Origin: Georgenia soli
Lineage (GTDB): Bacteria > Actinomycetota > Actinomycetes > Actinomycetales > Actinomycetaceae
NCBI RefSeq assembly: GCF_002563695.1
Contig: NZ_PDJI01000004.1
Coordinates: 1,674,001-1,738,000 of the forward strand
DNA length: 64,000 nt
Reading direction: 5' to 3'
Below, one piece after another: positions 1 through 64,000 of this stretch. The notes under the pieces were generated by a model. It searched no databases and was not told the DNA's origin. It was given only the letters and a program-made list of their open reading frames with translations. The position numbers and the translations under genes are program-made. How positions within the stretch are numbered: position 1 is the first letter of the stretch; the number at the start of each line of letters is the position of its first letter.

Positions 1-960
1 CGGGTAGCGCACGGACGCGACCCCCGGTTGCTCCTCGAGCCAGCCGGCGAGCTCCAGGGCCGCGGCGGTCTGGGCGCGCACCCGCAGCGGCAGCGTCTCC
101 AGACCCTTGGCGAGCACCCACGCGTTGAACGGGGCCAGGTTCGGCCCGGTGCTGCGGATCAGGGACTGCACCGGCCCGCGCACGATGTCGCGGGGACCGA
201 GGATCGCGCCGCCCATGACACGACCCTGCCCGTCGATGTGCTTGGTGGCGGAGTAGACGACGAGGTCGGCGCCGAGCTCCAGCGGACGCTGCAGCACCGG
301 GGTGGCGAAAACGTTGTCGACGACGACGGTCGCGCCGGCCGCGTGGGCCAGCCTCGCGATGGCCGGCAGGTCGAGGACGTCCTGCATCGGGTTGGAGGGC
401 GACTCGAGGAAGACGACGTCGGCCGGGGTGGCCAGAGCGGCCTCCCACTCGTCGAGGTTCGTCCCGGTGACGTAGTCGGTGCGCACCCCCCAGCGCGCCA
501 GGACGTCGTCGAAGACGCACAGCGTGGAGCCGAAGAGCTCACGGGCCGCCACGATGCGCGAGCCGTTGCTCACCAGCGCGGCGAGGGCGCTGAACACGGC
601 GGACATCCCCGTCGACGTCGCGTAGCAGTCCTCCGCCCCCTCGATCAGGGCCAGACGCTCCTCGAACGTGGTCACCGTGGGGTTGGTGTAGCGCGAGTAC
701 GTGTACCGCTCGATCTCCTCGGAGAACGCGGCCTCGGCCTCGGCGGCGCGGTCGTAGACGAATCCCTGGGTGAGGTACAGCGCCTCCGCCGTCTCCTGGA
801 AGGCGCTGCGGTACTGCCCGCCCCGCACGGCGAGGGTGGCGGCGCGCAGCCCGGTGGGGTCGGTCGCGGGCCGCGGCAGGACGGGCTGGAGGACCGGCCG
901 GACGTTCTCGGGCGGGGGCGGACAGAGAGGGTCGGACGGACAGTGCGGCAGGTCGGACAT
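1..960 (-). CDS. metZ: O-succinylhomoserine sulfhydrylase, partial (runs off the left edge)
   Basis: PLP-dependent Cys/Met-metabolism enzyme that would convert O-succinylhomoserine plus sulfide to homocysteine. The visible 320 codons have the family order: N-terminal YSR.TNPTV segment, TGMSAVFSAL, VVDNVFATP and the PLP lysine at K240 in SATKHIDGQGR. HIDGQGR after the lysine is typical of the MetZ branch, whereas cystathionine gamma-synthases usually have a GGHSD-type sequence there. The C-terminal fifth of the protein lies beyond position 1. ATG at 960 is chosen because GAGGAG stands 6 bases upstream. The leader contains a candidate SAM-I riboswitch whose 3' end covers this ribosome site, which fits a methionine gene. 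A MetY or cystathionine gamma-lyase assignment is less likely. Confidence 0.88.
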   Translation of the reverse strand, partial: MSDLPHCPSDPLCPPPPENVRPVLQPVLPRPATDPTGLRAATLAVRGGQYRSAFQETAEALYLTQGFVYDRAAEAEAAFSEEIERYTYSRYTNPTVTTFEERLALIEGAEDCYATSTGMSAVFSALAALVSNGSRIVAARELFGSTLCVFDDVLARWGVRTDYVTGTNLDEWEAALATPADVVFLESPSNPMQDVLDLPAIARLAHAAGATVVVDNVFATPVLQRPLELGADLVVYSATKHIDGQGRVMGGAILGPRDIVRGPVQSLIRSTGPNLAPFNAWVLAKGLETLPLRVRAQTAAALELAGWLEEQPGVASVRYP

Positions 961-966
961 GTCGGG

Positions 967-1067
967 CTCCTCATCTGTCCTGGCGGGTGGCCCCGCGCCA
1001 CAGGGTGGCCGGTGCCGCAGCGTCGTCGAGCCAGGTCCCTCGGCCGCGTCGGATCGTTGATCCGACG
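967..1067 (-). promoter_or_regulatory. Candidate SAM-I (S-box) riboswitch in the metZ leader
   Basis: On the minus strand the leader carries the S-box core GAGGGACCTGGCTCGACG (near 1041-1024), then a GCGGCACC block, a GGCCACC...GGGGCCACC stem region and the closing GCCAGGACAGATGAG. These match the order of conserved blocks in SAM-I riboswitches. The 3' P1 strand GATGAG (975-970) overlaps the GAGGAG ribosome site of metZ, so ligand binding could hide the ribosome site directly. The usual 5' P1 partner is weak here (about 3 pairs), and a perfect 9-bp hairpin lies at 1047-1067, possibly an alternative fold. Judged by eye; not folded. Confidence 0.6.
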
Positions 1068-1240
1068 GTAACGAGCCGGCCCAGGCTCCCGACCGCGCGG
1101 CCCGGGGCGGGGCCGGATCCTGAGACTGCGGACGGCCACCGTCCACCACGTGGACGCATCCCCCGCCGGCCCCGGCCGGGCGCACGGAGCGGGCGCCGCC
1201 GCCGGGCCGCCCCGCGGCACGCCTGACATGATCGGGTGCC

Positions 1241-2254
1241 ATGACCACCTCAGGCCGTCATGCGGCCCCAGCACCCGTCGTCGTCGAGGACCTGCTCGGT
1301 CCGCCGTGGGTGGCCCGCACGATCCCGCTGGGAGACATCTCCGACGGCGGGGAGGAACCTGCCGCCCCCGACGTCGCCACCCTCGTGCACCACGAGGACG
1401 CGGGCTCCGCGCCGCGGGCCGTCCTCTACCTGCCCGGCTTCGTCGACTACTTCTTCCAGGCCGAGCACGCCCAGGCCTGGATCGACGCCGGCTACGACTT
1501 CTACGGCCTCGACATGCGCCGCTCCGGCCGCTCGACCAACGGGCACCCGCGCCCCGACGACGTCCGGGACCTCCGGGTGCACGACGAGGAGATCGGCAAG
1601 GCGCTCGCCGTCGTCCAGGAGGGCGGCCCGCGCCCGGTCGTGCTGCTCGGGCACTCGACCGGCGGCCTGCAGGCCGTGCTCTGGGCGGCCGACCACCCCG
1701 GCAGCATCGACGCCGTCGTCCTCAACTCCCCGTGGCTCGACCTCAACGCCGGGTGGTTCCAGCGGGGGCCGCTGACCGCCGTCATCGACCGGCTCGGGGG
1801 CTGGCTGCCCAGCCTCCCGGTCGGGAGCCTGAACCAGGCGTACGGCCGCTACCTGCACACCGGGACCGGGGGCGACTGGGACTACGACCTCACCCTCAAG
1901 CCGCACGAGGGCTTCCCCGCGCGTGCCGGGTTCGTCCGCACGGTGCGCCGCGCCCACGCGGAGGTGGGCCGCGGCCTGGAGGTCTCGGTGCCTGTGCTGC
2001 TGTGCTGCTCGACGCGCTCCGGCGACAACAGGCACCCCGGGCCGGCGGATCTGTCGACCTCCGACGTCGTGCTCGACGTCGGGCAGATGATCAGCCGCGC
2101 GCCGATGATCGGCGAGGACGTCACGATCCTCCAGGTCCCCGGCGGGGTCCACGACCTCGCGCTCTCGGCCCCGACGAGCCGGGAGTACTACACGCGCAGC
2201 GCGATCGAGTGGGCGGACGCCCGGCTGGCGGGCGGCGACGCTAGCGGCCGCTGA
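1241..2254 (+). CDS. Alpha/beta hydrolase (serine aminopeptidase S33 / lysophospholipase-like)
   Basis: 337-residue cytoplasmic protein with an alpha/beta hydrolase fold. The nucleophile elbow GHSTGG puts the catalytic serine at S139, and GGVHDLAL near the C-terminus supplies the likely catalytic histidine. YGLDMRRSGRS upstream of the elbow is typical of monoacylglycerol lipase and lysophospholipase relatives. No signal peptide. The start ATG has no Shine-Dalgarno; a CATGAT box lies 8 bases upstream, suggesting a leaderless mRNA. Its 3' end overlaps the convergent efflux gene by 14 bases. Substrate unknown. Confidence 0.85.
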   Translation: MTTSGRHAAPAPVVVEDLLGPPWVARTIPLGDISDGGEEPAAPDVATLVHHEDAGSAPRAVLYLPGFVDYFFQAEHAQAWIDAGYDFYGLDMRRSGRSTNGHPRPDDVRDLRVHDEEIGKALAVVQEGGPRPVVLLGHSTGGLQAVLWAADHPGSIDAVVLNSPWLDLNAGWFQRGPLTAVIDRLGGWLPSLPVGSLNQAYGRYLHTGTGGDWDYDLTLKPHEGFPARAGFVRTVRRAHAEVGRGLEVSVPVLLCCSTRSGDNRHPGPADLSTSDVVLDVGQMISRAPMIGEDVTILQVPGGVHDLALSAPTSREYYTRSAIEWADARLAGGDASGR

Positions 2255-3950
2255 CGCCGTCCCGGGTTCCTGGCTCTCCCGTCTGGTCCACCATCGCGGT
2301 GGTCGTCGGGGTGACGTCGCCGGGGGCCGCCGTCGTCCCGGGGCCGTCGTCGGTCTCCAGCACCTCCCGGACCTCGGTCGGCACCTCCCACGAGTTGCGC
2401 AGCTCCGTCCCGCGCATGAAGAGCACGGCGAGCAGGCCGAGGACCGAGATGAGCGCGGCGACGCCGAAGACGGTCCCGATGCCGTCGCCGTAGGCCTGGT
2501 GCACCACCCGAGCCATCTCGGCGGGGAGGGCGCCGAGGTCGAGGGAGGACGTCGAGGCGTCGAGCCCCGCGACGTCGAGCCCCTGCTCCGTGTAGCCGGC
2601 GACCGTCAGGGAGGTGACGCGGGCGGCGTAGACCGCCCCGAGCACCTGGATGCCGACGGCGCCGCCCAGGCTGCGGAAGAACGTCACGGTGGACGTGGCC
2701 GCGCCGACGTTGGCCAGCTGCACGGTGTTCTGCACGGCCAGCACGAGGTTCTGCATGGAGGCGCCCAGCCCGAGGCCGGCGAGGAGGAGGTAGAGGCTGA
2801 TCAGCCACAGCGGGGTGGTCGCCCCGACCGTGGCCATGAGGCCGATGCCGACGGTGAGCAGCGCGAGCCCGCCCACCACGTACGGCTTCCACCGGCCGCT
2901 GCGCGTGACGAGGTTGCCCGCGACGGTGGAGGAGACCAGCAGGCCGAGCATGATCGGCAGTCCCAGCCAGCCGGCGATCGTCGGCGAGTAGCCGCGGCCG
3001 ATCTGGAAGTACTGGCCGAGGAAGATGTTCGTCCCGAACATCACCGTGCCCACCGCGAGGCTGGCGACGATGGCCAGCGCCGTCGTCCGCTCGGTGAGGA
3101 TGTGCAGCGGCACCACCGGCTCGCTCACGCGCCGCTCGACGAGGACGAAGGCGATCGCGGCGACCAGGGCGGCGCCGACCATCGCGAAGGTCTGCCACGA
3201 GACCCAGTCGAACTCGTGGTTGGCGAAGGACACCCACACCAGCAGCAGGGTGGCCGCGAGGGAGATGAGCGCGGCCCCGGCCCAGTCCACCTTGGCGCCC
3301 GGGCGCCCCTCGCCGGGCACCTTGAGGTTCTTCACCAGGACCGCGAACGCCGCGGCCACGAACGGGATCGCCACCCAGAAGCACCAGCGCCAGCCGAGCC
3401 AGGGCACGTCGACGATGAGCCCGCCCAGGAGCGGCCCGGAGACGGTCGCGACCGCGATGACGGCGCCGATGTAGCCGTTGTACCGCCCGCGCTGCCGCGG
3501 CGGGATGATCGTGGCGATGATGATCTGGGTGAGCACCATGTTGGCGCCCATCCCGATCCCCTGGAGCACGCGGACGGCGATGAGCATGCCGGCCGACGTC
3601 GACAGTCCCGCCAGCAGCGAACCGAGGGCGAAGAGCGCGATCGAGCCGAGCAGCAGCTTCTTCTTGTCGAAGAGGTCGGCCAGCTTGCCGGCGATCGGCG
3701 TGACCGCCGTCGACGCCAGGATCGTCGAGGTGACGATCCACGTGTACTGCTGCTGGGTGCCGCCGATCTCGGCGACGATCACCGGCAGGGCGTTGCCCAC
3801 GACCGTGCCGGCGAGGTTGGCGACGAACATCGCCATCAGCAGGCCGGTGAGGATCTTGAGGACCCGCCGGTGCTCCTCGTGCGCGAGGACCGCCTGCTCG
3901 GTCGTCATCCCGGCGTAGGCACGCCGGGAGGTCAGGTCCTTCTTCTTCAA
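2241..3950 (-). CDS. DHA2-family MFS multidrug efflux transporter (EmrB/QacA type)
   Basis: 569-residue, 14-helix proton-driven exporter. Visible hallmarks are TVVGNALPVIVAEIGGTQQQYTW in the first helix region, the motif-A loop GKLADLFDKKKLLLG, VLQGIGMGANMV (motif C region) and a long run of hydrophobic helices to about residue 510, then a polar Thr/Gly-rich tail. The TTG start at 3950 is preferred over the ATG 14 codons later because AAGGA lies 7 bases before it, and because it overlaps the stop of the upstream marR gene (TTGA), giving translational coupling. Likely substrates are drugs or toxic metabolites sensed by that MarR protein. Confidence 0.9.
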   Translation of the reverse strand: MKKKDLTSRRAYAGMTTEQAVLAHEEHRRVLKILTGLLMAMFVANLAGTVVGNALPVIVAEIGGTQQQYTWIVTSTILASTAVTPIAGKLADLFDKKKLLLGSIALFALGSLLAGLSTSAGMLIAVRVLQGIGMGANMVLTQIIIATIIPPRQRGRYNGYIGAVIAVATVSGPLLGGLIVDVPWLGWRWCFWVAIPFVAAAFAVLVKNLKVPGEGRPGAKVDWAGAALISLAATLLLVWVSFANHEFDWVSWQTFAMVGAALVAAIAFVLVERRVSEPVVPLHILTERTTALAIVASLAVGTVMFGTNIFLGQYFQIGRGYSPTIAGWLGLPIMLGLLVSSTVAGNLVTRSGRWKPYVVGGLALLTVGIGLMATVGATTPLWLISLYLLLAGLGLGASMQNLVLAVQNTVQLANVGAATSTVTFFRSLGGAVGIQVLGAVYAARVTSLTVAGYTEQGLDVAGLDASTSSLDLGALPAEMARVVHQAYGDGIGTVFGVAALISVLGLLAVLFMRGTELRNSWEVPTEVREVLETDDGPGTTAAPGDVTPTTTAMVDQTGEPGTRDGVSGR

Positions 3951-4450
3951 CCCTGGTCCTTCGGTTCGGTGTCAGCCGGCACGGCGCCGGAGAGCTTGGC
4001 GTAGGCGGCCGCGGACGCGGTGCCCAGATCGGCGAGGTCGTCGGCGAGGCGGCTGATCCGCTCGACGGGCCAGTCCTGCATCGAGTCGATCACCGCCTCC
4101 AGGTGCATCCGGCGCACCTCGGTGAGCTTGTCCCGGCCCGCCTCGGTGAGCGAGATGAGCGAGGCGCGTCCGTCGTCGGGGTCGGTGCGGCGGGCGATCA
4201 GCCCGAGCTTCTCCAGCGCCGTGACCTGGCGGCTGACCACCGACGGGTCGACGAGCTGGTGGGTGGCGAGGCTGGCCACCCGGCACTCCTCCGTGCGCCA
4301 CAGGGCGAAGAGCAGCTGGACCTGTGCACCCTGCAGCCCGCACGCCTGCGCGACGAGAGCGCCCGAGCCGCGGCTGCGGCGGCCCAGCGCGCTGAGCTCC
4401 TCGAGCACGCGCGAGGACGCGTCCAGCCGGGAAGGGGAGGAATCGGACAT
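3947..4450 (-). CDS. MarR-family transcriptional regulator
   Basis: 167-residue winged-helix regulator. The middle has the MarR DNA-binding region (ATHQLVDPSVVSRQVTALEK) followed by the wing with the signature DPDDGRASLISLTEAG, where the DxR motif is intact. Start ATG 4450 is favoured over an upstream in-frame ATG at 4483 because TACGGT lies 7 bases before it (leaderless pattern) and the upstream ATG falls inside the promoter palindrome. It overlaps the efflux pump gene by 4 bases, so it most likely represses itself and the pump, with release by a small-molecule ligand. Confidence 0.88.
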   Translation of the reverse strand: MSDSSPSRLDASSRVLEELSALGRRSRGSGALVAQACGLQGAQVQLLFALWRTEECRVASLATHQLVDPSVVSRQVTALEKLGLIARRTDPDDGRASLISLTEAGRDKLTEVRRMHLEAVIDSMQDWPVERISRLADDLADLGTASAAAYAKLSGAVPADTEPKDQG

Positions 4451-4457
4451 GCCCCCA

Positions 4458-4486
4458 ACCGTACGCTTACATGCAGCATGCATCTA
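4458..4486 (-). promoter_or_regulatory. Promoter and candidate MarR operator
   Basis: The -10-like TACGGT (4463-4458) lies 7 bases before the marR ATG. An inverted repeat ATGCA-gca-TGCAT (4471-4483) occupies the spacer just upstream of it. A regulator bound here would block RNA polymerase, as in autoregulated MarR-pump pairs. Site assignment is by position and symmetry only. Confidence 0.5.
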
Positions 4487-4587
4487 TCTGGGTCGGGCGT
4501 GGTCTCGCTCACCCTCGCAGCGACCGGGGGCGGCTGCGGCCTGGTCGCGGCCCGCGGTCTGGCGGGTCCGCGGTCCGGCCGGGCGGC

Positions 4588-5106
4588 TCAGCCGCGGACG
4601 TCGTGGAGGTGGTGCAGGACGTCGTGGGCGAAGTACTGCCCGAGCGTGCGCACCGTGAACGCCGACCCGTTGGACCGCAGCCCCGGCCGCTCCCAGTCGC
4701 CCTCGGGAACCGCTTCGAAGGCGTCGGCGACGGCGGACCCCGCCTCGACGAGCCCGGCCGCGACCGCCGTCGGGGTCTGCTCGCCGTAGCGGTCGGCCAC
4801 CGCGGCGGCGTCCTGGTCCCAGTCGGGGAAGGTCGGCCCGTCCTGCTCCAGCATGAGCGCCAGCCGCTCGCGGAACACGCGGCAGACGTCGCGCACGTGG
4901 GCGGCGTACTCCAGCGGTGACCAGGTCGACGCGTCGGGCCGCTCCCCCGCACCGGGCCGCGCCAGCACCGCCTGCCAGCGCCGGACCGCATCGCGCACCA
5001 GCCGGGCGACGTCGGGAGGCGCCAGCGCCGCGACCTCGGCGCCGCACTCGTCGCAGCGGCGCCGCAGCACCCACGTCCAGTCCTTGGTGTCCGGCTCGAT
5101 GGCCAT
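4588..5106 (-). CDS. DinB-like / mycothiol-dependent maleylpyruvate isomerase-fold protein
   Basis: 172-residue protein of the DinB/YfiT four-helix-bundle superfamily, whose actinobacterial members are often thiol (mycothiol) transferases with three metal-binding histidines. Visible candidates are WSPLEYAAHVRDV and the C-terminal YFAHDVLHHLHDV cluster. The N-terminus (TWVLRRRCDECG) is typical of a common actinobacterial subgroup. The ATG at 5106 is chosen over further upstream starts because GGAGGGG lies just before it. It stands alone, divergent from moeZ. The reaction is not known. Confidence 0.75.
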   Translation of the reverse strand: MAIEPDTKDWTWVLRRRCDECGAEVAALAPPDVARLVRDAVRRWQAVLARPGAGERPDASTWSPLEYAAHVRDVCRVFRERLALMLEQDGPTFPDWDQDAAAVADRYGEQTPTAVAAGLVEAGSAVADAFEAVPEGDWERPGLRSNGSAFTVRTLGQYFAHDVLHHLHDVRG

Positions 5107-5156
5107 ATCCCCTCCCGGCGGCGCGGTCCTGGGACGGTCGGTCCCGGCCAGGACCT

Positions 5157-5162
5157 TACAGT
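5157..5162 (+). promoter_or_regulatory. -10 box for moeZ, leaderless start
   Basis: TACAGT ends 6 bases before the moeZ ATG at 5169, and there is no Shine-Dalgarno in between. This is the spacing expected when transcription begins at or next to the start codon. Confidence 0.45.
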
Positions 5163-5168
5163 GGGGCC

Positions 5169-6389
5169 ATGCGCACGTCCGCACTCGTGGAGCCGGGGCC
5201 GCCGCTGACCCGGGAGCAGGTCCAGCGGTACTCCCGCCACCTCCTGCTCGGGCAGCTCGGCGAGGCCGGCCAGCGCCGTCTGCTCGCCGCCCGCGTGCTC
5301 GTCATGGGGGCCGGCGGCCTGGGCTCGCCGGTGCTGCAGTACCTCGCCGCGGCCGGCGTCGGGCACGTGACGATCGTCGACGACGACGTCGTGGACCCCT
5401 CGAACCTCCAGCGCCAGGTCATCCACTCCACCGCGGACGTCGGCCGCCCCAAGGTCGACTCCGCGGCCGCCCACGTCCGCGCGCTGAACCCGGACGTGGA
5501 GGTCACCACCCACCACCTGCGCCTGGACGCCGCCAACGCGCGCGAGCTCCTCGCCGGGCACGACCTCGTCATCGACGGCACCGACAACTTCCCCACCCGC
5601 TACCTCGTCAACGACGTGTGCGCCGAGCTCGGCATCCCGCTCGTGTGGGGGTCGATCCTGCGCTTCGACGCCCAGGTCTCGGTGTTCTGGTCCCGCGGCG
5701 AGCCCGCCGTCACCCTCCGCGACCTCTTCCCCACCCCACCCCCAGAGGGCACCACCCCCTCGTGCGGCCAGGCCGGGGTCCTCGGCGCGATGTGCGGCCA
5801 GGTCGGCTCCATCATGGCCGCCGAGGCGGTCAAGCTGATCACGGGGACCGGCGACCCGCTGCTCGGCCGCGTGCTCGTCCTCGACGTGCTCGGCGCTCGC
5901 TGGAGCGAGCTGCCGGTCCGGCCGCGCCCCGGCCGTCACGACCTGCCCCGCACCGTCGAGGCGCTCGGGTACGACCCCTCCCCCGGCGCGGACGGCCCCG
6001 CGGCGCCCGACGGCGGCACCTCCGCCGGCGCCCTGCCCGCGATCACCGCCCGCGACCTTGCCAGGCGGCTGAGCGAGCGCGAGCGCGGCACCGACGACTT
6101 CGTCCTGCTCGACGTCCGGGAGACCCCGGAGCGCGGCATCGTCACCATCCCCGGCGCGGTGAGCGTCCCGCTCGCCGAGGTGCTGGCCGACCCGGACGGC
6201 GTGGTCCACCGCCTCGACCTCGGCCACCCGGGCGGCGTCGCGCGCGAGCTGGTGGTGCACTGCCGCAGCGGGCAGCGCTCCGCCCAGGCGGTCCGGGCAC
6301 TGACCGACGCCGGCGCGCGCGCCGTGAACGTCGAGGGCGGCGTCCTGGCCTGGGTCACCGACGTCGACCCGACACTGCCGAGCTACTGA
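5169..6389 (+). CDS. moeZ: Adenylyltransferase/sulfurtransferase MoeZ (MoeB-rhodanese fusion)
   Basis: 406-residue two-domain enzyme. Residues about 14-270 form the E1-like MoeB/ThiF domain: QRYSRHLLL, ATP-binding GAGGLGS (47-53), the R..RQVIHS segment and GTDNF. Residues about 295-406 form a rhodanese domain with active-site C365 in HCRSGQRS. It adenylates the C-terminus of MoaD-like sulfur carriers and then transfers sulfur for molybdopterin (and in some actinobacteria for cysteine or thiocarboxylate pathways). The CxxC zinc pairs of classical MoeB are not apparent. Start ATG 5169 fits the preceding -10 box. It heads the plus-strand cofactor cluster. Confidence 0.92.
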   Translation: MRTSALVEPGPPLTREQVQRYSRHLLLGQLGEAGQRRLLAARVLVMGAGGLGSPVLQYLAAAGVGHVTIVDDDVVDPSNLQRQVIHSTADVGRPKVDSAAAHVRALNPDVEVTTHHLRLDAANARELLAGHDLVIDGTDNFPTRYLVNDVCAELGIPLVWGSILRFDAQVSVFWSRGEPAVTLRDLFPTPPPEGTTPSCGQAGVLGAMCGQVGSIMAAEAVKLITGTGDPLLGRVLVLDVLGARWSELPVRPRPGRHDLPRTVEALGYDPSPGADGPAAPDGGTSAGALPAITARDLARRLSERERGTDDFVLLDVRETPERGIVTIPGAVSVPLAEVLADPDGVVHRLDLGHPGGVARELVVHCRSGQRSAQAVRALTDAGARAVNVEGGVLAWVTDVDPTLPSY

Positions 6390-6441
6390 CCCTGCCGAGC
6401 TACTGACCCTGCCGAGCTACTGACCCTGCCGAGCTGCTGAG
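6374..6441 (+). repeat. Four tandem copies of a 17-bp unit across the moeZ stop codon
   Basis: Unit CCTGCCGAGCTACTGAC repeats at 6374, 6391, 6408 and 6425, with slight changes in the first and last copies. The first copy encodes the last residues and TGA stop of MoeZ. Because 17 is not a multiple of 3, the repeats put TGA in successive reading frames, so stops occur in all three. It fills the gap before moeA. Confidence 0.9.
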
Positions 6442-6457
6442 GACCTACGGAGGCCGC

Positions 6458-7741
6458 ATGATCACCGTCGAGGAGCACCGCGCCGCGGTGCTGGCCGCCG
6501 TCTCGCGGCTGCCCGCCCGCCGCGTCCCGCTGGCGGAGGCGCTCGGCTGCGTCCTCGCCGAGGACGTCGTCGCCGTCCTGTCCGTCCCGCCCTTCGACAA
6601 CTCCGCGATGGACGGCTACGCCGTGCGCTCGGAGGACGTCGCCGCGGCCACCGAGGCCGAGCCGGTCCGCCTGCGCGTGATAGCCGACCTGCCCGCCGGC
6701 TCCGGCGAGCGGCCCGAGGTCCTGCCCGGCACCGCCGTGCGGATCATGACCGGCGCCCCCATGCCACCCGGGGCGGACGCGGTGGTCCCGGTCGAGCGCA
6801 CCGACCAGCCGGCCGGGCCCGGCGCGGGCAGCGCGCTGCCGGACGTCGTGGCGATCCAGGCCCCGGCGGCCCCCGGCGCCCACGTCCGGCGCGCCGGCGA
6901 CGACGTCACGCCCGGCACCGTCGTCGTCCCCGCCGGGATCGAGCTGCGCCCGCGTGACCTCTCGACCGCGGCGTCCACCGGCCACGGCAGCCTGCCCGTC
7001 CACCCGCGGGCGCGCCTCGGCGTGCTCTCCACGGGGTCCGAGCTCGTCGACCCCGGGGCACCCCTGGCCCACGGGCAGATCCCCGACTCCAACACGACGA
7101 TGGTGGCGGCGCTGGCCGAGACGCTCGGTGTGACCCCCGTGCCCCTCGGCGCCGTCGACGACGACCCGGACGCCCTGCGCCGTCGTCTGCAGGACAGCCT
7201 GGCCCGGGTCGACGCGATCGTCACGACCGGCGGCGTCAGCGCCGGGGCGTACGACGTGGTCAAGGAGGTCCTCGCGCCGCTCGGGGAGGTCGCGTTCACC
7301 ACGGTGGCCATGCAGCCCGGCAAGCCGCAGGGCTTCGGGGTGCTGCACGAGGACGGCCGCGGCGTGCCGATCTTCTGCCTGCCCGGCAACCCGGTCAGCG
7401 TCTTCGTCAGCTTCGTCGTCTTCGTCGAGCCAGCGCTGCGCGTCATGGCCGGCCGCGGGACGGCGGAGGCGCCGCAGACGCTGCAGCCGGTCCTGGTCGA
7501 CGCCCTCGTCGGCGAGGGCTGGCGGTGCCCGCCCGGCCGCCGGCAGTACATGCCCGTGGTCCTGGACGACCGGCCCGAGGACGACGGCGGACCGTACCTG
7601 CTCGCCCGCCCCGCCTCCCGCGGCGGCTCCGGCTCCCACCTGGTGGCGTCCCTGGCGGAGGCGGACGCCCTCGCCATCGTCGACGCAGAGGTCCAGGCCG
7701 TCACCGAGGGCGACGTCGTGACCGTCATGATGGTGCCGTGA
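6458..7741 (+). CDS. moeA: Molybdopterin molybdenumtransferase MoeA
   Basis: 427-residue enzyme that inserts molybdate into adenylylated molybdopterin. Family signatures in order: PFDNSAMDGYAVR (about 46-58), the RIMTGAPMPPGADAVVPVE region, VLSTGSELV, GQIPDSNTTM, TTGGVSAGAYDVV and FCLPGNPVSVFVSF. Length is normal. GGAGG-like sequence precedes the ATG. Its TGA overlaps the GTG start of moaC (GTGA), so the two are probably translationally coupled. Confidence 0.95.
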   Translation: MITVEEHRAAVLAAVSRLPARRVPLAEALGCVLAEDVVAVLSVPPFDNSAMDGYAVRSEDVAAATEAEPVRLRVIADLPAGSGERPEVLPGTAVRIMTGAPMPPGADAVVPVERTDQPAGPGAGSALPDVVAIQAPAAPGAHVRRAGDDVTPGTVVVPAGIELRPRDLSTAASTGHGSLPVHPRARLGVLSTGSELVDPGAPLAHGQIPDSNTTMVAALAETLGVTPVPLGAVDDDPDALRRRLQDSLARVDAIVTTGGVSAGAYDVVKEVLAPLGEVAFTTVAMQPGKPQGFGVLHEDGRGVPIFCLPGNPVSVFVSFVVFVEPALRVMAGRGTAEAPQTLQPVLVDALVGEGWRCPPGRRQYMPVVLDDRPEDDGGPYLLARPASRGGSGSHLVASLAEADALAIVDAEVQAVTEGDVVTVMMVP

Positions 7742-8217
7742 GCGAGATCCGCCTGACCCACCTCGACGACGCCGGGCACGCCCGGATGGTCGACGTCACC
7801 GCCAAGCAGCCCACCGTCCGCGAGGCGGTCGCCACCGGGCAGGTCCGCTGCTCGCCGGCCGTCATGACGGCGCTGCGCGAGGGGACCGTGCCCAAGGGCG
7901 ACGTGCTCGCCGTGGCCCGGATCGCTGGGATCGCGGCGGCCAAGCGCACCCCCGAGCTGCTGCCGCTGGCGCACACCATCGGTGTGCACGGCGCCGTGGT
8001 GGACCTGGAGCTGGCCGAGGACCGCGTGGTCGTCACCGCCACCGTGCGCACCGCGGACCGCACCGGGGTGGAGATGGAGGCCCTCACCGCCGTCTCCGTC
8101 GCGGCCCTTGCCGTGGTCGACATGGTCAAGGGCGTCGACCGCTCGGCCGAGATCACCGGGGTGAAGGTCGTCGCCAAGTCCGGGGGCCGCTCCGGCGACT
8201 GGCGCCGGCCGGACTGA
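7738..8217 (+). CDS. moaC: Cyclic pyranopterin monophosphate synthase MoaC
   Basis: 159-residue enzyme of the first step of molybdopterin synthesis (rearrangement of the GTP-derived 3',8-cH2GTP made by MoaA). Hallmarks: MVDVTAKQPTVREA near the start, IAGIAAAKRTPELLPLAH with the conserved lysine/histidine, GVEMEALTAVSVAAL and the catalytic-region MVKGVDR. Begins at GTG 7738 inside the moeA stop. No moaA, moaD or moaE lies in this window; they must be elsewhere if the pathway is complete. Confidence 0.95.
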   Translation: MSEIRLTHLDDAGHARMVDVTAKQPTVREAVATGQVRCSPAVMTALREGTVPKGDVLAVARIAGIAAAKRTPELLPLAHTIGVHGAVVDLELAEDRVVVTATVRTADRTGVEMEALTAVSVAALAVVDMVKGVDRSAEITGVKVVAKSGGRSGDWRRPD

Positions 8218-8218
8218 C

Positions 8219-8779
8219 ATGTTCGACGCGGTCGTCCTCGCCGGCGGCACCGCGCGCCGGCTCGGCGGTGCCTCCAAGCCCGACGTCCGCCTCGGAGGAC
8301 GCCGGCTGCTCGACCACGCCCTGGCCGCCACGACGGGCGGGAGGCGGGTGGTCGTCGTCGCCCCGGAGGACGTCGCCGTGCCCGACGGCGTCCTGCACAC
8401 CCTCGAGGACCCGCCCTACGGCGGCCCGGTCGCGGGTATCGCCGCCGGGCTCGCCACCCTGGGTGACGGCGCCGCCCCGTGGGTGCTCGTGCTCGCCTGC
8501 GACGTGCCGCACGCCGGCAGCGCCGTGCCGCGGCTCCGGTCGGCGGTGACGGAGGGGGCGCAGGGCGCGGACGGCGCCGTGCTCGTCGACGCCGAGGACC
8601 GCCCGCAGTGGCTCGCGGCGCTCTACCGGACGGCCGCGCTGCACGAACGGCTCGGCGAGCACCCGGGCGGCTCGGTGCGCGCGCTCGTCTCGGGCCTGGA
8701 CCTCCGGCACGTCCGGGCGGCCGCCACGGAGGCGGCCGACGTCGACACGTGGGCAGACCTGGCGGCGCTGGAGGAGTGA
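8219..8779 (+). CDS. mobA: Molybdenum cofactor guanylyltransferase MobA-like
   Basis: 186-residue nucleotidyltransferase with the N-terminal LAGGTARRLGG...KPDV signature (residues 7-20) and LVLACDVPHA for the metal-binding aspartate. It would attach GMP to Mo-molybdopterin to form the bis-MGD cofactor required by NarG. It starts one base after the moaC stop. Relatives such as MocA use CTP; the pairing with narGHJI favours MobA. Slightly shorter than E. coli MobA. Confidence 0.82.
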   Translation: MFDAVVLAGGTARRLGGASKPDVRLGGRRLLDHALAATTGGRRVVVVAPEDVAVPDGVLHTLEDPPYGGPVAGIAAGLATLGDGAAPWVLVLACDVPHAGSAVPRLRSAVTEGAQGADGAVLVDAEDRPQWLAALYRTAALHERLGEHPGGSVRALVSGLDLRHVRAAATEAADVDTWADLAALEE

Positions 8780-8789
8780 CGGGAGCGGG

Positions 8790-9317
8790 TCACACCGGCA
8801 GCGCCCGGTCGTGGTCACCCCCGGCGAGCTGGTCCAGGACGTGCGGCAGCAGCGGGGCCAGGACGGCGAGGGCGTCGCGGACGGCGCCCGTCGACCCGGG
8901 CACGTTGACGACGAGGGCCTCACCGTCCCGCCCGGGTGCGACGCCGGCGAGGCCCCGGGAGAGCACGGCGGTCGGCACGGTGGCCGCGCCGCGCGCCCGG
9001 ATCGCTTCCGCCAGGCCGGGCAGCTCGCGGGTGAGCAAGGTGCTGGTGGCCTCGGGGGTGAGGTCCCGCGGCGAGATGCCGGTGCCGCCCGTGGTCAGGA
9101 CCACGCGGGCCCCCCGGCCGAGAGCGGCGCGCACCGCCCGCCGCACGGGGTCCACCCCGTCCGGCACGACGACCACCTCGGCCCGCACGCCGGCCGCGGC
9201 GAGCAGCTCGGCGGCGAGGGGACCAGACCGGTCCTCCGCCTCCCCCCTGGCGCAGCGGTCCGACACGGTGATCACCACGCCGGCGACGGCCGGCCCCTGG
9301 CCGTGGGAGAAAGTCAC
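8790..9317 (-). CDS. mog: MogA/MoaB-family molybdopterin adenylyltransferase
   Basis: 175-residue protein with ITVSDRCARGEAEDRSGPL near the N-terminus and the MPT-binding signature TTGGTGISPRDLTPEAT (about residues 75-91). It adenylates molybdopterin before MoeA inserts molybdenum. GTG at 9317 is chosen over an upstream in-frame start because GGTGAGG immediately precedes it and the extra 32 residues are not family-like. It converges on mobA with only a 10-base gap. MoaB and Mog cannot be told apart by motif alone. Confidence 0.9.
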   Translation of the reverse strand: MTFSHGQGPAVAGVVITVSDRCARGEAEDRSGPLAAELLAAAGVRAEVVVVPDGVDPVRRAVRAALGRGARVVLTTGGTGISPRDLTPEATSTLLTRELPGLAEAIRARGAATVPTAVLSRGLAGVAPGRDGEALVVNVPGSTGAVRDALAVLAPLLPHVLDQLAGGDHDRALPV

Positions 9318-9674
9318 GACCTCACCGTAGCGATTCGGGACACCCTCTGGCGGTCGTGCCCGGGAGGCCGTCAGCGCCCCTCTACGGCCTTCCGGGACCG
9401 CCTCCCGGACCACCGAAGTATTTCGACGTCAAGATTCCCGGTCGACGACCGCCCGGCATTTCCGGGAACCCGCAGCACACTCCTCTCGACCGGCGGCCGG
9501 CGAGGCTGCTTCACGGGGTGCGGGAGCCCGCCTGCTCGCCGGGAATCACAGCCATAACCTCAGCAAGACCGTGCCTATACCGTGAAAAAGCGGTTCTCGC
9601 GCGTTGGCGCCGAATTTTACGTGAGCTCGTCGTTGCGTAATTGCCGCGATATTTCCGACGTATTTCTCCCACTG
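9318..9674 (+). other. Intergenic region before narK
   Basis: Divergent gap between mog and narK. The part after about 9545 is notably A/T-richer than the surroundings, as expected for promoter DNA. I see no FNR-like TTGAT-N4-ATCAA palindrome, no ORF with coding character and no RNA gene. Confidence 0.5.
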
Positions 9675-9701
9675 TTGCCAATGGGACACCGCGTGCATAA
9701 T
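9675..9701 (+). promoter_or_regulatory. Candidate narK-narGHJI promoter
   Basis: TTGCCA (9675-9680) and CATAAT (9696-9701, preceded by TG as in an extended -10) with a 15-base spacer. They lie about 55 bases before the narK ATG, which has its own GGGGAG ribosome site. The short spacer could mean dependence on an activator. Confidence 0.35.
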
Positions 9702-9756
9702 CGGCCGCACCGGGCCTGCGCGCGGCAGTGCCCGACCGTCAGACACGGGGAGTCCC

Positions 9757-10992
9757 ATGACCGACGAGCACGCCCGCAGAAGTGCCGCCACCACCCGCAA
9801 CGCCGAGGGTGGCAGGCCGAACCTCATGCTCGCCCTGGCCACGGTGGGTTTCGCCATCAACTTCTGGGCGTGGGCGCTCATCGGCCCGCTCGGCGCGACC
9901 TACGGCGAGGAGTTCACGCTCAGCGCGTTCCAGGTGTCCGTCATCGTGGCGGTGCCGGTCATCGTCGGGTCGCTCGGGCGGATCCCGGTCGGGGCCCTGA
10001 CCGACCGCTTCGGGGCCCGGGTCATGTTCCCGGCGGTGAGCCTCCTGACGATCATCCCGGTGCTGTTCACCGGCCTGGTGGCCACGAACTTCGCCATGCT
10101 GGTCCTCGGCGGCTTCTTCCTGGGCCTCGGCGGCACGGCGTTCGCGATCGGGGTGCCGTTCGTGAACCGCTGGTTCGCGCCGGAGAACCGCGGGACGGCG
10201 CTCGGCATCTTCGGGATGGGCACGGCGGGTACCGCCATCGCCTCCTTCACCACGGTGGGGATCTCCGAGGCGTTCGGGCGACCGGCACCGTTCGTCCTCG
10301 TCGCGGTGCTGCTCGCCGCCTACGCCGTCCTCGCCCGCGCGCTCGTGCGGGACGCCCCGGGTCTGACCGCCCCGGCGGGCTCCCTGGTCGCGCGCACCGT
10401 GGCGACCCTCAAGGTGCGCGCCACCGGGCAGCTGGCCCTCATCTACGCGCTCGGCTTCGGCGGGTTCGTGGCCTTCAGCGTGTACCTGCCCACCTACCTC
10501 GTGAACGCCTACGGCCTCGAGCGCGCCGACGCCGCCCTGCGCACCGCCGGCTTCGTCGTCCTCGCGGTCGTCGCCCGCCCGGTCGGCGGCTGGCTCTCGG
10601 ACCGGTTCCACCCGATCCCGGTGCTGGTGGTCAACTTCCTCGTCACCGCGGCGATGGCCGTCCTGGCCGCCCTGGAGCTCGAGCTGCTGCCTGGCGGCAC
10701 GGTGGCGTTCCTGGTCATGGCGATGATGCTCGGGTCCGCCTCCGGTGCGTGCTTCGCCCTCGTGGCCAAGCTCGCGCCGCCCGACAAGGTCGGCTCCGTC
10801 ACGGGCATCGTCGGCGCCGCCGGGGGCCTGGGCGGGTTCTTCCCGCCGCTCGTGATGGGCGCCGTCTACACCCAGACCGACAGCTACTTCCTCGGCCTCA
10901 TCCTGCTCGCCCTCACCGCCCTCGCTCTCGCCGCCTTCTGCTGGTGGCCCGTCCGCCGTGCCGCGGCGGACGCCCGGACCGCCCCGGCCTGA
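9757..10992 (+). CDS. narK: Nitrate/nitrite MFS transporter NarK
   Basis: 411-residue, 12-helix membrane protein. Typical features are FAINFWAWALIGPLG in helix 1, RIPVGALTDRFGAR after helix 2, FFLGLGGTAFAIGVPFVNRWF around helix 4-5 and the nitrate-signature glycine stretch GAAGGLGGFFPPLVMG near helix 11. It imports nitrate and/or exports nitrite for the nitrate reductase encoded directly downstream; the gap to narG is 46 bases, so they are probably one operon. Confidence 0.93.
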   Translation: MTDEHARRSAATTRNAEGGRPNLMLALATVGFAINFWAWALIGPLGATYGEEFTLSAFQVSVIVAVPVIVGSLGRIPVGALTDRFGARVMFPAVSLLTIIPVLFTGLVATNFAMLVLGGFFLGLGGTAFAIGVPFVNRWFAPENRGTALGIFGMGTAGTAIASFTTVGISEAFGRPAPFVLVAVLLAAYAVLARALVRDAPGLTAPAGSLVARTVATLKVRATGQLALIYALGFGGFVAFSVYLPTYLVNAYGLERADAALRTAGFVVLAVVARPVGGWLSDRFHPIPVLVVNFLVTAAMAVLAALELELLPGGTVAFLVMAMMLGSASGACFALVAKLAPPDKVGSVTGIVGAAGGLGGFFPPLVMGAVYTQTDSYFLGLILLALTALALAAFCWWPVRRAAADARTAPA

Positions 10993-11038
10993 CCGCCACG
11001 GCCCGACCGACGCACAACTCTCCACGGAAGGACCCGCC

Positions 11039-14000
11039 ATGACGGCCACCCGGCCCGACGGAACGCCCACCACCCGCGAGAGCGCGCCGGAGGACGCCCT
11101 CCTGAAGCTCGGGACGTTCCTCCGCCGCGGCGAGGCGTCGCCGGACCTGCGCCAGCTCTTCCTCACCGGCGGCCGCGAGGGCGACGCGTTCTACCGCGAC
11201 CGCTGGTCGCACGACAAGGTGGTCCGCTCGACCCACGGCGTGAACTGCACGGGCTCGTGCTCGTGGAAGGTGTACGTCAAGGACGGCATCATCACCTGGG
11301 AGACGCAGCAGACGGACTACCCCTCCACCGGGCCGAGCTCCCCCGAGTACGAGCCGCGCGGCTGCCCGCGCGGCGCCGCGTTCTCCTGGTACACCTACTC
11401 CCCCACCCGGATCCGCTACCCGTACGTGCGGGCCACGCTCCTCAACCTCTACCGGGAGGCGAGGTCCCGCCTGGGTGACCCCGTGCTGGCGTGGGCCGAC
11501 ATCGTCGAGGACCCGGAGCGGTCCGCGCAGTACAAGGCCGCGCGCGGCAAGGGTGGCCTGGTGCGGGCCACCTGGGCGGAGACCGAGGAGATGGTCGCCG
11601 CCGCGCACGTGTACACGACCAAGCAGTACGGCCCCGACCGGCTCGCGGGCTTCTCGGTGATCCCCGCGATGTCGATGGTCTCCTACGGCGCCGGCTCCCG
11701 CTTCTACTCGCTCATGGGCGGGCAGATGCTCTCCTTCTACGACTGGTACGCGGACCTGCCGGTGGCCTCGCCGCAGGTGTTCGGCGACCAGACCGACGTC
11801 CCGGAGTCGGCCGACTGGTTCAACGCCGGCTACCTCATCATGTGGGGCTCGAACATCCCGGTCACCCGCACCCCCGACGCGCACTTCATGGCCGAGGCGC
11901 GCTACCACGGGCAGAAGGTGGTGACGGTCTCCCCCGACTACGCCGACAACACCAAGTTCGCCGACGAGTGGCTCGCCGTGCACCCGGGCACCGACGGTGC
12001 CCTCGCGATGGCCATGGGGCACGTGATCCTCAGCGAGTTCCACGTCCGCGACCGCACCCCGCGGTTCCTGGAGTACATGAAGCGCTACACCGACTCCCCG
12101 TTCCTCGTCGCCCTCGAGGAGCGCGACGGCGCCTGGGTGCCCGGCAAGTTCCTCACCGCCGCCGACCTCGAGAACGACCCGGACCACGGCCACCTCGCGC
12201 GCGGCGCCAACCCCGCCTTCCGCACCGTCCTGCTCGACGACGCCGGCACCCCGGTGGTCCCGAACGGCACCCTGGCGGACCGGTACGGCCCCGAGGGCGA
12301 GGGCCGGTGGAACCTCGACCTCGGCGACGTCGACCCCGCCCTGAGCATCCTCGACCTGCCGGACGCCCAGGCGGTGGAGGTGGACCTGCCCCGCTTCGAC
12401 CTCACCCCGGGACCGGCCGCCGACGAGACCCGCGTGCACACCGGCGGCACCGGCGTCGTGCGGCGCGGCGTCCCGGTCCGCCGGGTCGGCGGCCGTCTCG
12501 TCACCACCGTCTACGACCTGCTGCTGGCCCAGTACGGCGTCGCCCGTCCCGGCCTCCCCGGCACGTGGCCCACCGGGTACGACGACGCCTCCTCCCCCGG
12601 CACACCCGCCTGGCAGGAGGAGCTCACCGGGACGCCCGCGGCCGCGGCGATCCGCATCGGCCGCGAGTTCGCGCACAACGCCGTCGTCTCCCAGGGCCGG
12701 TCCATGATCATCATGGGCGCCGGGGCGAACCACTGGTTCCACTCCGACACGATCTACCGCACGTTCCTGGCGCTGGTGACGATGACGGGGTGCCAGGGCG
12801 TCAACGGCGGCGGGTGGGCGCACTACGTGGGACAGGAGAAGGTCCGGCCGATCACCGGCTTCCAGCAGTACGCGTTCGCCCTGGACTGGCAGCGGCCGGC
12901 CCGGCAGATGATCGCCACGGCGTTCTGGTACCTCGCCACCGACCAGTGGCGGTACGACGGCCTGCCCGCGGACGCCCTCGCCTCCCCGCTCGCCCGCGGC
13001 GCCTTCTCCGGGCGCACCACGGCCGACACTCTCGTGGAGGCCACCCGCCGCGGCTGGATGCCGTCCTTCCCGACGTTCGACCGCAACCCGCTCGACCTCA
13101 CCGACGAGGCCGCGGCGGCCGGCAAGGAGGTCCCCGAGCACGTCGTCGAGCAGCTGCAGGCCGGCAGGCTGCGCTACGCCGTCGAGGACCCGGACGACCC
13201 CCGCAACTTCCCCCGGGTGCTGACCGTGTGGCGCTCGAACCTGCTCGGGTCCTCCTCCAAGGGCAACGAGTACTTCCTCAAGCACCTCCTCGGCACCGAG
13301 GCGTCGGTCCGGGCCCAGGAGTCCCCGCCCGGGCGCCGCCCCCGCGACATGGTGTGGCGCGAGGAGGCCGCCCGCGGCAAGGTCGACCTGCTCACGAGCC
13401 TCGACTTCCGCATGACGTCGACGACGCTCTTCTCCGACGTCGTGCTGCCGGCGGCGACCTGGTACGAGAAGTACGACCTGTCCAGCACCGACATGCACCC
13501 CTTCGTGCACGCCTTCACCCCGGCGATCAACCCGCCGTGGCAGACCCGGTCCGACTACGCGATCTTCCGGTCCCTCGCCCGGCGGGTCTCCGAGCTCGGC
13601 CGGGAGCATCTGGGGGTGCGGCGCGACGTCGTCGCCACCCCGCTGCAGCACGACACCCCGGACGAGCTCGCCACCCCGCACGGCTCCGTCGCCGCGCTGG
13701 ACCAGCTGCCGCTGGTCCCGGGGGTGACGATGCCGCGGCTGACCGTCGTCGAGCGCGACTACGCCGCCATCGGGGAGAAGTTCGACGCGCTGGGCCCGCT
13801 GCCCGACAAGGTGGGCATGGCGGTCAAGGGCGTCGCGCTCGACCCGACGGAGGAGGTCCACGCGCTCGGCGAGAAGAACGGGCGGGCGAGCTCCGGCGTC
13901 GCCGCCGGACGGCCGCTGCTCGACAAGGACGTCAAGGCGTGCGAGATGATTCTCGCCTTCTCCGGCACCACGAACGGGCGCCTCGCCACGCAGGGCTTCC

Positions 14001-14815
14001 GGAACGCGGAGAAGCGCACGGGGACCCGGATGGCGGACCTGTCCGAGGACCACGCCGGCACCCGGATCACCTTCGCGGACACGCAGTACCGGCCGCAGCC
14101 GGTGGTCACCTCGCCGGAGTGGTCGGGCTCGGAGCACGGCGGGCGCCGCTACTCGGCGTTCGTCGTCAACGTCGAGCGGCTCAAGCCCTGGCACACCCTC
14201 ACCGGCCGGATGCACTTCTACCTCGACCACGACTGGATGAGCGAGATCGGGGAGACGCTGCCGGTCTACCGGCCGCCCCTGGACATGCACCGCCTGTTCG
14301 GCGACGCCACCCCGGGTGACACCACCCCCACCGGTGCCCCGGGCTCCGACGGGCACGCGGAGGTCGCGGTGCGCTACCTGACCCCCCACTCGAAGTGGTC
14401 CATCCACTCCGAGTACCAGGACAACCTGTTCATGCTCTCGCTCTCGCGCGGCGGGCCGAACGTGTGGATGTCCCCGGCCGACGCGCGGAAGATCGGCGTG
14501 AAGGACAACGAGTGGATCGAGGCGTACAACCGCAACGGCGTGGTGGTCGCGCGCGCGGTGGTCTCCCACCGGATGCCCGAGGGGACCGTGTACATGTACC
14601 ACGCCACCGACCGCGTCATCGACGTGCCGCGGACGGAGACGTCGGGCCTGCGCGGCGGCATCCACAACTCCCTCACCCGGGTGCTGCTCAAGCCCAGCCA
14701 CCTCATCGGCGGGTACGCGCAGCTCTCCTACGGCTTCAACTACATCGGCCCGACCGGCAACCAGCGGGACGAGGTCACCGTGATCCGCCGTCGCAGCCAG
14801 GAGGTGCAGTACTGA
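11039..14815 (+). CDS. narG: Respiratory nitrate reductase alpha subunit NarG
   Basis: 1258-residue catalytic subunit that reduces nitrate to nitrite on the cytoplasmic side, with bis-MGD and the FS0 [4Fe-4S] cluster. FS0 ligands are visible as H66-C70-C74 in HGVNCTGSC and C109 in GCPRG; the molybdenum ligand is D235 in SFYDWYADLP, each matching the E. coli order. Length is as expected. ATG 11039 follows GGAAGGA. It is followed after one base by narH. A long antisense frame over this gene is a GC artefact. Confidence 0.97.
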   Translation: MTATRPDGTPTTRESAPEDALLKLGTFLRRGEASPDLRQLFLTGGREGDAFYRDRWSHDKVVRSTHGVNCTGSCSWKVYVKDGIITWETQQTDYPSTGPSSPEYEPRGCPRGAAFSWYTYSPTRIRYPYVRATLLNLYREARSRLGDPVLAWADIVEDPERSAQYKAARGKGGLVRATWAETEEMVAAAHVYTTKQYGPDRLAGFSVIPAMSMVSYGAGSRFYSLMGGQMLSFYDWYADLPVASPQVFGDQTDVPESADWFNAGYLIMWGSNIPVTRTPDAHFMAEARYHGQKVVTVSPDYADNTKFADEWLAVHPGTDGALAMAMGHVILSEFHVRDRTPRFLEYMKRYTDSPFLVALEERDGAWVPGKFLTAADLENDPDHGHLARGANPAFRTVLLDDAGTPVVPNGTLADRYGPEGEGRWNLDLGDVDPALSILDLPDAQAVEVDLPRFDLTPGPAADETRVHTGGTGVVRRGVPVRRVGGRLVTTVYDLLLAQYGVARPGLPGTWPTGYDDASSPGTPAWQEELTGTPAAAAIRIGREFAHNAVVSQGRSMIIMGAGANHWFHSDTIYRTFLALVTMTGCQGVNGGGWAHYVGQEKVRPITGFQQYAFALDWQRPARQMIATAFWYLATDQWRYDGLPADALASPLARGAFSGRTTADTLVEATRRGWMPSFPTFDRNPLDLTDEAAAAGKEVPEHVVEQLQAGRLRYAVEDPDDPRNFPRVLTVWRSNLLGSSSKGNEYFLKHLLGTEASVRAQESPPGRRPRDMVWREEAARGKVDLLTSLDFRMTSTTLFSDVVLPAATWYEKYDLSSTDMHPFVHAFTPAINPPWQTRSDYAIFRSLARRVSELGREHLGVRRDVVATPLQHDTPDELATPHGSVAALDQLPLVPGVTMPRLTVVERDYAAIGEKFDALGPLPDKVGMAVKGVALDPTEEVHALGEKNGRASSGVAAGRPLLDKDVKACEMILAFSGTTNGRLATQGFRNAEKRTGTRMADLSEDHAGTRITFADTQYRPQPVVTSPEWSGSEHGGRRYSAFVVNVERLKPWHTLTGRMHFYLDHDWMSEIGETLPVYRPPLDMHRLFGDATPGDTTPTGAPGSDGHAEVAVRYLTPHSKWSIHSEYQDNLFMLSLSRGGPNVWMSPADARKIGVKDNEWIEAYNRNGVVVARAVVSHRMPEGTVYMYHATDRVIDVPRTETSGLRGGIHNSLTRVLLKPSHLIGGYAQLSYGFNYIGPTGNQRDEVTVIRRRSQEVQY

Positions 14816-14816
14816 C

Positions 14817-16739
14817 ATGAAGGTCATGGCGCAGATGTCGATGGTGATGAACCTCGACAAGTGCATCGGCTGCCACACGTGCTCGGTGACGTGCAAGCAG
14901 GCGTGGACCAACCGCACCGGCATGGAGTACGTCTGGTTCAACAACGTCGAGACCCGTCCGGGGCTCGGCTACCCGCGCACGTACGAGGACCAGGACACCT
15001 GGGAGGGCGGCTGGGTCCGCAGCAGGCGCGGCAAGCTCAAGCTGCGCGCGGGCGGCCGGCTGAAGAAGCTCGCCACGATCTTCTCCAACCCCAAGCTCCC
15101 CACGATCCACGACTACTACGAGCCGTGGACGTACGAGTACGACATGCTCCTGTCCGCGCCGGCCGACTCCCGCCACACCCCGGTGGCCCGGCCGAAGTCG
15201 CTGCTCACCGGCGAGGACCACAAGATCGAGTGGTCGGCCAACTGGGACGACGACCTCGGCGGCTCGCAGGAGATCGCCGTGAAGGACCCCGTCCTCAAGC
15301 ACATGAGCGAGCACGTGGCCATGGAGTTCGAGAAGACCTTTATGTTCTACCTGCCGCGCATCTGCGAGCACTGCCTCAACCCGTCCTGCGTGGCCTCCTG
15401 CCCCTCCGGCGCGATGTACAAGCGCGCCGAGGACGGCATCGTCCTCGTGGACCAGGAGCAGTGCCGCGGCTGGCGCATGTGCGTGACCGGCTGCCCGTAC
15501 AAGAAGGTCTACTTCAACCACAAGACCGGCAAGGCCGAGAAGTGCACGCTGTGCTACCCGCGCATCGAGGTGGGCCTGCCGACGGTGTGCTCGGAGACGT
15601 GCGTCGGCCGCCTGCGCTACCTGGGCCTGGTGCTCTACGACGCCGACCGGGTGGGCGAGGCCGCGGCCGTGGAGGACGAGCACGACCTCCTCGCCGCGCA
15701 GCGCTCCGTGTTCCTCGACCCGCACGACCCCGAGGTCATCGAGGCCGCACGCCGCGACGGCATCGCCGAGGACTGGATCGAGGCCGCGCAGGCCAGCCCC
15801 ATCTGGCGGCTCATCAGCGACTACGAGGTGGCCCTGCCGCTCCACCCGGAGTACCGGACCCTGCCCATGGTCTGGTACATCCCGCCGCTGAGCCCAGTGG
15901 TGGACGTGGTGACGTCGTCCGGGAACGACGGCGAGGACCACAAGACCCTGTACACCGCCATCTCGACCATGCGGATCCCGCTGGAGTACCTGGCGGGGCT
16001 GTTCACCGCCGGCGACACCGCGCCGGTGGAGAAGGTCCTGCGCCGCCTGGCGGCGATGCGCTCGTACATGCGCGACCTCAACCTCGGCCAGGAGCCGCAG
16101 GAGGAGATCGCCGCGGCGGTCGGCATGACGGGCGCCCAGGTGCAGGAGATGTACCGCCTCCTCGCGATCGCCAAGTACGAGGACCGGTACGTGATCCCCA
16201 CCGCGCACGCCGAGACCGCACGCGACCTGGAGGAGATGGCCTGCTCCCTCGACTTCGAGGGTGGCCCGGGCATGGGTGGCGCGGGGCCGTTCGGGTCCTC
16301 CTCCGGGCAGCCGACACCGGCGAGCGTGGAGTCCTTCCACGCGCTCAAGCAGCGGCAGACGGCGGACAGCCCCCACGTCCCCAGCGGGCCCGCGCGGGTG
16401 AACCTGCTCAACTGGGACGGCCGCGGTGGCACCACCGACGGGCTCTTCCCGCCCGAGCGGCCGCTGGAGACGCCGCCCGCCTCCCTGGCTGTCGCCGACC
16501 CCGACGCCGCACCCGGCACCTTCGCCGACGACCCGCACCCCGGCGGCTTCCCCGGGGTCGCCACGGGCAGCGAGCGGCCGACCGACGACGTCGAGCGGCT
16601 CGCCCGCACGCACGGAAGCCAGGGGCGCTCGGCCCCCGACGAGCCGGCCGCACCCGGTGAGCACCCGGCCGACGACGGCAGCGGCGAGCCCGACCGGCCC
16701 GCGCCCGACGGGACGCCCGACGGGGAGGAGCCCCGATGA
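14817..16739 (+). CDS. narH: Respiratory nitrate reductase beta subunit NarH, with a long C-terminal tail
   Basis: 640-residue electron-transfer subunit with four cysteine groups: CIGCHTCSVTC at the N-terminus (C16, C19, C22, C26), CEHCLNPSCVASCP, CRGWRMCVTGCP (the tryptophan marks the [3Fe-4S] cluster) and CTLCYPR...CSETC. The conserved part ends near LLNWDGRG...LFPPERP (about residue 545). About 93 further residues, rich in Asp, Pro, Gly, Ala and Glu, have no cluster motif and look disordered; E. coli NarH has 512 residues. Its stop overlaps narJ (ATGA). Confidence 0.96.
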   Translation: MKVMAQMSMVMNLDKCIGCHTCSVTCKQAWTNRTGMEYVWFNNVETRPGLGYPRTYEDQDTWEGGWVRSRRGKLKLRAGGRLKKLATIFSNPKLPTIHDYYEPWTYEYDMLLSAPADSRHTPVARPKSLLTGEDHKIEWSANWDDDLGGSQEIAVKDPVLKHMSEHVAMEFEKTFMFYLPRICEHCLNPSCVASCPSGAMYKRAEDGIVLVDQEQCRGWRMCVTGCPYKKVYFNHKTGKAEKCTLCYPRIEVGLPTVCSETCVGRLRYLGLVLYDADRVGEAAAVEDEHDLLAAQRSVFLDPHDPEVIEAARRDGIAEDWIEAAQASPIWRLISDYEVALPLHPEYRTLPMVWYIPPLSPVVDVVTSSGNDGEDHKTLYTAISTMRIPLEYLAGLFTAGDTAPVEKVLRRLAAMRSYMRDLNLGQEPQEEIAAAVGMTGAQVQEMYRLLAIAKYEDRYVIPTAHAETARDLEEMACSLDFEGGPGMGGAGPFGSSSGQPTPASVESFHALKQRQTADSPHVPSGPARVNLLNWDGRGGTTDGLFPPERPLETPPASLAVADPDAAPGTFADDPHPGGFPGVATGSERPTDDVERLARTHGSQGRSAPDEPAAPGEHPADDGSGEPDRPAPDGTPDGEEPR

Positions 16740-17434
16740 GCTCCTTCGTCCGCGTCCCGTCGCTGACGCCGCTGGCGCCGGTGGCCGTGACCGAGCGCCA
16801 GCGCGCCGTCACCTGCATGGCCGCGTCCGTCCTCCTGGACTACCCGACGGCGGAGCAGCTGGAGCGGGTGCGCGCGGTGGGCGGCGCCGTCGCGAACCTG
16901 CCGGGCCCGGTCCGCGAGCGCCTGGAGGGCTTCGTCGCCCACGCCCTCGCCGAGGACCCGCAGGCCCTCGCGCGGCACTACGTCGACACGTTCGACCTGA
17001 GACGGAAGTGCACGATGTACCTGTCGTACTTCCTCACCGGTGACACCCGCCGGCGAGGCACGGCGCTGGTGCGGTTCGTGGAGGCGTACCGGGCGGCCGG
17101 GTGGGAGGTCGGCCGGCAGGAGCTGCCCGACTTCCTGCCGATCGTGCTCGAGTTCACCGCCGTCGCCGACACCGAGCTCGGCACTGCCCTGCTCGCCGCC
17201 CACCGGGAGGGCGTGGAGGTGCTGCGCTCGGCCCTGACGTCCTCCGGCAGCCCCTACGCCGCCGTCGTCGAGGCGGTGTGCCTGGTGCTGCCGCGGGCGA
17301 GTGCCGACGTCGAGGACCGGCTGCTGCAGCTCATCACGGCGGGGCCGCCGACGGAGATGGTCGGTCTCAGCGCCCTGGGACCGCTCGAGCCCTTCGCCCC
17401 CGGTGGGGGCGCCGACAAGGAGGTCCGGGTATGA
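16736..17434 (+). CDS. narJ: Nitrate reductase molybdenum cofactor assembly chaperone NarJ
   Basis: 232-residue TorD/NarJ-family chaperone that holds NarG for cofactor insertion and membrane attachment. The core LLDYPTAEQ, YVDTFDLRRKCTMYLSYFLTGDTRRRG and ELPDFLPIVLEF are characteristic. It overlaps narH and narI by 4 bases at each end, so subunits and chaperone are made together. Confidence 0.95.
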   Translation: MSSFVRVPSLTPLAPVAVTERQRAVTCMAASVLLDYPTAEQLERVRAVGGAVANLPGPVRERLEGFVAHALAEDPQALARHYVDTFDLRRKCTMYLSYFLTGDTRRRGTALVRFVEAYRAAGWEVGRQELPDFLPIVLEFTAVADTELGTALLAAHREGVEVLRSALTSSGSPYAAVVEAVCLVLPRASADVEDRLLQLITAGPPTEMVGLSALGPLEPFAPGGGADKEVRV

Positions 17435-18210
17435 GCGCGGGTCAGGTCCTGCTCTGGGTCGTCTTCCCCTACGTGGCGATCGCGGTGTTCGTCGTCGGGC
17501 TGGTCTGGCGGTACCGGTACGACAAGTTCGGCTGGACGACCCGCTCGTCCGAGCTGTACGAGAAGACGCTGCTGCGCCTGGGGTCGCCGCTGTTCCACTT
17601 CGGGATCATCTTCGTCGGGCTGGGCCACTTCATGGGCCTGCTCATCCCCAAGGACTGGACGGAGGCGGTGGGCTTCCGTGAGACGGCCTACCACTTCATC
17701 GCCACCTACATGGGTTCCGTGGCCGGGGTCGCGACCCTGGTCGGGCTGGCGCTGCTGATCTACCGGCGGCGGGTGACCGGTCCCGTGTTCCTGGCGACGA
17801 CGCGCGTGGACAAGTTCATGTACGTCATGCTCGCGATCCCGATCCTCCTGGGCATGTGGGCGACGATCCAGCTCCAGCTGCTCGGTGGGGCGCACGGCTA
17901 CGACTACCGGGAGACCATCTCGCCGTGGCTGCGTTCCCTGCTGTACTTCCAGCCGATGCCGGAGCTGATGACGGACGTGCCGCTGGCCTTCAAGCTCCAC
18001 ATCGCCGCCGCGTTCCTGCTGTTCATGATCTGGCCGTTCACCCGGCTGGTGCACGCCTTCTCCGCACCCGTGCAGTACTCGACCCGGCCGTACATCGTGT
18101 ACCGATCGCGCGAGGAGACGAGCGCCAGCGGCTCGCGTGGGCCGCGGCGCGGCTGGGAGCCGAGCGTGGCGCCGCGCGAGCGCCGACGGCGGACGAGCAC
18201 CAACACCTGA
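17431..18210 (+). CDS. narI: Respiratory nitrate reductase gamma subunit NarI
   Basis: 259-residue, five-helix membrane cytochrome b that oxidises menaquinol and passes electrons to NarH. The four heme-ligand histidines are present: H56 and H66 in FHFGIIFVGLGH, H190 in FKLH and H208 in RLVHAF, close to the E. coli positions. The last ~45 residues are a basic, Arg/Ser-rich cytoplasmic tail. It ends the operon; a strong hairpin follows about 400 bases later. Confidence 0.96.
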   Translation: MSAGQVLLWVVFPYVAIAVFVVGLVWRYRYDKFGWTTRSSELYEKTLLRLGSPLFHFGIIFVGLGHFMGLLIPKDWTEAVGFRETAYHFIATYMGSVAGVATLVGLALLIYRRRVTGPVFLATTRVDKFMYVMLAIPILLGMWATIQLQLLGGAHGYDYRETISPWLRSLLYFQPMPELMTDVPLAFKLHIAAAFLLFMIWPFTRLVHAFSAPVQYSTRPYIVYRSREETSASGSRGPRRGWEPSVAPRERRRRTSTNT

Positions 18211-18528
18211 GCCCCGACGCCGTCAGGAGTGGCGAAACCACGGGGGCGAAGCATCGCGGGGACGGCGTGTCCTCCGATCGACATCCGCGTCTGCTCGACA
18301 AGATCTTTTCGGCGACCTCCAGCGCGGCGCGATCGGTGACAGCCCAGCGCTCACGAATGCACCCACGCCCGATCTCGCGCGCCCAGGTCACCTCGCGCGC
18401 GCCCAGATGGCAGCAAGCGGGCTGCGCTGGCCGGTTCGCTCAGTGCGCAATCTGTACCAGCACGGCTGGCAGAATTCGCGCCTACCTGGAAGTCGCCGAA
18501 AGGGTCACGCCGTCTCCGCCGTGACCGC
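18211..18528 (+). other. Long narI 3' region, nothing recognised
   Basis: About 320 bases after the narI stop hold no frame with coding character and no RNA gene that I recognise. A few short GCGC-rich runs (18380-18410) are the only structure seen. Confidence 0.4.
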
Positions 18529-18563
18529 CCGCCAGCCGCCAGCCGCCAGCCGCCAGCCGCCAG
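18529..18563 (+). repeat. Five tandem copies of a 7-bp unit
   Basis: CCGCCAG repeats five times without error in the region after narI. Non-coding; probably a slippage-prone microsatellite. Confidence 0.9.
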
Positions 18564-18610
18564 CGACGGTGCTCACGCGGCCGGGCACGGGCACCACCGC
18601 TTCATCGAAA

Positions 18611-18656
18611 GGGGCTGGCCCGGAAGCCCCTTCACGGCGCCTCCGGGCCAGCCTTC
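18611..18656. terminator. Strong bidirectional terminator-like hairpin
   Basis: Perfect 12-bp inverted repeat GGCTGGCCCGGA / TCCGGGCCAGCC (18613-18624 and 18642-18653) with a 17-base loop. It is followed by TTCTCCT on the plus strand and CCTTTC on the minus strand. It lies between convergent narI and the dehydrogenase gene and probably ends both transcripts. Confidence 0.75.
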
Positions 18657-18662
18657 TCCTGT

Positions 18663-18736
18663 GGTCGGACCTGGTTCTCCCTCCATGGGGTCGGACCTGG
18701 TTCTCCCACCCCCATGGGGTCGGACCTGCTCCTACC
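18663..18736. repeat. Three near-identical copies of a GGTCGGACCTGGTTCTCC element
   Basis: Copies start at 18663, 18689 and 18718 (the last changed to CTGCTCCTACC), with CATGGGG before the second and third. The last copy runs over the stop codon of the minus-strand dehydrogenase gene. It resembles a small dispersed intergenic repeat rather than a gene part. Confidence 0.8.
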
Positions 18737-21470
18737 GCTTGGCGTCGGCCACGTTCAGCTCGACCGTGGTCCAGTCGCGCGTGCCGTTGCTGTCGGTGGC
18801 GATCAGGCGCGCGGTGTACCTGCCGGGCTCGGCGTACACGTGCGTCGCACTCTGCCCCTCGGCCGTGGTGCCGTCACCGAAGTCCCAGGCGTAGGAGACG
18901 ATCTCCCGGCCCTCGGGGGCGACGGCGGACCCGGACAGGTCCACCGAGAGCGCAGCGGGGCCGCCACCTCGGCTGGCCTCTGCGGTCACCACGGGAGCGT
19001 TGCCGTCGGCGATGCCGCGCCCGTGGAAGACGAGCCAGTCGAGCGCGAGCAGGTCGGCGCCATCGGCAGGCTGCGTCTTGCTGGTGACAACCAGGTAGAG
19101 GTCCGTGGCCCCCTGCTCACCGGCGATGTCGATGCTGGGCGAGACGACCTGCCCGGCCCCGGTGGCTGCGGCCACCTTGACCTGCCCGAGCTTGCGTCCG
19201 GTCGGGCTGCCCACCCGCACCTCGACAGTGGCGTCGGCCGCGCCGCGCACGGCGCCCACGGTCAGCCCCTCGATGCCGCTGAGGTTCACGGGACCGAAGG
19301 CGATCCAGTCGCCGTTGTCGATGTCGCTGACGAGGCGGCCGCCGCGGGCGGAGTCGTCGTCGGTGACCGTCACGCCGGAGCCCTCGGAGTAGAACTCGGC
19401 CTCCTTGTCCCGGACCTGCAGACGGACGATGTCCTGCCCGGCCAGGGCCGGCACGCCGTCGGCGCCCTGGTCCTGGTAGCCGCCGCCGAGCACCGGGTAC
19501 ACGTTCTGCCCCGGTCCGTGGTCGGCGGGGTCGAGGAAGACCGTGCCCGAGCACCCGGTGTAGTTGGCGAGCGGGTGCGCGTGGGTGTCGTGGCCGAGCT
19601 GGGTGTTGACTGCGACCTTCTCGCAGTCGATGGTGCCCTCGGCGGTGGAGCCGTCCTCGGCGTCGACCACGTCGACGGAGTACGGCACGGTGTCACCGAG
19701 CTCCGCGAAGCCGCCGGTGGTCGGCGAGCCGAAGGAGACCTCCGGCCGCGTGTTGCCCACGGTGATGGTCTGGACCGACACACCCGCGAGCCCGTCGCTG
19801 TCCCGGACGGTCAGGCGGGCGCTGAACTGCCCGCGGTCCTCGTAGGTGTGGGTCGGGCTGGCCTCGTTGGAGTCCACGACGCCGTCGTTCTCGAAGTCCC
19901 ACTCGTACGTGACGTCGAGCCCGTCCGGGCTGTGGCTCGCGGTGCCGTCGAAGGCGACGGTCAGGGGCGCGGCGCCGGAGTCGGCGTCCGTCGTGAACGA
20001 CGACACGGGGCGCCTGCCCTCGGCGACGTAGTCGATGCGGTAGATCCCGGCGTCGGTGTTGGTGCTGCCCCGACCGGCGCCTCGACCGCGCCCGAAGTCG
20101 ATGACGTAGAGAGACCCGTCGGGGCCGAACTCGGCCTCGAAGGGCGCCACGAACGTCTCGTGCTCCATGAACGGGTCGATGGAGAGCAGCTCGCCGGTCG
20201 CCTCGTCCAGTGAGAGCACCTTGTAGTAGTTGCGGGAGTACTCGGAGACGAACCAGTGCCCGTCGAAGGACTCGGGGAACTTGGTCTTCACGTCCAGGTC
20301 GGCGTCGTAGCGGTAGACCGGGCCGGCCGTCGGAGCCGCACCGCCAGTAGCGAGCTCGGGGAACTGCTCCGAGAGGCCGTAGCCGTACCAGATGAGCGGC
20401 TTCTGCGCCGGCGGCAGCTCGCGCAGCCCGGTGTTGTTCGGGGAGTCGTTGACGAGGTTGTCGCAGTCGAACGCCTCGCCGGAGATCCCCGTGGCGAAGT
20501 CGTAGTCGATGTAGGGCTGGTTGTCCGCGTGGCAGTACGGCCAGCCGTGGTTGCCCGGCTCCGTCATGCGGATGAACTCGACCATGCCCTCCGGTCCGCG
20601 CAGCGGGTTGGCCACGCGTGCGTCCGGCCCGTAGTCACCGATCATCACCGCGTTCGTCGCGGGGTCGACCGTGATGCGGAACGGGTTGCGGAAGCCCATG
20701 CCGTAGATCTCCGGCCTGGTTCCCTCGGTCCCGGGCGCGAAGAGGTTTCCCTCGGGGATCGAGTAGGTCCCGTCGTCCTCCGGGGTGATGCGCAAGATCT
20801 TGCCGCGCAGGTCGTTGGTGTTGCCGGAGGTGGCCTGCGCGTCCCAGGCACGGCGGCCCGGGCGCTCGTCGATCGGCGTGTACCCCTGCTGGTCGAACGG
20901 GTCGGCGTTGTCACCGGTGGCGACGTAGAGGTTGCCGTCCGGTCCCATGGCGAGCGACCCAGCCATGTGGGAGTTGGCGCGCCCCTCGCCCCGCCAGATC
21001 GTGAAGTCGAGGAGCCGCTTCTCCGAGGCCCTGTCGATGATGTTGTCGGGGCCCATGGTGAACCGCGAGAGGTTCATCTTCGGCACGTCCGGGTCGCTCC
21101 AGAGCAGGTAGAGCCACCCGTTCTCGCTGAAGTCGTTGTCCAGCGTGAGCCCGAGCAACCCGTCGGACTGGGTGAGGAGGTCGAGCGTGTAGCCGAAGTC
21201 CAGGGCGGTCGTCTCCCGGAGCGTGTCCTGCTCGACGACCTTCACCTCCCCCGTGCGCTGGATGAAGATGACCCGGCCGTCCTCGGCCACGGCCAGCTCG
21301 AACGGGTCGGCGAGCCCCTCGGTGACCAGCGGGACCTTCTCGAAGCTGGAGGACTCCGGGTGGTCGGGACCTCCGTCGTGCGCTGCCGACATCGCTGCCG
21401 GTACCAGCGCTCCGACCGCGACGACGCAACCCAACGTCGCGGTCACCGCCCTGCGGTGTAGTGAAGACAT
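18732..21470 (-). CDS. Secreted glucose/sorbosone dehydrogenase-like protein with PKD and CBM-like modules
   Basis: 912-residue exported protein. After a signal peptide (cleavage near MSAAHD) residues about 40-465 form a six-bladed beta-propeller of the glucose/sorbosone dehydrogenase (PQQ aldose dehydrogenase-like) family: DPFELAVAEDGRVIFIQRTG, LLGLTLDNDF, GSLAMGPDGNLYVATGDN and YGMGFRNPFRITVDP. Then come a PKD domain (~475-570), a region with paired cysteines, a CBM6-like sheet (GDWIAFGPVNLSG) and a second PKD domain ending the protein. The design suggests an extracellular sugar-oxidising enzyme held on a polysaccharide. ATG 21470 is chosen for its GAGGGAG site. It has its own promoter. Cofactor use cannot be confirmed here. 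Confidence 0.85.
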   Translation of the reverse strand: MSSLHRRAVTATLGCVVAVGALVPAAMSAAHDGGPDHPESSSFEKVPLVTEGLADPFELAVAEDGRVIFIQRTGEVKVVEQDTLRETTALDFGYTLDLLTQSDGLLGLTLDNDFSENGWLYLLWSDPDVPKMNLSRFTMGPDNIIDRASEKRLLDFTIWRGEGRANSHMAGSLAMGPDGNLYVATGDNADPFDQQGYTPIDERPGRRAWDAQATSGNTNDLRGKILRITPEDDGTYSIPEGNLFAPGTEGTRPEIYGMGFRNPFRITVDPATNAVMIGDYGPDARVANPLRGPEGMVEFIRMTEPGNHGWPYCHADNQPYIDYDFATGISGEAFDCDNLVNDSPNNTGLRELPPAQKPLIWYGYGLSEQFPELATGGAAPTAGPVYRYDADLDVKTKFPESFDGHWFVSEYSRNYYKVLSLDEATGELLSIDPFMEHETFVAPFEAEFGPDGSLYVIDFGRGRGAGRGSTNTDAGIYRIDYVAEGRRPVSSFTTDADSGAAPLTVAFDGTASHSPDGLDVTYEWDFENDGVVDSNEASPTHTYEDRGQFSARLTVRDSDGLAGVSVQTITVGNTRPEVSFGSPTTGGFAELGDTVPYSVDVVDAEDGSTAEGTIDCEKVAVNTQLGHDTHAHPLANYTGCSGTVFLDPADHGPGQNVYPVLGGGYQDQGADGVPALAGQDIVRLQVRDKEAEFYSEGSGVTVTDDDSARGGRLVSDIDNGDWIAFGPVNLSGIEGLTVGAVRGAADATVEVRVGSPTGRKLGQVKVAAATGAGQVVSPSIDIAGEQGATDLYLVVTSKTQPADGADLLALDWLVFHGRGIADGNAPVVTAEASRGGGPAALSVDLSGSAVAPEGREIVSYAWDFGDGTTAEGQSATHVYAEPGRYTARLIATDSNGTRDWTTVELNVADAKR

Positions 21471-21608
21471 CAACACTCCCTCGTGCGTCATGGATGCCTC
21501 GTCCCGACCTTGCCGCTGGACCGGCCGTCGTCGGCCGGCTGGCGTCGAGAGTCACGGGCGCCTGTTCGGAAAATATGCGACCTCTGGAGGGGAGAAGGCG
21601 CATTCGAC

Positions 21609-21637
21609 ATCTAATGGGAAGTAAGTCACCGCGTCAA
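21609..21637 (-). promoter_or_regulatory. Promoter of the secreted dehydrogenase gene
   Basis: TTGACG (21637-21632), a 17-base spacer and TTAGAT (21614-21609) read on the minus strand. The box pair is close to the vegetative sigma consensus and leaves a leader of about 130 bases before ATG 21470. Confidence 0.6.
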
Positions 21638-21862
21638 CAGTCGTCCTATTTGGCGGGACGGCCTGCGAGCAGGGTCGCCGGAAATACTGCAAGGCTTTTC
21701 GCCGGCACACCTGAAAGCGGGCAGGGAACGACGTCGCCCCTGCCCGCGCGCCCATTCTCACAAACCGCGCCTAGCCTTTAGTCTCTATTTACGCGCGCAG
21801 CATGATGGGTCAGTCTTTCCCGAGCTCTTCCGAGAGGCTGGGCCTGTCGCTCCCCCGGCTCC
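21638..21862 (-). other. Intergenic region, A/T-richer, no gene seen
   Basis: Between the oxidoreductase stop and the dehydrogenase promoter. It has lower GC than its surroundings but no coding frame, RNA gene or clear operator. Confidence 0.4.
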
Positions 21863-21878
21863 CCGGCCGCGTGGCCGG
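21863..21878 (-). terminator. Short GC hairpin after the oxidoreductase gene
   Basis: CCGGCC-gcgt-GGCCGG, 6-bp stem with a 4-base loop, 7 bases past the stop of the Gfo/Idh gene. No U-run follows, so termination strength is uncertain. Confidence 0.4.
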
Positions 21879-21884
21879 CAAGCC

Positions 21885-22913
21885 TCAACCGAGCTCGGCC
21901 GGCCGGACGGCGCGTCCCGTCGCGGCGGCCTCGTAGATCGCGCAGAGCAGCCGGACCGTCTCCACGGCGTCGGCGGCGTCGACCGGTGCCGGCGACTTCC
22001 CCTCGACCGCGGAGAGGATCTCGCGCCACTGGGTGAGGTGGCCGACGTGCCCGATGGCGAGCGGGTCGGCCGCGCCGCTCGCTGGGGCCCTCCCCGAGCC
22101 GGGTGCCGACACCTCCGGCACGTCCCAACGGAGCACCTCGCCCTGGCCGAGCTCGACCGACCCCCGTGAACCGTGCAGGGCGATCGTCGCGGGCGACCCC
22201 GGCGGCGTCGCGGTCGTCGTGGTGATCACACCGAGGGCGCCGGATGCGAACCGCAGGGTGGCGACAGTCGTGTCCTCGGCATCCATCGCGTGGGCGAGGG
22301 TGCCGTACTGGGCGGTCACCGACTCGACGGGGCCGCAGAGCCAGCGCAGCAGATCGACGTTGTGCACGCCCTGGTTCATCAGCGAGCCACCGCCCTCCGC
22401 CATGGAGGTCCGCCACCTCGCGGCGCGGTAGTAGTCATCGTCACGGAACCAGTGGACGTGGGTGGTGGCCAGGCGGATGTCGCCGAGGGCCCCGGCGTCC
22501 ACCGCCTCCTTCAGCCGCGCGTGCTCCGGCTCGAAGCGTCGCTGGGAGATCATCGAGACGGTCAGCCCGCGCTCACGTGCCACCTCCGCGATGCGGACGG
22601 CATCCTCCACCCGGACGGCGAGAGGCTTCTCGACCACCACGTGGCGGCCGGCCTCGAGCGCCGCGAGCGCCAGTGCCGCGTGGGAGCCGCTCGGTGAGCA
22701 GATCGCGACGACGTCGACCTCGGCGGAGCCGATCACCTCCTCCGGCGTGACGAAGGCGGCGGGCCAGCCCGCCAGCGTCTCCTCCGTCGCGCGGTGGGCG
22801 CCGCTGTACGCCACCAGCGCCACCCGGTCGTCGAGGTCGCGGAGCGCGCGTGCGTGCATCGTGCCGATGTTGCCCATGCCGACGATGCCGGCGCCGATAC
22901 GGCGTGAGGTCAT
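21885..22913 (-). CDS. Gfo/Idh/MocA-family NAD(P)-dependent sugar oxidoreductase
   Basis: 342-residue cytoplasmic enzyme. The N-terminal Rossmann fold begins IGAGIVGMGNIGTMHARAL; the catalytic EKPLAVRVEDA supplies the family lysine near residue 92; the second half has the substrate-domain sheet with NQGVHNVDLLRWL carrying the conserved H-x3-D pair. Such enzymes oxidise or reduce sugar hydroxyls, and in several pathways make the 3-keto sugar that a TIM-barrel partner then cleaves. ATG 22913 is chosen for GGGAGGA 5 bases before it. It lies downstream of the importer genes, separated from them by a hairpin. Confidence 0.9.
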   Translation of the reverse strand: MTSRRIGAGIVGMGNIGTMHARALRDLDDRVALVAYSGAHRATEETLAGWPAAFVTPEEVIGSAEVDVVAICSPSGSHAALALAALEAGRHVVVEKPLAVRVEDAVRIAEVARERGLTVSMISQRRFEPEHARLKEAVDAGALGDIRLATTHVHWFRDDDYYRAARWRTSMAEGGGSLMNQGVHNVDLLRWLCGPVESVTAQYGTLAHAMDAEDTTVATLRFASGALGVITTTTATPPGSPATIALHGSRGSVELGQGEVLRWDVPEVSAPGSGRAPASGAADPLAIGHVGHLTQWREILSAVEGKSPAPVDAADAVETVRLLCAIYEAAATGRAVRPAELG

Positions 22914-22957
22914 GGTCGTCCTCCCTGCTGGTTCTGGTCGGTCCCGCGTGGAACGAG

Positions 22958-23002
22958 GCGCGCCGCCGGGCCGGTCTGGCAAGATCCGGACCGGCGGCGC
23001 GC
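22958..23002 (-). terminator. Hairpin between importer ATPase and oxidoreductase genes
   Basis: 12-bp inverted repeat GCGCGCCGCCGG / CCGGCGGCGCGC, extended inward by CCGG pairing, sits 7 bases after the ATPase stop. No U-run follows; it may attenuate or stabilise the upstream mRNA rather than stop all transcription. Confidence 0.5.
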
Positions 23003-23009
23003 GTCGGGG

Positions 23010-23825
23010 TCAGTCGGGTGTGTGGGTGGCGCCGAGCAGGTCGCGGATACGCTCGGCGGCCCGCGTGAAGCGCGGATCGGTGAGCGTGGCGCCGTAGTCC
23101 CGCTCTTCCGGGAGGCCAGGAGTGAGCGTCTCGACGATGCGGCCCGGGCGCGGGCTCATCACCACGATCCGGCTGCCGAGGTAGACGGCCTCGGGCACGG
23201 AGTGCGTGACGAGGACGATGGTCGTGCCGGTCTCCCGCCAGATCCGGTTCATCTCGATGTTCATGTGCTCGCGGGTCAGTGCGTCCAGCGCACCGAACGG
23301 CTCGTCCATGAGGAGCACCCGGGGCTCGTGCAGCAGCGCCCGGCACAGGGCCACGCGTTGCTGCATCCCCCCGGAGAGCTCGTGCGGGAGAGCCTTCTCG
23401 AAGCCGGTCAGACCGGTCAGCTCGATGAGCTCGTCCGCCCGCTGCTCGGCGCGACGCCGGTCCATCCCGCGCATCTCGGCCTGGAGCAGGATGTTCTTGC
23501 GCACCCCGCGCCACTCGAGCAGCGCCGAGCGCTGGAACGCGAAGCCGATCTGGCGCTGAGGGCTTGTCACCTGCTGGCCGTAGAGGCGTACGTCCCCGTC
23601 GGTGGCAAGAGTGAGACCGGCGATGATCTTCAGCAGGGTCGACTTGCCACAGCCCGACGGGCCGGCGATGGTGACGAACTCCCCCGCTGCGACGCTGAGC
23701 GAGACGTCGTCCAGAGCCACGGTCTCGGACCGCTTCGAGCTGAACCGCATCGTGAGGTTCTTGACCTCGATGATGGGGTCGGTGCCGACGGTCGCGCCCG
23801 CGTCGGCCAGCTGCGTCGATGCCAT
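23010..23825 (-). CDS. NitT/TauT-type ABC importer, ATP-binding subunit
   Basis: 271-residue ATPase of the SsuB/TauB class. Walker A GPSGCGKST, Q-loop FAFQ, signature LSGGMQQR, Walker B VLLMDEPFGALD and the H-loop LVTHS are all intact. The ATG shares one base with the TGA of the binding-protein gene (TGATG), so the two are coupled. With the permease and lipoprotein it forms one importer; the substrate is not evident from this subunit. Confidence 0.92.
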   Translation of the reverse strand: MASTQLADAGATVGTDPIIEVKNLTMRFSSKRSETVALDDVSLSVAAGEFVTIAGPSGCGKSTLLKIIAGLTLATDGDVRLYGQQVTSPQRQIGFAFQRSALLEWRGVRKNILLQAEMRGMDRRRAEQRADELIELTGLTGFEKALPHELSGGMQQRVALCRALLHEPRVLLMDEPFGALDALTREHMNIEMNRIWRETGTTIVLVTHSVPEAVYLGSRIVVMSPRPGRIVETLTPGLPEERDYGATLTDPRFTRAAERIRDLLGATHTPD

Positions 23826-24856
23826 CACAGACCCTCGCCGAAGCTGCCGTCCCAGTACTTCGCCGGCGTGGTGTCGCCGTCGAAGTCGGTGTTCTCCACG
23901 AGGAAGGTGAGCGTCTTCGTCCACTGGTCCTCGGTGTTGACGCCCGGGGCAGGCGCCTCCTCCAGGTTGAGCAGCCCGATGGTCTTCTCCAGCTGGGCAG
24001 CGAGAACGCTCTCCTCCGGGGCCTGCTCGGCACCGGCAGCCATCGCGGCGACGGCCTCCTCCTGGTTCTCCCCGGCCTCGAGGAACGAGCGCGACGTGGC
24101 GCGCACCATGGCCTCGACGAGCTCAGGGTCGTCGGCGATCGTCCTGTCGTTGACGACGAGGCCGGTGCCCAGCAGGTTCATGCCGAAGTCCGCGAAGGGC
24201 AGCGCCTCGACCTCCTTGCCGGTCTGGTTCGCGATCGTGGGCGCCTGGTCGTGGTGGAAGCCCTGGATCGCGTCGACCTGCCCCTCGATGAGGGCAGCGA
24301 TCTTGCCGGCCGCATCGACGTTGACGACCGTCACCTCCGCCGGGTCGACGCCGTTGAGCTCCAACCACGCCGGGAACGTGCCGTACATCGCGTCACCGGG
24401 TGTCCCGCCGACCGTCTTGCCCACCAGGTCGGCCGGCTCGGAGATGCCCTGGTCGGCGAAGAACTCGACAGAGCTGGGGCCGGTCTGCAGGAACACGCCC
24501 GCGCTCTTCACCGGCATCCCCGAGTTGATGGCGTTGGCCAACGGAGGCGTGTCGGCCCAGCCGAAGTCGGTGTTGTTCTGGGCGACCTGCTGGATGGTGT
24601 TCCCCGAGCCGTTGCCCGGCTGGATCGTCAGGTCGATGCCCTCCTCCTCGAAGATGCCCTGCTCGACCCCGTAGTAGAAGGGGGCGTGCTCGCCGTAAGG
24701 CACCCAGTTGAGGGTGATCGTCACCTCGGTGAGCTCGCCGCCGTCGCCGCCGCCGGCGGACGCCGCCGGGTCAGCCCCAGCCTGGTTGCCGGCCGAGCAG
24801 CCGGCGAGAACGAGACCGGCGACAGCGAACGAGATTCCGTACTTGATTCCGCGCAT
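23825..24856 (-). CDS. NMT1/THI5-like ABC substrate-binding lipoprotein
   Basis: 343-residue lipoprotein: signal peptide with lipobox LAGC (cysteine near residue 20), a Gly/Ala-rich linker, then the periplasmic-binding fold ITLNWVPYGEHAPFYYGVEQGIFEEEGIDL typical of the NMT1/SsuA family, whose members bind sulfonates, pyrimidines, aromatic acids or riboflavin precursors. AAAGG lies about 10 bases before the ATG. Sugar importers normally use other binding-protein families, so this protein is a clue that the substrate is not a simple free sugar. Confidence 0.9.
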   Translation of the reverse strand: MRGIKYGISFAVAGLVLAGCSAGNQAGADPAASAGGGDGGELTEVTITLNWVPYGEHAPFYYGVEQGIFEEEGIDLTIQPGNGSGNTIQQVAQNNTDFGWADTPPLANAINSGMPVKSAGVFLQTGPSSVEFFADQGISEPADLVGKTVGGTPGDAMYGTFPAWLELNGVDPAEVTVVNVDAAGKIAALIEGQVDAIQGFHHDQAPTIANQTGKEVEALPFADFGMNLLGTGLVVNDRTIADDPELVEAMVRATSRSFLEAGENQEEAVAAMAAGAEQAPEESVLAAQLEKTIGLLNLEEAPAPGVNTEDQWTKTLTFLVENTDFDGDTTPAKYWDGSFGEGL

Positions 24857-24878
24857 CGTGAGAAGCCTTTCTTCTGGC

Positions 24879-24895
24879 GCCGCCCCGGGGGCGGC
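24879..24895 (-). other. Perfect GC palindrome in the permease / binding-protein gap
   Basis: GCCGCCCC-g-GGGGCGGC lies 22 bases before the binding-protein ATG. In ABC operons such stems often allow higher expression of the binding protein than of the permease by mRNA processing; that role is inferred. Confidence 0.4.
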
Positions 24896-24973
24896 AACGT
24901 CATTACGTAGGGGTGGGTCAGAATGAGGAGCGATGGCCGGGCCGGCAGGGCCCTGCAGAAAGCAGACAATCGG

Positions 24974-25927
24974 TCAGGAGGAGGCGAGGACAAGATTCCC
25001 GCGCCGCGAGGCGTGCCACGGGATGAGAAGGCGCTCGGAAAGCTCGACCGCGACGAAAAGAATGACTCCGATGAGAGACATGAGAATAAGGTCGGCGAAG
25101 AGCAGCGGAGAGTTCAGGTTCCCGCTGGCGAGCAGGAGGACGTACCCCAGCCCACGGTCGGCGCCGACGAACTCCCCGACGACCGCGCCCACCACGGCGA
25201 GCGTGACGGCCACCTTCAGTCCCGACATCAGGTGCGGGAGCGCCCCGGGGAATCGGATCTTCCGGAAGGTCTTCCAGCGCGAGGCACCCATCGTGGCCGA
25301 GAGCTCCAGCAGCTCGGGGTCGACCGACCGCAGGCCGGCGACGGCGGAGACGACGACAGGGAAGAACGCGATCAGCACCGCAAGGACGATCTTGGGCGTC
25401 AGGCCGAACCCGAACCACACCACGAGGATCGGTGCGATGGCGATCTTCGGGATGACCTGGGCGAACAGGATCAGGGGGTACAGCGACTTCTCGGCGGTCC
25501 GGGAGTAGACGAGGAGGACCGCCGTCGCGACGCCGATCACCGTCGCCAGCAGGAAGCCGACGATGGTCTCCATGGTGGTGACCCAGGTGTGCTCGAGCAG
25601 CATCGCCCAGTCGGCGACCATGGTCTCCCACACCGCCCCGGGGCCGGGGACGAGGTACGCGGGGACCAGCTCGCGCCAGGTGACGAACCACCATCCCGCG
25701 AACAGCACCGCGAGCACCGCCAGGGGCCGCCAGGAGGCGGAGGCCAGGTTGGCCGCATGACCCCAGGGCGACCTCCTCGTGGCCGGGCGCCGTGCCGGTG
25801 GCCCAACGCTCCTCGTCGTAGGTGGGGCGACCCGGGTCTGGGGGTGCACTTCCTGTGTGGTGGTCATGGAGAGTTCCTCGGTGATGGTGGGGCGGGTGGC
25901 CGGTGGTGAGGTGTTCTCGTCGGTCAT
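24974..25927 (-). CDS. NitT/TauT-type ABC importer, permease subunit
   Basis: 317-residue membrane protein with about six helices after a polar 60-residue N-terminal tail. The EAA-type loop is SATMGASRWKTFRKIRFPGALPHLMSG (conserved EAA/G motif region, key residues MGAS...R..PGALP). The ATG overlaps the stop of the upstream isomerase gene by 4 bases. The in-frame ATG 20 codons later (MTTTQEV) is an alternative start. Partner of the adjacent lipoprotein and ATPase. Confidence 0.9.
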   Translation of the reverse strand: MTDENTSPPATRPTITEELSMTTTQEVHPQTRVAPPTTRSVGPPARRPATRRSPWGHAANLASASWRPLAVLAVLFAGWWFVTWRELVPAYLVPGPGAVWETMVADWAMLLEHTWVTTMETIVGFLLATVIGVATAVLLVYSRTAEKSLYPLILFAQVIPKIAIAPILVVWFGFGLTPKIVLAVLIAFFPVVVSAVAGLRSVDPELLELSATMGASRWKTFRKIRFPGALPHLMSGLKVAVTLAVVGAVVGEFVGADRGLGYVLLLASGNLNSPLLFADLILMSLIGVILFVAVELSERLLIPWHASRRGNLVLASS

Positions 25928-26757
25928 CGGAACGGCACCGCCTCGGCCCTGAGGATGCCGGTGAAGGCTTCCCAGGCCTCGGTGAAGAGCTCCGGCCCGG
26001 AGAAGCCTCCGAGACTGTGCGCCTCGCTGAGGTGCGGCTCGAGCGAGAAGAAGCCGTTGAAGCCGTCCGCCCAGAGCGCACGGACGGTCTCGACGACCTG
26101 ACCGTCACCGTGACCGGCGGGGACGACGGCGCCCGTGTCACTGCGGGCGTCCTTGATCTGCACGTACTCCAGGTACGGGCGCAGCAGCTCGTACCCGTCG
26201 GTGTACGGCCGCACGCCGACCTGGACGAAGTTCGCGGCGTCCCACGCGAGCTGCAGATGGTCCGAGCCCACCGACTCCACGATGTCGAGGCAGCGCCGGG
26301 GGATGTCGCCGTAGATGCCCTTCTCGTTCTCGTGCAGCAGCACGACGCCGGCGTCGACCGCCACGTCGGTCAGGGCCAGCATGCGGCTCATGACCTGGTC
26401 CCGGCAGGCGTCGGGGTCGGTGCCCGGCCGCATGAAGAAGGAGAAGATCCTGATGTAGGGCGCCTGGAAGAACGTCGCCACCCGCGCCGCGTGGCGCATC
26501 CGGTCGGCATGAGCCTCGAAGTCGTCGTCGAGATGGATCTTCCCGATCGGCGACCCGATGCTCGAGACCTCGAGGCCGTGCCGGCGCAGGAGCAGGAGCA
26601 CCTTCTCCAGCTGCGACGTGTCGAGGTCGAGGACGTTGGTGTCCCAGGCGCTGCGGAACTCGATGTACTTCAGCCCGAGCTCGGCGGCGACCCTGCACTG
26701 CGTCTCGAAGTCGGGCGAGATCTCGTCAGAGAAACCCGAGAGCGTCCACACCTTCAT
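25924..26757 (-). CDS. Sugar phosphate isomerase/epimerase-like TIM barrel (AP endonuclease 2 fold), cytoplasmic
   Basis: 277-residue TIM barrel without signal peptide. Begins WTLSGFSDEISPDF, with metal-site candidates in VVLLHENEKG (E/H), LQLAWDAANF (D) and YVQIKDA (K/D), and the C-terminal FSLEPHLSE (E). Members of this fold include xylose isomerase, tagatose and inositol epimerases, 3-dehydroshikimate dehydratase and the 3-keto-glycoside lyases. It is translationally coupled to the importer permease, so it probably acts on the imported compound. Exact reaction unknown. Confidence 0.85.
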   Translation of the reverse strand: MKVWTLSGFSDEISPDFETQCRVAAELGLKYIEFRSAWDTNVLDLDTSQLEKVLLLLRRHGLEVSSIGSPIGKIHLDDDFEAHADRMRHAARVATFFQAPYIRIFSFFMRPGTDPDACRDQVMSRMLALTDVAVDAGVVLLHENEKGIYGDIPRRCLDIVESVGSDHLQLAWDAANFVQVGVRPYTDGYELLRPYLEYVQIKDARSDTGAVVPAGHGDGQVVETVRALWADGFNGFFSLEPHLSEAHSLGGFSGPELFTEAWEAFTGILRAEAVPFR

Positions 26758-26829
26758 GCCCCCTTGTCCTGGCGTGTCGACATTGACGGTGCGCGCGACC
26801 GGTGACGGGCGTCGCGCGAGGAGGAGGGA

Positions 26830-26867
26830 GGCTGCCGGTCCACGCTCGCCGAGGCGGACCGGCAGCC
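26830..26867 (-). terminator. 12-bp stem hairpin just after the secreted TIM-barrel gene
   Basis: Perfect inverted repeat GGCTGCCGGTCC / GGACCGGCAGCC with a 14-base loop, 5 bases past the stop codon. No U-run; likely terminator or stabilising element that reduces read-through into the isomerase-importer genes. Confidence 0.6.
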
Positions 26868-26872
26868 GTCTC

Positions 26873-28036
26873 TCAGTACCGCAGCTCGGAGAGGTTGCCG
26901 AGGCTGTTGCAGGCGGAGGTGATGCCGTCCGGCGTCGGCCGGTCGTGCTCGGTGAAGCCGTACTCGACCCCGGCGAGCGACGCGTTCGCGAAGATCTCCG
27001 CGAAGTCGATGGTGCCCTCGCCCACGTCGGCGAAGGAGCCGTCCTCCGCGAGGTCCTTCAGGTGCAGCAGCTCGAACCGACCGGGGTAGGTGTTGAACAG
27101 CTGCACGGCGTCGTGACCGACGCTGGCCGCCCAGTAGACGTCGAGCTCCATCGTGACGAGCTCGGGGTCCGTCTCGCGGACGAGCACGTCATAACCCGTG
27201 ACGCCGTCCTCCTGGGTCTCGAACTCGTACCCGTGGTTGTGGTACGCGACCGTGATCCCCTCGGCCTTGAGCTTCGCTCCCACCTCGTTGAGGAAGGCCG
27301 CCGTCGCCGAGTAGTCCGCCATGGTCCAGCGGCTGCTGCCCGAGATGCGCACGTACTCGGCGCCGATCGCCTTCGCCTCGGCGATGACGAGGTCGAGGTC
27401 GTTCTGGAGGTTGCTCACGCTGACGCCGAGGGAGGGAACGTCGATACCCACCGCGTCGCTCAGCGGCTGCAGTTCCGCGGCGGTCCGGCCGTAGAAGTTT
27501 CCGGCACTGCCGGAGAACTCGGCGTTCTGGAAGCCGCACTTCGCGAGGGCGGCGAGAGTCCCCTCTGCGTCCGCCGTCATCTGGGTGCGGGTTGTGAAGG
27601 CCACCAGGCCGATCCTGCTCAGGTCGACCGAGCGGGTGCCGGTGACCGGGTGCGGCCTGCCCAGCTCCGAACCGGCGGCGGCGCTCACGACCGCCGAGCG
27701 CTCGGCCTCGGTCAGGACCCCGGCACGGGCGAGGCTGCTGGCCGTCACGGCGACCTTGCTGACGAACTGTCCATGGCTCGCGAACGGCGCGTCGCCCATG
27801 ATCTCGTCCATCACGGTGCACCCGTTGCCCGTGTCGTAGTTGGGCACGCCGGAAGCGCCGCTGCCGGTCCCGAAGAAGACCGAGGAGTCGGCCGAGTAGC
27901 CGTACGTGCACTCGTCGGCCTCCGCTGCGGACGCCGAGGTCGGGATGAGCGGGAGGGTCAGGGCGCCGGCCGCGGCGGCGGCGAGCCACCTGCTCCGACG
28001 CTTCGTGGTGGATGCGGGAATCGAGCTGCGTACCAT
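26873..28036 (-). CDS. Exported sugar-isomerase-like TIM barrel with an N-terminal extra domain
   Basis: 387-residue exported protein. The signal peptide starts VRSSIPASTTKRRSRWLAAA and ends SASA-AEA; the arginine pair suggests Tat export, sensible for a metal-binding folded enzyme. Residues ~36-135 are a small domain with two cysteines (ECTYGY, NGCTVMD). Residues ~150-387 are a xylose-isomerase-like TIM barrel: SRIGLVAFTTR, GITVAYHNHGYEF (metal-site H), VTMELDVYWA (E, D) and ELLHLKDLAEDG (H, K, D), ending with GFTEHDRP. Two more cysteines may form disulfides. ATG 28036 follows GGAGAGG. An exported enzyme of this fold is unusual; it probably processes a sugar or glycoside outside the membrane. 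Confidence 0.82.
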   Translation of the reverse strand: MVRSSIPASTTKRRSRWLAAAAAGALTLPLIPTSASAAEADECTYGYSADSSVFFGTGSGASGVPNYDTGNGCTVMDEIMGDAPFASHGQFVSKVAVTASSLARAGVLTEAERSAVVSAAAGSELGRPHPVTGTRSVDLSRIGLVAFTTRTQMTADAEGTLAALAKCGFQNAEFSGSAGNFYGRTAAELQPLSDAVGIDVPSLGVSVSNLQNDLDLVIAEAKAIGAEYVRISGSSRWTMADYSATAAFLNEVGAKLKAEGITVAYHNHGYEFETQEDGVTGYDVLVRETDPELVTMELDVYWAASVGHDAVQLFNTYPGRFELLHLKDLAEDGSFADVGEGTIDFAEIFANASLAGVEYGFTEHDRPTPDGITSACNSLGNLSELRY

Positions 28037-28073
28037 CAGGCTGCCTCTCCGTCGAGGATGTGGTGGGACGTGC

Positions 28074-28088
28074 GGAAAGCGCTTTACC
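28074..28088. promoter_or_regulatory. LacI-type operator palindrome
   Basis: GGAAAGCGCTTTACC contains the perfect core AAAGCGCTTT, the classic half-site geometry of LacI/GalR-family carbohydrate regulators. It lies between the -10 box and the ATG of the exported TIM-barrel gene, a position suited to repression. No LacI-family gene is present in the window. Confidence 0.65.
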
Positions 28089-28104
28089 AAGTGCGCTGCG
28101 GCCG

Positions 28105-28133
28105 ACGTTAGGGAGCGTCGCACCCCCGGACAA
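28105..28133 (-). promoter_or_regulatory. Promoter of the exported TIM-barrel gene / sugar cluster
   Basis: TTGTCC (28133-28128), 17-base spacer, TAACGT (28110-28105) on the minus strand, about 70 bases before ATG 28036 and just upstream of the LacI-type palindrome. Confidence 0.55.
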
Positions 28134-28445
28134 TGAGTTGCCATTTGTTGCATCCATTTCCGGACGATCGTCCCGAGGCGCGAGATTTCGCGGTTCTCCG
28201 CGGACGGCGGGGCCTGTCAGGGCGGTACGGACCGTCGAGGAAGGGGCCCGCGCCCTGGGAGCGGCCCTCCGGACCCCGCGATCGGGTCGGTGCCGTGCTG
28301 CGGGCCGCCGATCTCTCGACCGCCACGTCCGCCGAGGCGCCCCTTGCGCCGGCGCACCGGAGAACGGTGCGACGGGGGTGGCCCGTCAGCCGGGCGGCAC
28401 TGCCCGGGCACACCGACACGGTCGACGGGAAATCGCTATCCAGGG
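28134..28445. other. Divergent intergenic region, no gene seen
   Basis: Separates the sugar cluster from the cupin gene. A frame open upstream of the cupin start lacks family-like sequence and a ribosome site, so I leave it out. No RNA gene seen. Confidence 0.4.
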
Positions 28446-28474
28446 TTGACTCGACCGGTCGAGAACCCTACGGT
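28446..28474 (+). promoter_or_regulatory. Cupin-gene promoter with a 14-bp palindromic operator in the spacer
   Basis: TTGACT (28446-28451), 17-base spacer and TACGGT (28469-28474). The spacer holds the perfect palindrome CTCGACCGGTCGAG (28450-28463), so a dimeric regulator would compete directly with RNA polymerase. Confidence 0.65.
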
Positions 28475-28513
28475 TCCCGCAACTCCGTCAGCGGATCCGG
28501 GGAAGGGCCCACG

Positions 28514-29296
28514 ATGACCGACGTTGCCGAGGACTCCCCCGCGCGCGGACCGGCCCCTCTGCCGGCGACGACCGGCGAAGCCCTGGCCGGCTTCCCGGGA
28601 GCGGTGGGGATCTCCGCACTGTCCGTGTACCGGACGGAGGCCGCCGACGGGCATGCCGGCGGCAGCCCGCACGTGCACCTCGTCTGCAGCGAGGCGTACT
28701 ACGTCGTCGGAGGGCAGGGTCTGGTGCAGACCCTGACGGCCTCCGGCTTCCGGGAGACCCCGCTGCGGGCGGGTGCCGTGGTGCAGTTCGGACCTGGCAC
28801 GATCCATCGACTGATCAACCAGGGTGATCTCCAGATCCTCGTCATCATGCAGAACAGCGGGCTGCCCGAGTCGGGCGACGCGGTGCTCACGCTTCCGCCC
28901 GAGCTGCTGCACGACGCTGAGGTGTACCGCAGGGCCGCGACGCTCCCCCCAGGAGCCCAGGCCGAGACGGCCGCGCGGCACCGACGGGACCTGGCCGTGA
29001 GGGGCTTCCTCGACCTGGTGGACGCGCAGCGGGAGCGAGGACCGGAGGCGCTGGAGCCGTTCTACGCCGCGGCAGCCGCGCTCACGGCCCCGCTGCTCGA
29101 CAGCTGGAGACGGAGGTGGCTCGAGGGAGCGCACCGCGCCGCCCAGGCCACCGGCGAACAGCTCGGCGCCCTCGCGCGGGGGGATCACTCGCACCTGTTC
29201 GCGGCCGATGTCCGGGCCCAGCCCGGCCCCGTCGAGAGCGGGCGTCTGGGCATGTGCGGCGCCCTGGACGTCTACCCCTCAGCTCCGCGCGGCTGA
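28514..29296 (+). CDS. Cupin-domain protein
   Basis: 260-residue cytoplasmic protein. Residues ~40-125 form one cupin barrel with SPHVHLVCSEAYYVVGGQG (motif 1 histidines and glutamate) and a PGTIHRL motif 2 histidine. The C-terminal 120 residues are helical and Arg/Ala-rich with no motif I recognise. Cupins bind metal and sugars, sugar phosphates or aromatic acids, which suits a gene facing the sugar cluster. ATG 28514 lies 40 bases after the -10 box with GGAAGGG upstream; longer in-frame extensions are rejected. Function unknown. Confidence 0.75.
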   Translation: MTDVAEDSPARGPAPLPATTGEALAGFPGAVGISALSVYRTEAADGHAGGSPHVHLVCSEAYYVVGGQGLVQTLTASGFRETPLRAGAVVQFGPGTIHRLINQGDLQILVIMQNSGLPESGDAVLTLPPELLHDAEVYRRAATLPPGAQAETAARHRRDLAVRGFLDLVDAQRERGPEALEPFYAAAAALTAPLLDSWRRRWLEGAHRAAQATGEQLGALARGDHSHLFAADVRAQPGPVESGRLGMCGALDVYPSAPRG

Positions 29297-29390
29297 ACCG
29301 GCACCGGAATTCGCGCGGCCCAACCCGGCACCGGACTCCGCGCGGCCGAACCCGGCACCGGACTCCGCGCGGCTGAACCCGACCCGGGAC
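29283..29390 (+). repeat. Four tandem copies of a ~27-bp unit over the cupin stop codon
   Basis: Unit approximately TCCGCGCGGCCGAACCCGGC followed by ACCGGAC, repeated four times with small changes. The first copy encodes the last residues and TGA of the cupin protein; the others are non-coding. Confidence 0.85.
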
Positions 29391-29548
29391 CTGTCGGCGG
29401 GCGCGGAGGCACACTTCTGCGGTGCAGGCGCACCGCGGCGCGCACACCTCACGGCCGGACCGGCCATCATGGGGTACCGGTCATCATGGAGGGCACGGGG
29501 CGCGCTGCCGCGAATCCCCGACGACGCCACGACGGACGAGGAGGCACC

Positions 29549-30664
29549 GTGGATTTCACGTACGAGACTGCACCCGGGCGCGTCATCTTCGGCCGCGGGA
29601 CCGTGCGGAGGGCGCTGCCGGAGGAGGTTGCCCGACTCGGCGCGGACCGGGTCATGGTGATCACCGGCCCCTCCACCCAGGCGCTCGCGCACACCTCCGT
29701 GGCTCCCTTCGCCGACGCGGTGGTCTCGTTCTTCACCGACGTCGAGGAGCACGTGCCCGCAGCGGTGGCGCGGCGGGCCGTCGCCCGCGCCCGCGACGCT
29801 CGTGCCGACCTGCTCCTGAGCATCGGCGGCGGTTCCACCACCGGCACCGCCAAGATCGTCGCCCGCGACCTGCACCTGCCGATCCTCGCGGTGCCGACGA
29901 CGTACTCGGGCTCCGAGGCGACGCCCGTCTGGGGAACCACGCGGGACGGCCGTACGGAGACGGGCACCGACCCGGCGGTGCGTCCGCGCACCGTCGTCCT
30001 CGACCCCGACCTGACGGACCGCCTGCCGCGCGACCTCGCGGTGGCCTCCGGCCTGGTCGCCCTCGCCCGTGCGGTGGAGGCCCACTGGGCGCCCGGCGCC
30101 AGCCCCATCGGCTCCGCGATGGCGGACGAGGCCATGCACGCGCTCGCCACCGGGCTGCGCGGCATCGGTCGAGACAGCCTCGCCCAGGCGCAGGCGCCGG
30201 AGAAGGCGCTCAGCGACCCCGTCTCCGTCTGGGCCGGCACCCCCACGACCGCGGGCGAGCAGCTGCTCTACGGCGTCTACCTGGCGGGCGCCACCTTCGC
30301 GTCAACGGGACCGGGCCTGCACCACCGCATCTGCCACGTGCTCACAGGCTCGTTCAACCTCCCGCAGACCGCGCTGCACGCGGTGGTCCTGCCGCACGTG
30401 CTCGCGTTCAACGCTCCCGCGGTGCCCCGGACCGCCGCACGGGTCGCCCGGGCGCTGGAGGTGGAGGAGGCGGTGAGCGGGCTGCGCGCCCTGGTCGCCT
30501 CCGTCGGGGCACCGCGGACGCTCGCCCAGGTGGGCCTGCTCCTCCGGCAGCTCGACGAGGCGGTCGACCGGGTGAGCGCGACGCTGCCCGTCGAGAACCC
30601 CCGGCACGTCGGCAAGAACGAGGTGCGCGCGATCCTGACCGCCGCGTACGGCGAGGCAGCCTGA
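29549..30664 (+). CDS. Maleylacetate reductase-like iron-type alcohol dehydrogenase
   Basis: 371-residue NAD(P)-binding protein of the iron-containing alcohol dehydrogenase superfamily. SIGGGSTTGTAKIVA (nucleotide site), VPTTYSGSEATPVWG, GLHHRICHVLTGSFNLP and VVLPHVLAFNAPA resemble maleylacetate reductases, the last step of hydroxyquinol and chlorocatechol degradation. At the helix that normally carries the first metal ligands (D/N-x3-H) it has V170 and R174, so that ligand histidine is missing; the second histidine group is intact. GTG 29549 follows GAGGAGG. A function on another keto acid or sugar is possible given the neighbours. Confidence 0.78.
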   Translation: MDFTYETAPGRVIFGRGTVRRALPEEVARLGADRVMVITGPSTQALAHTSVAPFADAVVSFFTDVEEHVPAAVARRAVARARDARADLLLSIGGGSTTGTAKIVARDLHLPILAVPTTYSGSEATPVWGTTRDGRTETGTDPAVRPRTVVLDPDLTDRLPRDLAVASGLVALARAVEAHWAPGASPIGSAMADEAMHALATGLRGIGRDSLAQAQAPEKALSDPVSVWAGTPTTAGEQLLYGVYLAGATFASTGPGLHHRICHVLTGSFNLPQTALHAVVLPHVLAFNAPAVPRTAARVARALEVEEAVSGLRALVASVGAPRTLAQVGLLLRQLDEAVDRVSATLPVENPRHVGKNEVRAILTAAYGEAA

Positions 30665-30692
30665 GCCAGTCGCACAAACGCTTCGAATCCCC

Positions 30693-30721
30693 TTGTCACG
30701 CCGCACCTGCGCAGTTACCGT
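30693..30721 (+). promoter_or_regulatory. mod operon promoter, leaderless start
   Basis: TTGTCA (30693-30698), 17-base spacer, TACCGT (30716-30721), then 7 bases to the GTG at 30729 with no ribosome site. Transcription would begin at the start codon. Confidence 0.55.
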
Positions 30722-30728
30722 GCGACTT

Positions 30729-31151
30729 GTGCCGCATTATCGGATCAGCGAGGCCGCCGGCCTGCTCGGCGTCAGCGACGACACGGTGCGCCGCTGGGTC
30801 GACGACGGGCAGCTGGCGTCCTCCGTGGACGCCGCCGGTCGCAAGGTCGTCGACGGCGCGTCCCTCGCCCGCCACGCCCAGGACCTCGCCGGCCGGGCGC
30901 CCGGTCCGGCCGGGGACGGCGTCGGACGCTCCGCCCGGAACCGCTTCACCGGCCTGGTGACCAGGGTCGTGGCCGACGGCGTGATGGCGCAGGTGGAGCT
31001 GCAGTGCGGCCCCTTCCGCGTGGTCTCGCTGATGAGCAGCGAGGCGGCGGAGGAGCTCGCCCTCGAGCCCGGCTCGCTGGCCACCGCTGTCGTCAAGGCC
31101 ACGAACGTCATCGTCGAGACGCCGCCGGCCAGGAGCGGGGCGCGGTCGTGA
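30729..31151 (+). CDS. HTH-TOBE molybdate-responsive regulator
   Basis: 140-residue protein: residues 1-55 are a MerR/excisionase-type helix-turn-helix (YRISEAAGLLGVSDDTVRRWVDDGQL), residues ~70-135 a molybdate-binding TOBE (MopI-like) domain (ARNRFTGLVTRVVADGVMAQVEL...TAVVKATNVIVE). It differs from E. coli ModE, which has an N-terminal LysR-like HTH and two TOBE domains. As first gene of the mod operon it likely senses molybdate and controls the operon. Start GTG 30729 rests on the promoter spacing. Confidence 0.88.
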   Translation: MPHYRISEAAGLLGVSDDTVRRWVDDGQLASSVDAAGRKVVDGASLARHAQDLAGRAPGPAGDGVGRSARNRFTGLVTRVVADGVMAQVELQCGPFRVVSLMSSEAAEELALEPGSLATAVVKATNVIVETPPARSGARS

Positions 31152-31942
31152 CGATCGAGCCGGGCCGCCTGGGGTACGGCATCACGGGCGACCTCGACCT
31201 GGACATCGTGCGCCGCCTCGCACCGGAGGTCGAGCGCGCCGGGCTGCGCACGCTCTGGGTCAACCAGCCCGCCCACGGTGACGCCCTCGCCGTCATGGCG
31301 GCGGCCGCCGAGGTCACCAGCACGCTCCGCATCGCCTCGGGGGTCCTCCCGGTGGACCGGCTGCCCGCCGACGAGATCGTCCGCCGCGTCAGTGACCTCG
31401 ACCTGCCCGCCGACCGGCTCGTGCTCGGCGTCGGGGCCAGTGCTCCGCCGAGCCCGATCACCACGGTGCGCGAGGCGGTCGCCACGCTGACCGACAGGCT
31501 CGGCGCGCCCGTGGTCGTCGGGGCGCTGGGCCCCCGCATGCGGCGGCTCGCCGCCCGCGAGAGCGCGGGCCTGCTGCTGAACTGGCTGACGCCGTCGGCG
31601 GCGGGCCGGGCGGCGACCGAGAAGGACCGGGACGTCGCCGGGACCGGCGCGGACCCCGAGGTGGCCCTCTACGTCCGTTGCGCGCTGGGCGGGGTCGCGC
31701 ATGCCGTCGTCCGCCGGGAGGCCGAGCGCTACGCCGGGATCCCGTCCTACGCGGCGAACTTCGCCCGGTTCGGGTTCGCCCCGCTGGACGCCGCGGTGCT
31801 CGCTGCCGCGGGCGGGGAGCTGCGCGCGGGACTCGCGCCGTACACGAGCGTCGTCGACGAGACCGTGGTTCGGGCGGTCACCGCCTCGGGCCGGCTGGGC
31901 GAGCACGTGGCGCTGCTGGCCGCGCTGGAGGGGGCGGAGTGA
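31148..31942 (+). CDS. Luciferase-like (LLM class) flavin-dependent oxidoreductase
   Basis: 264-residue TIM barrel of the bacterial luciferase/F420-dependent reductase superfamily: [20 protein letters not shown] at the start, [22 protein letters not shown] and RLVLGVGAS. It probably binds FMN or F420. GTG overlaps the regulator stop and its own stop overlaps modA, so it is fully embedded in the molybdate operon although it has no obvious role in uptake. Shorter than the usual 300-350 residues; substrate unknown. Confidence 0.78.
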
Positions 31943-32808
31943 CGGGCTCCCGTTCCCGTGCGGCAGCCGTGCGGGCGACGTCGGCGCTGCGGGTCGCGGC
32001 AGCGATGCGGGTGACAACAGCGCTGCGCGTGACGACGGCGTTCCTCCTCGCGACGTCGTTGGCGGCGTGCGGCTCCGCTGCCGGCCCTCCGGGACCGGCG
32101 GCGGGCAGCACGGGAGGCGGCGGCGCGCGCGACGGGAGGGCCACGGAGCTGACCGTCTTCGCCGCGGCCTCGCTCGCCGACGTCGCCGAGCAGGTCTCCG
32201 CCGTCGTGGAGGAGCAGGACCCGGGCGTGACGGTGAGCATCTCGCCGGCCGGCTCCTCCGACCTCGTGGCCCAGATCCTCGCCGGCGCCCCGGCCGACGT
32301 CCTCGTGACCGCCGACGAGACGACGATGGGACGGGCCGTGGAGGCCGGCGCGGTGGAGGAGCCCACCGTCGTGGCGCTCAACCACCCCGTCCTCGTGGTC
32401 CCGGCTGGCAACCCGGCGGGGGTCACGGGGCTCGACGACTCCCTCCAGGATGCCGTGCTCGTCGTCTGCGCGCCCCAGGTCCCCTGCGGCGCCGCGGCCG
32501 CCGACCTGGCCGGGCGCGCGGGCGTCACGCTGAGCCCCGCGAGCGAGGAGCTGAGCGTCACCGACGTCCTCGGCAAGGTGACCTCCGGGCAGGCCGATGC
32601 CGGGATCGTCTACGCCACCGACGCCCGCCGGGCCGGGGACGCCGTCGAGACCGTCCCGGTGGCGGGGGCCGACCAGGTCACCAACCGCTACCCGGCCGCG
32701 GTCGTGACGGGCACGGCCGCACCGGCGGCGGCCCAGGCGTGGATCTCGACCTTCACCGGCGCCGAGGGCCGCCGGATCCTCGCCGACGCCGGGTTCGTGC
32801 TGCCGTGA
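31939..32808 (+). CDS. modA: Molybdate ABC transporter substrate-binding lipoprotein ModA
   Basis: 289 residues from GTG 31939. [38 protein letters not shown] and GIVYATDAR are the ModA molybdate-site segments. A lipobox LAAC follows an odd leader made of near-repeats ([23 protein letters not shown]) encoded by an 18-bp DNA repeat. An internal ATG at 32005 (MRVTTAL) would give a more normal 27-residue signal peptide and may be the true start. Captures molybdate outside the membrane for ModBC. Confidence 0.92.
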
Positions 32809-33614
32809 CGTCGGCGACCTCACGCACCGGGAACCTGCCCCGCCCGGTCCTCGTCGTCGCGGCGGCAGGCGTCCTCGTGGTCGCGGTCCCGGTCCTCGGG
32901 CTGCTGCTGCGGGTGCCGTGGTCGCGCTTCCCCGAGCTCGTCACCTCCCCGGCCTCGCTCGCCGCCCTCGTGCTCAGCCTGCGCACCTCCGCCGCGGCGA
33001 CGCTGCTGTGCGTGCTGCTCGGCGTCCCGCTGGCGCTGGTGCTGGCCAGGTCGAGGCTGCCGGGGCTGCGCGCGCTGCGGACCGTGGTCCTGCTCCCCCT
33101 GGTGCTGCCGCCCGTGGTCTCGGGCATCGCCCTGCTCACCACGCTCGGCCGCACCGGGGTGCTCGGTGCACGGCTCGAGGCGGCGGGGATCTCCGTCGCG
33201 TTCACCACCGCCGCGGTGGTCCTCGCGCAGACCTTCGTCTCCCTGCCGTTCCTCGTGCTCTCGATCGAGGGGGCGGTGCGCACCGCGGGCACCCGGTACG
33301 AGGCCGTCGCGGCCACGCTCGGCGCCCGCCCGGCCACGGTGCTGCGCCGGGTGACCCTTCCGCTGCTCCTGCCCGCCCTGGGCACCGGCACCGCGCTGGC
33401 CTTCGCCCGGTCCCTGGGCGAGTTCGGGGCCACCCTCACGTTCGCCGGCTCGCTCCAGGGCGTCACGCGGACCCTGCCGCTGGAGATCTACCTCCAGCGC
33501 GAGGTCGACCCGGACGCCACGGTCGCGCTCGCCGTCGTCCTCCTGGCGGTCGCGGCCGTGATGGTGCTGCTCACCCAGGGCGGTTCCCGACGGCGCAGCA
33601 AGGGGCGGAGATGA
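32805..33614 (+). CDS. modB: Molybdate ABC transporter permease ModB
   Basis: 269 residues, about six helices. The ABC permease loop is [26 protein letters not shown] and the family segment [17 protein letters not shown] is intact. GTG overlaps the modA stop by 4 bases and its stop overlaps modC. Confidence 0.93.
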
Positions 33615-34813
33615 GCGGTCACCGAGCGGCCCGCCGGGGCCCGGCCGCGGCGGCGGGAGCCGCGGGGGCCGCCGGAGCCCCGGGGACGGCGGGAGGGGCG
33701 GGAGGGGCGGACGCGGCCGCCACGCCGGCAACGATCCACCCGCCCGCGCTGGCCGTTCGCGCCGGCGTCCCGGAGCGGGACGTCGAGCTCGACGTCGAGG
33801 TGCCGGCCGGTGAGGTGGTCGCCGTCCTCGGCCCGAACGGGGCCGGGAAGTCGACGCTGCTGGCGCTCGCCGCCGGAACCCTCCGGCCGGGCGCCGGCAC
33901 CGTTTCGGTCGGCGGCCGGACGGTGGCCGACGGCGCGACGTGGGTGCCGCCGCACGCGCGCCGGGTGGCGCTCCTGGCCCAGGAGCCTCTCCTCTTCCCC
34001 CACCTCGACGCGCTCGGGAACGTCGCGTTCGGCCCGCGCGCGGCGGGCGCCCCGCGTCGGGAGGCCGCGCGCGTGGCGCACGACCTGCTCGACCGGGTGG
34101 GGGCGGGCGACCTGGCGCACCGGCGCCCCGCGGAGCTCTCCGGCGGGCAGGCGCAGCGGGTGGCGCTGGCCCGCGCCCTGGCGCCGGACCCCGAGGTGGT
34201 GCTGCTGGACGAGCCGCTTTCCGCCCTGGACGTCGGGTCCGCCGCCGAGGTCCGGCAGGTCCTGCGCCGAGTGCTGCGCGAGGCCGGGCGCGCCGCGGTG
34301 CTGGTGACCCACGACCTCCTCGACGTCCTCGCGGTGGCCGACTCCGTCGTCGTCCTCGAGGCCGGGCGGGTCGTCGAGCGAGGCCCGGCGCTGCAGGTGC
34401 TGACCCGGCCGCGCTCGGCGTTCGCGGCGCGCCTGGCCGGGGTCAACCTCGTCGCCGGGTCCCTCGCCGGGACGGGCGGGGAGGCGGTGGTGGAGGCCGA
34501 CGGCGGCCTGGAGCTGCACGGCCTGCCGGACCCCGCCTGCGAGCCCGGCTCCGCCGTCGCCGCGGCCTTCTCCCCCAGGGCCGTCTCGGTGCACCGGGCC
34601 CCGCCCGGCGGCAGCCCGCGCAACACCGTGCCGGTGACGGTGGAGGCGCTCGAGCACCAGGGTGAGCTCGTCCGCGTGCGTGGGGCCGGGCCCGGCGGCC
34701 ACCGGCTCGCCGCGGACATCACGCCCGCGTCGGTGGCCGGCCTGGACCTGACGCCCGGGGCAGCCGTGCTGTTCACGGTCAAGACGGCCGAGGTGGCCAT
34801 CTACCCGGCCTGA
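33611..34813 (+). CDS. modC: Molybdate ABC transporter ATP-binding subunit ModC
   Basis: 400-residue ATPase: Walker [11 protein letters not shown]-loop LLAQEP, signature [15 protein letters not shown], Walker [14 protein letters not shown]-loop VTHD, and a C-terminal regulatory TOBE-like domain (~300-400). The first ~48 residues are an Ala/Gly/Pro-rich stretch not found in typical ModC and probably disordered; an internal start is possible but no better ribosome site is visible. Last gene of the operon. Confidence 0.93.
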
Positions 34814-34924
34814 GCGCACGGGCCCGCCCGGCCTCAGGGTGCCCGGAACCGTTGCGCCGTCCACCCAACGGGAGGACATTGGACGGAAGTGGGTAATCCG
34901 GTCCAGCTTCCTCTGGAGAGCACC

Positions 34925-36724
34925 ATGGCCCTGACGACGCCGTCCCGCGCCGCGAGCGCCCCCCTGCCCGGACTGCGTCCGGACCGGCAGAGCTGGGGCA
35001 AGACCATCGTCAAGTGGGTGACCTCCACGGACCACAAGGTCATCGGGTACATGTACCTGACGACCTCGTTCATCTTCTTCCTCATCGGCGGCATCCTCGC
35101 GATGCTGATCCGCACCGAGCTGTTCACCCCGGCCCTGGACCTCGTGCGGTCGAACGAGCAGTACAACCAGCTGTTCACCATGCACGGCACGATCATGATG
35201 TTCCTGTTCGCGACGTCCTTGTTCACCGGGTTCGCGAACGTCATGGTCCCGCTCCAGATCGGCGCTCCGGACGTCGCGTTCCCGCGGCTGAACATGCTCT
35301 CGTACTGGATGTACTTCCTCGGCGGGTGCCTGGTGGTGGGCGGCTTCCTCACCCCCAAGGGGGCGGCGAGCTTCGGCTGGACGGCCTACGCGCCGCTGTC
35401 GGACCCGATGTTCTCACCGGGCCTCGGCGGGGACCTGTGGGCGCTCGGGCTCGCGATGACCGGTTTCGCGACGATCTTCGGCGCGGTCAACTTCATCGCC
35501 ACGATCATCACGATGCGCGCCCCCGGCATGACGATGTTCCGGATGCCGATCTTCACCTGGAACAGCCTCATCACCTCGCTGCTGGTGCTCATGGCGTTCC
35601 CGGTGCTCGCCTCGGCGCTGTTCGGCCTGATCATCGACCGGATGATCGGCGGCCAGATCTACAACCCGAACTTCGGCGGCGTGCTGCTGTGGCAGCACCT
35701 GTTCTGGTTCTTCGGCCACCCCGAGGTCTACGTCATCGCCCTGCCGTTCTTCGGGATCATCACCGAGGTGCTCCCGGTCTTCTCCCGCAAGCCGATCTTC
35801 GGCTACAAGGGCCTGGTCTTCGCCACCATCACGATCGCCGCGCTGTCCATGTCGGTGTGGGCGCACCACATGTTCACCACCGGCGGTGTGATGCTGCCGT
35901 TCTTCTCGCTCATGACCATGCTCATCGCCGTGCCGACCGGGGTGAAGTTCTTCAACTGGATCGGCACCATGTGGCGCGGGCAGATCACCTTCGACGCCGG
36001 CATGCTCTTCGCGCTCGGCTTCCTCGTGACGTTCCTCTTCGGCGGTCTGACGGGCATCATCCTGTCCAGCCCCGCGATGGACTTCCACGTCCACGACACC
36101 TACTTCGTGGTGGCCCACTTCCACTACGTCGTCTTCGGCACCGTCGTGTTCGCGATGTACTCCGGCTTCCACTTCTGGTGGCCGAAGTGGACCGGCCGGA
36201 TGCTGGACGAACGGCTCGGCAAGATCAGCTTCTGGATGCTGTTCATCGGCTTCCACACCACGTTCCTCGTCCAGCACTGGCTCGGCGTGCAGGGCATGCC
36301 CCGCCGGTACGCGGAGTACCTCGTGGAGGACCAGTTCACCCTCTACAACGAGATCTCCACGGTCGGCGCCTTCCTCATCGCGCTGTCGACGGTGCCGTTC
36401 CTGTGGAACGTCTACATCACCCAGCGCGGGCCCCGCACCGTGTTCGTGGACGACCCGTGGGGCTTCGGCAACTCCCTCGAGTGGGCCACCCCGTGCCCGG
36501 TGCCGCGCCACAACTTCACGTCCCTGCCGCGGATCCGGTCCGAGCGTCCCGCGTTCGACCTGCACCACCCCGAGGTGGCCGTCATGGACATGCCGGAGCC
36601 GAACCGAGACGTCTTCGACTCGCTGTACGCCGGCCCCGAGACGCGCGGCCGGGAGGACCTCCTCGACCGTCTCGACCGCGGCGACAACCCGAACCCGCCC
36701 CAGCGCGGGTCAGACATCCCCTGA
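34925..36724 (+). CDS. ctaD: Cytochrome c oxidase subunit I
   Basis: 599-residue, 12-helix heme-copper oxidase subunit. [12 protein letters not shown], heme ligand histidine in [31 protein letters not shown] (CuB histidine and cross-linked tyrosine), [10 protein letters not shown] (CuB histidines) and [16 protein letters not shown] (heme ligands) are all present. It reduces oxygen as part of the aa3 branch. ATG 34925 is chosen for GGAGAG just upstream. The other oxidase subunits are not in the window; a solitary ctaD is common in actinobacteria. Confidence 0.96.
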
Positions 36725-36778
36725 CCCCACCACGGACGCCGGCGTGGCCCGCGCGGCCGCGTCGTTACCCTGGCTGGC

Positions 36779-38209
36779 GTGCGCCAGCCGTCCTTCTCCC
36801 GTCAGCCGGTCAGCACGACGCCGCCCGGCAGCACGACGCCGCCCGGCAGCACGACGCCGCCCGGCAGGACGGCGCCGCCCGGCGGGACGGCGGCCCCCGC
36901 GGACGTGCTGCGCGCGGGCGGTGCCGTGGTCGCCGACGCCGGACGGCTGCTCGCCACGCACTGGCCGGCGCTCGTGCTGCTCGCCGTCGCCGGCGCCCTG
37001 GCCCGAGAGCTGACCCTCGACGCCGCGGTCTGGACCTCCCGCGCCTCGTCGTTGCTCAGCCAGCTCGTCGTCGCCCTCGCCCCGTTCGTCCAGCTGCTCA
37101 CCGTCGTCGGGATGCTGCTCGTCATGCGGCGCCGCAGCGGCACCGAGCGGCCGGTCGTCTCGCTCGTGGTGGGCACGGCGGCCGTCATGCTGCCGTTCCT
37201 GATCATCTACCAGCACTACGGCTACCTGGCCGAGGACGTCATCACCTTCGGCGCCGGCACCGCGGACGACATCGTCAACCGGGACCTCGGCGCCCAGGCG
37301 GGCGACGTCGCCAGCCGGTTGCCTGCCGGCACGTCGGCCGCCGTCCTGGGCGCGGTCGCCGTCGCCCTCGTCCTGCGCCGCCTGCTCGACCGCCTCGCCG
37401 CCCGGCAGGACCGCGAGGTGCGGGCCTCGGTGCTGCGGCTGCTCGCCGGCTACTGCGAGGTGGTCTGGCTGGTGCTGGGCGCGTACGTCGTCACCGTGCT
37501 CGTCGACGGCGCCGGCGGCTGGTGGAGCAGCCGCGCCGCCGGCGCCGCGCTGGCGGACTGGCGGGAGGGCGTGGTCGTCGGGTGGCCCGCGGTCGGCGCC
37601 CTCGCAGGGACGCTGCTCGCCGGCCTCAAGCTGCTCCTCGCCGCCGCGGCCACCGCGTTCCTCGTGCCCGTGGCCTGGCTGGCGCTGGCCGGCATCATCT
37701 ACGGCGTCCAGGCTGCCCGGATGCTGTCCGCACGGGACCTGCACCGGGCGCGGGTCGCGGGGCACGTCGTCGGCCGCCTCGGCGACGAGCGCACCGACCG
37801 GGCGCTCGCGATGGTGACCGACCCCGGCCGCCGCTACGGCGCCGTGGTGGGTGGCACGGCCCTCGTGCTGCGCGCCGGCTGGAGCCCGGTGCTGGTCTTC
37901 TGCCTGGCGTTCCTGGTGGCGGACAACGCCGACGTCCTCGTCACCGGGGTGGCCCGCTGGGTGGTCGGCCCGCAGACACCGGTGGCCTGGGCGGCGCTGC
38001 TGCCCGTCGTCGAGCTGCTCGGCGTGGTGCTCGTGCGGGTCCTCACCCTCGCGCTCGTGGCCTCCGCCGTCGACTCGCTGCTGCGCGGGCTCGGCCTGCC
38101 GGGCGGCCTGCGCCTCGGCTCACGGGTGCAGCGGCAGGGCGAAGAAGTCCGGGCCGAGGCCGAGCTCGTCGGTGCGGGTGGTCCAGACGTCCAGGCGCGC
38201 AGGCGCTGA
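36779..38209 (+). CDS. Multi-pass membrane protein of unknown function
   Basis: 476 residues. The N-terminal 40 residues are a TTPPGS repeat tail encoded by four 18-bp repeats (36811-36882); about seven to eight hydrophobic helices follow (e.g. LVLLAVAGALA, LLTVVGMLLVM, VVWLVLGAYVVTVL, WLALAGIIYGV), and the tail is polar. No domain recognised. Start GTG 36779 fits TACCCT 7 bases upstream (leaderless). The last 90 bases overlap the convergent gene at 38120, in which both frames are clearly coding or tail-like. Confidence 0.7.
   Translation: MRQPSFSRQPVSTTPPGSTTPPGSTTPPGRTAPPGGTAAPADVLRAGGAVVADAGRLLATHWPALVLLAVAGALARELTLDAAVWTSRASSLLSQLVVALAPFVQLLTVVGMLLVMRRRSGTERPVVSLVVGTAAVMLPFLIIYQHYGYLAEDVITFGAGTADDIVNRDLGAQAGDVASRLPAGTSAAVLGAVAVALVLRRLLDRLAARQDREVRASVLRLLAGYCEVVWLVLGAYVVTVLVDGAGGWWSSRAAGAALADWREGVVVGWPAVGALAGTLLAGLKLLLAAAATAFLVPVAWLALAGIIYGVQAARMLSARDLHRARVAGHVVGRLGDERTDRALAMVTDPGRRYGAVVGGTALVLRAGWSPVLVFCLAFLVADNADVLVTGVARWVVGPQTPVAWAALLPVVELLGVVLVRVLTLALVASAVDSLLRGLGLPGGLRLGSRVQRQGEEVRAEAELVGAGGPDVQARRR
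36811..36882 (+). repeat. Four 18-bp tandem repeats encoding a Pro/Thr-rich tail
   Basis: CAGCACGACGCCGCCCGG repeats three times exactly and once with two changes. Being a multiple of 3, copy-number change would lengthen or shorten the TTPPGS tail without shifting the frame. Confidence 0.9.
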
Positions 38210-38662
38210 CCCCTCGGGCAGGAGGAACCAGGTCTCGTAGTGCGGGGTCTCGCCCTCCTCGGCCGCGCCGCACGGGACGGAGGAGGGGGCGGCGCCGGGC
38301 AGGTCCGGGACGCGGTCGGGGGCGGTGAAGACGCGGCCCTCGCCGTCGAGCAGGCGGACCTCGCAGTACCGCGCCTCGGTGAGGTCGGAGCGCACGTCCA
38401 GGTCCACGCGCCACAGGTCGTACCCGGCCGGGGGCCGCCACGGCTCTCCCGAGTAGTCGTCGACCAGCTGCTCCACCGGGTCGAGGGCGGCCACACGCAC
38501 CGCCGTGCCGTCGATGCGGGCCCAGCCCTCGACGTCGGGCGCGACGGCGACGTGCGGCTCGGCGCTCCACCAGCGGGCCCGGTCCGGGCCGCTGACGGTC
38601 CAGGCGGCGACGGCGAGCGCGGGCACCACCGCGGCGGCGAGCGCGATCCGCCGCGCCCTCAT
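38120..38662 (-). CDS. Exported protein of unknown function (third of a trio)
   Basis: 180 residues: one N-terminal hydrophobic helix (IALAAAVVPALAVAAWTV) then a mostly beta-strand soluble part with two cysteines (RYCEVRLLDGEGR, SVPCGAAEEG). ATG overlaps the stop of the upstream gene by 4 bases. Size, topology and the xVDLxV...LLD.EGR.F pattern resemble its two upstream neighbours, suggesting ancient duplication of a beta-sandwich (DUF4352-like) protein. No function known. Confidence 0.72.
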   Translation of the reverse strand: MRARRIALAAAVVPALAVAAWTVSGPDRARWWSAEPHVAVAPDVEGWARIDGTAVRVAALDPVEQLVDDYSGEPWRPPAGYDLWRVDLDVRSDLTEARYCEVRLLDGEGRVFTAPDRVPDLPGAAPSSVPCGAAEEGETPHYETWFLLPEGSAPARLDVWTTRTDELGLGPDFFALPLHP

Positions 38663-39222
38663 CGCAAGTCCCCCTCGGCCGGCTCCTCCAGCGTCGCCGC
38701 GCGGGGCGCCAGCGGTGTGTCGTCGACCGGGCCGACGGGCACGGGCACCTCCGCGACGGCGGACAGCTGCGGGACGCTCAGCTCCGACGCGCGCAGCGCC
38801 AGGCCGCCCAGCGCGTCCTCGGGGATCTCGAAGACGATCTCGGTCCGGATCGGGGAGCCCGGCTGCGCCGCACCGGGGTGGTTGGGGCTGAGGCGACGGG
38901 TCGCGTCGAAGGCCCGTCCGTCGTCGTCCACGAGCGAGAACCTGCCGACCCGGAGCGGCTTCTCGGTGCCGCTGACGGAGAGGTCGACGGCGACCCACAC
39001 CCCGGCGGTGGTCAGCTCGCCGCCGTAGCCGTCGTCGAGGGTGCGGGCGGCGCGGGCGCCGTGGACGGTGACGGTGCCCGGCTCGAGGGGCACCGTGTCG
39101 CCCGGCGCCCCCTGGGTGACGAACGGGCGCGTCGCCGGCCAGGCCCGCTCGGCGTGGTTGGCGAGCAGTCCGCCCGCGACCACGACGGCGGTGAGGGCGG
39201 CGACCGTGAGGCGGCTGCTCAC
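38659..39222 (-). CDS. Exported protein of unknown function (second of a trio)
   Basis: 187 residues with a signal anchor (LTVAALTAVVVAGGLL) and a beta-rich outside part: TVTVHGARAARTLDDGYG, VWVAVDLSVSG, RFSLVDDDGRAFDATRR and IVFEIPEDAL, the strand pattern of DUF4352-type sandwich domains. GTG start overlaps the upstream stop (GTGA) and its stop overlaps the downstream ATG. Confidence 0.72.
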   Translation of the reverse strand: MSSRLTVAALTAVVVAGGLLANHAERAWPATRPFVTQGAPGDTVPLEPGTVTVHGARAARTLDDGYGGELTTAGVWVAVDLSVSGTEKPLRVGRFSLVDDDGRAFDATRRLSPNHPGAAQPGSPIRTEIVFEIPEDALGGLALRASELSVPQLSAVAEVPVPVGPVDDTPLAPRAATLEEPAEGDLR

Positions 39223-39893
39223 CACTGCTCCTCCACCAGGATCTCGGGGACCCGCTCCGTGCGCGGGACGGCCACCCGCCCGACCGGCTCGGGGCTCGTC
39301 CAGGTGTCGCGCCGGTAGATGGGGCTGTAGTAGGGCGTCGAGCCCAGCAGGGTGAGCTCGAGCGGGTCGGGGACGTCGGACGGGTCCGCGACGGCCCACA
39401 GGTAGGCCACCTCCTCCGGCAGGCCGGGATGGCCCTGCGGCAGGCTGGTGCCGTCGCGCAGCAGGAGCTGCTGGTCGGGCTGGGCCGGCGGATCGCCCCG
39501 GTCGGCCGGCGCGCCCGGCGCGGCCGGGTCCGACGAGAGGGCGACGCCGGGCGGCAGGACGACGGTCGTGGGCAGCGAGTCCCGCGTCTCGTCGCCGGTG
39601 ACCTCCACCCGCGCGCGCACGACGAGCCAGGCCGTGGCGCCGTCGATGTTCTCCAGGCGGCTGGTCCGGACCTGGTCGGTGACGACGGCGTCGAGGACGG
39701 TGACCGTGACGGGCCCGAGGTCGACCGGCTCGCCGGCCGCGCGGTCGGGCAGCTCGCTCGCCTCGACGGTGCGGAAGCCTCCTGCCGCAGCCACGACGGC
39801 GATCGCCACGAGGAGGACGACGACGGCCACCAGGCCGGCCCGCCCCCACGGGGTGCCGAGCGCACGCCGCAGCGTCATGGTTCCAGCTCGCAC
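39219..39893 (-). CDS. Exported protein of unknown function (first of a trio)
   Basis: 224 residues: anchor helix (AGLVAVVVLLVAIAVVAAAGG) and a soluble domain with VTVTVLDAVVTDQVR, AWLVVRARVEVTG and a Pro/Asp-rich loop. GTG 39893 is chosen for GGAGGGG 4 bases upstream; the ATG five codons later (39878) is a close alternative. The three genes overlap by 4 bases each and must be one operon, probably encoding a complex at the outer face of the membrane. Confidence 0.7.
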   Translation of the reverse strand: MRAGTMTLRRALGTPWGRAGLVAVVVLLVAIAVVAAAGGFRTVEASELPDRAAGEPVDLGPVTVTVLDAVVTDQVRTSRLENIDGATAWLVVRARVEVTGDETRDSLPTTVVLPPGVALSSDPAAPGAPADRGDPPAQPDQQLLLRDGTSLPQGHPGLPEEVAYLWAVADPSDVPDPLELTLLGSTPYYSPIYRRDTWTSPEPVGRVAVPRTERVPEILVEEQW

Positions 39894-39962
39894 ATCCCCT
39901 CCCGGGGCAGCACGTTAGCGTCGCCGGCCGTCCGGTGGAACGGGCGCCCGAGGAGCGGGCGG

Positions 39963-40307
39963 TCAGCCGCGCAGCACCTCGGCGAGCACCACCGCCTGGT
40001 TGTGCTCGGTGTCCTTCGCGCCGTACAGCAGCGTCACCACGGGGTGCTGCGCCACGATGTCCCTGAGCTCGGCGAGCGCGGGGTTGCCCTCCAGCTCGGC
40101 CCGGTAGCGGCGGGCGAACTCCTCGAACCTCTCCGGGTCGTGCCCGAACCACTTCCGCAGCTCCGTCGACGGGCCCGCCTCCTTCAGCCACACGTCGACG
40201 TCCGCGTCCTCCTTGCTCACGCCGCGCGGCCACACCCGGTCCACCAGGACCCGGTAGCCGTCACTGTCTCCCGGTGCGTCGTAGACGCGGGCGAGTCGCA
40301 GGTCCAT
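39963..40307 (-). CDS. DUF488-family protein
   Basis: 114 residues with the family opening RVYDAP...YRVLVDRVWPRGVSKED, WLKEAGPSTELRKWFGHDPERF and the closing VTLLYGAKDTEHNQAVVL. DUF488 proteins are small cytoplasmic proteins of unknown activity, often near stress genes. ATG 40307 has CACACT 7 bases upstream and a close GGAGG; an upstream in-frame start adds residues unlike the family. Confidence 0.88.
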   Translation of the reverse strand: MDLRLARVYDAPGDSDGYRVLVDRVWPRGVSKEDADVDVWLKEAGPSTELRKWFGHDPERFEEFARRYRAELEGNPALAELRDIVAQHPVVTLLYGAKDTEHNQAVVLAEVLRG

Positions 40308-40519
40308 GGCCTCCAGTGTGGGCGACGGCGCCCCGTCCGGCACGCTTGCGGAGCCCGATCAGGCGGCTCCGGGAGCGCCCGCACACCCCGTAGCGGTCTC
40401 GCTGCCCGTGCTGCATGGGGTTCGCCAGGCCGGCCCGCGCGTCGAGACGGCGTCCCCGCACCGTCTCAGCCGGCCGCACCCTCGCGGACGACGCCGGTCC
40501 GGCTCCCTAGCCTCGTCGC

Positions 40520-41005
40520 ATGACCTCCACCACCGCCCGCACCACGGACCCGACCCCGCGCCTAGCCGACTTCACCGCCACCGGCGCGTGGCGGGGCAGC
40601 TTCTCCACCGACGTCGCCGCCCGCGGCTTCGGCTTCACCGTCGCCGAGCCGGAGTCGATCGGCGGCACGGACGAGGCGCCCAACCCGATCGAGTACCTCC
40701 TCGGCTCGCTGAACGGCTGCGTGAGCGTGGTCGTCGAGACGGTCGCCAGGGAGCTGGGCATCACGATCGAGGCGCTCTCCACGCACGCCACCGGCTCGAT
40801 CGACCTGCGCGGCTTCCAGGGCACCGCCGACGTCTCGCCGCACTTCCAGCAGCTCACGCTCACGCTGACCCTGACCACCGACGCGACCGAGACCGACCTG
40901 GCCGAGCTGCGGACCCAGGTGCTGAACCGCTGCCCCGTCCTCAACCTCGTCAAGGACGCGGGCGTGGACGTGCGCGAGGTGTGGGAGACCATCCCGGCCT
41001 CGTGA
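40520..41005 (+). CDS. OsmC/Ohr-family peroxide-detoxifying protein
   Basis: 161 residues. The two redox cysteines are in LNGCVSVVVETVARELG and NRCPVLNLVKDAGV, and EAPNPIEYLLGSL precedes the first, as in OsmC proteins that reduce organic hydroperoxides. TAGCCT ends 6 bases before the ATG and there is no ribosome site, so the mRNA is probably leaderless. Confidence 0.88.
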   Translation: MTSTTARTTDPTPRLADFTATGAWRGSFSTDVAARGFGFTVAEPESIGGTDEAPNPIEYLLGSLNGCVSVVVETVARELGITIEALSTHATGSIDLRGFQGTADVSPHFQQLTLTLTLTTDATETDLAELRTQVLNRCPVLNLVKDAGVDVREVWETIPAS

Positions 41006-41045
41006 CGTGAGCCGCCGGCGCCGGTCACGGCACCTGGCCGGCGCC

Positions 41046-42176
41046 TCACACGGTGAGGACGTAGCCCTCCGCGGCGTCGTCCCACCGCAGGTCGACGATC
41101 CCGTCGGCCTGCGCGGCCCGGCAGAACTGCAGGAAGTTGCGGTAGCCGAGCGCCTTCTCGCTGAAGTCCGGCCGGTGCTTGCGCAGGCCGTCCTTCAGGC
41201 TCGAGAGCAGCACCGGCCGGTCGGCGCCGGCGACGACCTCGCGGAGCAGCGCGAAGGCGCTGTCGCGCTCGCCGCGCTCCGGCAGCGACACCTCCGGGTC
41301 GCCCGCCGCGGGGCCGGGCGACAGCTCGACGATGCCGCGCTCGGCGAGGTTCTTCAGCACCTCGCCGAACGACCGGAAACCGTGGTTCGCCTCGCTGAAC
41401 GTCGGGTCCTTGCGCAGCAGCGTCCGCTTGAGCACCGAGGCGGTCACCGCCCCGGAGGCCGACGCGAGCCCGGCCAGCGTCTGCGCGACGAGCACCTCGA
41501 GGGGCCGCTGCTCCGTCTCGGGCGCCTCGGTCCCGCCGTCGTCCGGTGCGGCGCCGCCGGCCACGCCGGCGGGCGCGGGTTCTCCCTCCGGCGCGGGCGC
41601 GGCAGCCGGCGCTGCCGTGGAGGTGGTGTCACGCCCGCTCGTGGCGGCGCTCCGACGCCCCCGCGGCTGTCGCTCCCGCGGGGCGGGCTCCTCGGGCACC
41701 TCGACCCCCTCGAGCTCGTCGTAGAAGAGGAACTCGTCGCAGGCCGGCGGCAGCAGCCGGGAGGTCGAGTTCTCGACACCGACGCCGATGACCCGCTTGT
41801 TCAGCTCCCTGAGCTTGTGGACGAGCGGGGAGAAGTCGCTGTCACCGGTGCACATCACGAAGGTCGAGATGTAGTCGCGCTCGAAGGCCATCTCGATGGC
41901 GTCGACCACCATCTTGATGTCCGCCGCGTTCTTCCTGGAGGTCCCCATCCGCTGCGGCATCTCGATGAGCTCGACCTGGTGGCGCGTCAGGGAGCGCCGG
42001 TCCTCGTCGAAGTACGACCAGTCCGCGTACGCCCGTCGCACGACCACCCGGCCCCGCAGCGCGAGAGCGTCGGCGATGGGCCCGAAGTCGAAAGCCATCC
42101 CGCCGAGGTGGTCGCGTGCGCCGAGCGCGAGGTTCTCGTAGTCGAGGAAGACGGCCAGACGTTCTTCGGGTTCCAT
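41046..42176 (-). CDS. NYN-domain RNase-like protein with two OST-HTH/LOTUS domains
   Basis: 376 residues. Residues 1-150 are a NYN (PIN-like) nuclease domain with the acidic residues in FLDYENL, AADIKMVVDAIEMA and CTGDSDFSPLV. After an Ala/Pro-rich linker (155-215) come two OST-HTH repeats (~225-295 and ~310-376; DPTFSEANHGFRSFGEVLKNL and RPDFSEKALGYRNFLQFCRA), which bind RNA, notably G-quadruplexes. Known bacterial members are uncharacterised or RNA-decay factors. Start ATG 42176 is preceded by TACGCT at 6 bases. Confidence 0.9.
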   Translation of the reverse strand: MEPEERLAVFLDYENLALGARDHLGGMAFDFGPIADALALRGRVVVRRAYADWSYFDEDRRSLTRHQVELIEMPQRMGTSRKNAADIKMVVDAIEMAFERDYISTFVMCTGDSDFSPLVHKLRELNKRVIGVGVENSTSRLLPPACDEFLFYDELEGVEVPEEPAPRERQPRGRRSAATSGRDTTSTAAPAAAPAPEGEPAPAGVAGGAAPDDGGTEAPETEQRPLEVLVAQTLAGLASASGAVTASVLKRTLLRKDPTFSEANHGFRSFGEVLKNLAERGIVELSPGPAAGDPEVSLPERGERDSAFALLREVVAGADRPVLLSSLKDGLRKHRPDFSEKALGYRNFLQFCRAAQADGIVDLRWDDAAEGYVLTV

Positions 42177-42269
42177 CCGGCCAGCGTATGGCCAGGCCAG
42201 CGGCACGGCAGCCGACGTCAGCCCGTGGGTGGACAGGGGCAGCGACCGGCGGCGGAGGGGCGACCACGA

Positions 42270-42318
42270 CCGTCGTCGGACCGCGGGCCACCAGCTCGGT
42301 CCCACGGTCCGACGACGG
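42270..42318. promoter_or_regulatory. 14-bp inverted repeat in the divergent promoter region
   Basis: CCGTCGTCGGACCG (42270-42283) and its exact complement CGGTCCGACGACGG (42305-42318) with a 21-base spacer, ending 30 bases before the ABC-ATPase ATG. It may be an operator pair or form a long stem. The start at 42348 appears leaderless (GAGCCT 6 bases before), so the repeat would be upstream of the transcript and act as DNA. Confidence 0.55.
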
Positions 42319-42347
42319 GGCGGGCCCTCCGGCGCGAGCCTGGTCGC

Positions 42348-43097
42348 ATGCCACCCACCCGCGACCTCGTCGCCCACGCCGTGACGAAGACCTACGGCTC
42401 CGCCTCCTCCACGACGACGGCGCTCGCCGGGGTCGACCTCACCGTCCGAGCCGGCGAGTCGGTCGCCGTCATGGGCCCCTCGGGTTCGGGGAAGTCGACG
42501 CTGCTGCACTGCTTGGCCGGCGTCGTGCGGCCGACCTCCGGCGAGGTGGTCTGGCGGGGACGCCCGATCGGCTCCCTGCCGGACGCCGCCCGCACCGCAC
42601 TGCGCCGGACGGACTTCGGCTTCGTCTTCCAGTCGGGCCAGCTGCTGCCGGAGCTGCCCGCCGAGGAGAACGCGGCCCTGCCCCTGATGCTGCGTGGCGT
42701 GGGCCGCGCCGAGGCGGTCACCGCCGCCCGCGGGTGGCTCGGGCGGCTCGGCCTGCAGGGCATGGAGTCGCGCCGGCCCGGCGAGCTCTCCGGCGGTCAG
42801 GCGCAGCGTGTGGCGATCGCCCGGGCGATGGTCGCCTCCCCCGGCGTCATCTTCGCCGACGAGCCGACCGGCGCCCTGGACCAGACCTCCGGCCGGGAGG
42901 TGCTCGAGGTCCTCACCGGCGCGGCCCGGTCCACCGGGGCGAGCCTCGTCGTCGTCACCCACGACGAGCAGGTCGCCGCGTGGTGCGGCCGGGTGATCGG
43001 GATGCGGGACGGCCGGATCGTCAGCGAGCACCGCCCCGACGAGCGCGGCCACGGCCAGGCCTCGGTCGCCGGCGCGCCCCCGGCGACCGCCCGATGA
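42348..43097 (+). CDS. ABC transporter ATP-binding protein (MacB/LolD-like)
   Basis: 249 residues: Walker A GPSGSGKST, Q-loop FVFQSGQLLPELPAEENAALP, signature [15 protein letters not shown], Walker B VIFADEPTGALDQ and H-loop VVTHDE. The DEPTGALD form marks the MacB/LolD/BceA class that powers FtsX-like permeases. Its stop overlaps the permease start. Likely exports or senses an antimicrobial peptide or lipid. Confidence 0.92.
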   Translation: MPPTRDLVAHAVTKTYGSASSTTTALAGVDLTVRAGESVAVMGPSGSGKSTLLHCLAGVVRPTSGEVVWRGRPIGSLPDAARTALRRTDFGFVFQSGQLLPELPAEENAALPLMLRGVGRAEAVTAARGWLGRLGLQGMESRRPGELSGGQAQRVAIARAMVASPGVIFADEPTGALDQTSGREVLEVLTGAARSTGASLVVVTHDEQVAAWCGRVIGMRDGRIVSEHRPDERGHGQASVAGAPPATAR

Positions 43098-44416
43098 TCG
43101 CGGCCGCACGCCTGTGGTGGCTCCTGCGGCGGCGAGACGCCGGACGCTCGGACCCGCAGCGCCTCACCACCGTGCTCGCGGTCGTCGCGTTCGCCGTGAC
43201 GACGGCGGTCCTGCTCGTCGTCCTCGGCGGTGTCGACGCGTTCCTCGCCCGGGCGGAGCAGGCTGCGGCGGGTGACGTCGAGGGCCTGTACGCCACGCTC
43301 GCCTGCATCGCCGCCGGGCTGCTCGCGGTGCCGCTCGTGACGCTGGGCGGTGCGGCGGCCCGGCTGGCGGTCGCCCGGCGGGACGCCCGGCTGGCCGCGC
43401 TGCGCCTGGCCGGTGCGACGACCACGCAGGTCGGGCTGCTCACGGTCCTGGACGCCGCGGCGCAGGCGGTGGCCGGTGCGGTGCTCGGCGTCCTGGGACA
43501 CCTGCTGCTCCTCCCGGCGGTCAGGCTGCTGCGGTTCCAGGGGCGCACGTTCGAGCTGGGCGAGCTGCTTCTGCCGTGGTGGGCGTTCCCCGCGGCGGTG
43601 CTCGTGATCGTCGCTGTCGCGCTGGTCTCCGCGGTGACGAGCCTGCGCGGCGTGGCGATCAGCCCGCTGGGGGTGGCCGCCCGCGTCACCCCGAAGGGTC
43701 TGCACTGGGCGCGGGTGGTGCCGCTCGTCGTCGTCGCGGCGGCCTTCGCGGCGATGTTCACGCTGGGTCTCGCCGGGATCGCGGTGCTGGCGGGTGTGCT
43801 CGTGCTCGGCTTCGCGACGCTCAACCTCGTGGGCCCCTGGGTCATGTCCGTCGTCGGCCGCGCGGCGCTCAGGGCGGCGCGGAGTCCCGCCACGCTCATC
43901 GCCGCCCGCCGGGTGCTCGACTCCCCCCGCACCGCCTGGCGCAGCGTCGGCGGCGTCTCGCTCGCGGTGTTCGTCGCGGGACTCACCTCGACCGTCGCGA
44001 TGTTCGAGGCCGCCGGCCCGAGCTCCGCCGAGGACGCGATGCTCTTTGCGGACCTGGCGACGGGTGGCTCCCTCACCCTCGGGATCGCGGGGCTGCTCGC
44101 CGCCGTCTCGGCGGCGGTGACGCAGTCCGGGCGGGTGATCGACCAGCGCGGGCAGTACCGGGCCCTGCACCTGGCCGGCACGGACCTGCGCGTCCTGGAC
44201 GCGGCCAGGAGACGCGAGACGACGATCCCGCTCACGGCCGCCGTCGTCCTCGCCGCCGGGGCGGCCGGGGTCTTCATGCTGCCGGTCGTCGGGACGTACC
44301 TGTTCACCGCCGTCCCGCTGGTGGTGCGCTTCCTCGTCGGAGTCGCCGGCGCGGCGGCGCTGGTGGTGCTGGGGACGTCGACGAGCCGGCGGGTCGCACT
44401 CACCGTGCTCGCGTGA
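43094..44416 (+). CDS. FtsX-like ABC permease
   Basis: 440 residues. An N-terminal helix, a first FtsX-like three-helix unit (DARLAALRLAGATTTQVGLLTVLDA), a central set of helices and a second FtsX unit (GQYRALHLAGTDLRVLDAARRRE) near the C-terminus. No large outside domain as in MacB, so closer to the peptide-resistance or uncharacterised actinobacterial type. Coupled to the ATPase by ATGA. No two-component genes are nearby. Confidence 0.88.
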   Translation: MIAAARLWWLLRRRDAGRSDPQRLTTVLAVVAFAVTTAVLLVVLGGVDAFLARAEQAAAGDVEGLYATLACIAAGLLAVPLVTLGGAAARLAVARRDARLAALRLAGATTTQVGLLTVLDAAAQAVAGAVLGVLGHLLLLPAVRLLRFQGRTFELGELLLPWWAFPAAVLVIVAVALVSAVTSLRGVAISPLGVAARVTPKGLHWARVVPLVVVAAAFAAMFTLGLAGIAVLAGVLVLGFATLNLVGPWVMSVVGRAALRAARSPATLIAARRVLDSPRTAWRSVGGVSLAVFVAGLTSTVAMFEAAGPSSAEDAMLFADLATGGSLTLGIAGLLAAVSAAVTQSGRVIDQRGQYRALHLAGTDLRVLDAARRRETTIPLTAAVVLAAGAAGVFMLPVVGTYLFTAVPLVVRFLVGVAGAAALVVLGTSTSRRVALTVLA

Positions 44417-44555
44417 CGGCGGGCACCCACGGGCGCCACGTGACCCCGGACCGGCGCCAGCTGGCGCGGAGAAACGGCACCGGACCGACCCGCCGAGGTT
44501 CGGAGGCTCGTGGTCCGCTGTTCACTTATCCGTCACCGGGGCGCATGATGGGGGT

Positions 44556-44786
44556 ATGGCCTCTACCCGCGCCGGATCCCGCCCGCACCTTCCCAACAGC
44601 CCGTTCAACGCATCCCGCCGTACCCCTGACGCCGAACCGATCCCCGTGGGAGCCCAGCTCTGCCACGACCGGCACGGCCTCGGCCGCGTGATCGCGCTGG
44701 ACGGCGCCGCGTCGGTCATCGTGGACTTCGGCAACGGCGAGCGCCGCCGTGTCTCCATCGACAGCCCCCGCATCGAGCGCCTCTGA
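44556..44786 (+). CDS. Small conserved-looking protein, SH3/KOW-like
   Basis: 76 residues: a basic, disordered first 28 residues, then a compact beta-rich part PVGAQLCHDRHGLGRVIALD...VIVDFGNGERRRVSI that resembles the CarD/KOW-like small beta barrel found in short actinobacterial proteins. Start ATG 44556 is preceded by CATGAT at 6 bases, the leaderless pattern. Convergent with the next gene at 3 bases. Function unknown. Confidence 0.65.
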   Translation: MASTRAGSRPHLPNSPFNASRRTPDAEPIPVGAQLCHDRHGLGRVIALDGAASVIVDFGNGERRRVSIDSPRIERL

Positions 44787-44789
44787 CGC

Positions 44790-46655
44790 TCAGCCCCGCA
44801 GCTTCTCGAGCCTCGCCCGGAGCGCCTCGGCGCGCCGGGCGTTGCCGTGCAAGGAGACGTACCGGTCGCCGAACACCTCGAGCAGCGCGTCGTCGAGCCG
44901 GCGGACCGCACCGGGCGGGTACCGGTAGCCCATGCGTTCGCTGAGGTCCTCGCTGTCGACGTCGCCGAGCACCTCGCCCAGCTCCTGCAGCGACGCCACG
45001 CCCAGCTCGAGGAGGAGCCCGGAGACCCAGGCGTAGTGGTCGGTGCGCGACCACCCGGCGCCCGGGAAGCGACCGGCCAGGAACGCCGCGAGGTCCTGGG
45101 CGCTGATCCGCGGGTCGGCCGCGTCGCTCCCGGGCTCGTGGCCCGTCATGCTCTCCTGCAGGCGGTCCCGGATCGCGGAGAACTCCCGGTCCGCGAGGTC
45201 GAGCAGCCCGGCCGCGAGCGTGAACCGCCGGTCGAGGTCGGGGGCGTACTCCGCCGGCACCGTGCCTTTGTAGCGGATGTCGTGCTCGAACTCCGCCCAG
45301 GCGTGCTGCAGCACCGTGCGCACCTGCACCGACGCGATGCGCCCCGCGAGGTCGCCGTACCCGGTGTCGCGCGCGTGCGCGTCGTCGAGCTGGACGAGCA
45401 CGTGCCGGCTGGCGTAGCCGAACCGCCCCTCCTGCGCCGTCTCCAGTCCCATGTCACGGTCCACGAGCACGGTGAGCTGGTCGGCGAGCAGCTCGACGAC
45501 CGCCTGGACGTCGCTGACCAGGTACGCGATCACCCGCACCCCCACCTGGTCCGTGATCTGGTGCAGCGGGTCGCTGTAGACGGGCCGTCCGCCGGCCGTG
45601 CGTGAGGCCTTCTCGGCGAAGGACTCGACGGACTTGGCGCGCCCCGAGACGGTGAGGTAGTTGATGCCCGCCTCGTCCAGCAGGGACGTGACGAGGGCGA
45701 CGTACCGCTCGGTGGTCCGCTCGAGAGCCGGGCGCTGGGCCGCGTACGTCTGCACCGCCTCGCGGACGGGGTCGGCCGCTGGCACCGGCGCCGCCTCCGG
45801 AGCGGCGGCCTCCGGCGTCGCGGCCCCCGGCGTCACGGCCCCCGGCGTCGCGGCCGGCGGTGGAGCGGCGTCCGGTGCGGCGCCGGCCTCGGACGGCCGT
45901 TGCGCCCGTGGGGCCGGCACGTGCCCCTCGGGCAGGGTGGGCGTGACGATGTAGCCGGTGGCCAGGTCGCCGTAGGTGGTGGTGCGCTCCGGGTGGGCCT
46001 CGGCGAACCGGGCGACGTACGCGCACACCACGGCGTCGATCTGGTCCTCGGCCCGGCGCAGGTCGCTCTTGCGGCCCGCCTCCCGGACGTCGGCGACGAG
46101 CCTGCGCCAGCCGTCGTGGCCGGTGACGACCATGGGCGTCTCCGCCTCGGCGAGGCCCTCGAGGTGTCCGACGAGCTCCAGGAGCGCCTCGCGCAGCTCC
46201 GGCAGGGTCCGCCCCGGCTTCTGCTTGTACTTCAGGGTCCGGCCGAGACGGAACAGCGCGATCGTCGCCGGGTGGGGGTAGACCTCGATCGCCCTGCGGG
46301 GGCGGCGGGAGGCGGGGTTGATGTCCAGGCCAAGCGCCTTGGCCAGGCGTGCGCCGCGCGGCGTGCCCGCGAACTCCGGCCTGCCCGTGTTGGCCGGGTG
46401 AGCGCCGGCGTCGAAGCGGGCGAAGTCCCGGTTGAGCGCCGCCTCGCACGGCCGGTTGCCCGTCTCGTTGACGACGACGAGCGGGGCGTCGATCGCCACC
46501 AGGACCGGCCCCTGCCGGTAGGGCGAGAGCGCGGCGAGGATGGACTCGTCGGTGTCCTGCGCCGAGAGGTGGACCAGGCGTCCGCCGTCGTCAAGGACGG
46601 CGAGGCCGGTGGGGCGGACCTCGCCCCAGGCGAGGTCGATGCCGACGTAGTGCAT
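44790..46655 (-). CDS. DUF429 - RelA/SpoT synthetase-like fusion protein
   Basis: 621 residues. Residues 1-240 are a DUF429 domain (RNase H-like fold): VGIDLAWG (D7), VAIDAPL (D56), AIEVYPHP (E124) and RRAEDQIDAVVCAY (acidic D207 helix). A Pro/Ala repeat linker (~245-300) joins a RelA/SpoT nucleotidyltransferase-like domain (~315-465): VSGRAKSVESF (R339, K341, S342), ITDQVGVRVIAY (D369, R374), FGYASRH (Y414) and VQVRTVLQHAWAEFEHDIRYKG core (R446, H451, E457, H458, K463). No HD hydrolase, TGS or ACT domain. Residues 500-621 are an unassigned helical tail. It could make (p)ppGpp or transfer pyrophosphate to RNA as toxic alarmone synthetases do. ATG 46655 is the DUF429 start. Confidence 0.85.
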   Translation of the reverse strand: MHYVGIDLAWGEVRPTGLAVLDDGGRLVHLSAQDTDESILAALSPYRQGPVLVAIDAPLVVVNETGNRPCEAALNRDFARFDAGAHPANTGRPEFAGTPRGARLAKALGLDINPASRRPRRAIEVYPHPATIALFRLGRTLKYKQKPGRTLPELREALLELVGHLEGLAEAETPMVVTGHDGWRRLVADVREAGRKSDLRRAEDQIDAVVCAYVARFAEAHPERTTTYGDLATGYIVTPTLPEGHVPAPRAQRPSEAGAAPDAAPPPAATPGAVTPGAATPEAAAPEAAPVPAADPVREAVQTYAAQRPALERTTERYVALVTSLLDEAGINYLTVSGRAKSVESFAEKASRTAGGRPVYSDPLHQITDQVGVRVIAYLVSDVQAVVELLADQLTVLVDRDMGLETAQEGRFGYASRHVLVQLDDAHARDTGYGDLAGRIASVQVRTVLQHAWAEFEHDIRYKGTVPAEYAPDLDRRFTLAAGLLDLADREFSAIRDRLQESMTGHEPGSDAADPRISAQDLAAFLAGRFPGAGWSRTDHYAWVSGLLLELGVASLQELGEVLGDVDSEDLSERMGYRYPPGAVRRLDDALLEVFGDRYVSLHGNARRAEALRARLEKLRG

Positions 46656-46759
46656 GGGGACACTCTGCCCTGCCGCGCCCACGGACGACCGCGGCGCCCT
46701 CCCCGGCCCGGCGCGCCGGGCAGGCACGCCCGAGCCGGAAGGAGGGGCCGCCGTCGTCC

Positions 46760-47881
46760 CTACAGGTGCCGCTCGTCGGGGCCGTTGTAGGCGCTGAGCG
46801 GGCGGATCAGCGCGTTGGACGCGAGCTGCTCCATGATGTGCGCGGTCCAGCCGGTGATGCGGGCGGCGACGAACAGCGGCGTGAACGTCGCCGTGTCGAA
46901 GCCCATGAGGTGGTACGCGGGACCGGAGGGGTAGTCCAGGTTGGGCCGGATGTTCTTCCGCTCGACCATTGCGGCCTCGAGTCGGTCGTAGAGCTCGGCC
47001 AGGTCGGGGCGGTCGTAGTGCGCGACGAGGGTGTCCAGCGCCGCCTTCATCGTGGGCACCCGCGAGTCGCCGCGCTTGTAGACGCGGTGCCCGAAGCCCA
47101 TGATCTTGCGCTTCTCGGCCAGCGCCTGCTCGAGCCACCCCTCCGCGTTCTCGGCGGTGCCGATCTCCTCGAAGACGTGCATGACGGCCTCGTTCGCGCC
47201 GCCGTGCAGCGGGCCCTTGAGCGCCCCGATCGCGCCGACGACGGCGGAGTAGAGGTCCGAGAGCGTCGAGGTGATCACCCGGGCGGTGAAGGTGGAGGCG
47301 TTGAAGGAGTGCTCGGCGTAGAGGATGAGCGAGACCCGGAAGGCGTCGACGACGACGTCCGCGGGCACCTCCCCGAACGTCATGTACAGGAAGTTCTCGA
47401 CGTAGCCCAGGTCGTTCCGGGGCTCGACGAGCTCCTGCCCGCGCCGGCGCCGCTGGTCGTAGGCCACGACCGCGGGGATCTGGGAGAGCAGCCGTACCGA
47501 CTTGGCGTAGCTGGACTCCGGCGAGGCGTCGTCGGCGGCGGGGTCGGTGGCCCCGATGACCGAGACGGCGGTGCGCAGCACGTCCATCGGGTGCGCGGTG
47601 GTGGGGACGAGGTCGACGGCGGCCCGGACCTCCGGGGCGAGCGCCCGCTGGGAGCGGCCCGCCTCCTCCATCTCGCTCAGCTGCTCCGGCGTGGGCAGCT
47701 CGCCGTGCCACAGCAGGTAGGCGACCTCCTCGAAGGTGCACCGGGCGGCGAGCTCCTGGACGGGGTAGCCGCGGTACAGCAGGGAGTTGGTCTCGGGGTT
47801 GACCTTGGAGATGGCGGTGGTGTCGGCGACGACGCCGACGAGGCCCTTGCGGATCTCGGGCTCGGTCTGGGTCTGGCTCAT
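46760..47881 (-). CDS. prpC: 2-methylcitrate synthase
   Basis: 373-residue citrate-synthase-family enzyme that joins propionyl-CoA and oxaloacetate. IRKGLVGVVADTTAISKV and LLYRGYPVQELA at the start, catalytic histidines in GPLHGGANE and GFGHRVYK, and the C-terminal DYPSGPAYHLMGFDTATFTPLFV are typical of the methylcitrate/type-2 group. AAGGAG lies 6 bases before ATG 47881. Last gene of the propionate operon. Confidence 0.93.
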   Translation of the reverse strand: MSQTQTEPEIRKGLVGVVADTTAISKVNPETNSLLYRGYPVQELAARCTFEEVAYLLWHGELPTPEQLSEMEEAGRSQRALAPEVRAAVDLVPTTAHPMDVLRTAVSVIGATDPAADDASPESSYAKSVRLLSQIPAVVAYDQRRRRGQELVEPRNDLGYVENFLYMTFGEVPADVVVDAFRVSLILYAEHSFNASTFTARVITSTLSDLYSAVVGAIGALKGPLHGGANEAVMHVFEEIGTAENAEGWLEQALAEKRKIMGFGHRVYKRGDSRVPTMKAALDTLVAHYDRPDLAELYDRLEAAMVERKNIRPNLDYPSGPAYHLMGFDTATFTPLFVAARITGWTAHIMEQLASNALIRPLSAYNGPDERHL

Positions 47882-47925
47882 GTCTCGCTCCTTCGCGAAC
47901 ATCTGGCGGCAGATCTGGGGCTGGG

Positions 47926-48828
47926 TCAGTCGGTGCGGACGGTGAAGTTGTAGATGCCGGTGTCGAAGTGGTTGTAGGCCTCGTAGTCGAGAAGCTCGTA
48001 CAGGCGGGAGCGGTGCTGCATGCTGGCCAGCTCCGAGGTCAGCGTCCCCTCGCGCCGGATGGTGTCCAGGCCGCGTTCGGCGGCGCCCATCGCCAGGCGC
48101 AGCAGCGAGACCGGGAAGATGACGATCGAGACGCCGGCATCCCTCAGCTGGTCGGTGGTGAACAGCTCGGACTTGCCGAACTCGGTCATGTTCGCCAGCA
48201 CGGGGACCTCGACGGCGCTGGCGATCGCCTCGAACTCGGCGAGGTCGCGCATGGCCTCGGGGAAGATCGCGTCCGCACCGGCGTCCACCAGGGCCCTGGC
48301 CCGGTCGGCGGCGGCGTCGAAACCGTCGACGCCGCGGACGTCGGTGCGGGCCATGACGAGCAGGTTGGGGTCGCGGCGGGCGTCGACGGCGGCGCGGACG
48401 CGCTTGGCGGCGGTGTCGACGTCGACCACCTGCTTGCCGTCGAGGTGACCGCACCGCTTGGGGTTGACCTGGTCCTCGATGTGCAGGCCCGCGACGCCGG
48501 CGTCCTCGAGGGACTGGACGGTACGGGCGACGTTCATCGGCTCGCCGAACCCGGTGTCCGCGTCCACCAGCGCCGGCAGGTCGGTCATGCGGGCGATCTG
48601 CTGGGACCGGCCCGCCACCTCGGTCAGGGTCGTCAGCCCGATGTCGGGCAGCCCCAGGTCGGCGGAGAGCACCGCGCCGGAGATGTAGACGCCGTCGAAG
48701 CCCTTCTCCTGGATCAGCTTCGCCGAGAGGGGGTTGAACGCGCCGGGGAAGAGCAGCGTCTCGTCGGTGGCGAGCCGCTCGCGCAGCCGCGCCCGCTTCT
48801 CGGCCGCGTTCGTCGTGCAGTACAGCAT
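47926..48828 (-). CDS. prpB: 2-methylisocitrate lyase
   Basis: 300-residue isocitrate-lyase-superfamily enzyme that splits 2-methylisocitrate to pyruvate and succinate. The catalytic loop KRCGHLDGK, ALVDADTGFGEP and the N-terminal LLFPGAFNPLSAKLIQEKGFDGVYISGA are characteristic. Its ATG shares one base with the prpD stop (TGATG). Confidence 0.95.
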   Translation of the reverse strand: MLYCTTNAAEKRARLRERLATDETLLFPGAFNPLSAKLIQEKGFDGVYISGAVLSADLGLPDIGLTTLTEVAGRSQQIARMTDLPALVDADTGFGEPMNVARTVQSLEDAGVAGLHIEDQVNPKRCGHLDGKQVVDVDTAAKRVRAAVDARRDPNLLVMARTDVRGVDGFDAAADRARALVDAGADAIFPEAMRDLAEFEAIASAVEVPVLANMTEFGKSELFTTDQLRDAGVSIVIFPVSLLRLAMGAAERGLDTIRREGTLTSELASMQHRSRLYELLDYEAYNHFDTGIYNFTVRTD

Positions 48829-50354
48829 CAGAAGATCCCCTCCGGGACGGTGACGGCGTCGAGGTAGCCGTCGGGGGCGGTCACGGTCAGCTCGCCCAGC
48901 TCCGCGGCGGAGAGCTCGGGCAGGCGCTGGGCGACGTCGAGGAACCGCTCGACCTCGGCCTCGTCCAGGACGCCCTCGGCCAGGGTGCGGAACTTCGCCA
49001 CGTACTGCTCGCGGGCGAAGGGCCGGGCCCCCAGGGGGTGGGCGTCGGCGACGGCGATCTCCTCCACGATGCGTCCGCCGTCGGCCATGGTGATCTCGAG
49101 CCGGCCGCCGAAGGCCTTCTCGGCCGGGTCGCTCGAGTGGTACCGCCGGGTCCACTCCGGGTCCTCCGCCGTCGTGACCTTGCGCCACAGCTCGACCGTG
49201 TCGGGGCGCCCGGCCCGCTCCGGGGCGTACGAGCGCACGTGGTGCCAGGCCCCGTCCTGCAGCGCGACGGCGACGATGTACGGGATCGAGTGGTCGAGCG
49301 TCTCGCGCGAGGCGGTGGGGTCGTACTTCTGCGGGTCGTTGGCGCCCGAGCCGATGACGTAGTGGGTGTGGTGGGAGGTGTGCAGCACGATCGAGGTGAC
49401 GTTGTCCGGGTCGCGCAGGAACGGGTACTGGGTCCCGATCCGGCGGGCCAGGTCGATGAGCGCCTGCGCCTGGTACTCCGCGGAGTGCTCCTTGGTGTAG
49501 GTGTCCAGGATCGCCGTGCGGGGCTCGCCGGGGCCGGGCAGGACGACGTCGTAGGCGGCGTCCGGGCCGTCGAGCAGCCACGCGACGACGCCGTCCTCGC
49601 CCTCGTAGATCGGCGTCGGGGAGGTCTGGCCCCGCATGGCGCGGTCCACGGCCTCGACCGCGACCTTGCCGGCGAAGGCCGGGGCGTAGGCCTTCCAGGT
49701 GGAGATCTCGCCCTTGCGGGACTGCCGGGTGGCGGTCGTGGTGTGCAGGGCCTGCCCGATCGCGTGGAAGATCGTCTCGGCGTCCAGGCCCAGGAGCGTC
49801 CCGATGCCCGCGGCCGCCGAAGGGCCGAGATGGGCGACGTGGTCGATCTTGTGCTTGTGCAGGCTGATCGCCCTGACGAGGTCGACCTGGATCTCGTAGC
49901 CGGTGACGATGCCGCGCACCAGCTCCTTCCCGGTCAGGCCGCGCCGCTCGGCGAGGTGCTGCGCGACGGCGAGTATCGGTGGGATGTTGTCGGCCGGGTG
50001 GGAGTAGTCCGCGGCGAGGAAGGTGTCGTGGTAGTCCAGCTCGCGCACCGCCACCCCGTTGGCCCAGGCCGCCCACTCGGGGCTGACCCGGGTGGTGAGC
50101 GGGGTGCCGAAGACCGTGGCGCCCGGGCTGTACGGGTGCGCCAGCGCCTGGGCGCGGGCCGCCGCCGGCGGGGTGCGCACCAGCGACGCGGTGGCCACGG
50201 CCGCGTTGTCGATGACGCGGTTGACCACCATGTCGGTGACCGCCTCGGTGACCTCCACCGGGTCGGTGGCGAGCTCGGCGAGCTTCCAGGCGAGCTGCTC
50301 CTCGCGGGGCAGGTTGTCGGCGCTGGGGTGGACGCGGAGATGGTGGGTGTTCAC
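48828..50354 (-). CDS. prpD: 2-methylcitrate dehydratase PrpD
   Basis: 508-residue MmgE/PrpD-family enzyme. [37 protein letters not shown] and [16 protein letters not shown] segments (here [22 protein letters not shown]) define the family. It dehydrates 2-methylcitrate to 2-methylaconitate/2-methylisocitrate. Overlaps the regulator gene by 4 bases. Confidence 0.95.
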
Positions 50355-51028
50355 CGGGTGGCTCCAGGAGTGTGGGTGGGTGCGGGGTCGGACGCCCGGC
50401 CGTCGTCGGCCAGGCTGGTGAGGATGGTGTCCAGGGACGTGCGCAGGTGCACGGCGGTGGCGTGGGCGGCGAGGGTCTCGTCCCGCTCGGCGACGGCGCG
50501 CGCGATGAGCGCGTGCTCGGCCGCGGCACGGGCGAGGCGCTCGGGGTTGTCGTGGGAGAGCCGCCGGGCGCGGGCGGTGTGGGTGCGCAGGGTGGTCAGC
50601 GCGCGCAGGAGGTACGGGCTGGCGGCGGCCTCGTCGAGGGCCGCGTCGAGCTCGGCGACGAGCGCGTAGTAGGCCTCCCGCTCCCCCACGAGCCCCCCGG
50701 CGCGGGCGAAGCGCTCGGCGAGGGCGCCGAAGACCTCCCGGGTGCCGCGGCGGGCCGCGAGCCGCGCCTGCTGCACCTCGAGGGCCTCACGCAGCTCGAA
50801 GAGATGGACGAGGTCGGGGGCGCTGAGGGCCGAGACGACGAGCGTACGGCCCTTGCCGACGACGGCGAGCCCGTCCGAGACAAGCCGGCCGAAGGCCTCG
50901 CGCAGCGGCGTCCGGGAGACCCCGAGACGCTCGGCCTGCTCGACCTCGCTGAGCACGGCGCCCGGCTGCAGGCGCCAGGAGACGATCTCCTCCCGCAGGG
51001 AGGCGTAGACCCTCTCGCTGGCGCGCAC
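50351..51028 (-). CDS. GntR-family (FadR type) regulator of the propionate operon
   Basis: 225 residues: winged helix at residues 1-70 ([42 protein letters not shown]) and a helical FCD ligand domain. GTG 51028 has TAGGCT 6 bases upstream and no ribosome site, so leaderless. It is the first gene of the operon and a perfect GntR-type palindrome lies just upstream, so autoregulation together with prpDBC is likely; the ligand may be a methylcitrate-cycle intermediate. Confidence 0.9.
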
Positions 51029-51057
51029 GTCGGCAGCCTACCCCGCAGACCTGCTCC

Positions 51058-51067
51058 TTGTATACAA
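51058..51067. promoter_or_regulatory. GntR operator TTGTATACAA
   Basis: Perfect 10-bp palindrome in an otherwise GC-rich promoter, matching the TNGTNNACNA pattern of FadR-type GntR proteins. It lies at about -35 relative to the inferred start of the regulator transcript, with TAGGCT at 51040-51035 as the -10 box. Confidence 0.75.
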
Positions 51068-51132
51068 ACTCCGGGCGGTTTTGCCCCGAGCAGGCGGGAT
51101 CGTGCCTGGTTGTGCACATCCCGGTGCGGGCG

Positions 51133-52038
51133 TCACGGGAGATAGAGGCCCGCCCCCACGAGCACCGCCCACACCAGGACGCACCCGAGCACGAACCGGT
51201 CCGCGAGCGCGACCTCCGGCGCCTCCCCCGCCCCCGCGGAGGCCAGCAGGCTGTAGCGCAGGAGCGCCGCGAGGAACGGGACGAGCGAGACGGCGATCAG
51301 CGGTTCGAAGATGTCCGTGCCGGCGTGCTGGAAGGCCCAGGCGGCGTAGGCCATGACCGTCCCGGTCAGCGCCATAGTGGTGATCTGTGTGAGCCAGCTG
51401 TCGGGATAGCTGGCCAGGACGGCGCGCCCGGCCGCGCCGGCGCGACGCTGCTCGGCCGACCTCTTGGCCGCGACGAGGAAGAGCGACCCGAACAGCACGA
51501 CGAGCAGGAACCAGTCCGACACCGCCAGCCCCGCCGCCACGGCGCCGGCGAGCGCGCGCACGATGAAGCCCGCCGTGACCACGAGGACGTCGACCACGGG
51601 CACGCGCTTGAGCCACCTGCTGTAGGCCAGGCTGAGCGCGAGGTAGAGGGCGACGGTCGCGGCCGGTCCGGCGCCGAGCGGCACGGCGAGCAGGACCGAG
51701 ACCACGCCCGCCGCCAGGCCGGCCCGCAGGGCCGTGACGGGCCGCAGGGCCCCCGACGCGACGGGGCGGAGCGACTTCGTCGGGTGCGTCCGGTCGATCT
51801 CGACGTCGAGGGCGTCGTTGACGAGGTAGGTGGCGGCGGAGGCGAGGACCAGCACCGCGGCGATCGCCGCGGCAGGGAGCAGGACCGCAGGGTCCGTCAG
51901 CCGCCCCGCCGCGGCAGGAGCGGCGAGGACGACGGCGTTCTTCACCCACTGCCGGGGCCGGGCCGTGCGCAGCAGCGCCGCGGGCAGTCGGACGCGGGCC
52001 GGCGCCGCGCCGGCCGTGACCTTGGCGAGAGCGGTCAT
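51133..52038 (-). CDS. ubiA: Decaprenyl-phosphate phosphoribosyltransferase (UbiA family)
   Basis: 301-residue, eight- to nine-helix prenyltransferase. RPRQWVKNAVV at the start, the first Asp motif YLVNDALDVEIDRTHPTKSLRPVASG (N/D-x2-D-x3-D) and the second region SLAYSRWLKRVPVVDV...GFIVRALAGA match the DPPR synthase family. It transfers phosphoribose from PRPP to decaprenyl phosphate, the step before DprE1/DprE2. ATG overlaps the glycosidase stop. Confidence 0.9.
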   Translation of the reverse strand: MTALAKVTAGAAPARVRLPAALLRTARPRQWVKNAVVLAAPAAAGRLTDPAVLLPAAAIAAVLVLASAATYLVNDALDVEIDRTHPTKSLRPVASGALRPVTALRAGLAAGVVSVLLAVPLGAGPAATVALYLALSLAYSRWLKRVPVVDVLVVTAGFIVRALAGAVAAGLAVSDWFLLVVLFGSLFLVAAKRSAEQRRAGAAGRAVLASYPDSWLTQITTMALTGTVMAYAAWAFQHAGTDIFEPLIAVSLVPFLAALLRYSLLASAGAGEAPEVALADRFVLGCVLVWAVLVGAGLYLP

Positions 52039-53306
52039 CGCGGCACCTGCGTCACGTAGAAGAAGTCGCGCTGGTCGGGGACGAGGTACTTCGACGTGCT
52101 GGAGGGCAGGTCCGGCAGGAGCATCCGCGGCCGCGCGGCGGCGCCGGTGCCGTACCAGCCCGTGAAGCTGACGTGGGGCGAGTGGATGTCCAGCTCCATG
52201 CCGCGCTGGACCCCCGCCTCGACCAGCGCCTGGGCGAGCGTCTGCAGCGTCAGGTCGTTGCCGGCGACGTAGATCAGGTCACCGTGCGCGTCGTTGCCCA
52301 GACCCGAGCGCCACGTGTACTGGAACTGGTTGTTCGGCGAGCCCCACGAACCCTGGTAGTTGCGGGCGAGACCCGGCACCGGGGCTCCGCCGTCGACGAT
52401 GAGGCGCAGGTTCTGCCGGACGGCGCGCACGTGGGGGGTCATGGTGACGTCGCGCCCCCACTGCCCGACCGTGACCCGGCCGTGGTCGTCGATGACGGCG
52501 GACGCGAGGCCGGGGGTGAGCGTCGGGGCACCCGCGCCGTCGATGTAGAACCCGCCGGGGGCGTCCATGGTGCGCCAGCCGGAGTTGAAGGTCGCGACCA
52601 GGTCGGGGACGTCGGAGGACGGCACCGCGGCGGCGCCCACCCGGGCCCCCTGCGGCTCCCTGGTCCCGGCGACGAGGTGGACCGCGGTGCGCCCGGGGAC
52701 GAACCGGGCCACGCCGGCGACGACTCCGGGATGCTGCGCGTCGGGCCTGATGAAGGTGGTGAACAGGGCGGGCCGCCCGGTGCGGTCCGTGCGACCGGCC
52801 TGCCACGCTCCCTCGCCCGGCAGGGCCGGGTGCCCCGCGAGCACCGGCAGCGGGGCCGGCGCCCCGGCCGGCGTCGACGTCGGGGGCGGCGGCACCGCCG
52901 ACGGCCCGGTCGGGACCAGGGGCGCGTGGGGGGACAGGGGCACCGACGGGGAGAACTGCCCGTCCGGGGTGAGCGGGCCGAAGGGGGCGCGGTTCAGCGG
53001 TGCCGACGGCGCCGCCCCCGTGACGGACGGCAGCGGCGGCGTCCCGCCCGGGCCGATCACCCGCGGCGGGGCGTGACGGCTGTAGACCCAGTTCTCGATC
53101 GCGTTGACGGCGCCCCGGCCGCCGTGGTCCGCCAGCCACTCGATCGTGCGCACCTCGACCGTGGCACTGCCCGGGTACGTCAGGGCCCGGGCGTAGGAGA
53201 CGCCGGGCACGATCATGAGGAGTGCGAGGACGAGAACCACCCACCTGAGAAGGTGTCGCCGCCGTGCTGGGCGCGCTGTCGTCCGCCGGTCCGTGCTCGT
53301 GGTCAT
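52035..53306 (-). CDS. Phosphodiester glycosidase-like (NAGPA family) exported protein
   Basis: 423 residues: one N-terminal anchor helix (WVVLVLALLMIVPGVSYA), a Pro-rich stretch (~80-165) and a C-terminal NAGPA-type domain (~190-423) with TFNSGWRTMDAPGGFYIDGAG, GQWGRDVTM, RQNLRLIVDGGAPV and VEAGVQRGMELDIHSPHVSFTGW (the conserved Asp/His). Animal NAGPA removes GlcNAc from a phosphodiester. Sandwiched between arabinose-donor genes with 4-base overlaps, it may trim a phosphodiester-linked sugar of a cell-wall polymer. Confidence 0.82.
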   Translation of the reverse strand: MTTSTDRRTTARPARRRHLLRWVVLVLALLMIVPGVSYARALTYPGSATVEVRTIEWLADHGGRGAVNAIENWVYSRHAPPRVIGPGGTPPLPSVTGAAPSAPLNRAPFGPLTPDGQFSPSVPLSPHAPLVPTGPSAVPPPPTSTPAGAPAPLPVLAGHPALPGEGAWQAGRTDRTGRPALFTTFIRPDAQHPGVVAGVARFVPGRTAVHLVAGTREPQGARVGAAAVPSSDVPDLVATFNSGWRTMDAPGGFYIDGAGAPTLTPGLASAVIDDHGRVTVGQWGRDVTMTPHVRAVRQNLRLIVDGGAPVPGLARNYQGSWGSPNNQFQYTWRSGLGNDAHGDLIYVAGNDLTLQTLAQALVEAGVQRGMELDIHSPHVSFTGWYGTGAAARPRMLLPDLPSSTSKYLVPDQRDFFYVTQVPR

Positions 53307-54118
53307 CGCCGGTCTCCTCCCCTCCTGGGCGCGGCGCCTGGTCGCACCGTCCCCCCGTCACGCACGCTCCGCCGGTCGAGCCGGCGCCACACCGGCCCCG
53401 GCACGAGCCGGAGCGCGGCCGTGAGGGGCCCGAGCACCGCCGGGACCCAGACGACGTCACGGTCGAGACCGGCCAGGACGGCCCGGGCGACGTCGTCGGC
53501 GTCGACGGCGAACGGGGCCGGGGCCCGGCCGGCGGTCATCCGCGTGCGGACGAAGCCGGGCCGGACGACGACCACGCGGACCCCGCTGCCGCGCAACCTG
53601 TCCCGCAGGGCGGTGAAGAAGGCGTCGAGGCCCGCCTTGGTCGCGCCGTACACGGCGTTGGAGGCCCGCGGGCGCACCGCCGCGACGGAGGAGAGCACCA
53701 CGAGCACGCCGTGGCCCTGCCGGCGCATGAGGTCGGCGAGGAGAAGTCCGGCGGCCACCGCCGAGCCCAGGTTGACGGCGACGACGTCCGCCGCGTCCGC
53801 GGGCCTGCGCCCGAGCGCGCCCTCGTCCGGCAGCACGCCGTGGGCGATCACGGCGAGGTCGACCTCATGGCCGGCCAGCGCCGTCCGGAGAGCCGCGACG
53901 AGGCCCTCGCTGTCCGCGGCGTCCACGTCGACCGGCTCCACCCGGGCCCCGTACCCCTCCAGCCGGCGCACGGCGGCGTCCCGTCGGGCGCTGGGGCGGG
54001 CGGCGAGGACGACGTCGCACGCGCGGCTCTCCAGCAGCCTCCCGAGGAAGGCCTGGGCGATCTCGGAGCTGCCGCCGAGCGCCAGGACGGTGCCGGGCTG
54101 GCCGAGAACGTTCAGCAC
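53303..54118 (-). CDS. dprE2: Decaprenylphosphoryl-2-keto-ribose reductase (SDR)
   Basis: 271-residue short-chain dehydrogenase: nucleotide motif ALGGSSEIAQAFL, IAHGVLPDEG, and the catalytic S/Y/K set in VVLSSVAAVRPRASNAVYGATKAGLDAF. It reduces the keto intermediate made by DprE1 to decaprenylphosphoryl arabinose. It overlaps the end of dprE1 by 7 bases. Confidence 0.9.
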   Translation of the reverse strand: MLNVLGQPGTVLALGGSSEIAQAFLGRLLESRACDVVLAARPSARRDAAVRRLEGYGARVEPVDVDAADSEGLVAALRTALAGHEVDLAVIAHGVLPDEGALGRRPADAADVVAVNLGSAVAAGLLLADLMRRQGHGVLVVLSSVAAVRPRASNAVYGATKAGLDAFFTALRDRLRGSGVRVVVVRPGFVRTRMTAGRAPAPFAVDADDVARAVLAGLDRDVVWVPAVLGPLTAALRLVPGPVWRRLDRRSVRDGGTVRPGAAPRRGGDRR

Positions 54119-55560
54119 GGCCCGGCCCCCGCTCCGCGCAGCCCGAGCCGGCGGTCCAGGTCCGAGGTCATGACTCCGTCGGGGTCCAGCCGGGCCGCCT
54201 CGGCGCGCCAGCGGTCGAGGCCGGGGTACATCCGGCGCAGCAGGTCCGGCCGCAGCCGCGAGTCCTTGACGAGGGAGGTCCGCCCGCCCGCCGCGGCGAC
54301 GGCCTGGTCGAGGTCGTCGAGGGTGCGGGCCAGCCGCACGGCCCCGGGACCGGCGGGCGGCACGGCGACGTCCAGGGCGAGCGTCCAGCCGGGCAGCGGG
54401 AAGGAGAGCGTCCCGGCCTCATGCCCGGCAGGAGGTGCGCCGAGCCGTTTGAGGACGGCCAGAGCGGGAGGGTGCCCGGCGTCCTGGAGGGCGCGCAGCG
54501 CCAGGGCGAGCACCCCCTCCTGCCCGGGCGGCACGGCGAGCTGGTGCTGGAGGAACCCCCGCCGGCCGTACAGGGCCGGCCAGCCGGGGAGTGCGTCGAG
54601 CGGGAAGAGGGAGCGTCGCAGCTCGACGAGCCGCGGTCTGCCGCCGTGGGCGCGGGCCGCGGCGAACCGGGCGGCGTTGGCGACCCGCACGGCCGACGCG
54701 GACAGGAGCAGCGGGGATCGCGGCCGCCGCCGTGCGGGGCGCCCGGTTCCCGGAGCCGTCGCCGCCCGCGGCGCGGGGCGGCGGGCCCGGGCCGCCGCGC
54801 GGCCCACCGCCCGCGCCCCCGCGCGACCGGTCGCACTCGCTTCCCCGGTCGGCCCGCCCACGGGGACGGCGGTGGTGACCACGCCGCGCCCCAGCGCCGG
54901 GCCGCCCGAGTGACCGTCGAGCCAGGCGACGGCGGACCCGGCGTCGTTCCTGCCGAGCTCTTCGACGACCCGGTCGAGGGTCGGCTCCGCACGGTCGGCC
55001 GAGCGCACCCAGCCACCGGTCCGCTCCAGACGGAGCCGGACGCGGAGGACCACCCCCGTGAGCCCGAGACCGCCCACGGTCGCCCAGAAGGGTCCCGGGC
55101 TCCCGTCGGGGGTGAGTGTGCGGACCCCGCCCGCCGGGGAGACCAGCACGAGGGACTCGATGTGCGCGCCGATCGAGGACCGGGCGGGGTGGTTCTTGCC
55201 GTGGACGTCGGCGGCCACGGCGCCGCCGACCGTCACCCGGCCCGTGCCCGGGAGCACGGGCAGCGTCCAGCCGGCGGGGAGGGTCACCGCCAGGACGTCG
55301 GCGAGCGTGGCCCCGGCACCGACGTCCACGGTCCCGCTCCCGCCGTCGACCTCGCCGACGTCACGGAGGGCACCTGTCAGGGCCACCGTCCCGCCGCTGT
55401 TCAGCGCCGCGTCGCCGTAGCTGGCCCCCGCGCCGCGCACCGTGACCCCGCGCCCGTCCGCCCGCTCGAGCAGCCTCAGCCACTCCGCCTCGCCGGCCGG
55501 GCGCACCACCTCGGACGGCGCGGCGAGGGAACGGGTGAAGTTGCTGAGCGCGACGGCCAT
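54112..55560 (-). CDS. dprE1: Decaprenylphosphoryl-ribose 2'-oxidase
   Basis: 482-residue FAD enzyme of the VAO family: GRGVTVRGAGASYGDAALN and PVLPGTGRVTVGGAVAADVHGKNH bind FAD; YGRRGFLQHQLAVPP, ALAVLKRLG, LSFPLPGWTLALDV and VKDSRL belong to the substrate domain. The residue that aligns with Cys387 of the tuberculosis enzyme, the covalent target of benzothiazinones, is alanine here (A395 in GWTLALD). The lysine of the KDSR motif is kept. ATG 55560 is chosen for its GGAGG site. First gene of the operon. Confidence 0.92.
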   Translation of the reverse strand: MAVALSNFTRSLAAPSEVVRPAGEAEWLRLLERADGRGVTVRGAGASYGDAALNSGGTVALTGALRDVGEVDGGSGTVDVGAGATLADVLAVTLPAGWTLPVLPGTGRVTVGGAVAADVHGKNHPARSSIGAHIESLVLVSPAGGVRTLTPDGSPGPFWATVGGLGLTGVVLRVRLRLERTGGWVRSADRAEPTLDRVVEELGRNDAGSAVAWLDGHSGGPALGRGVVTTAVPVGGPTGEASATGRAGARAVGRAAARARRPAPRAATAPGTGRPARRRPRSPLLLSASAVRVANAARFAAARAHGGRPRLVELRRSLFPLDALPGWPALYGRRGFLQHQLAVPPGQEGVLALALRALQDAGHPPALAVLKRLGAPPAGHEAGTLSFPLPGWTLALDVAVPPAGPGAVRLARTLDDLDQAVAAAGGRTSLVKDSRLRPDLLRRMYPGLDRWRAEAARLDPDGVMTSDLDRRLGLRGAGAGPC

Positions 55561-55660
55561 GTCGGCCTCCTGGGTGCGGTGCGACGCTGCGCCCAGTGTG
55601 TGCCCGGGTGCTGGGAGCGACCTGGGAGGAGCGCGAGCCCCGGCCGGGAGCGCCGCGCCG

Positions 55661-56308
55661 TCAGCCGCCGAGCCCGGCGACGAGGTTGATGGTCGCGGCG
55701 ATGACGACGACACCGAGCAGGTACGAGAGCAGCGCATGCGTGAGCACCACGGCGCGCATCCGTCCCGAGCGCAGCTGGGTGTCGCTCACCTGGAACGTCA
55801 TCCCCACGGTGAACGCCAGGTACGCGAAGTCGGTGTAGCGGGGCTGCTCGGTGTCGCCGAAGTCCACGGGACGCCCGCCCCCCGCCCAGTACAGGTGCGC
55901 GTAGCGCGTGGTGTAGGACGTGTGGACCACCGCCCACGACAGCGCGACGGCGAGCACGCTGAACGCGGCCTGTGCGCTCGCCGAGCCGGCACCGGGACCG
56001 CGTGCCAGGAGAAGGGCGACCGCACCCAGGCTGGCCACGGCCGCTGTGAGCACGACGACGTGCGCGACCGTCCGGCCGGCGTCCTCCCGGGCGGCGTGGG
56101 CGGCCGTCGCCGGGCCGTCCAGCGGCGCGAGCGTGAGCCACATCCAGAGCGTGTGGACGGCGGCGGCGACGATCCAGCCGGCGAGCGGCCCCACCCGCCA
56201 GCCGGCGAGCGCGCCGGCGACGACGCCGCCTGCGGCACCGAGGCCCCCGGCGACGACGACGCGGGTGGCCGCCGAGGGGCCGAGCCTCTCCCGCTCAGTG
56301 GTCCGCAT
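55661..56308 (-). CDS. DUF1345-family membrane protein
   Basis: 215 residues, five helices. The family segment is HTSYTTRYAHLYW...FGDTEQPRYTDFAYLAFTVGMTFQVSDT, with the final helix LLSYLLGVVVIAATINLVAGL. No known function. Separated by only 9 bases from the upstream aminoacyl-lipid synthase gene, so likely co-transcribed with it. Confidence 0.88.
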   Translation of the reverse strand: MRTTERERLGPSAATRVVVAGGLGAAGGVVAGALAGWRVGPLAGWIVAAAVHTLWMWLTLAPLDGPATAAHAAREDAGRTVAHVVVLTAAVASLGAVALLLARGPGAGSASAQAAFSVLAVALSWAVVHTSYTTRYAHLYWAGGGRPVDFGDTEQPRYTDFAYLAFTVGMTFQVSDTQLRSGRMRAVVLTHALLSYLLGVVVIAATINLVAGLGG

Positions 56309-56317
56309 CGCTCCTCC

Positions 56318-57964
56318 TCATCGGGTCACCAGCCGGCCGAGCAGCGGGATCTCGGCCAGTCCCTCCGCCCCGGCCATGGCGACGCCCTGCGCCGCCACGA
56401 GGTCGATCGCGCCGAGCGCGGCGTACCGCGGGACCCAGCGCGGTGCGTACTTCTCGTCGAACTGCCGCAGCGACTCGATCTGCGCCCGGCCGGACATCCA
56501 GAGCAGGCCCCGGTGCCCCGCCCGGTCGACCGCGCCGCCGGGTCGCTCCTCCAGCCCGCGCCGGAGCACGACGAAGTTGAGGCCGACCGCCCCGGCGCCG
56601 TGGTCCCGCGCATGAAGGATCGTCTCGACGACGAGGAAGTCCATGACGCCGTTCGGCAACCCGTCCGCGCGGCTGCGCCGCATGACGTCGAGGGACCAGC
56701 CCGGCAGGTGCGGGGCGGGCACCCACTGGGCGAACGCCACCGGCAGCCCGTGCGGGTCGCGGACCACGCTGACGAGCACGTCCGCGTCGTCGGGGTCGAG
56801 CAGCCGCGACAAGGTCATCGAGAAGCCGCGCTCCGCGTCGCCCATCCGCCCCTGCCGGGCGATCACCTCCAGCTGCTCCCGCGTGGCGGCGTCGACCTCC
56901 CCCGGGTGGTGGAAGGTGGCGGTGAAGCCGGCGGAGGCCACCCGCCGGTGCGCGCGGCGCACGCTCTTCATCCCGTGCCCCTCGAGGGTGAACGTGGCGC
57001 AGTCCACCACCGCCTCGTCCCCCAGGTACACGGGCCGCAGGCCGGCCGACTCGTACAGGGGCAACCAGTCCTCGGCGGCCCCCAGCACGGCGACGGACCA
57101 GCCCTGGCGCTCGGTGTGGGCGACGAACTCCGCCCAGCACTCCGCCCGCTCCTCGACGGGGCCGATGGGGTCCGGCGAGACCAGGCACACCCCGCCCCGC
57201 ACGGCGTGGGCGACGATGCTGCGGCCGGTGAAGAACCACTGCTTGTCGTCCCGCAGGGCGAAGTAGTCCAGGCTGCCGCCCCCGTACCTGGTGACGACGT
57301 CCCGCGCCCGCTCGCGCTCGCGCCGGTGCGCCGCTCCGGTCAGCTTCTCCGGCTCCCGCGGCGTCAGCAGGATCCACGCCGTCGCAGCGAGGAGGGCGAC
57401 GGCGACCGCCGCGAGCACCTGCGCGAAGGACCGGGGCAGCAGCAGGGTGCCCTCGCCGGGCCCCTCCACGACGGCGAGCGAGGCGGCGACGACCACGAGC
57501 GCCCCGACCGTCCCCAGGACCGCCGCCCGGCTGGCCGCCGCGCGTGGGGGCAGCACGGTGAACGCGCCGTGCTGCCTGGCCAGCCACGCCGCGCCCGCCC
57601 CGGCCGCGAGCGCCTCCTCGACGTCGATGCCCTTGAACAGGTGCAGGACGACGGAGGCGACCAGCAGCAGCTCCGCGCTCACCCACGCGAGCCGGTGACC
57701 GCGCCGCAGCCCACGAGCGGTGAGGACGAGCCCGACCGAGACGAACACGAGCGTGAGCACCGCCGTCCCCGGCACGGCGACCGGGAGCACCTCGAGCAGC
57801 ATCTCCAGGCGCCCCCGCAACGGCGGGGACAGCGCCGAGACGAGGCCGAGCAGTCCGAGGCCGGCGGCCGCGCGCGCCGCCCAGCGCCGGGCCCGCTCGC
57901 GCCGCGCCCACCCGGCCCACGGCTGCGCGTCGCGGCGTGTGCGCAGGAGCGCCGGCGCCGTCAT
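56318..57964 (-). CDS. MprF-like aminoacyl-phosphatidylglycerol synthase (DUF2156)
   Basis: 548 residues: a short set of about five to six helices (1-200) followed by the cytoplasmic GNAT-like transferase domain (~210-548): SLDYFALRDDKQWFFTGRSIVAHAV, VSPDPIGP, GEGD-type region DEAVVDCATFTLEGHGMKSVRRAHRRV, and SLRQFDEKYAPRWVPRYAAL at the end. It would move an amino acid (often lysine or alanine) from tRNA to phosphatidylglycerol or diacylglycerol. Shorter than S. aureus MprF, lacking most flippase helices. ATG overlaps the esterase stop. Confidence 0.87.
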   Translation of the reverse strand: MTAPALLRTRRDAQPWAGWARRERARRWAARAAAGLGLLGLVSALSPPLRGRLEMLLEVLPVAVPGTAVLTLVFVSVGLVLTARGLRRGHRLAWVSAELLLVASVVLHLFKGIDVEEALAAGAGAAWLARQHGAFTVLPPRAAASRAAVLGTVGALVVVAASLAVVEGPGEGTLLLPRSFAQVLAAVAVALLAATAWILLTPREPEKLTGAAHRRERERARDVVTRYGGGSLDYFALRDDKQWFFTGRSIVAHAVRGGVCLVSPDPIGPVEERAECWAEFVAHTERQGWSVAVLGAAEDWLPLYESAGLRPVYLGDEAVVDCATFTLEGHGMKSVRRAHRRVASAGFTATFHHPGEVDAATREQLEVIARQGRMGDAERGFSMTLSRLLDPDDADVLVSVVRDPHGLPVAFAQWVPAPHLPGWSLDVMRRSRADGLPNGVMDFLVVETILHARDHGAGAVGLNFVVLRRGLEERPGGAVDRAGHRGLLWMSGRAQIESLRQFDEKYAPRWVPRYAALGAIDLVAAQGVAMAGAEGLAEIPLLGRLVTR

Positions 57965-59046
57965 CGCGGCCCGTGCCCGAGGTGCTGGCCGGCGAAAGCG
58001 AGGCCGTAGGGCAGGCCGGCGGCGGTCTCGCTCCACGTGTGGTGCTGGCCCGGCTCCACCCGGAAGAGCACGTCCTGCCCCCGGGCGCGCAGCGCGTCGG
58101 CCAGCGCGCGCACCTGGGCCACGTCCGGGCCCGTCGCCCCACCGACGTCGAGGAACACGCTGACGGGCACGGTGAAGCGCATCGTCGGGATGTACACCGA
58201 GGGGCTGTTGGCCCGGAAGCGGGCCTGGTCGCCACCGAGGAGGGTGTACGCGGTGCCGGGGCCGGGGTCGCCGTAGGGCTCGAACGCGAGGATCGTCGCG
58301 AAGAGGTCCGTGTGGTGCAGGCCGACGTTCAGGGCCCCGTACCCGCCCGAGGAGATGCCGCCGAGCACCCTGTCCGCCCGGTCCGGCAGCGTCCGGTAGT
58401 GGCTGTCGACGTACGGGACGACGACGTGGGTGTAGTACGTCTCGACCTGCGGCCCGCCGACGACGTCGAGGCTCTCCGTGTCCCCGACCAGCCCGGCACC
58501 GGTGTTCATGGCGACGACGATCGCGGGAGGCATGCGCCCGGCCTTCGTCAGGGCGTCGAGCGTCTCGGCGAGACGGCCCGCACGGAACCAGTCCGCGGGA
58601 GCTCCGGGTGACCCGGTGATGAGGTACAGGACGGGGTAGCGCCGGTGCGGCGAGGAGCTGTATCCCGCCGGGGTCCAGATGTCCGTCTCGCCGTGCCCCA
58701 TGCGCAGGGCCGGCGCGTCGATCTGCACCGAGGTCAGCTGCCCGCCGGCCGTCGCGCCCGGCGTCAGCGTGACAGCCTGCGCGAGCGCCTGCGCCGTCGG
58801 CAGGTACCCGGCGTAGGCGTTGACGTACCCGGCCGCGGCGAGGACAAGGACGGCGAGCACCGCGGCGGCCCGCACGGTGAAGCGCCCCGTCCCGAGCGGC
58901 CGGATGCCACCGGCCCGGCGCGTCCGGAGGTAGAGCGCCCCTGCCAGCGCGACGGCGAGCAGCACCAGCACGGTGCCGACGAGCGGCGTCGTCAGCAGCC
59001 CGTGCTGGTGCGCCAGCCGGTCGAGCAGTCCTGACGACGCCTTCAT
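57961..59046 (-). CDS. Membrane-anchored esterase (EsteraseD / antigen 85-like)
   Basis: 361 residues: two N-terminal helices (LVGTVLVLLAVALAGALYL and AAAVLAVLVLAAAGYVNAY) and an outside alpha/beta hydrolase with nucleophile motif GGISSGGYGALN, oxyanion-side LYLITGSPGAPADWF and the catalytic H in EPGQHHTW. Coupled by ATGA to an aminoacyl-lipid synthase, it may remove amino acids from the modified lipid. ATG 59046 follows GGGAGGG. Confidence 0.85.
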   Translation of the reverse strand: MKASSGLLDRLAHQHGLLTTPLVGTVLVLLAVALAGALYLRTRRAGGIRPLGTGRFTVRAAAVLAVLVLAAAGYVNAYAGYLPTAQALAQAVTLTPGATAGGQLTSVQIDAPALRMGHGETDIWTPAGYSSSPHRRYPVLYLITGSPGAPADWFRAGRLAETLDALTKAGRMPPAIVVAMNTGAGLVGDTESLDVVGGPQVETYYTHVVVPYVDSHYRTLPDRADRVLGGISSGGYGALNVGLHHTDLFATILAFEPYGDPGPGTAYTLLGGDQARFRANSPSVYIPTMRFTVPVSVFLDVGGATGPDVAQVRALADALRARGQDVLFRVEPGQHHTWSETAAGLPYGLAFAGQHLGHGPR

Positions 59047-59151
59047 CAGCCCTCCCGCGTCGGCTCCCTACCCCGTCAGGATGCGCAACCGTGCTGGGAG
59101 GAGGCTGGGAGCCACCCGATCGATCTGGCGGACGGTGCCCGCTGCCGCTGC

Positions 59152-59925
59152 TCAGCGTTCCGGGGGGCCCGGCGGGCGCCGCGGCGGCGTTGGATCCTGC
59201 GGCCTCGGCCGGCCGCCGGCTGCTGCTGGGCCCGGACCGGGACCGGGCCTCGGCGAAGGGGCAGCAGAGACGTACGGCGCCGGGACGGGCCGGTCGCGGG
59301 CGGCGCCGCGCGCGGCGGCGACGATGAGCGCCCCCGCCCCCGCGAGGGCCACCAGGCCGATGACCAGGGCCGCCACCGCCGCCCAGGGCAGCCACGGCAG
59401 CGTGGCGCCGATGTCGACCCGGGCGTCGATGCCCGGGGCGGCGTCGGGCGACATGACCACGAGCGCCCAGCGTCCGCTGGTCAGCTCGTCCAGCTCGACG
59501 TTCTGCGTCCCGGGCCCGGCCGCCTCCTCGCGCCAGAAGTCCTGCTGCGTGGGCGGCTGCGCGGGGGCTCCGCCGTCGTGCTCGACGCTCCACCGCGGGG
59601 AGTCACCGACCTCGTGGTAGTGCACCCCCTCGAGGTAGCGGCGTGCCTCGAAGGCCGGCGCGACGCCGACGAAGATCTCCCCACCGTCGAGGGACTCGGC
59701 CCGCACCCGCACGTCGCCGATGAAGCGGCTCGGCCAGTCGACCGGCATGCCGACGGTGTTGACCTCGGCGTCGCCGAGCAGCACGGCGTACCCCGCGCTG
59801 CTCACGTGCTGGCCGGGGCTGGTGACGTAGCCGTCGTCGCGGGCGACGACGTGGAGGAACCCCAGGGTCAGGCCGGTGCCGAGGGCGCCGAGCCCGAGCA
59901 TGGCCAGCAGGACCCCGAGCAGCAC
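59152..59925 (-). CDS. Membrane protein of unknown function, 5' end probably frameshifted
   Basis: 257 residues from GTG 59925: a helix (LLGVLLAMLGLGALGTGLTLGFL), an outside beta-rich domain (GYAVLLGDAEVNTVGMPVDWPSRFIGDVRV...), a second helix (WAAVAALVIGLVALAGAGALIV) and a Pro-rich cytoplasmic tail. GTG 59925 has no ribosome site, and no other start exists upstream in this frame. A well-formed GAGGAGG-AACC-ATG at 60083 opens a different frame through Gly/Pro repeats that would join this one after a one-base shift. Either that shift is real or an assembly error in the repeats. Confidence 0.6.
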   Translation of the reverse strand: MLLGVLLAMLGLGALGTGLTLGFLHVVARDDGYVTSPGQHVSSAGYAVLLGDAEVNTVGMPVDWPSRFIGDVRVRAESLDGGEIFVGVAPAFEARRYLEGVHYHEVGDSPRWSVEHDGGAPAQPPTQQDFWREEAAGPGTQNVELDELTSGRWALVVMSPDAAPGIDARVDIGATLPWLPWAAVAALVIGLVALAGAGALIVAAARGAARDRPVPAPYVSAAPSPRPGPGPGPAAAGGRPRPQDPTPPRRPPGPPER

Positions 59926-60083
59926 GGCGACGTCGCGCCGCCGCCCCAGGCCGTCCCCGGGCTCCCTGGTGCTGGACCACCAGGACTCCCGGGCGCTGGA
60001 CCACCCGGCCCCCTGGGCGCAGGACCACCCGGGCTCCCGGGCGCTGGATCGGGGCCCCCCTGCAGCTCCGGCGTGCGAGGCAT
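59926..60083 (-). pseudogene. Probable displaced 5' part of the membrane-protein gene, Gly/Pro repeat
   Basis: From ATG 60083 (GAGGAGGAACC just upstream) the frame reads MPRTPELQGGPDPAP followed by PGSPGGPAP repeats from 24-27-bp DNA units, then leaves the membrane-protein frame and ends at 59868. The correct frame across the end of the repeats reads WWSSTREPGDGLGRRRDV directly into the first helix, a sensible cytoplasmic tail. Confidence 0.5.
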
Positions 60084-60179
60084 GGTTCCTCCTCGGCCCC
60101 TCGCTCCGGCGTCGTTGCCGGAGTCTTCATCGTGCGCCCGGGCGGGCACGCTGACAAGGGACCGAGGACCCGCGCTCGT

Positions 60180-60274
60180 GAGCTCGTGACGACTCGAGGA
60201 GCTCGTGACGACTCGGCGAGCTTGTGACCACTCGGGGAGCTCGTGACGACTCGGCGAGCTTGTGACGACTCGGC
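60180..60274. repeat. Five tandem copies of a 19-bp unit
   Basis: GAGCTCGTGACGACTCGGC repeats at 60180, 60199, 60218, 60237 and 60256 with a few changes, ending 15 bases before the stop of the minus-strand transporter gene. Non-coding. Confidence 0.9.
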
Positions 60275-60288
60275 GAGCCCGGGGGCGG

Positions 60289-61305
60289 TCACAGGACGAC
60301 GGCGGTGGCCACGACGAGGTAGATCGCCACGGTCAGGACGTCCTGGATCACCGTGGCGAGCGGCCCCGACCCGAAGGCGGGGTCCTTCCCCAGCCGGTGG
60401 ATGAGCCAGGGCAGCGCGAGAGCGATGACCGACGCGATCGAGGACGCTGCCAGCAGGGCCAGCGCGACGGCCACCGCCACGTCGGCGCGGCCCCACAACG
60501 CCCACACCATCGGCAGCGCCAGCCCGCCGAGGAGCGCACCGAGCAGCACGCCGGTGATCACCTCGCGCACCGCGATGCGGCGCACCCCGATGCCCAGGGA
60601 GAGGCCCCGGATCACCAGCGCCTCGGTCTGGGTGCCCACGGCATCGGCCATGTAGACCACGCCCGGGACGAAGTAGGCGATCAGCACCTCGGCCGCGAGA
60701 TGCTCCTCGAACCGTCCGACGATCACCGCGGCCAGCAGCGCCCCCGCCAGGCCCAGCAGCAGCCACGGCAGGCGGTGGTAGAGGCGGCGCAGCACCGGCT
60801 CGACCGTGGCAGAGCGCGCGGACGCCGACGAGCCGGTGAAGCCGCCGAGGCGCGCCATGTCCTCGTCGTGCTCCTCGAGGAGGACCCCGAGAAGCGTGGG
60901 GGCGGGCACGAGCCCGGCGAACCGGCCGGCCTCGTCGACGACGGCGAGGGTCGGCTCCGCGTGCTGGACGGCGAGCCAGGCGGCCCTCTCCTGGGCGGTC
61001 GAGGGCGCGACGACGGGCGGGGCGTCGTCCATGATCTCCCCCACCGGCGTCGTGGCCGGCGCGCCGAGCAGCCGTTCGAGGGTGACCAGCCCGCGGAGCC
61101 GGTCGCCGTCCAGGACGGCGACGACGGCGGCGCTGTCGTAGCGGCGCCCGCGCATCGCCTCCAGCACCGCCCCGGCGGCGTCCTCGGGCGCCGCGACCGG
61201 GACGTTGCGCGAGGCGTGCCGGGCGGCGGTCCGCAGCTCGTCCGTGAGCTCGGTCCCGGCGTCGGCCGTCCGGGGAGTCTCGCGCACCTCGCGGACCCCG
61301 CTCAT
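60289..61305 (-). CDS. MgtE-like divalent cation transporter lacking the N domain
   Basis: 338 residues: a CBS pair (~30-150; DSAAVVAVLDGDRLRGLVTLERLLG and TLAVVDEAGRFAGLVPAPTLLG) and a five-helix pore part with VYMADAVGTQTEALVIRGLSLG and the closing DPAFGSGPLATVIQDVLTVAIYLVVA, both diagnostic for MgtE. The N-terminal superhelical magnesium-sensor domain of classical MgtE (about 450 residues) is absent. ATG overlaps the flavodoxin stop by 4 bases. Confidence 0.88.
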   Translation of the reverse strand: MSGVREVRETPRTADAGTELTDELRTAARHASRNVPVAAPEDAAGAVLEAMRGRRYDSAAVVAVLDGDRLRGLVTLERLLGAPATTPVGEIMDDAPPVVAPSTAQERAAWLAVQHAEPTLAVVDEAGRFAGLVPAPTLLGVLLEEHDEDMARLGGFTGSSASARSATVEPVLRRLYHRLPWLLLGLAGALLAAVIVGRFEEHLAAEVLIAYFVPGVVYMADAVGTQTEALVIRGLSLGIGVRRIAVREVITGVLLGALLGGLALPMVWALWGRADVAVAVALALLAASSIASVIALALPWLIHRLGKDPAFGSGPLATVIQDVLTVAIYLVVATAVVL

Positions 61306-61820
61306 CCGACCGTCGCGGCCACCTTCCGCGTCAGCGCGGCGCCCCACTCGCGGGCCCGGTCCCGCTCGCCGTCACGCAGGGGACCTTCCGCCTCCTCGAC
61401 GACGAACCCCTCAGGATCGGCGACCATCTCGAACCCGTGCTTGCCCAGGGCGCGGGCCACCCCGTGCGAGGCACCGCCGGCCAGCGCGGACGGCAGGCGG
61501 GTGTCGAACGCCGCCGCGCGCTGCCCGGTGCCCGCGGCGGGCAGGCCGACGAGCCACTCGCGCACGCCGTCGTCGATCTCGCCGCCCGTGCCGACCTCCT
61601 GGGGGTGCGCCCGGCCGCGCGACCAGGGCCGGCTCATGCCGAGCATGTGGGTGGGCGCGCCGACGACGAGGAGATCGGCGCCGTCCACCTGCTGCGCCGT
61701 CGCCTCCTCGACCCCGACGACGGTCGCGTCCGCGCCGGCCTCACGGGCGCCGTCGGCGACGGCCGAGGCGATCTCCCGGGTCTGGCCGTAGTGCGTCTCG
61801 TACACCACAACGACATCCAT
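61302..61820 (-). CDS. Flavodoxin-domain protein
   Basis: 172 residues. VVVYETHYGQTREIASAVADG is the FMN-phosphate loop, LLVVGAPTHMLGMSRPWSR the second FMN loop, FDTRLPSALAGGASHG the third. Probably a single-domain electron carrier or quinone reductase-like protein. ATG 61820 follows GGAGGTGGAGAAG. Coupled to the transporter gene below it. Confidence 0.88.
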   Translation of the reverse strand: MDVVVVYETHYGQTREIASAVADGAREAGADATVVGVEEATAQQVDGADLLVVGAPTHMLGMSRPWSRGRAHPQEVGTGGEIDDGVREWLVGLPAAGTGQRAAAFDTRLPSALAGGASHGVARALGKHGFEMVADPEGFVVEEAEGPLRDGERDRAREWGAALTRKVAATVG

Positions 61821-61935
61821 GGCTTCTCCACCTCCGAGCGGGACGCCGTCGTCCCGACGTTCCCATGGTGCGCGGTCGACCGCCGGCGCACCAGGGGCCA
61901 AGGGCCCGCCGTCGGGTGAACACCCGCTCACCCGG

Positions 61936-62934
61936 TCACGGCACGAGCACCGCCGCGCCCTCGTAGGCGTCCGCCGCCAGGTCGGCGAGCGTGGCGGCCG
62001 CCTCGGCCAGCGGCCGGGCCAGGACGGTGGGGCGCAGGTCCATCCGGGCGGCGATCCGCAGGAACTCCTCGCCGTCCGCCCGCGTGTTCGCCGTGACGCT
62101 GCGGACCTCCTTCTCGTAGAAGAGCTCCCGCTCGTACACCAGCGGCGGCACGTCGCTGAGGTGGATGCCGGCGATGACGAGCACGCCGCCGCGGTCGAGG
62201 GCGCGCAGCGCGGTGGGGACGAGGTGCCCGACCGGGGCGAAGAGGATCGCGGCGTCGAGCGGCTCGGGCGGCACGGCGTCGGCCGGTCCGGCGGAGGCGG
62301 CCCCGAGGGCGAGCGCGAGCTCCCGGGCGCGTTCGGACCGGGTGAGCACGTGGACGGTGGCCCCCTGCCGGACCGCGACCTGGGCCACGAGGTGGGCGGA
62401 GGCCCCGAACCCGTAGATGCCCAGGCGACCGCCGGGCGGCAGCGTCGCCCGCCGGAGCGCGCGGTACCCGACGATGCCGGAGCACAGCAGCGGTGCGGCA
62501 GCGGTCGCAGGCAGCGTCTCGGGGAGGCGGTAGGCGAAGCGCTCGTCGACGAGCGTGGCGCCGGCGAACCCGCCGTCGGCGTCCCAGCCGGTGAACCGGG
62601 CCCGCGGGCAGAGGTTCTCCCGCCCCGTCCGGCACCAGCGGCAGGCGCCACAGGTGCCGCGCAGCCACGCCACGCCCACCCGGTCCCCCACGGAGAGCCG
62701 CTCGCACCCCGGCCCGACGGCGTCCACCCGGCCGACCACCTCGTGGCCGGGCACCGTGCGCGGGCGCCGGGGCGCGAGGTCGCCCTCGGCGAGGTGGAGG
62801 TCGGTGCGGCAGACGCCGCACGCCTCGACCGTCAGCCGTACCTCCCCGGGCCCGGGCACTGGCTCCGGGATCTCGGTCCACCGCAGCGGCCCGCCCGCGA
62901 CCGGCCCCGGACGTTCTACCACCCACGCCCGCAT
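61936..62934 (-). CDS. Zinc-dependent alcohol dehydrogenase (AdhA-like)
   Basis: 332 residues of the MDR superfamily. Catalytic zinc ligands C39 in EACGVCRTDLH and the GHEVVG histidine-glutamate; structural zinc cysteines in GTCGACRWCRTGRENLC; nucleotide fold GIYGFGASAHL. TVPGHEVVGRV and CSGIVGYRALRRA point to the AdhA-type aldehyde/alcohol dehydrogenases. GGGAGG precedes ATG 62934. Monocistronic as far as visible. Confidence 0.92.
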   Translation of the reverse strand: MRAWVVERPGPVAGGPLRWTEIPEPVPGPGEVRLTVEACGVCRTDLHLAEGDLAPRRPRTVPGHEVVGRVDAVGPGCERLSVGDRVGVAWLRGTCGACRWCRTGRENLCPRARFTGWDADGGFAGATLVDERFAYRLPETLPATAAAPLLCSGIVGYRALRRATLPPGGRLGIYGFGASAHLVAQVAVRQGATVHVLTRSERARELALALGAASAGPADAVPPEPLDAAILFAPVGHLVPTALRALDRGGVLVIAGIHLSDVPPLVYERELFYEKEVRSVTANTRADGEEFLRIAARMDLRPTVLARPLAEAAATLADLAADAYEGAAVLVP

Positions 62935-63141
62935 GGCTACCTCCCGCCCCCAGCGTCGCACCGCCCGGCGCGGGCCACCAGGAGTTCGCGCGCGGCAACG
63001 CGTGCGGCCCTCGGCGCGGGGCGGGTGTGCAGGACGCGAGGCGCCCGTCCGGCACGTCGGCGTGGCCGCCCCGCCGTATGCTCGACACGTTCCCCGGGGG
63101 CCTCGACCGGCAGCGCTGCCGCGCCGCACGGAAGGAGCGCA

Positions 63142-63471
63142 ATGGGTCCCCGGGTCGCCGGCACCGCCCCCCGACGCACGCGACGGCGGTGGGTGTCCGC
63201 CGTCGGCCTCCTCGCCGTCGCCGCCCTCCTGGTCACCGGCTGCGCGGCCGGCCCCAACCCCGACGCCGGACCGGCCGGCGCGGGCTTCTGGCTGGGTCTG
63301 TGGCACGGGCTGATCCTGCCGGTCACGTTCATCGTCTCCTTGTTCAACGACGACGTGTCCATCTACGAGGTCGCCAACAACGGCAACTGGTACGACTTCG
63401 GCTACTGCGTCGGGCTGTCGATGTTCTTCTCCGCCGGCCCGGCCGCCGGCGCGGCGAACCGGCGGCGCTAG
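63142..63471 (+). CDS. Small lipoprotein
   Basis: 109 residues: basic N-terminus, hydrophobic stretch and lipobox LVTGC (cysteine ~33), then GFWLGLWHGLILPVTFIVSLF (a likely membrane helix), NDDVSIYEVANNGNWYDFGYCVGLSMFFS and a short polar tail. This pattern recurs in small actinobacterial membrane proteins of unknown role. GAAGGAG lies 4 bases before the ATG. Adjacent to another small membrane protein in the same orientation. Confidence 0.82.
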   Translation: MGPRVAGTAPRRTRRRWVSAVGLLAVAALLVTGCAAGPNPDAGPAGAGFWLGLWHGLILPVTFIVSLFNDDVSIYEVANNGNWYDFGYCVGLSMFFSAGPAAGAANRRR

Positions 63472-63600
63472 GGCTGGCCGGGACGTTCGGCCCGGGCGGG
63501 TACGGGACGTTGGCCCCTGTCGCGCCGCCGCGCGCGCCCCGACGATGGAAGCAGCCCTCGCAGGCGAGCCCGGGACGCCCGGGCCGGTCGAGAGGAAGTG

Positions 63601-64000
63601 GTGGCGATGGGGCTGCAAGAAACGGAGCGAGGGTCCGGGACCGCCCGACGGCGGATGCCCTCGAACGTCCTCTGGGGGGTGCTGCTGCTCCTCGGGGGCC
63701 TGCTGCTCATGCTCGACTACCTGGACGTCCTGCCGGGCGCCTGGGCGGTGTGGGCGGTGGCGTTCGGCGTGGCCGGGGCGGCGTTCCTGTACGTCTTCCT
63801 CACCCAGCGCGAGCAGTGGTGGGCAGCCATCCCGGCGGGCTGGCTGTTCGGCCTCACCGGCGTGATGGTCTGGGAGCAGATCGCCGGCGCCGGTGACGAC
63901 CGCGGCGGGGCGCTCCTGCTCGGTCTCGGCGGTCTGGGCTTCTGGGCCGTGTACGCCCGCTCGCACGAGAGCTGGTGGGCGGTCATCCCGGGCGGCGCGC
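63601..64000 (+). CDS. Small multi-helix membrane protein, partial (runs off the right edge)
   Basis: About 133 residues visible. A short polar N-terminus, then four hydrophobic segments: NVLWGVLLLLGGLLLMLDYL, WAVWAVAFGVAGAAFLYVFL, WWAAIPAGWLFGLTGVMVW and ALLLGLGGLGFWAVYA, with a repeated WWA(A/V)IPxG motif. Start could be GTG 63601 (AGAGGAA 5 bases before) or ATG 63607. No function recognised. Confidence 0.65.
   Translation, partial: MAMGLQETERGSGTARRRMPSNVLWGVLLLLGGLLLMLDYLDVLPGAWAVWAVAFGVAGAAFLYVFLTQREQWWAAIPAGWLFGLTGVMVWEQIAGAGDDRGGALLLGLGGLGFWAVYARSHESWWAVIPGGA

Follow-up and report, generated by a model that had tools for sequence, protein, structure and literature searches.

The 621-residue protein encoded on the minus strand of the window (the whole 64,000-nucleotide stretch of Georgenia soli DNA analysed here) is best read, from its sequence, as a RelZ-type enzyme in which a DUF429 domain precedes a small alarmone synthetase. 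By this reading, which is probably correct, the DUF429 half, with a predicted RuvC-like fold, would cleave RNA-DNA hybrids or R-loops, and the synthetase half would likely use ATP and guanine nucleotides to make pGpp and (p)ppGpp. The gene is a single stop-free frame running from ATG to stop, and Pfam detects DUF429 at residues 5-227 (99.7 bits, E 2.6e-28, cut-off 23) and RelA_SpoT at residues 338-464 (57.9 bits, E 1.5e-15, cut-off 27), both above the curated cut-offs. The two-domain fusion proposed in the first-pass annotation is thereby confirmed, as is its statement that a hydrolase domain is missing: none was found among all Pfam rows at E<=1, the remaining rows being MSP1_C and DUF4404, both sub-threshold. 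The sole NCBIfam match, a likeness to GTP diphosphokinase YjbM, is sub-threshold as well (55.7 bits vs a cut-off of 320). The AlphaFold model of the fusion protein (128 sequences) has a mean pLDDT of 89.7 and a pTM of 0.62, with pLDDT below 50 only in the linker between the DUF429 and synthetase domains (Table 1).

Table 1. Positions of the fusion gene, its parts and its upstream neighbour in the window
Feature	Coordinates	Strand	Basis
RelZ-type fusion gene, 621 aa	44790..46655	(-)	translation, Pfam, relatives
DUF429 domain, residues 1-244, predicted RuvC-like RNase H fold	45924..46655	(-)	Pfam, model, structure comparison
Ala/Pro-rich linker, residues 247-295, middle predicted disordered	45771..45917	(-)	pLDDT <50 at 255-286
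Small alarmone synthetase domain, residues 296-503	45147..45770	(-)	
Ser442 codon, place of the metal-holding Syn4 Glu (ExQIRT) elsewhere	45330..45332	(-)	alignments
C-terminal helical domain, residues 508-621	44793..45134	(-)	alignment, Pfam, model, PDB comparison
prpC-like citrate synthase gene	46760..47896	(-)	Pfam

A genome scan yielded 451 relatives, of which the best 80 were kept; in all of them the match spans residue 1 to at least residue 608. The named hosts of these 80 loci include Georgenia, Ornithinimicrobium, Nakamurella, Nocardioides, Mumia, Actinopolymorpha, Cellulomonas, Kineosporia and mycobacteria, and the closest named proteins among the best 120 of 2755 matches are from Georgenia. 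The window protein and the best 80 of the 451 relatives range from 563 to 683 aa, and the fusion is read in a single frame at every one of the 80 loci, which rules out the possibility that two separate genes had been joined by error. A survey of 59 genomes, the window's own included, revealed matches to the fusion protein at E<=0.001 in 28, nine of which carry both halves in one open frame. Identity between the window protein and 22 mycobacterial fusions is 51-59% over ~620 residues.

The architecture, which the first-pass annotation did not know as characterised, is already known, and the window gene adds one member to the RelZ kind. The presence of DUF429 on some actRel synthetases was reported by Atkinson et al. 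2011, who named M. gilvum, M. smegmatis and M. vanbaalenii (PMC3153485), and Majorek et al. 2014 placed DUF429 in the RuvC clade of the RNase H-like superfamily and mentioned its co-occurrence with RelA/SpoT in Actinobacteria (PMC3985635). MSMEG_5849 of M. smegmatis, first named MS_RHII-RSD and later RelZ, has been studied biochemically: it is reported to be a UV-induced hexamer that cleaves RNA-DNA hybrids and R-loops and produces pGpp, ppGpp and pppGpp with a preference for GMP, and its separated halves are reported to be inactive (PMC7591505). Further accounts agree on its two activities or domains (PMC4429107, PMC4300193, PMC8622095, PMC10112252). According to PMC10112252, a preference for GMP has been demonstrated for no small synthetase other than RelZ, and Mg-independent synthetase activity is cited for MS_RHII-RSD (PMC5566576). 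By analogy with this precedent, the combination of alarmone synthesis with a nuclease suggested in the first-pass annotation stands as the likely role. No experiments on a Georgenia member were found in the literature searched.

The synthetase half has a small-alarmone-synthetase fold, its nearest solved relatives being 2be3, 3l9d and B. subtilis YjbM/RelQ. Across 81 fusions (the window protein and the best 80 of 451 relatives), R339, K341, S345 and K349 of Syn1, D369 of Syn2, Y414 and H418 of Syn3, Q444, R446 and T447 of Syn4, and H458 are invariant. The catalytic set listed in the first-pass annotation is incomplete: the Glu that opens the Syn4 motif ExQIRT (PMC6163740) is replaced by Ser442. 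In RelP, two side chains, Asp107 and Glu174, coordinate the Mg bound to the ATP analogue, and RelP and RelQ are described as strictly conserving the residues for catalysis and ATP coordination (PMC5794853). The Asp-to-Glu spacing in the 5f2v alignment is 67 residues, equal to that of Asp107-Glu174; the corresponding pair in the window protein consists of a retained Asp369 and Ser442, so the RelP-type Mg pair is broken. The alignment at position 442 is anchored by the adjoining QxRT.

Glu is absent from this position in three overlapping sets of sequences: the 81 fusions (42 Gln, 31 Ser, seven Ala and one Thr), the best 120 of 2755 proteins (72 Gln and 48 Ser), and 121 close-synthetase rows comprising the window protein and the best 120 of 2699 synthetase-half matches (76 Ser, 44 Gln and one Thr), 100 of these 120 proteins being shorter than 400 aa, in some cases through truncation at the end of a contig. 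All 22 mycobacterial fusions have Ser. The Glu is present in all 13 more distant synthetases (L083-L095) from relatives of the window's genome, and a tree built from 59 selected rows places its loss on one change, with a weak support of 51. No replacement acid was found in the conservation alignments.

Judged from sequence, a synthetase without this Glu may be weakened or altered. In the extreme case, the synthetase half would produce little or no alarmone and would instead serve as a nucleotide sensor or as an assembly platform for the nuclease. The uniform loss of the Glu in the 81 fusions and 121 close-synthetase rows is consistent with such a role, as is its reported part, together with an Asp, in holding Mg in RelP (PMC5794853). 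Nevertheless, this explanation is improbable, because the other examined Syn residues are invariant, which would be unusual for a dead enzyme, and the mycobacterial members, with their Ser, belong to the group with reported RelZ activity. If, as preferred here, the synthetase is active, the missing Glu suggests that Asp369 alone of the usual carboxylate pair would support pyrophosphate transfer, so that metal use should differ from that of RelP and RelQ. The missing Mg-holding carboxylate in the fusion relatives is a possible reason for the cited Mg independence of RelZ. A more general proposal is advanced only tentatively: that the clade including RelZ dropped the Syn4 Glu yet remains able to produce alarmones, through a metal-light pyrophosphate transfer that uses one carboxylate and is tuned to GMP, and that the tie to a RuvC-like nuclease turns the resolving of jammed nucleic acid and the alarm into one event.

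The G-loop reads GYASRH in the window protein and GYRSYH in RelQ. Arg occupies position 417 in 80 of the 81 fusions and Ala or Ser position 415 in 78, while both positions are variable in the panel of 13 distant synthetases. RelQ Arg117, reported to be needed for pppGpp stimulation (PMC5794853), appears to correspond to position 415.

The C-terminal tail (residues 508-621) is predicted with good confidence to form a helical domain (pLDDT 89.2, pTM 0.81) and contains 27 invariant positions in 79 sequences; neither a Pfam family nor a useful PDB match was found for it. W535, Y541, N605 and R608 are present in all 121 close-synthetase rows (the window protein and the best 120 of 2699). Since the tail is also present in these close synthetases, the majority of which are listed without DUF429, it goes with the synthetase rather than with the fusion, and it might help assembly or regulation.

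RelZ has been called an RNase HII. No Pfam row at E<=1 places the fusion protein in an RNase HII sequence family, and the structure matches listed for residues 1-222 of the predicted model are RuvC-like; the DUF429 half is predicted to be RuvC-like, and an RNase HII-like fold seems less likely. Its conserved acidic residues in the 81 fusions are D7, D56, E124, D204 and D207, with exceptions at L057 and L073. In these two, both Kineosporia fusions, Asn replaces D56 and the other acidic residues are kept. Given the modelled fold, the enzyme may in fact act on some other, branched nucleic acid, and the discrepancy between the RNase HII label and the RuvC-like prediction makes branched substrates worth a trial. 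A stronger version of this idea holds that the nuclease half acts on branched, Holliday-junction-like DNA and is not an RNase H, the alarmone reporting recombination or replication damage. This version is considered somewhat unlikely. In the favoured, RelZ-like mechanism, the nuclease half would remove the hybrid where transcription blocks replication, and the alarmone would help to clear stalled RNA polymerase, both steps being modelled on RelZ.

The relationship between the two halves was further explored in a single mycobacterial genus, represented by 60 genomes, at a threshold of E<=1e-20. The fusion protein had a match in 51 genomes, 22 with the fusion and 29 with the DUF429 half only; neither form was found in the other nine at this threshold. 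One of the 29 DUF429-only genomes (G071) has a distant synthetase elsewhere in the genome. A total of 27 stand-alone loci were taken from 26 of these 29 genomes (G065, G073 and G100 were left out). The purB gene lies head to head with all 22 fusions and with 25 of the 27 stand-alone DUF429 genes (L103-L151, 47 of 49 loci), the 5' ends being 24-233 nt apart, and no purB was found near the remaining two loci in the stretch examined. Genome G068 has two stand-alone DUF429 genes (L139 and L140), one beside purB and the other without purB in the stretch examined. Among the best 80 loci, purB adjoins the fusion in all 16 mycobacterial loci (among L044-L082) and in none of the other 64, nor in the window; the identity of purB is given by Pfam in L076. 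In several purB-linked loci, purC- and purD-type genes lie within ~10 kb. A purine-synthesis gene may have its promoter region in common with the gene of an enzyme for which GMP use is reported.

All 29 stand-alone rows, 27 mycobacterial and two more distant ones (L101 and L102) belonging to the window's family, keep D7, D56, E124, E203, D204 and D207. On the tree, fused forms are interspersed among stand-alone ones, with five changes, at least two of which are forced. The stand-alone mycobacterial proteins resemble the fusions in the acidic residues and mostly in the purB locus, and differ from them in lacking a synthetase half; the shared locus and retained residues indicate that the mycobacterial fusions and stand-alone forms mostly represent one gene that either has or lacks the synthetase. 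A natural stand-alone DUF429 protein sits awkwardly with the report that the separated halves of RelZ are inactive.

The immediate neighbours of the fusion gene in the window are a citrate synthase gene and a permease gene. The prpC-like citrate synthase gene lies 104 nt upstream on the same strand, and a like neighbour occurs in two of the 80 loci (L005, from Georgenia sp. EYE_87, and L008). On the other side are a convergent ABC transporter ATPase and an FtsX-like permease. According to Pfam, the stretch 46760-51028, upstream of the fusion and on the same strand, holds prpC-, prpB- and prpD-like genes, names that are inferred from Pfam domains and gene order, and an FCD/GntR regulator. The gene at 41046-42110 encodes a protein that combines an NYN nuclease domain with an OST-HTH/LOTUS domain (Pfam); this pairing is better known from eukaryotic RNA regulators.

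The first-pass annotation had raised phage defence and a toxic effector as roles. PADLOC matches the DUF429 half (residues 1-244) to PDC-S44 (E 4.5e-82) and the synthetase half to PDC-S33 (E 6.2e-9), PDC being a class of 'phage defence candidates' (PMC11514479). Among ten neighbours, it matches the NYN protein (E 1.3e-5) and the ABC ATPase, the latter to mad3 (E 1.8e-28), mad8 (E 1.4e-13), GajA and AbiLi; these neighbour matches are read as generic nuclease and P-loop likeness. The halves' candidate labels and the mad3 match are the evidence for an anti-phage or toxic effector of the toxSAS/CapRel type joined to a nuclease. However, the nearest neighbours are metabolic and transport genes, and no gene partner is common to the 80 loci (best 80 of 451). 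Moreover, the fusion protein is covered to 80% in one place by none of the 35 matching plasmid records (of 72,556) and by none of the 16 matching phage records (of 50,697). Little beyond the PADLOC candidate label argues for a defence role, neither defence nor toxicity is supported, and an effector of this type is highly improbable.

What is new here is the loss of the Syn4 Glu, the RuvC-like prediction for DUF429, the DUF429-only mycobacteria with their genes beside purB, and a helical tail without Pfam or PDB match. Across the relatives, the Glu loss provides a sequence-level reason to examine the Mg independence (PMC5566576) and GMP preference (PMC10112252) cited for RelZ, and the missing metal-holding acid makes a basic point of synthetase chemistry testable. 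The natural stand-alone DUF429 proteins allow the reported mutual need of the RelZ halves to be checked. Lasting value should lie in the Syn4 change across aligned relatives, in the predicted RuvC-like fold and in the naturally occurring split forms.

Comparison with known systems places the window protein closest to RelZ. CapRel and other toxSAS proteins have extra domains that differ from those of the window protein, and no antitoxin gene was seen next to the fusion gene in the window. RelP and RelQ (SAS2 and SAS1) share the synthetase fold and the Syn1-Syn3 residues, but keep the Syn4 Glu and lack DUF429, the window protein being the reverse on both counts. RelS of Corynebacterium glutamicum, set beside the window protein by description only, is likewise an actRel synthetase; it is ~39 kDa, its synthetase domain is described as longer than in other small synthetases, and its Syn4 is said to deviate slightly from ExQIRT. 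Unlike the window protein, RelS has no DUF429, and it is described as strictly Mg-dependent, whereas RelZ is cited as Mg-independent (PMC5566576). RelZ and the window protein have in common a DUF429 domain ahead of a small alarmone synthetase. The kinship rests on the other mycobacterial members, RelZ itself being placed by description. The window protein is longer than these members (621 aa vs 565-584 aa) and its gene adjoins prpC where theirs adjoin purB. The 22 mycobacterial relatives share the examined catalytic positions with it and likewise carry Ser at the site of the Syn4 Glu.
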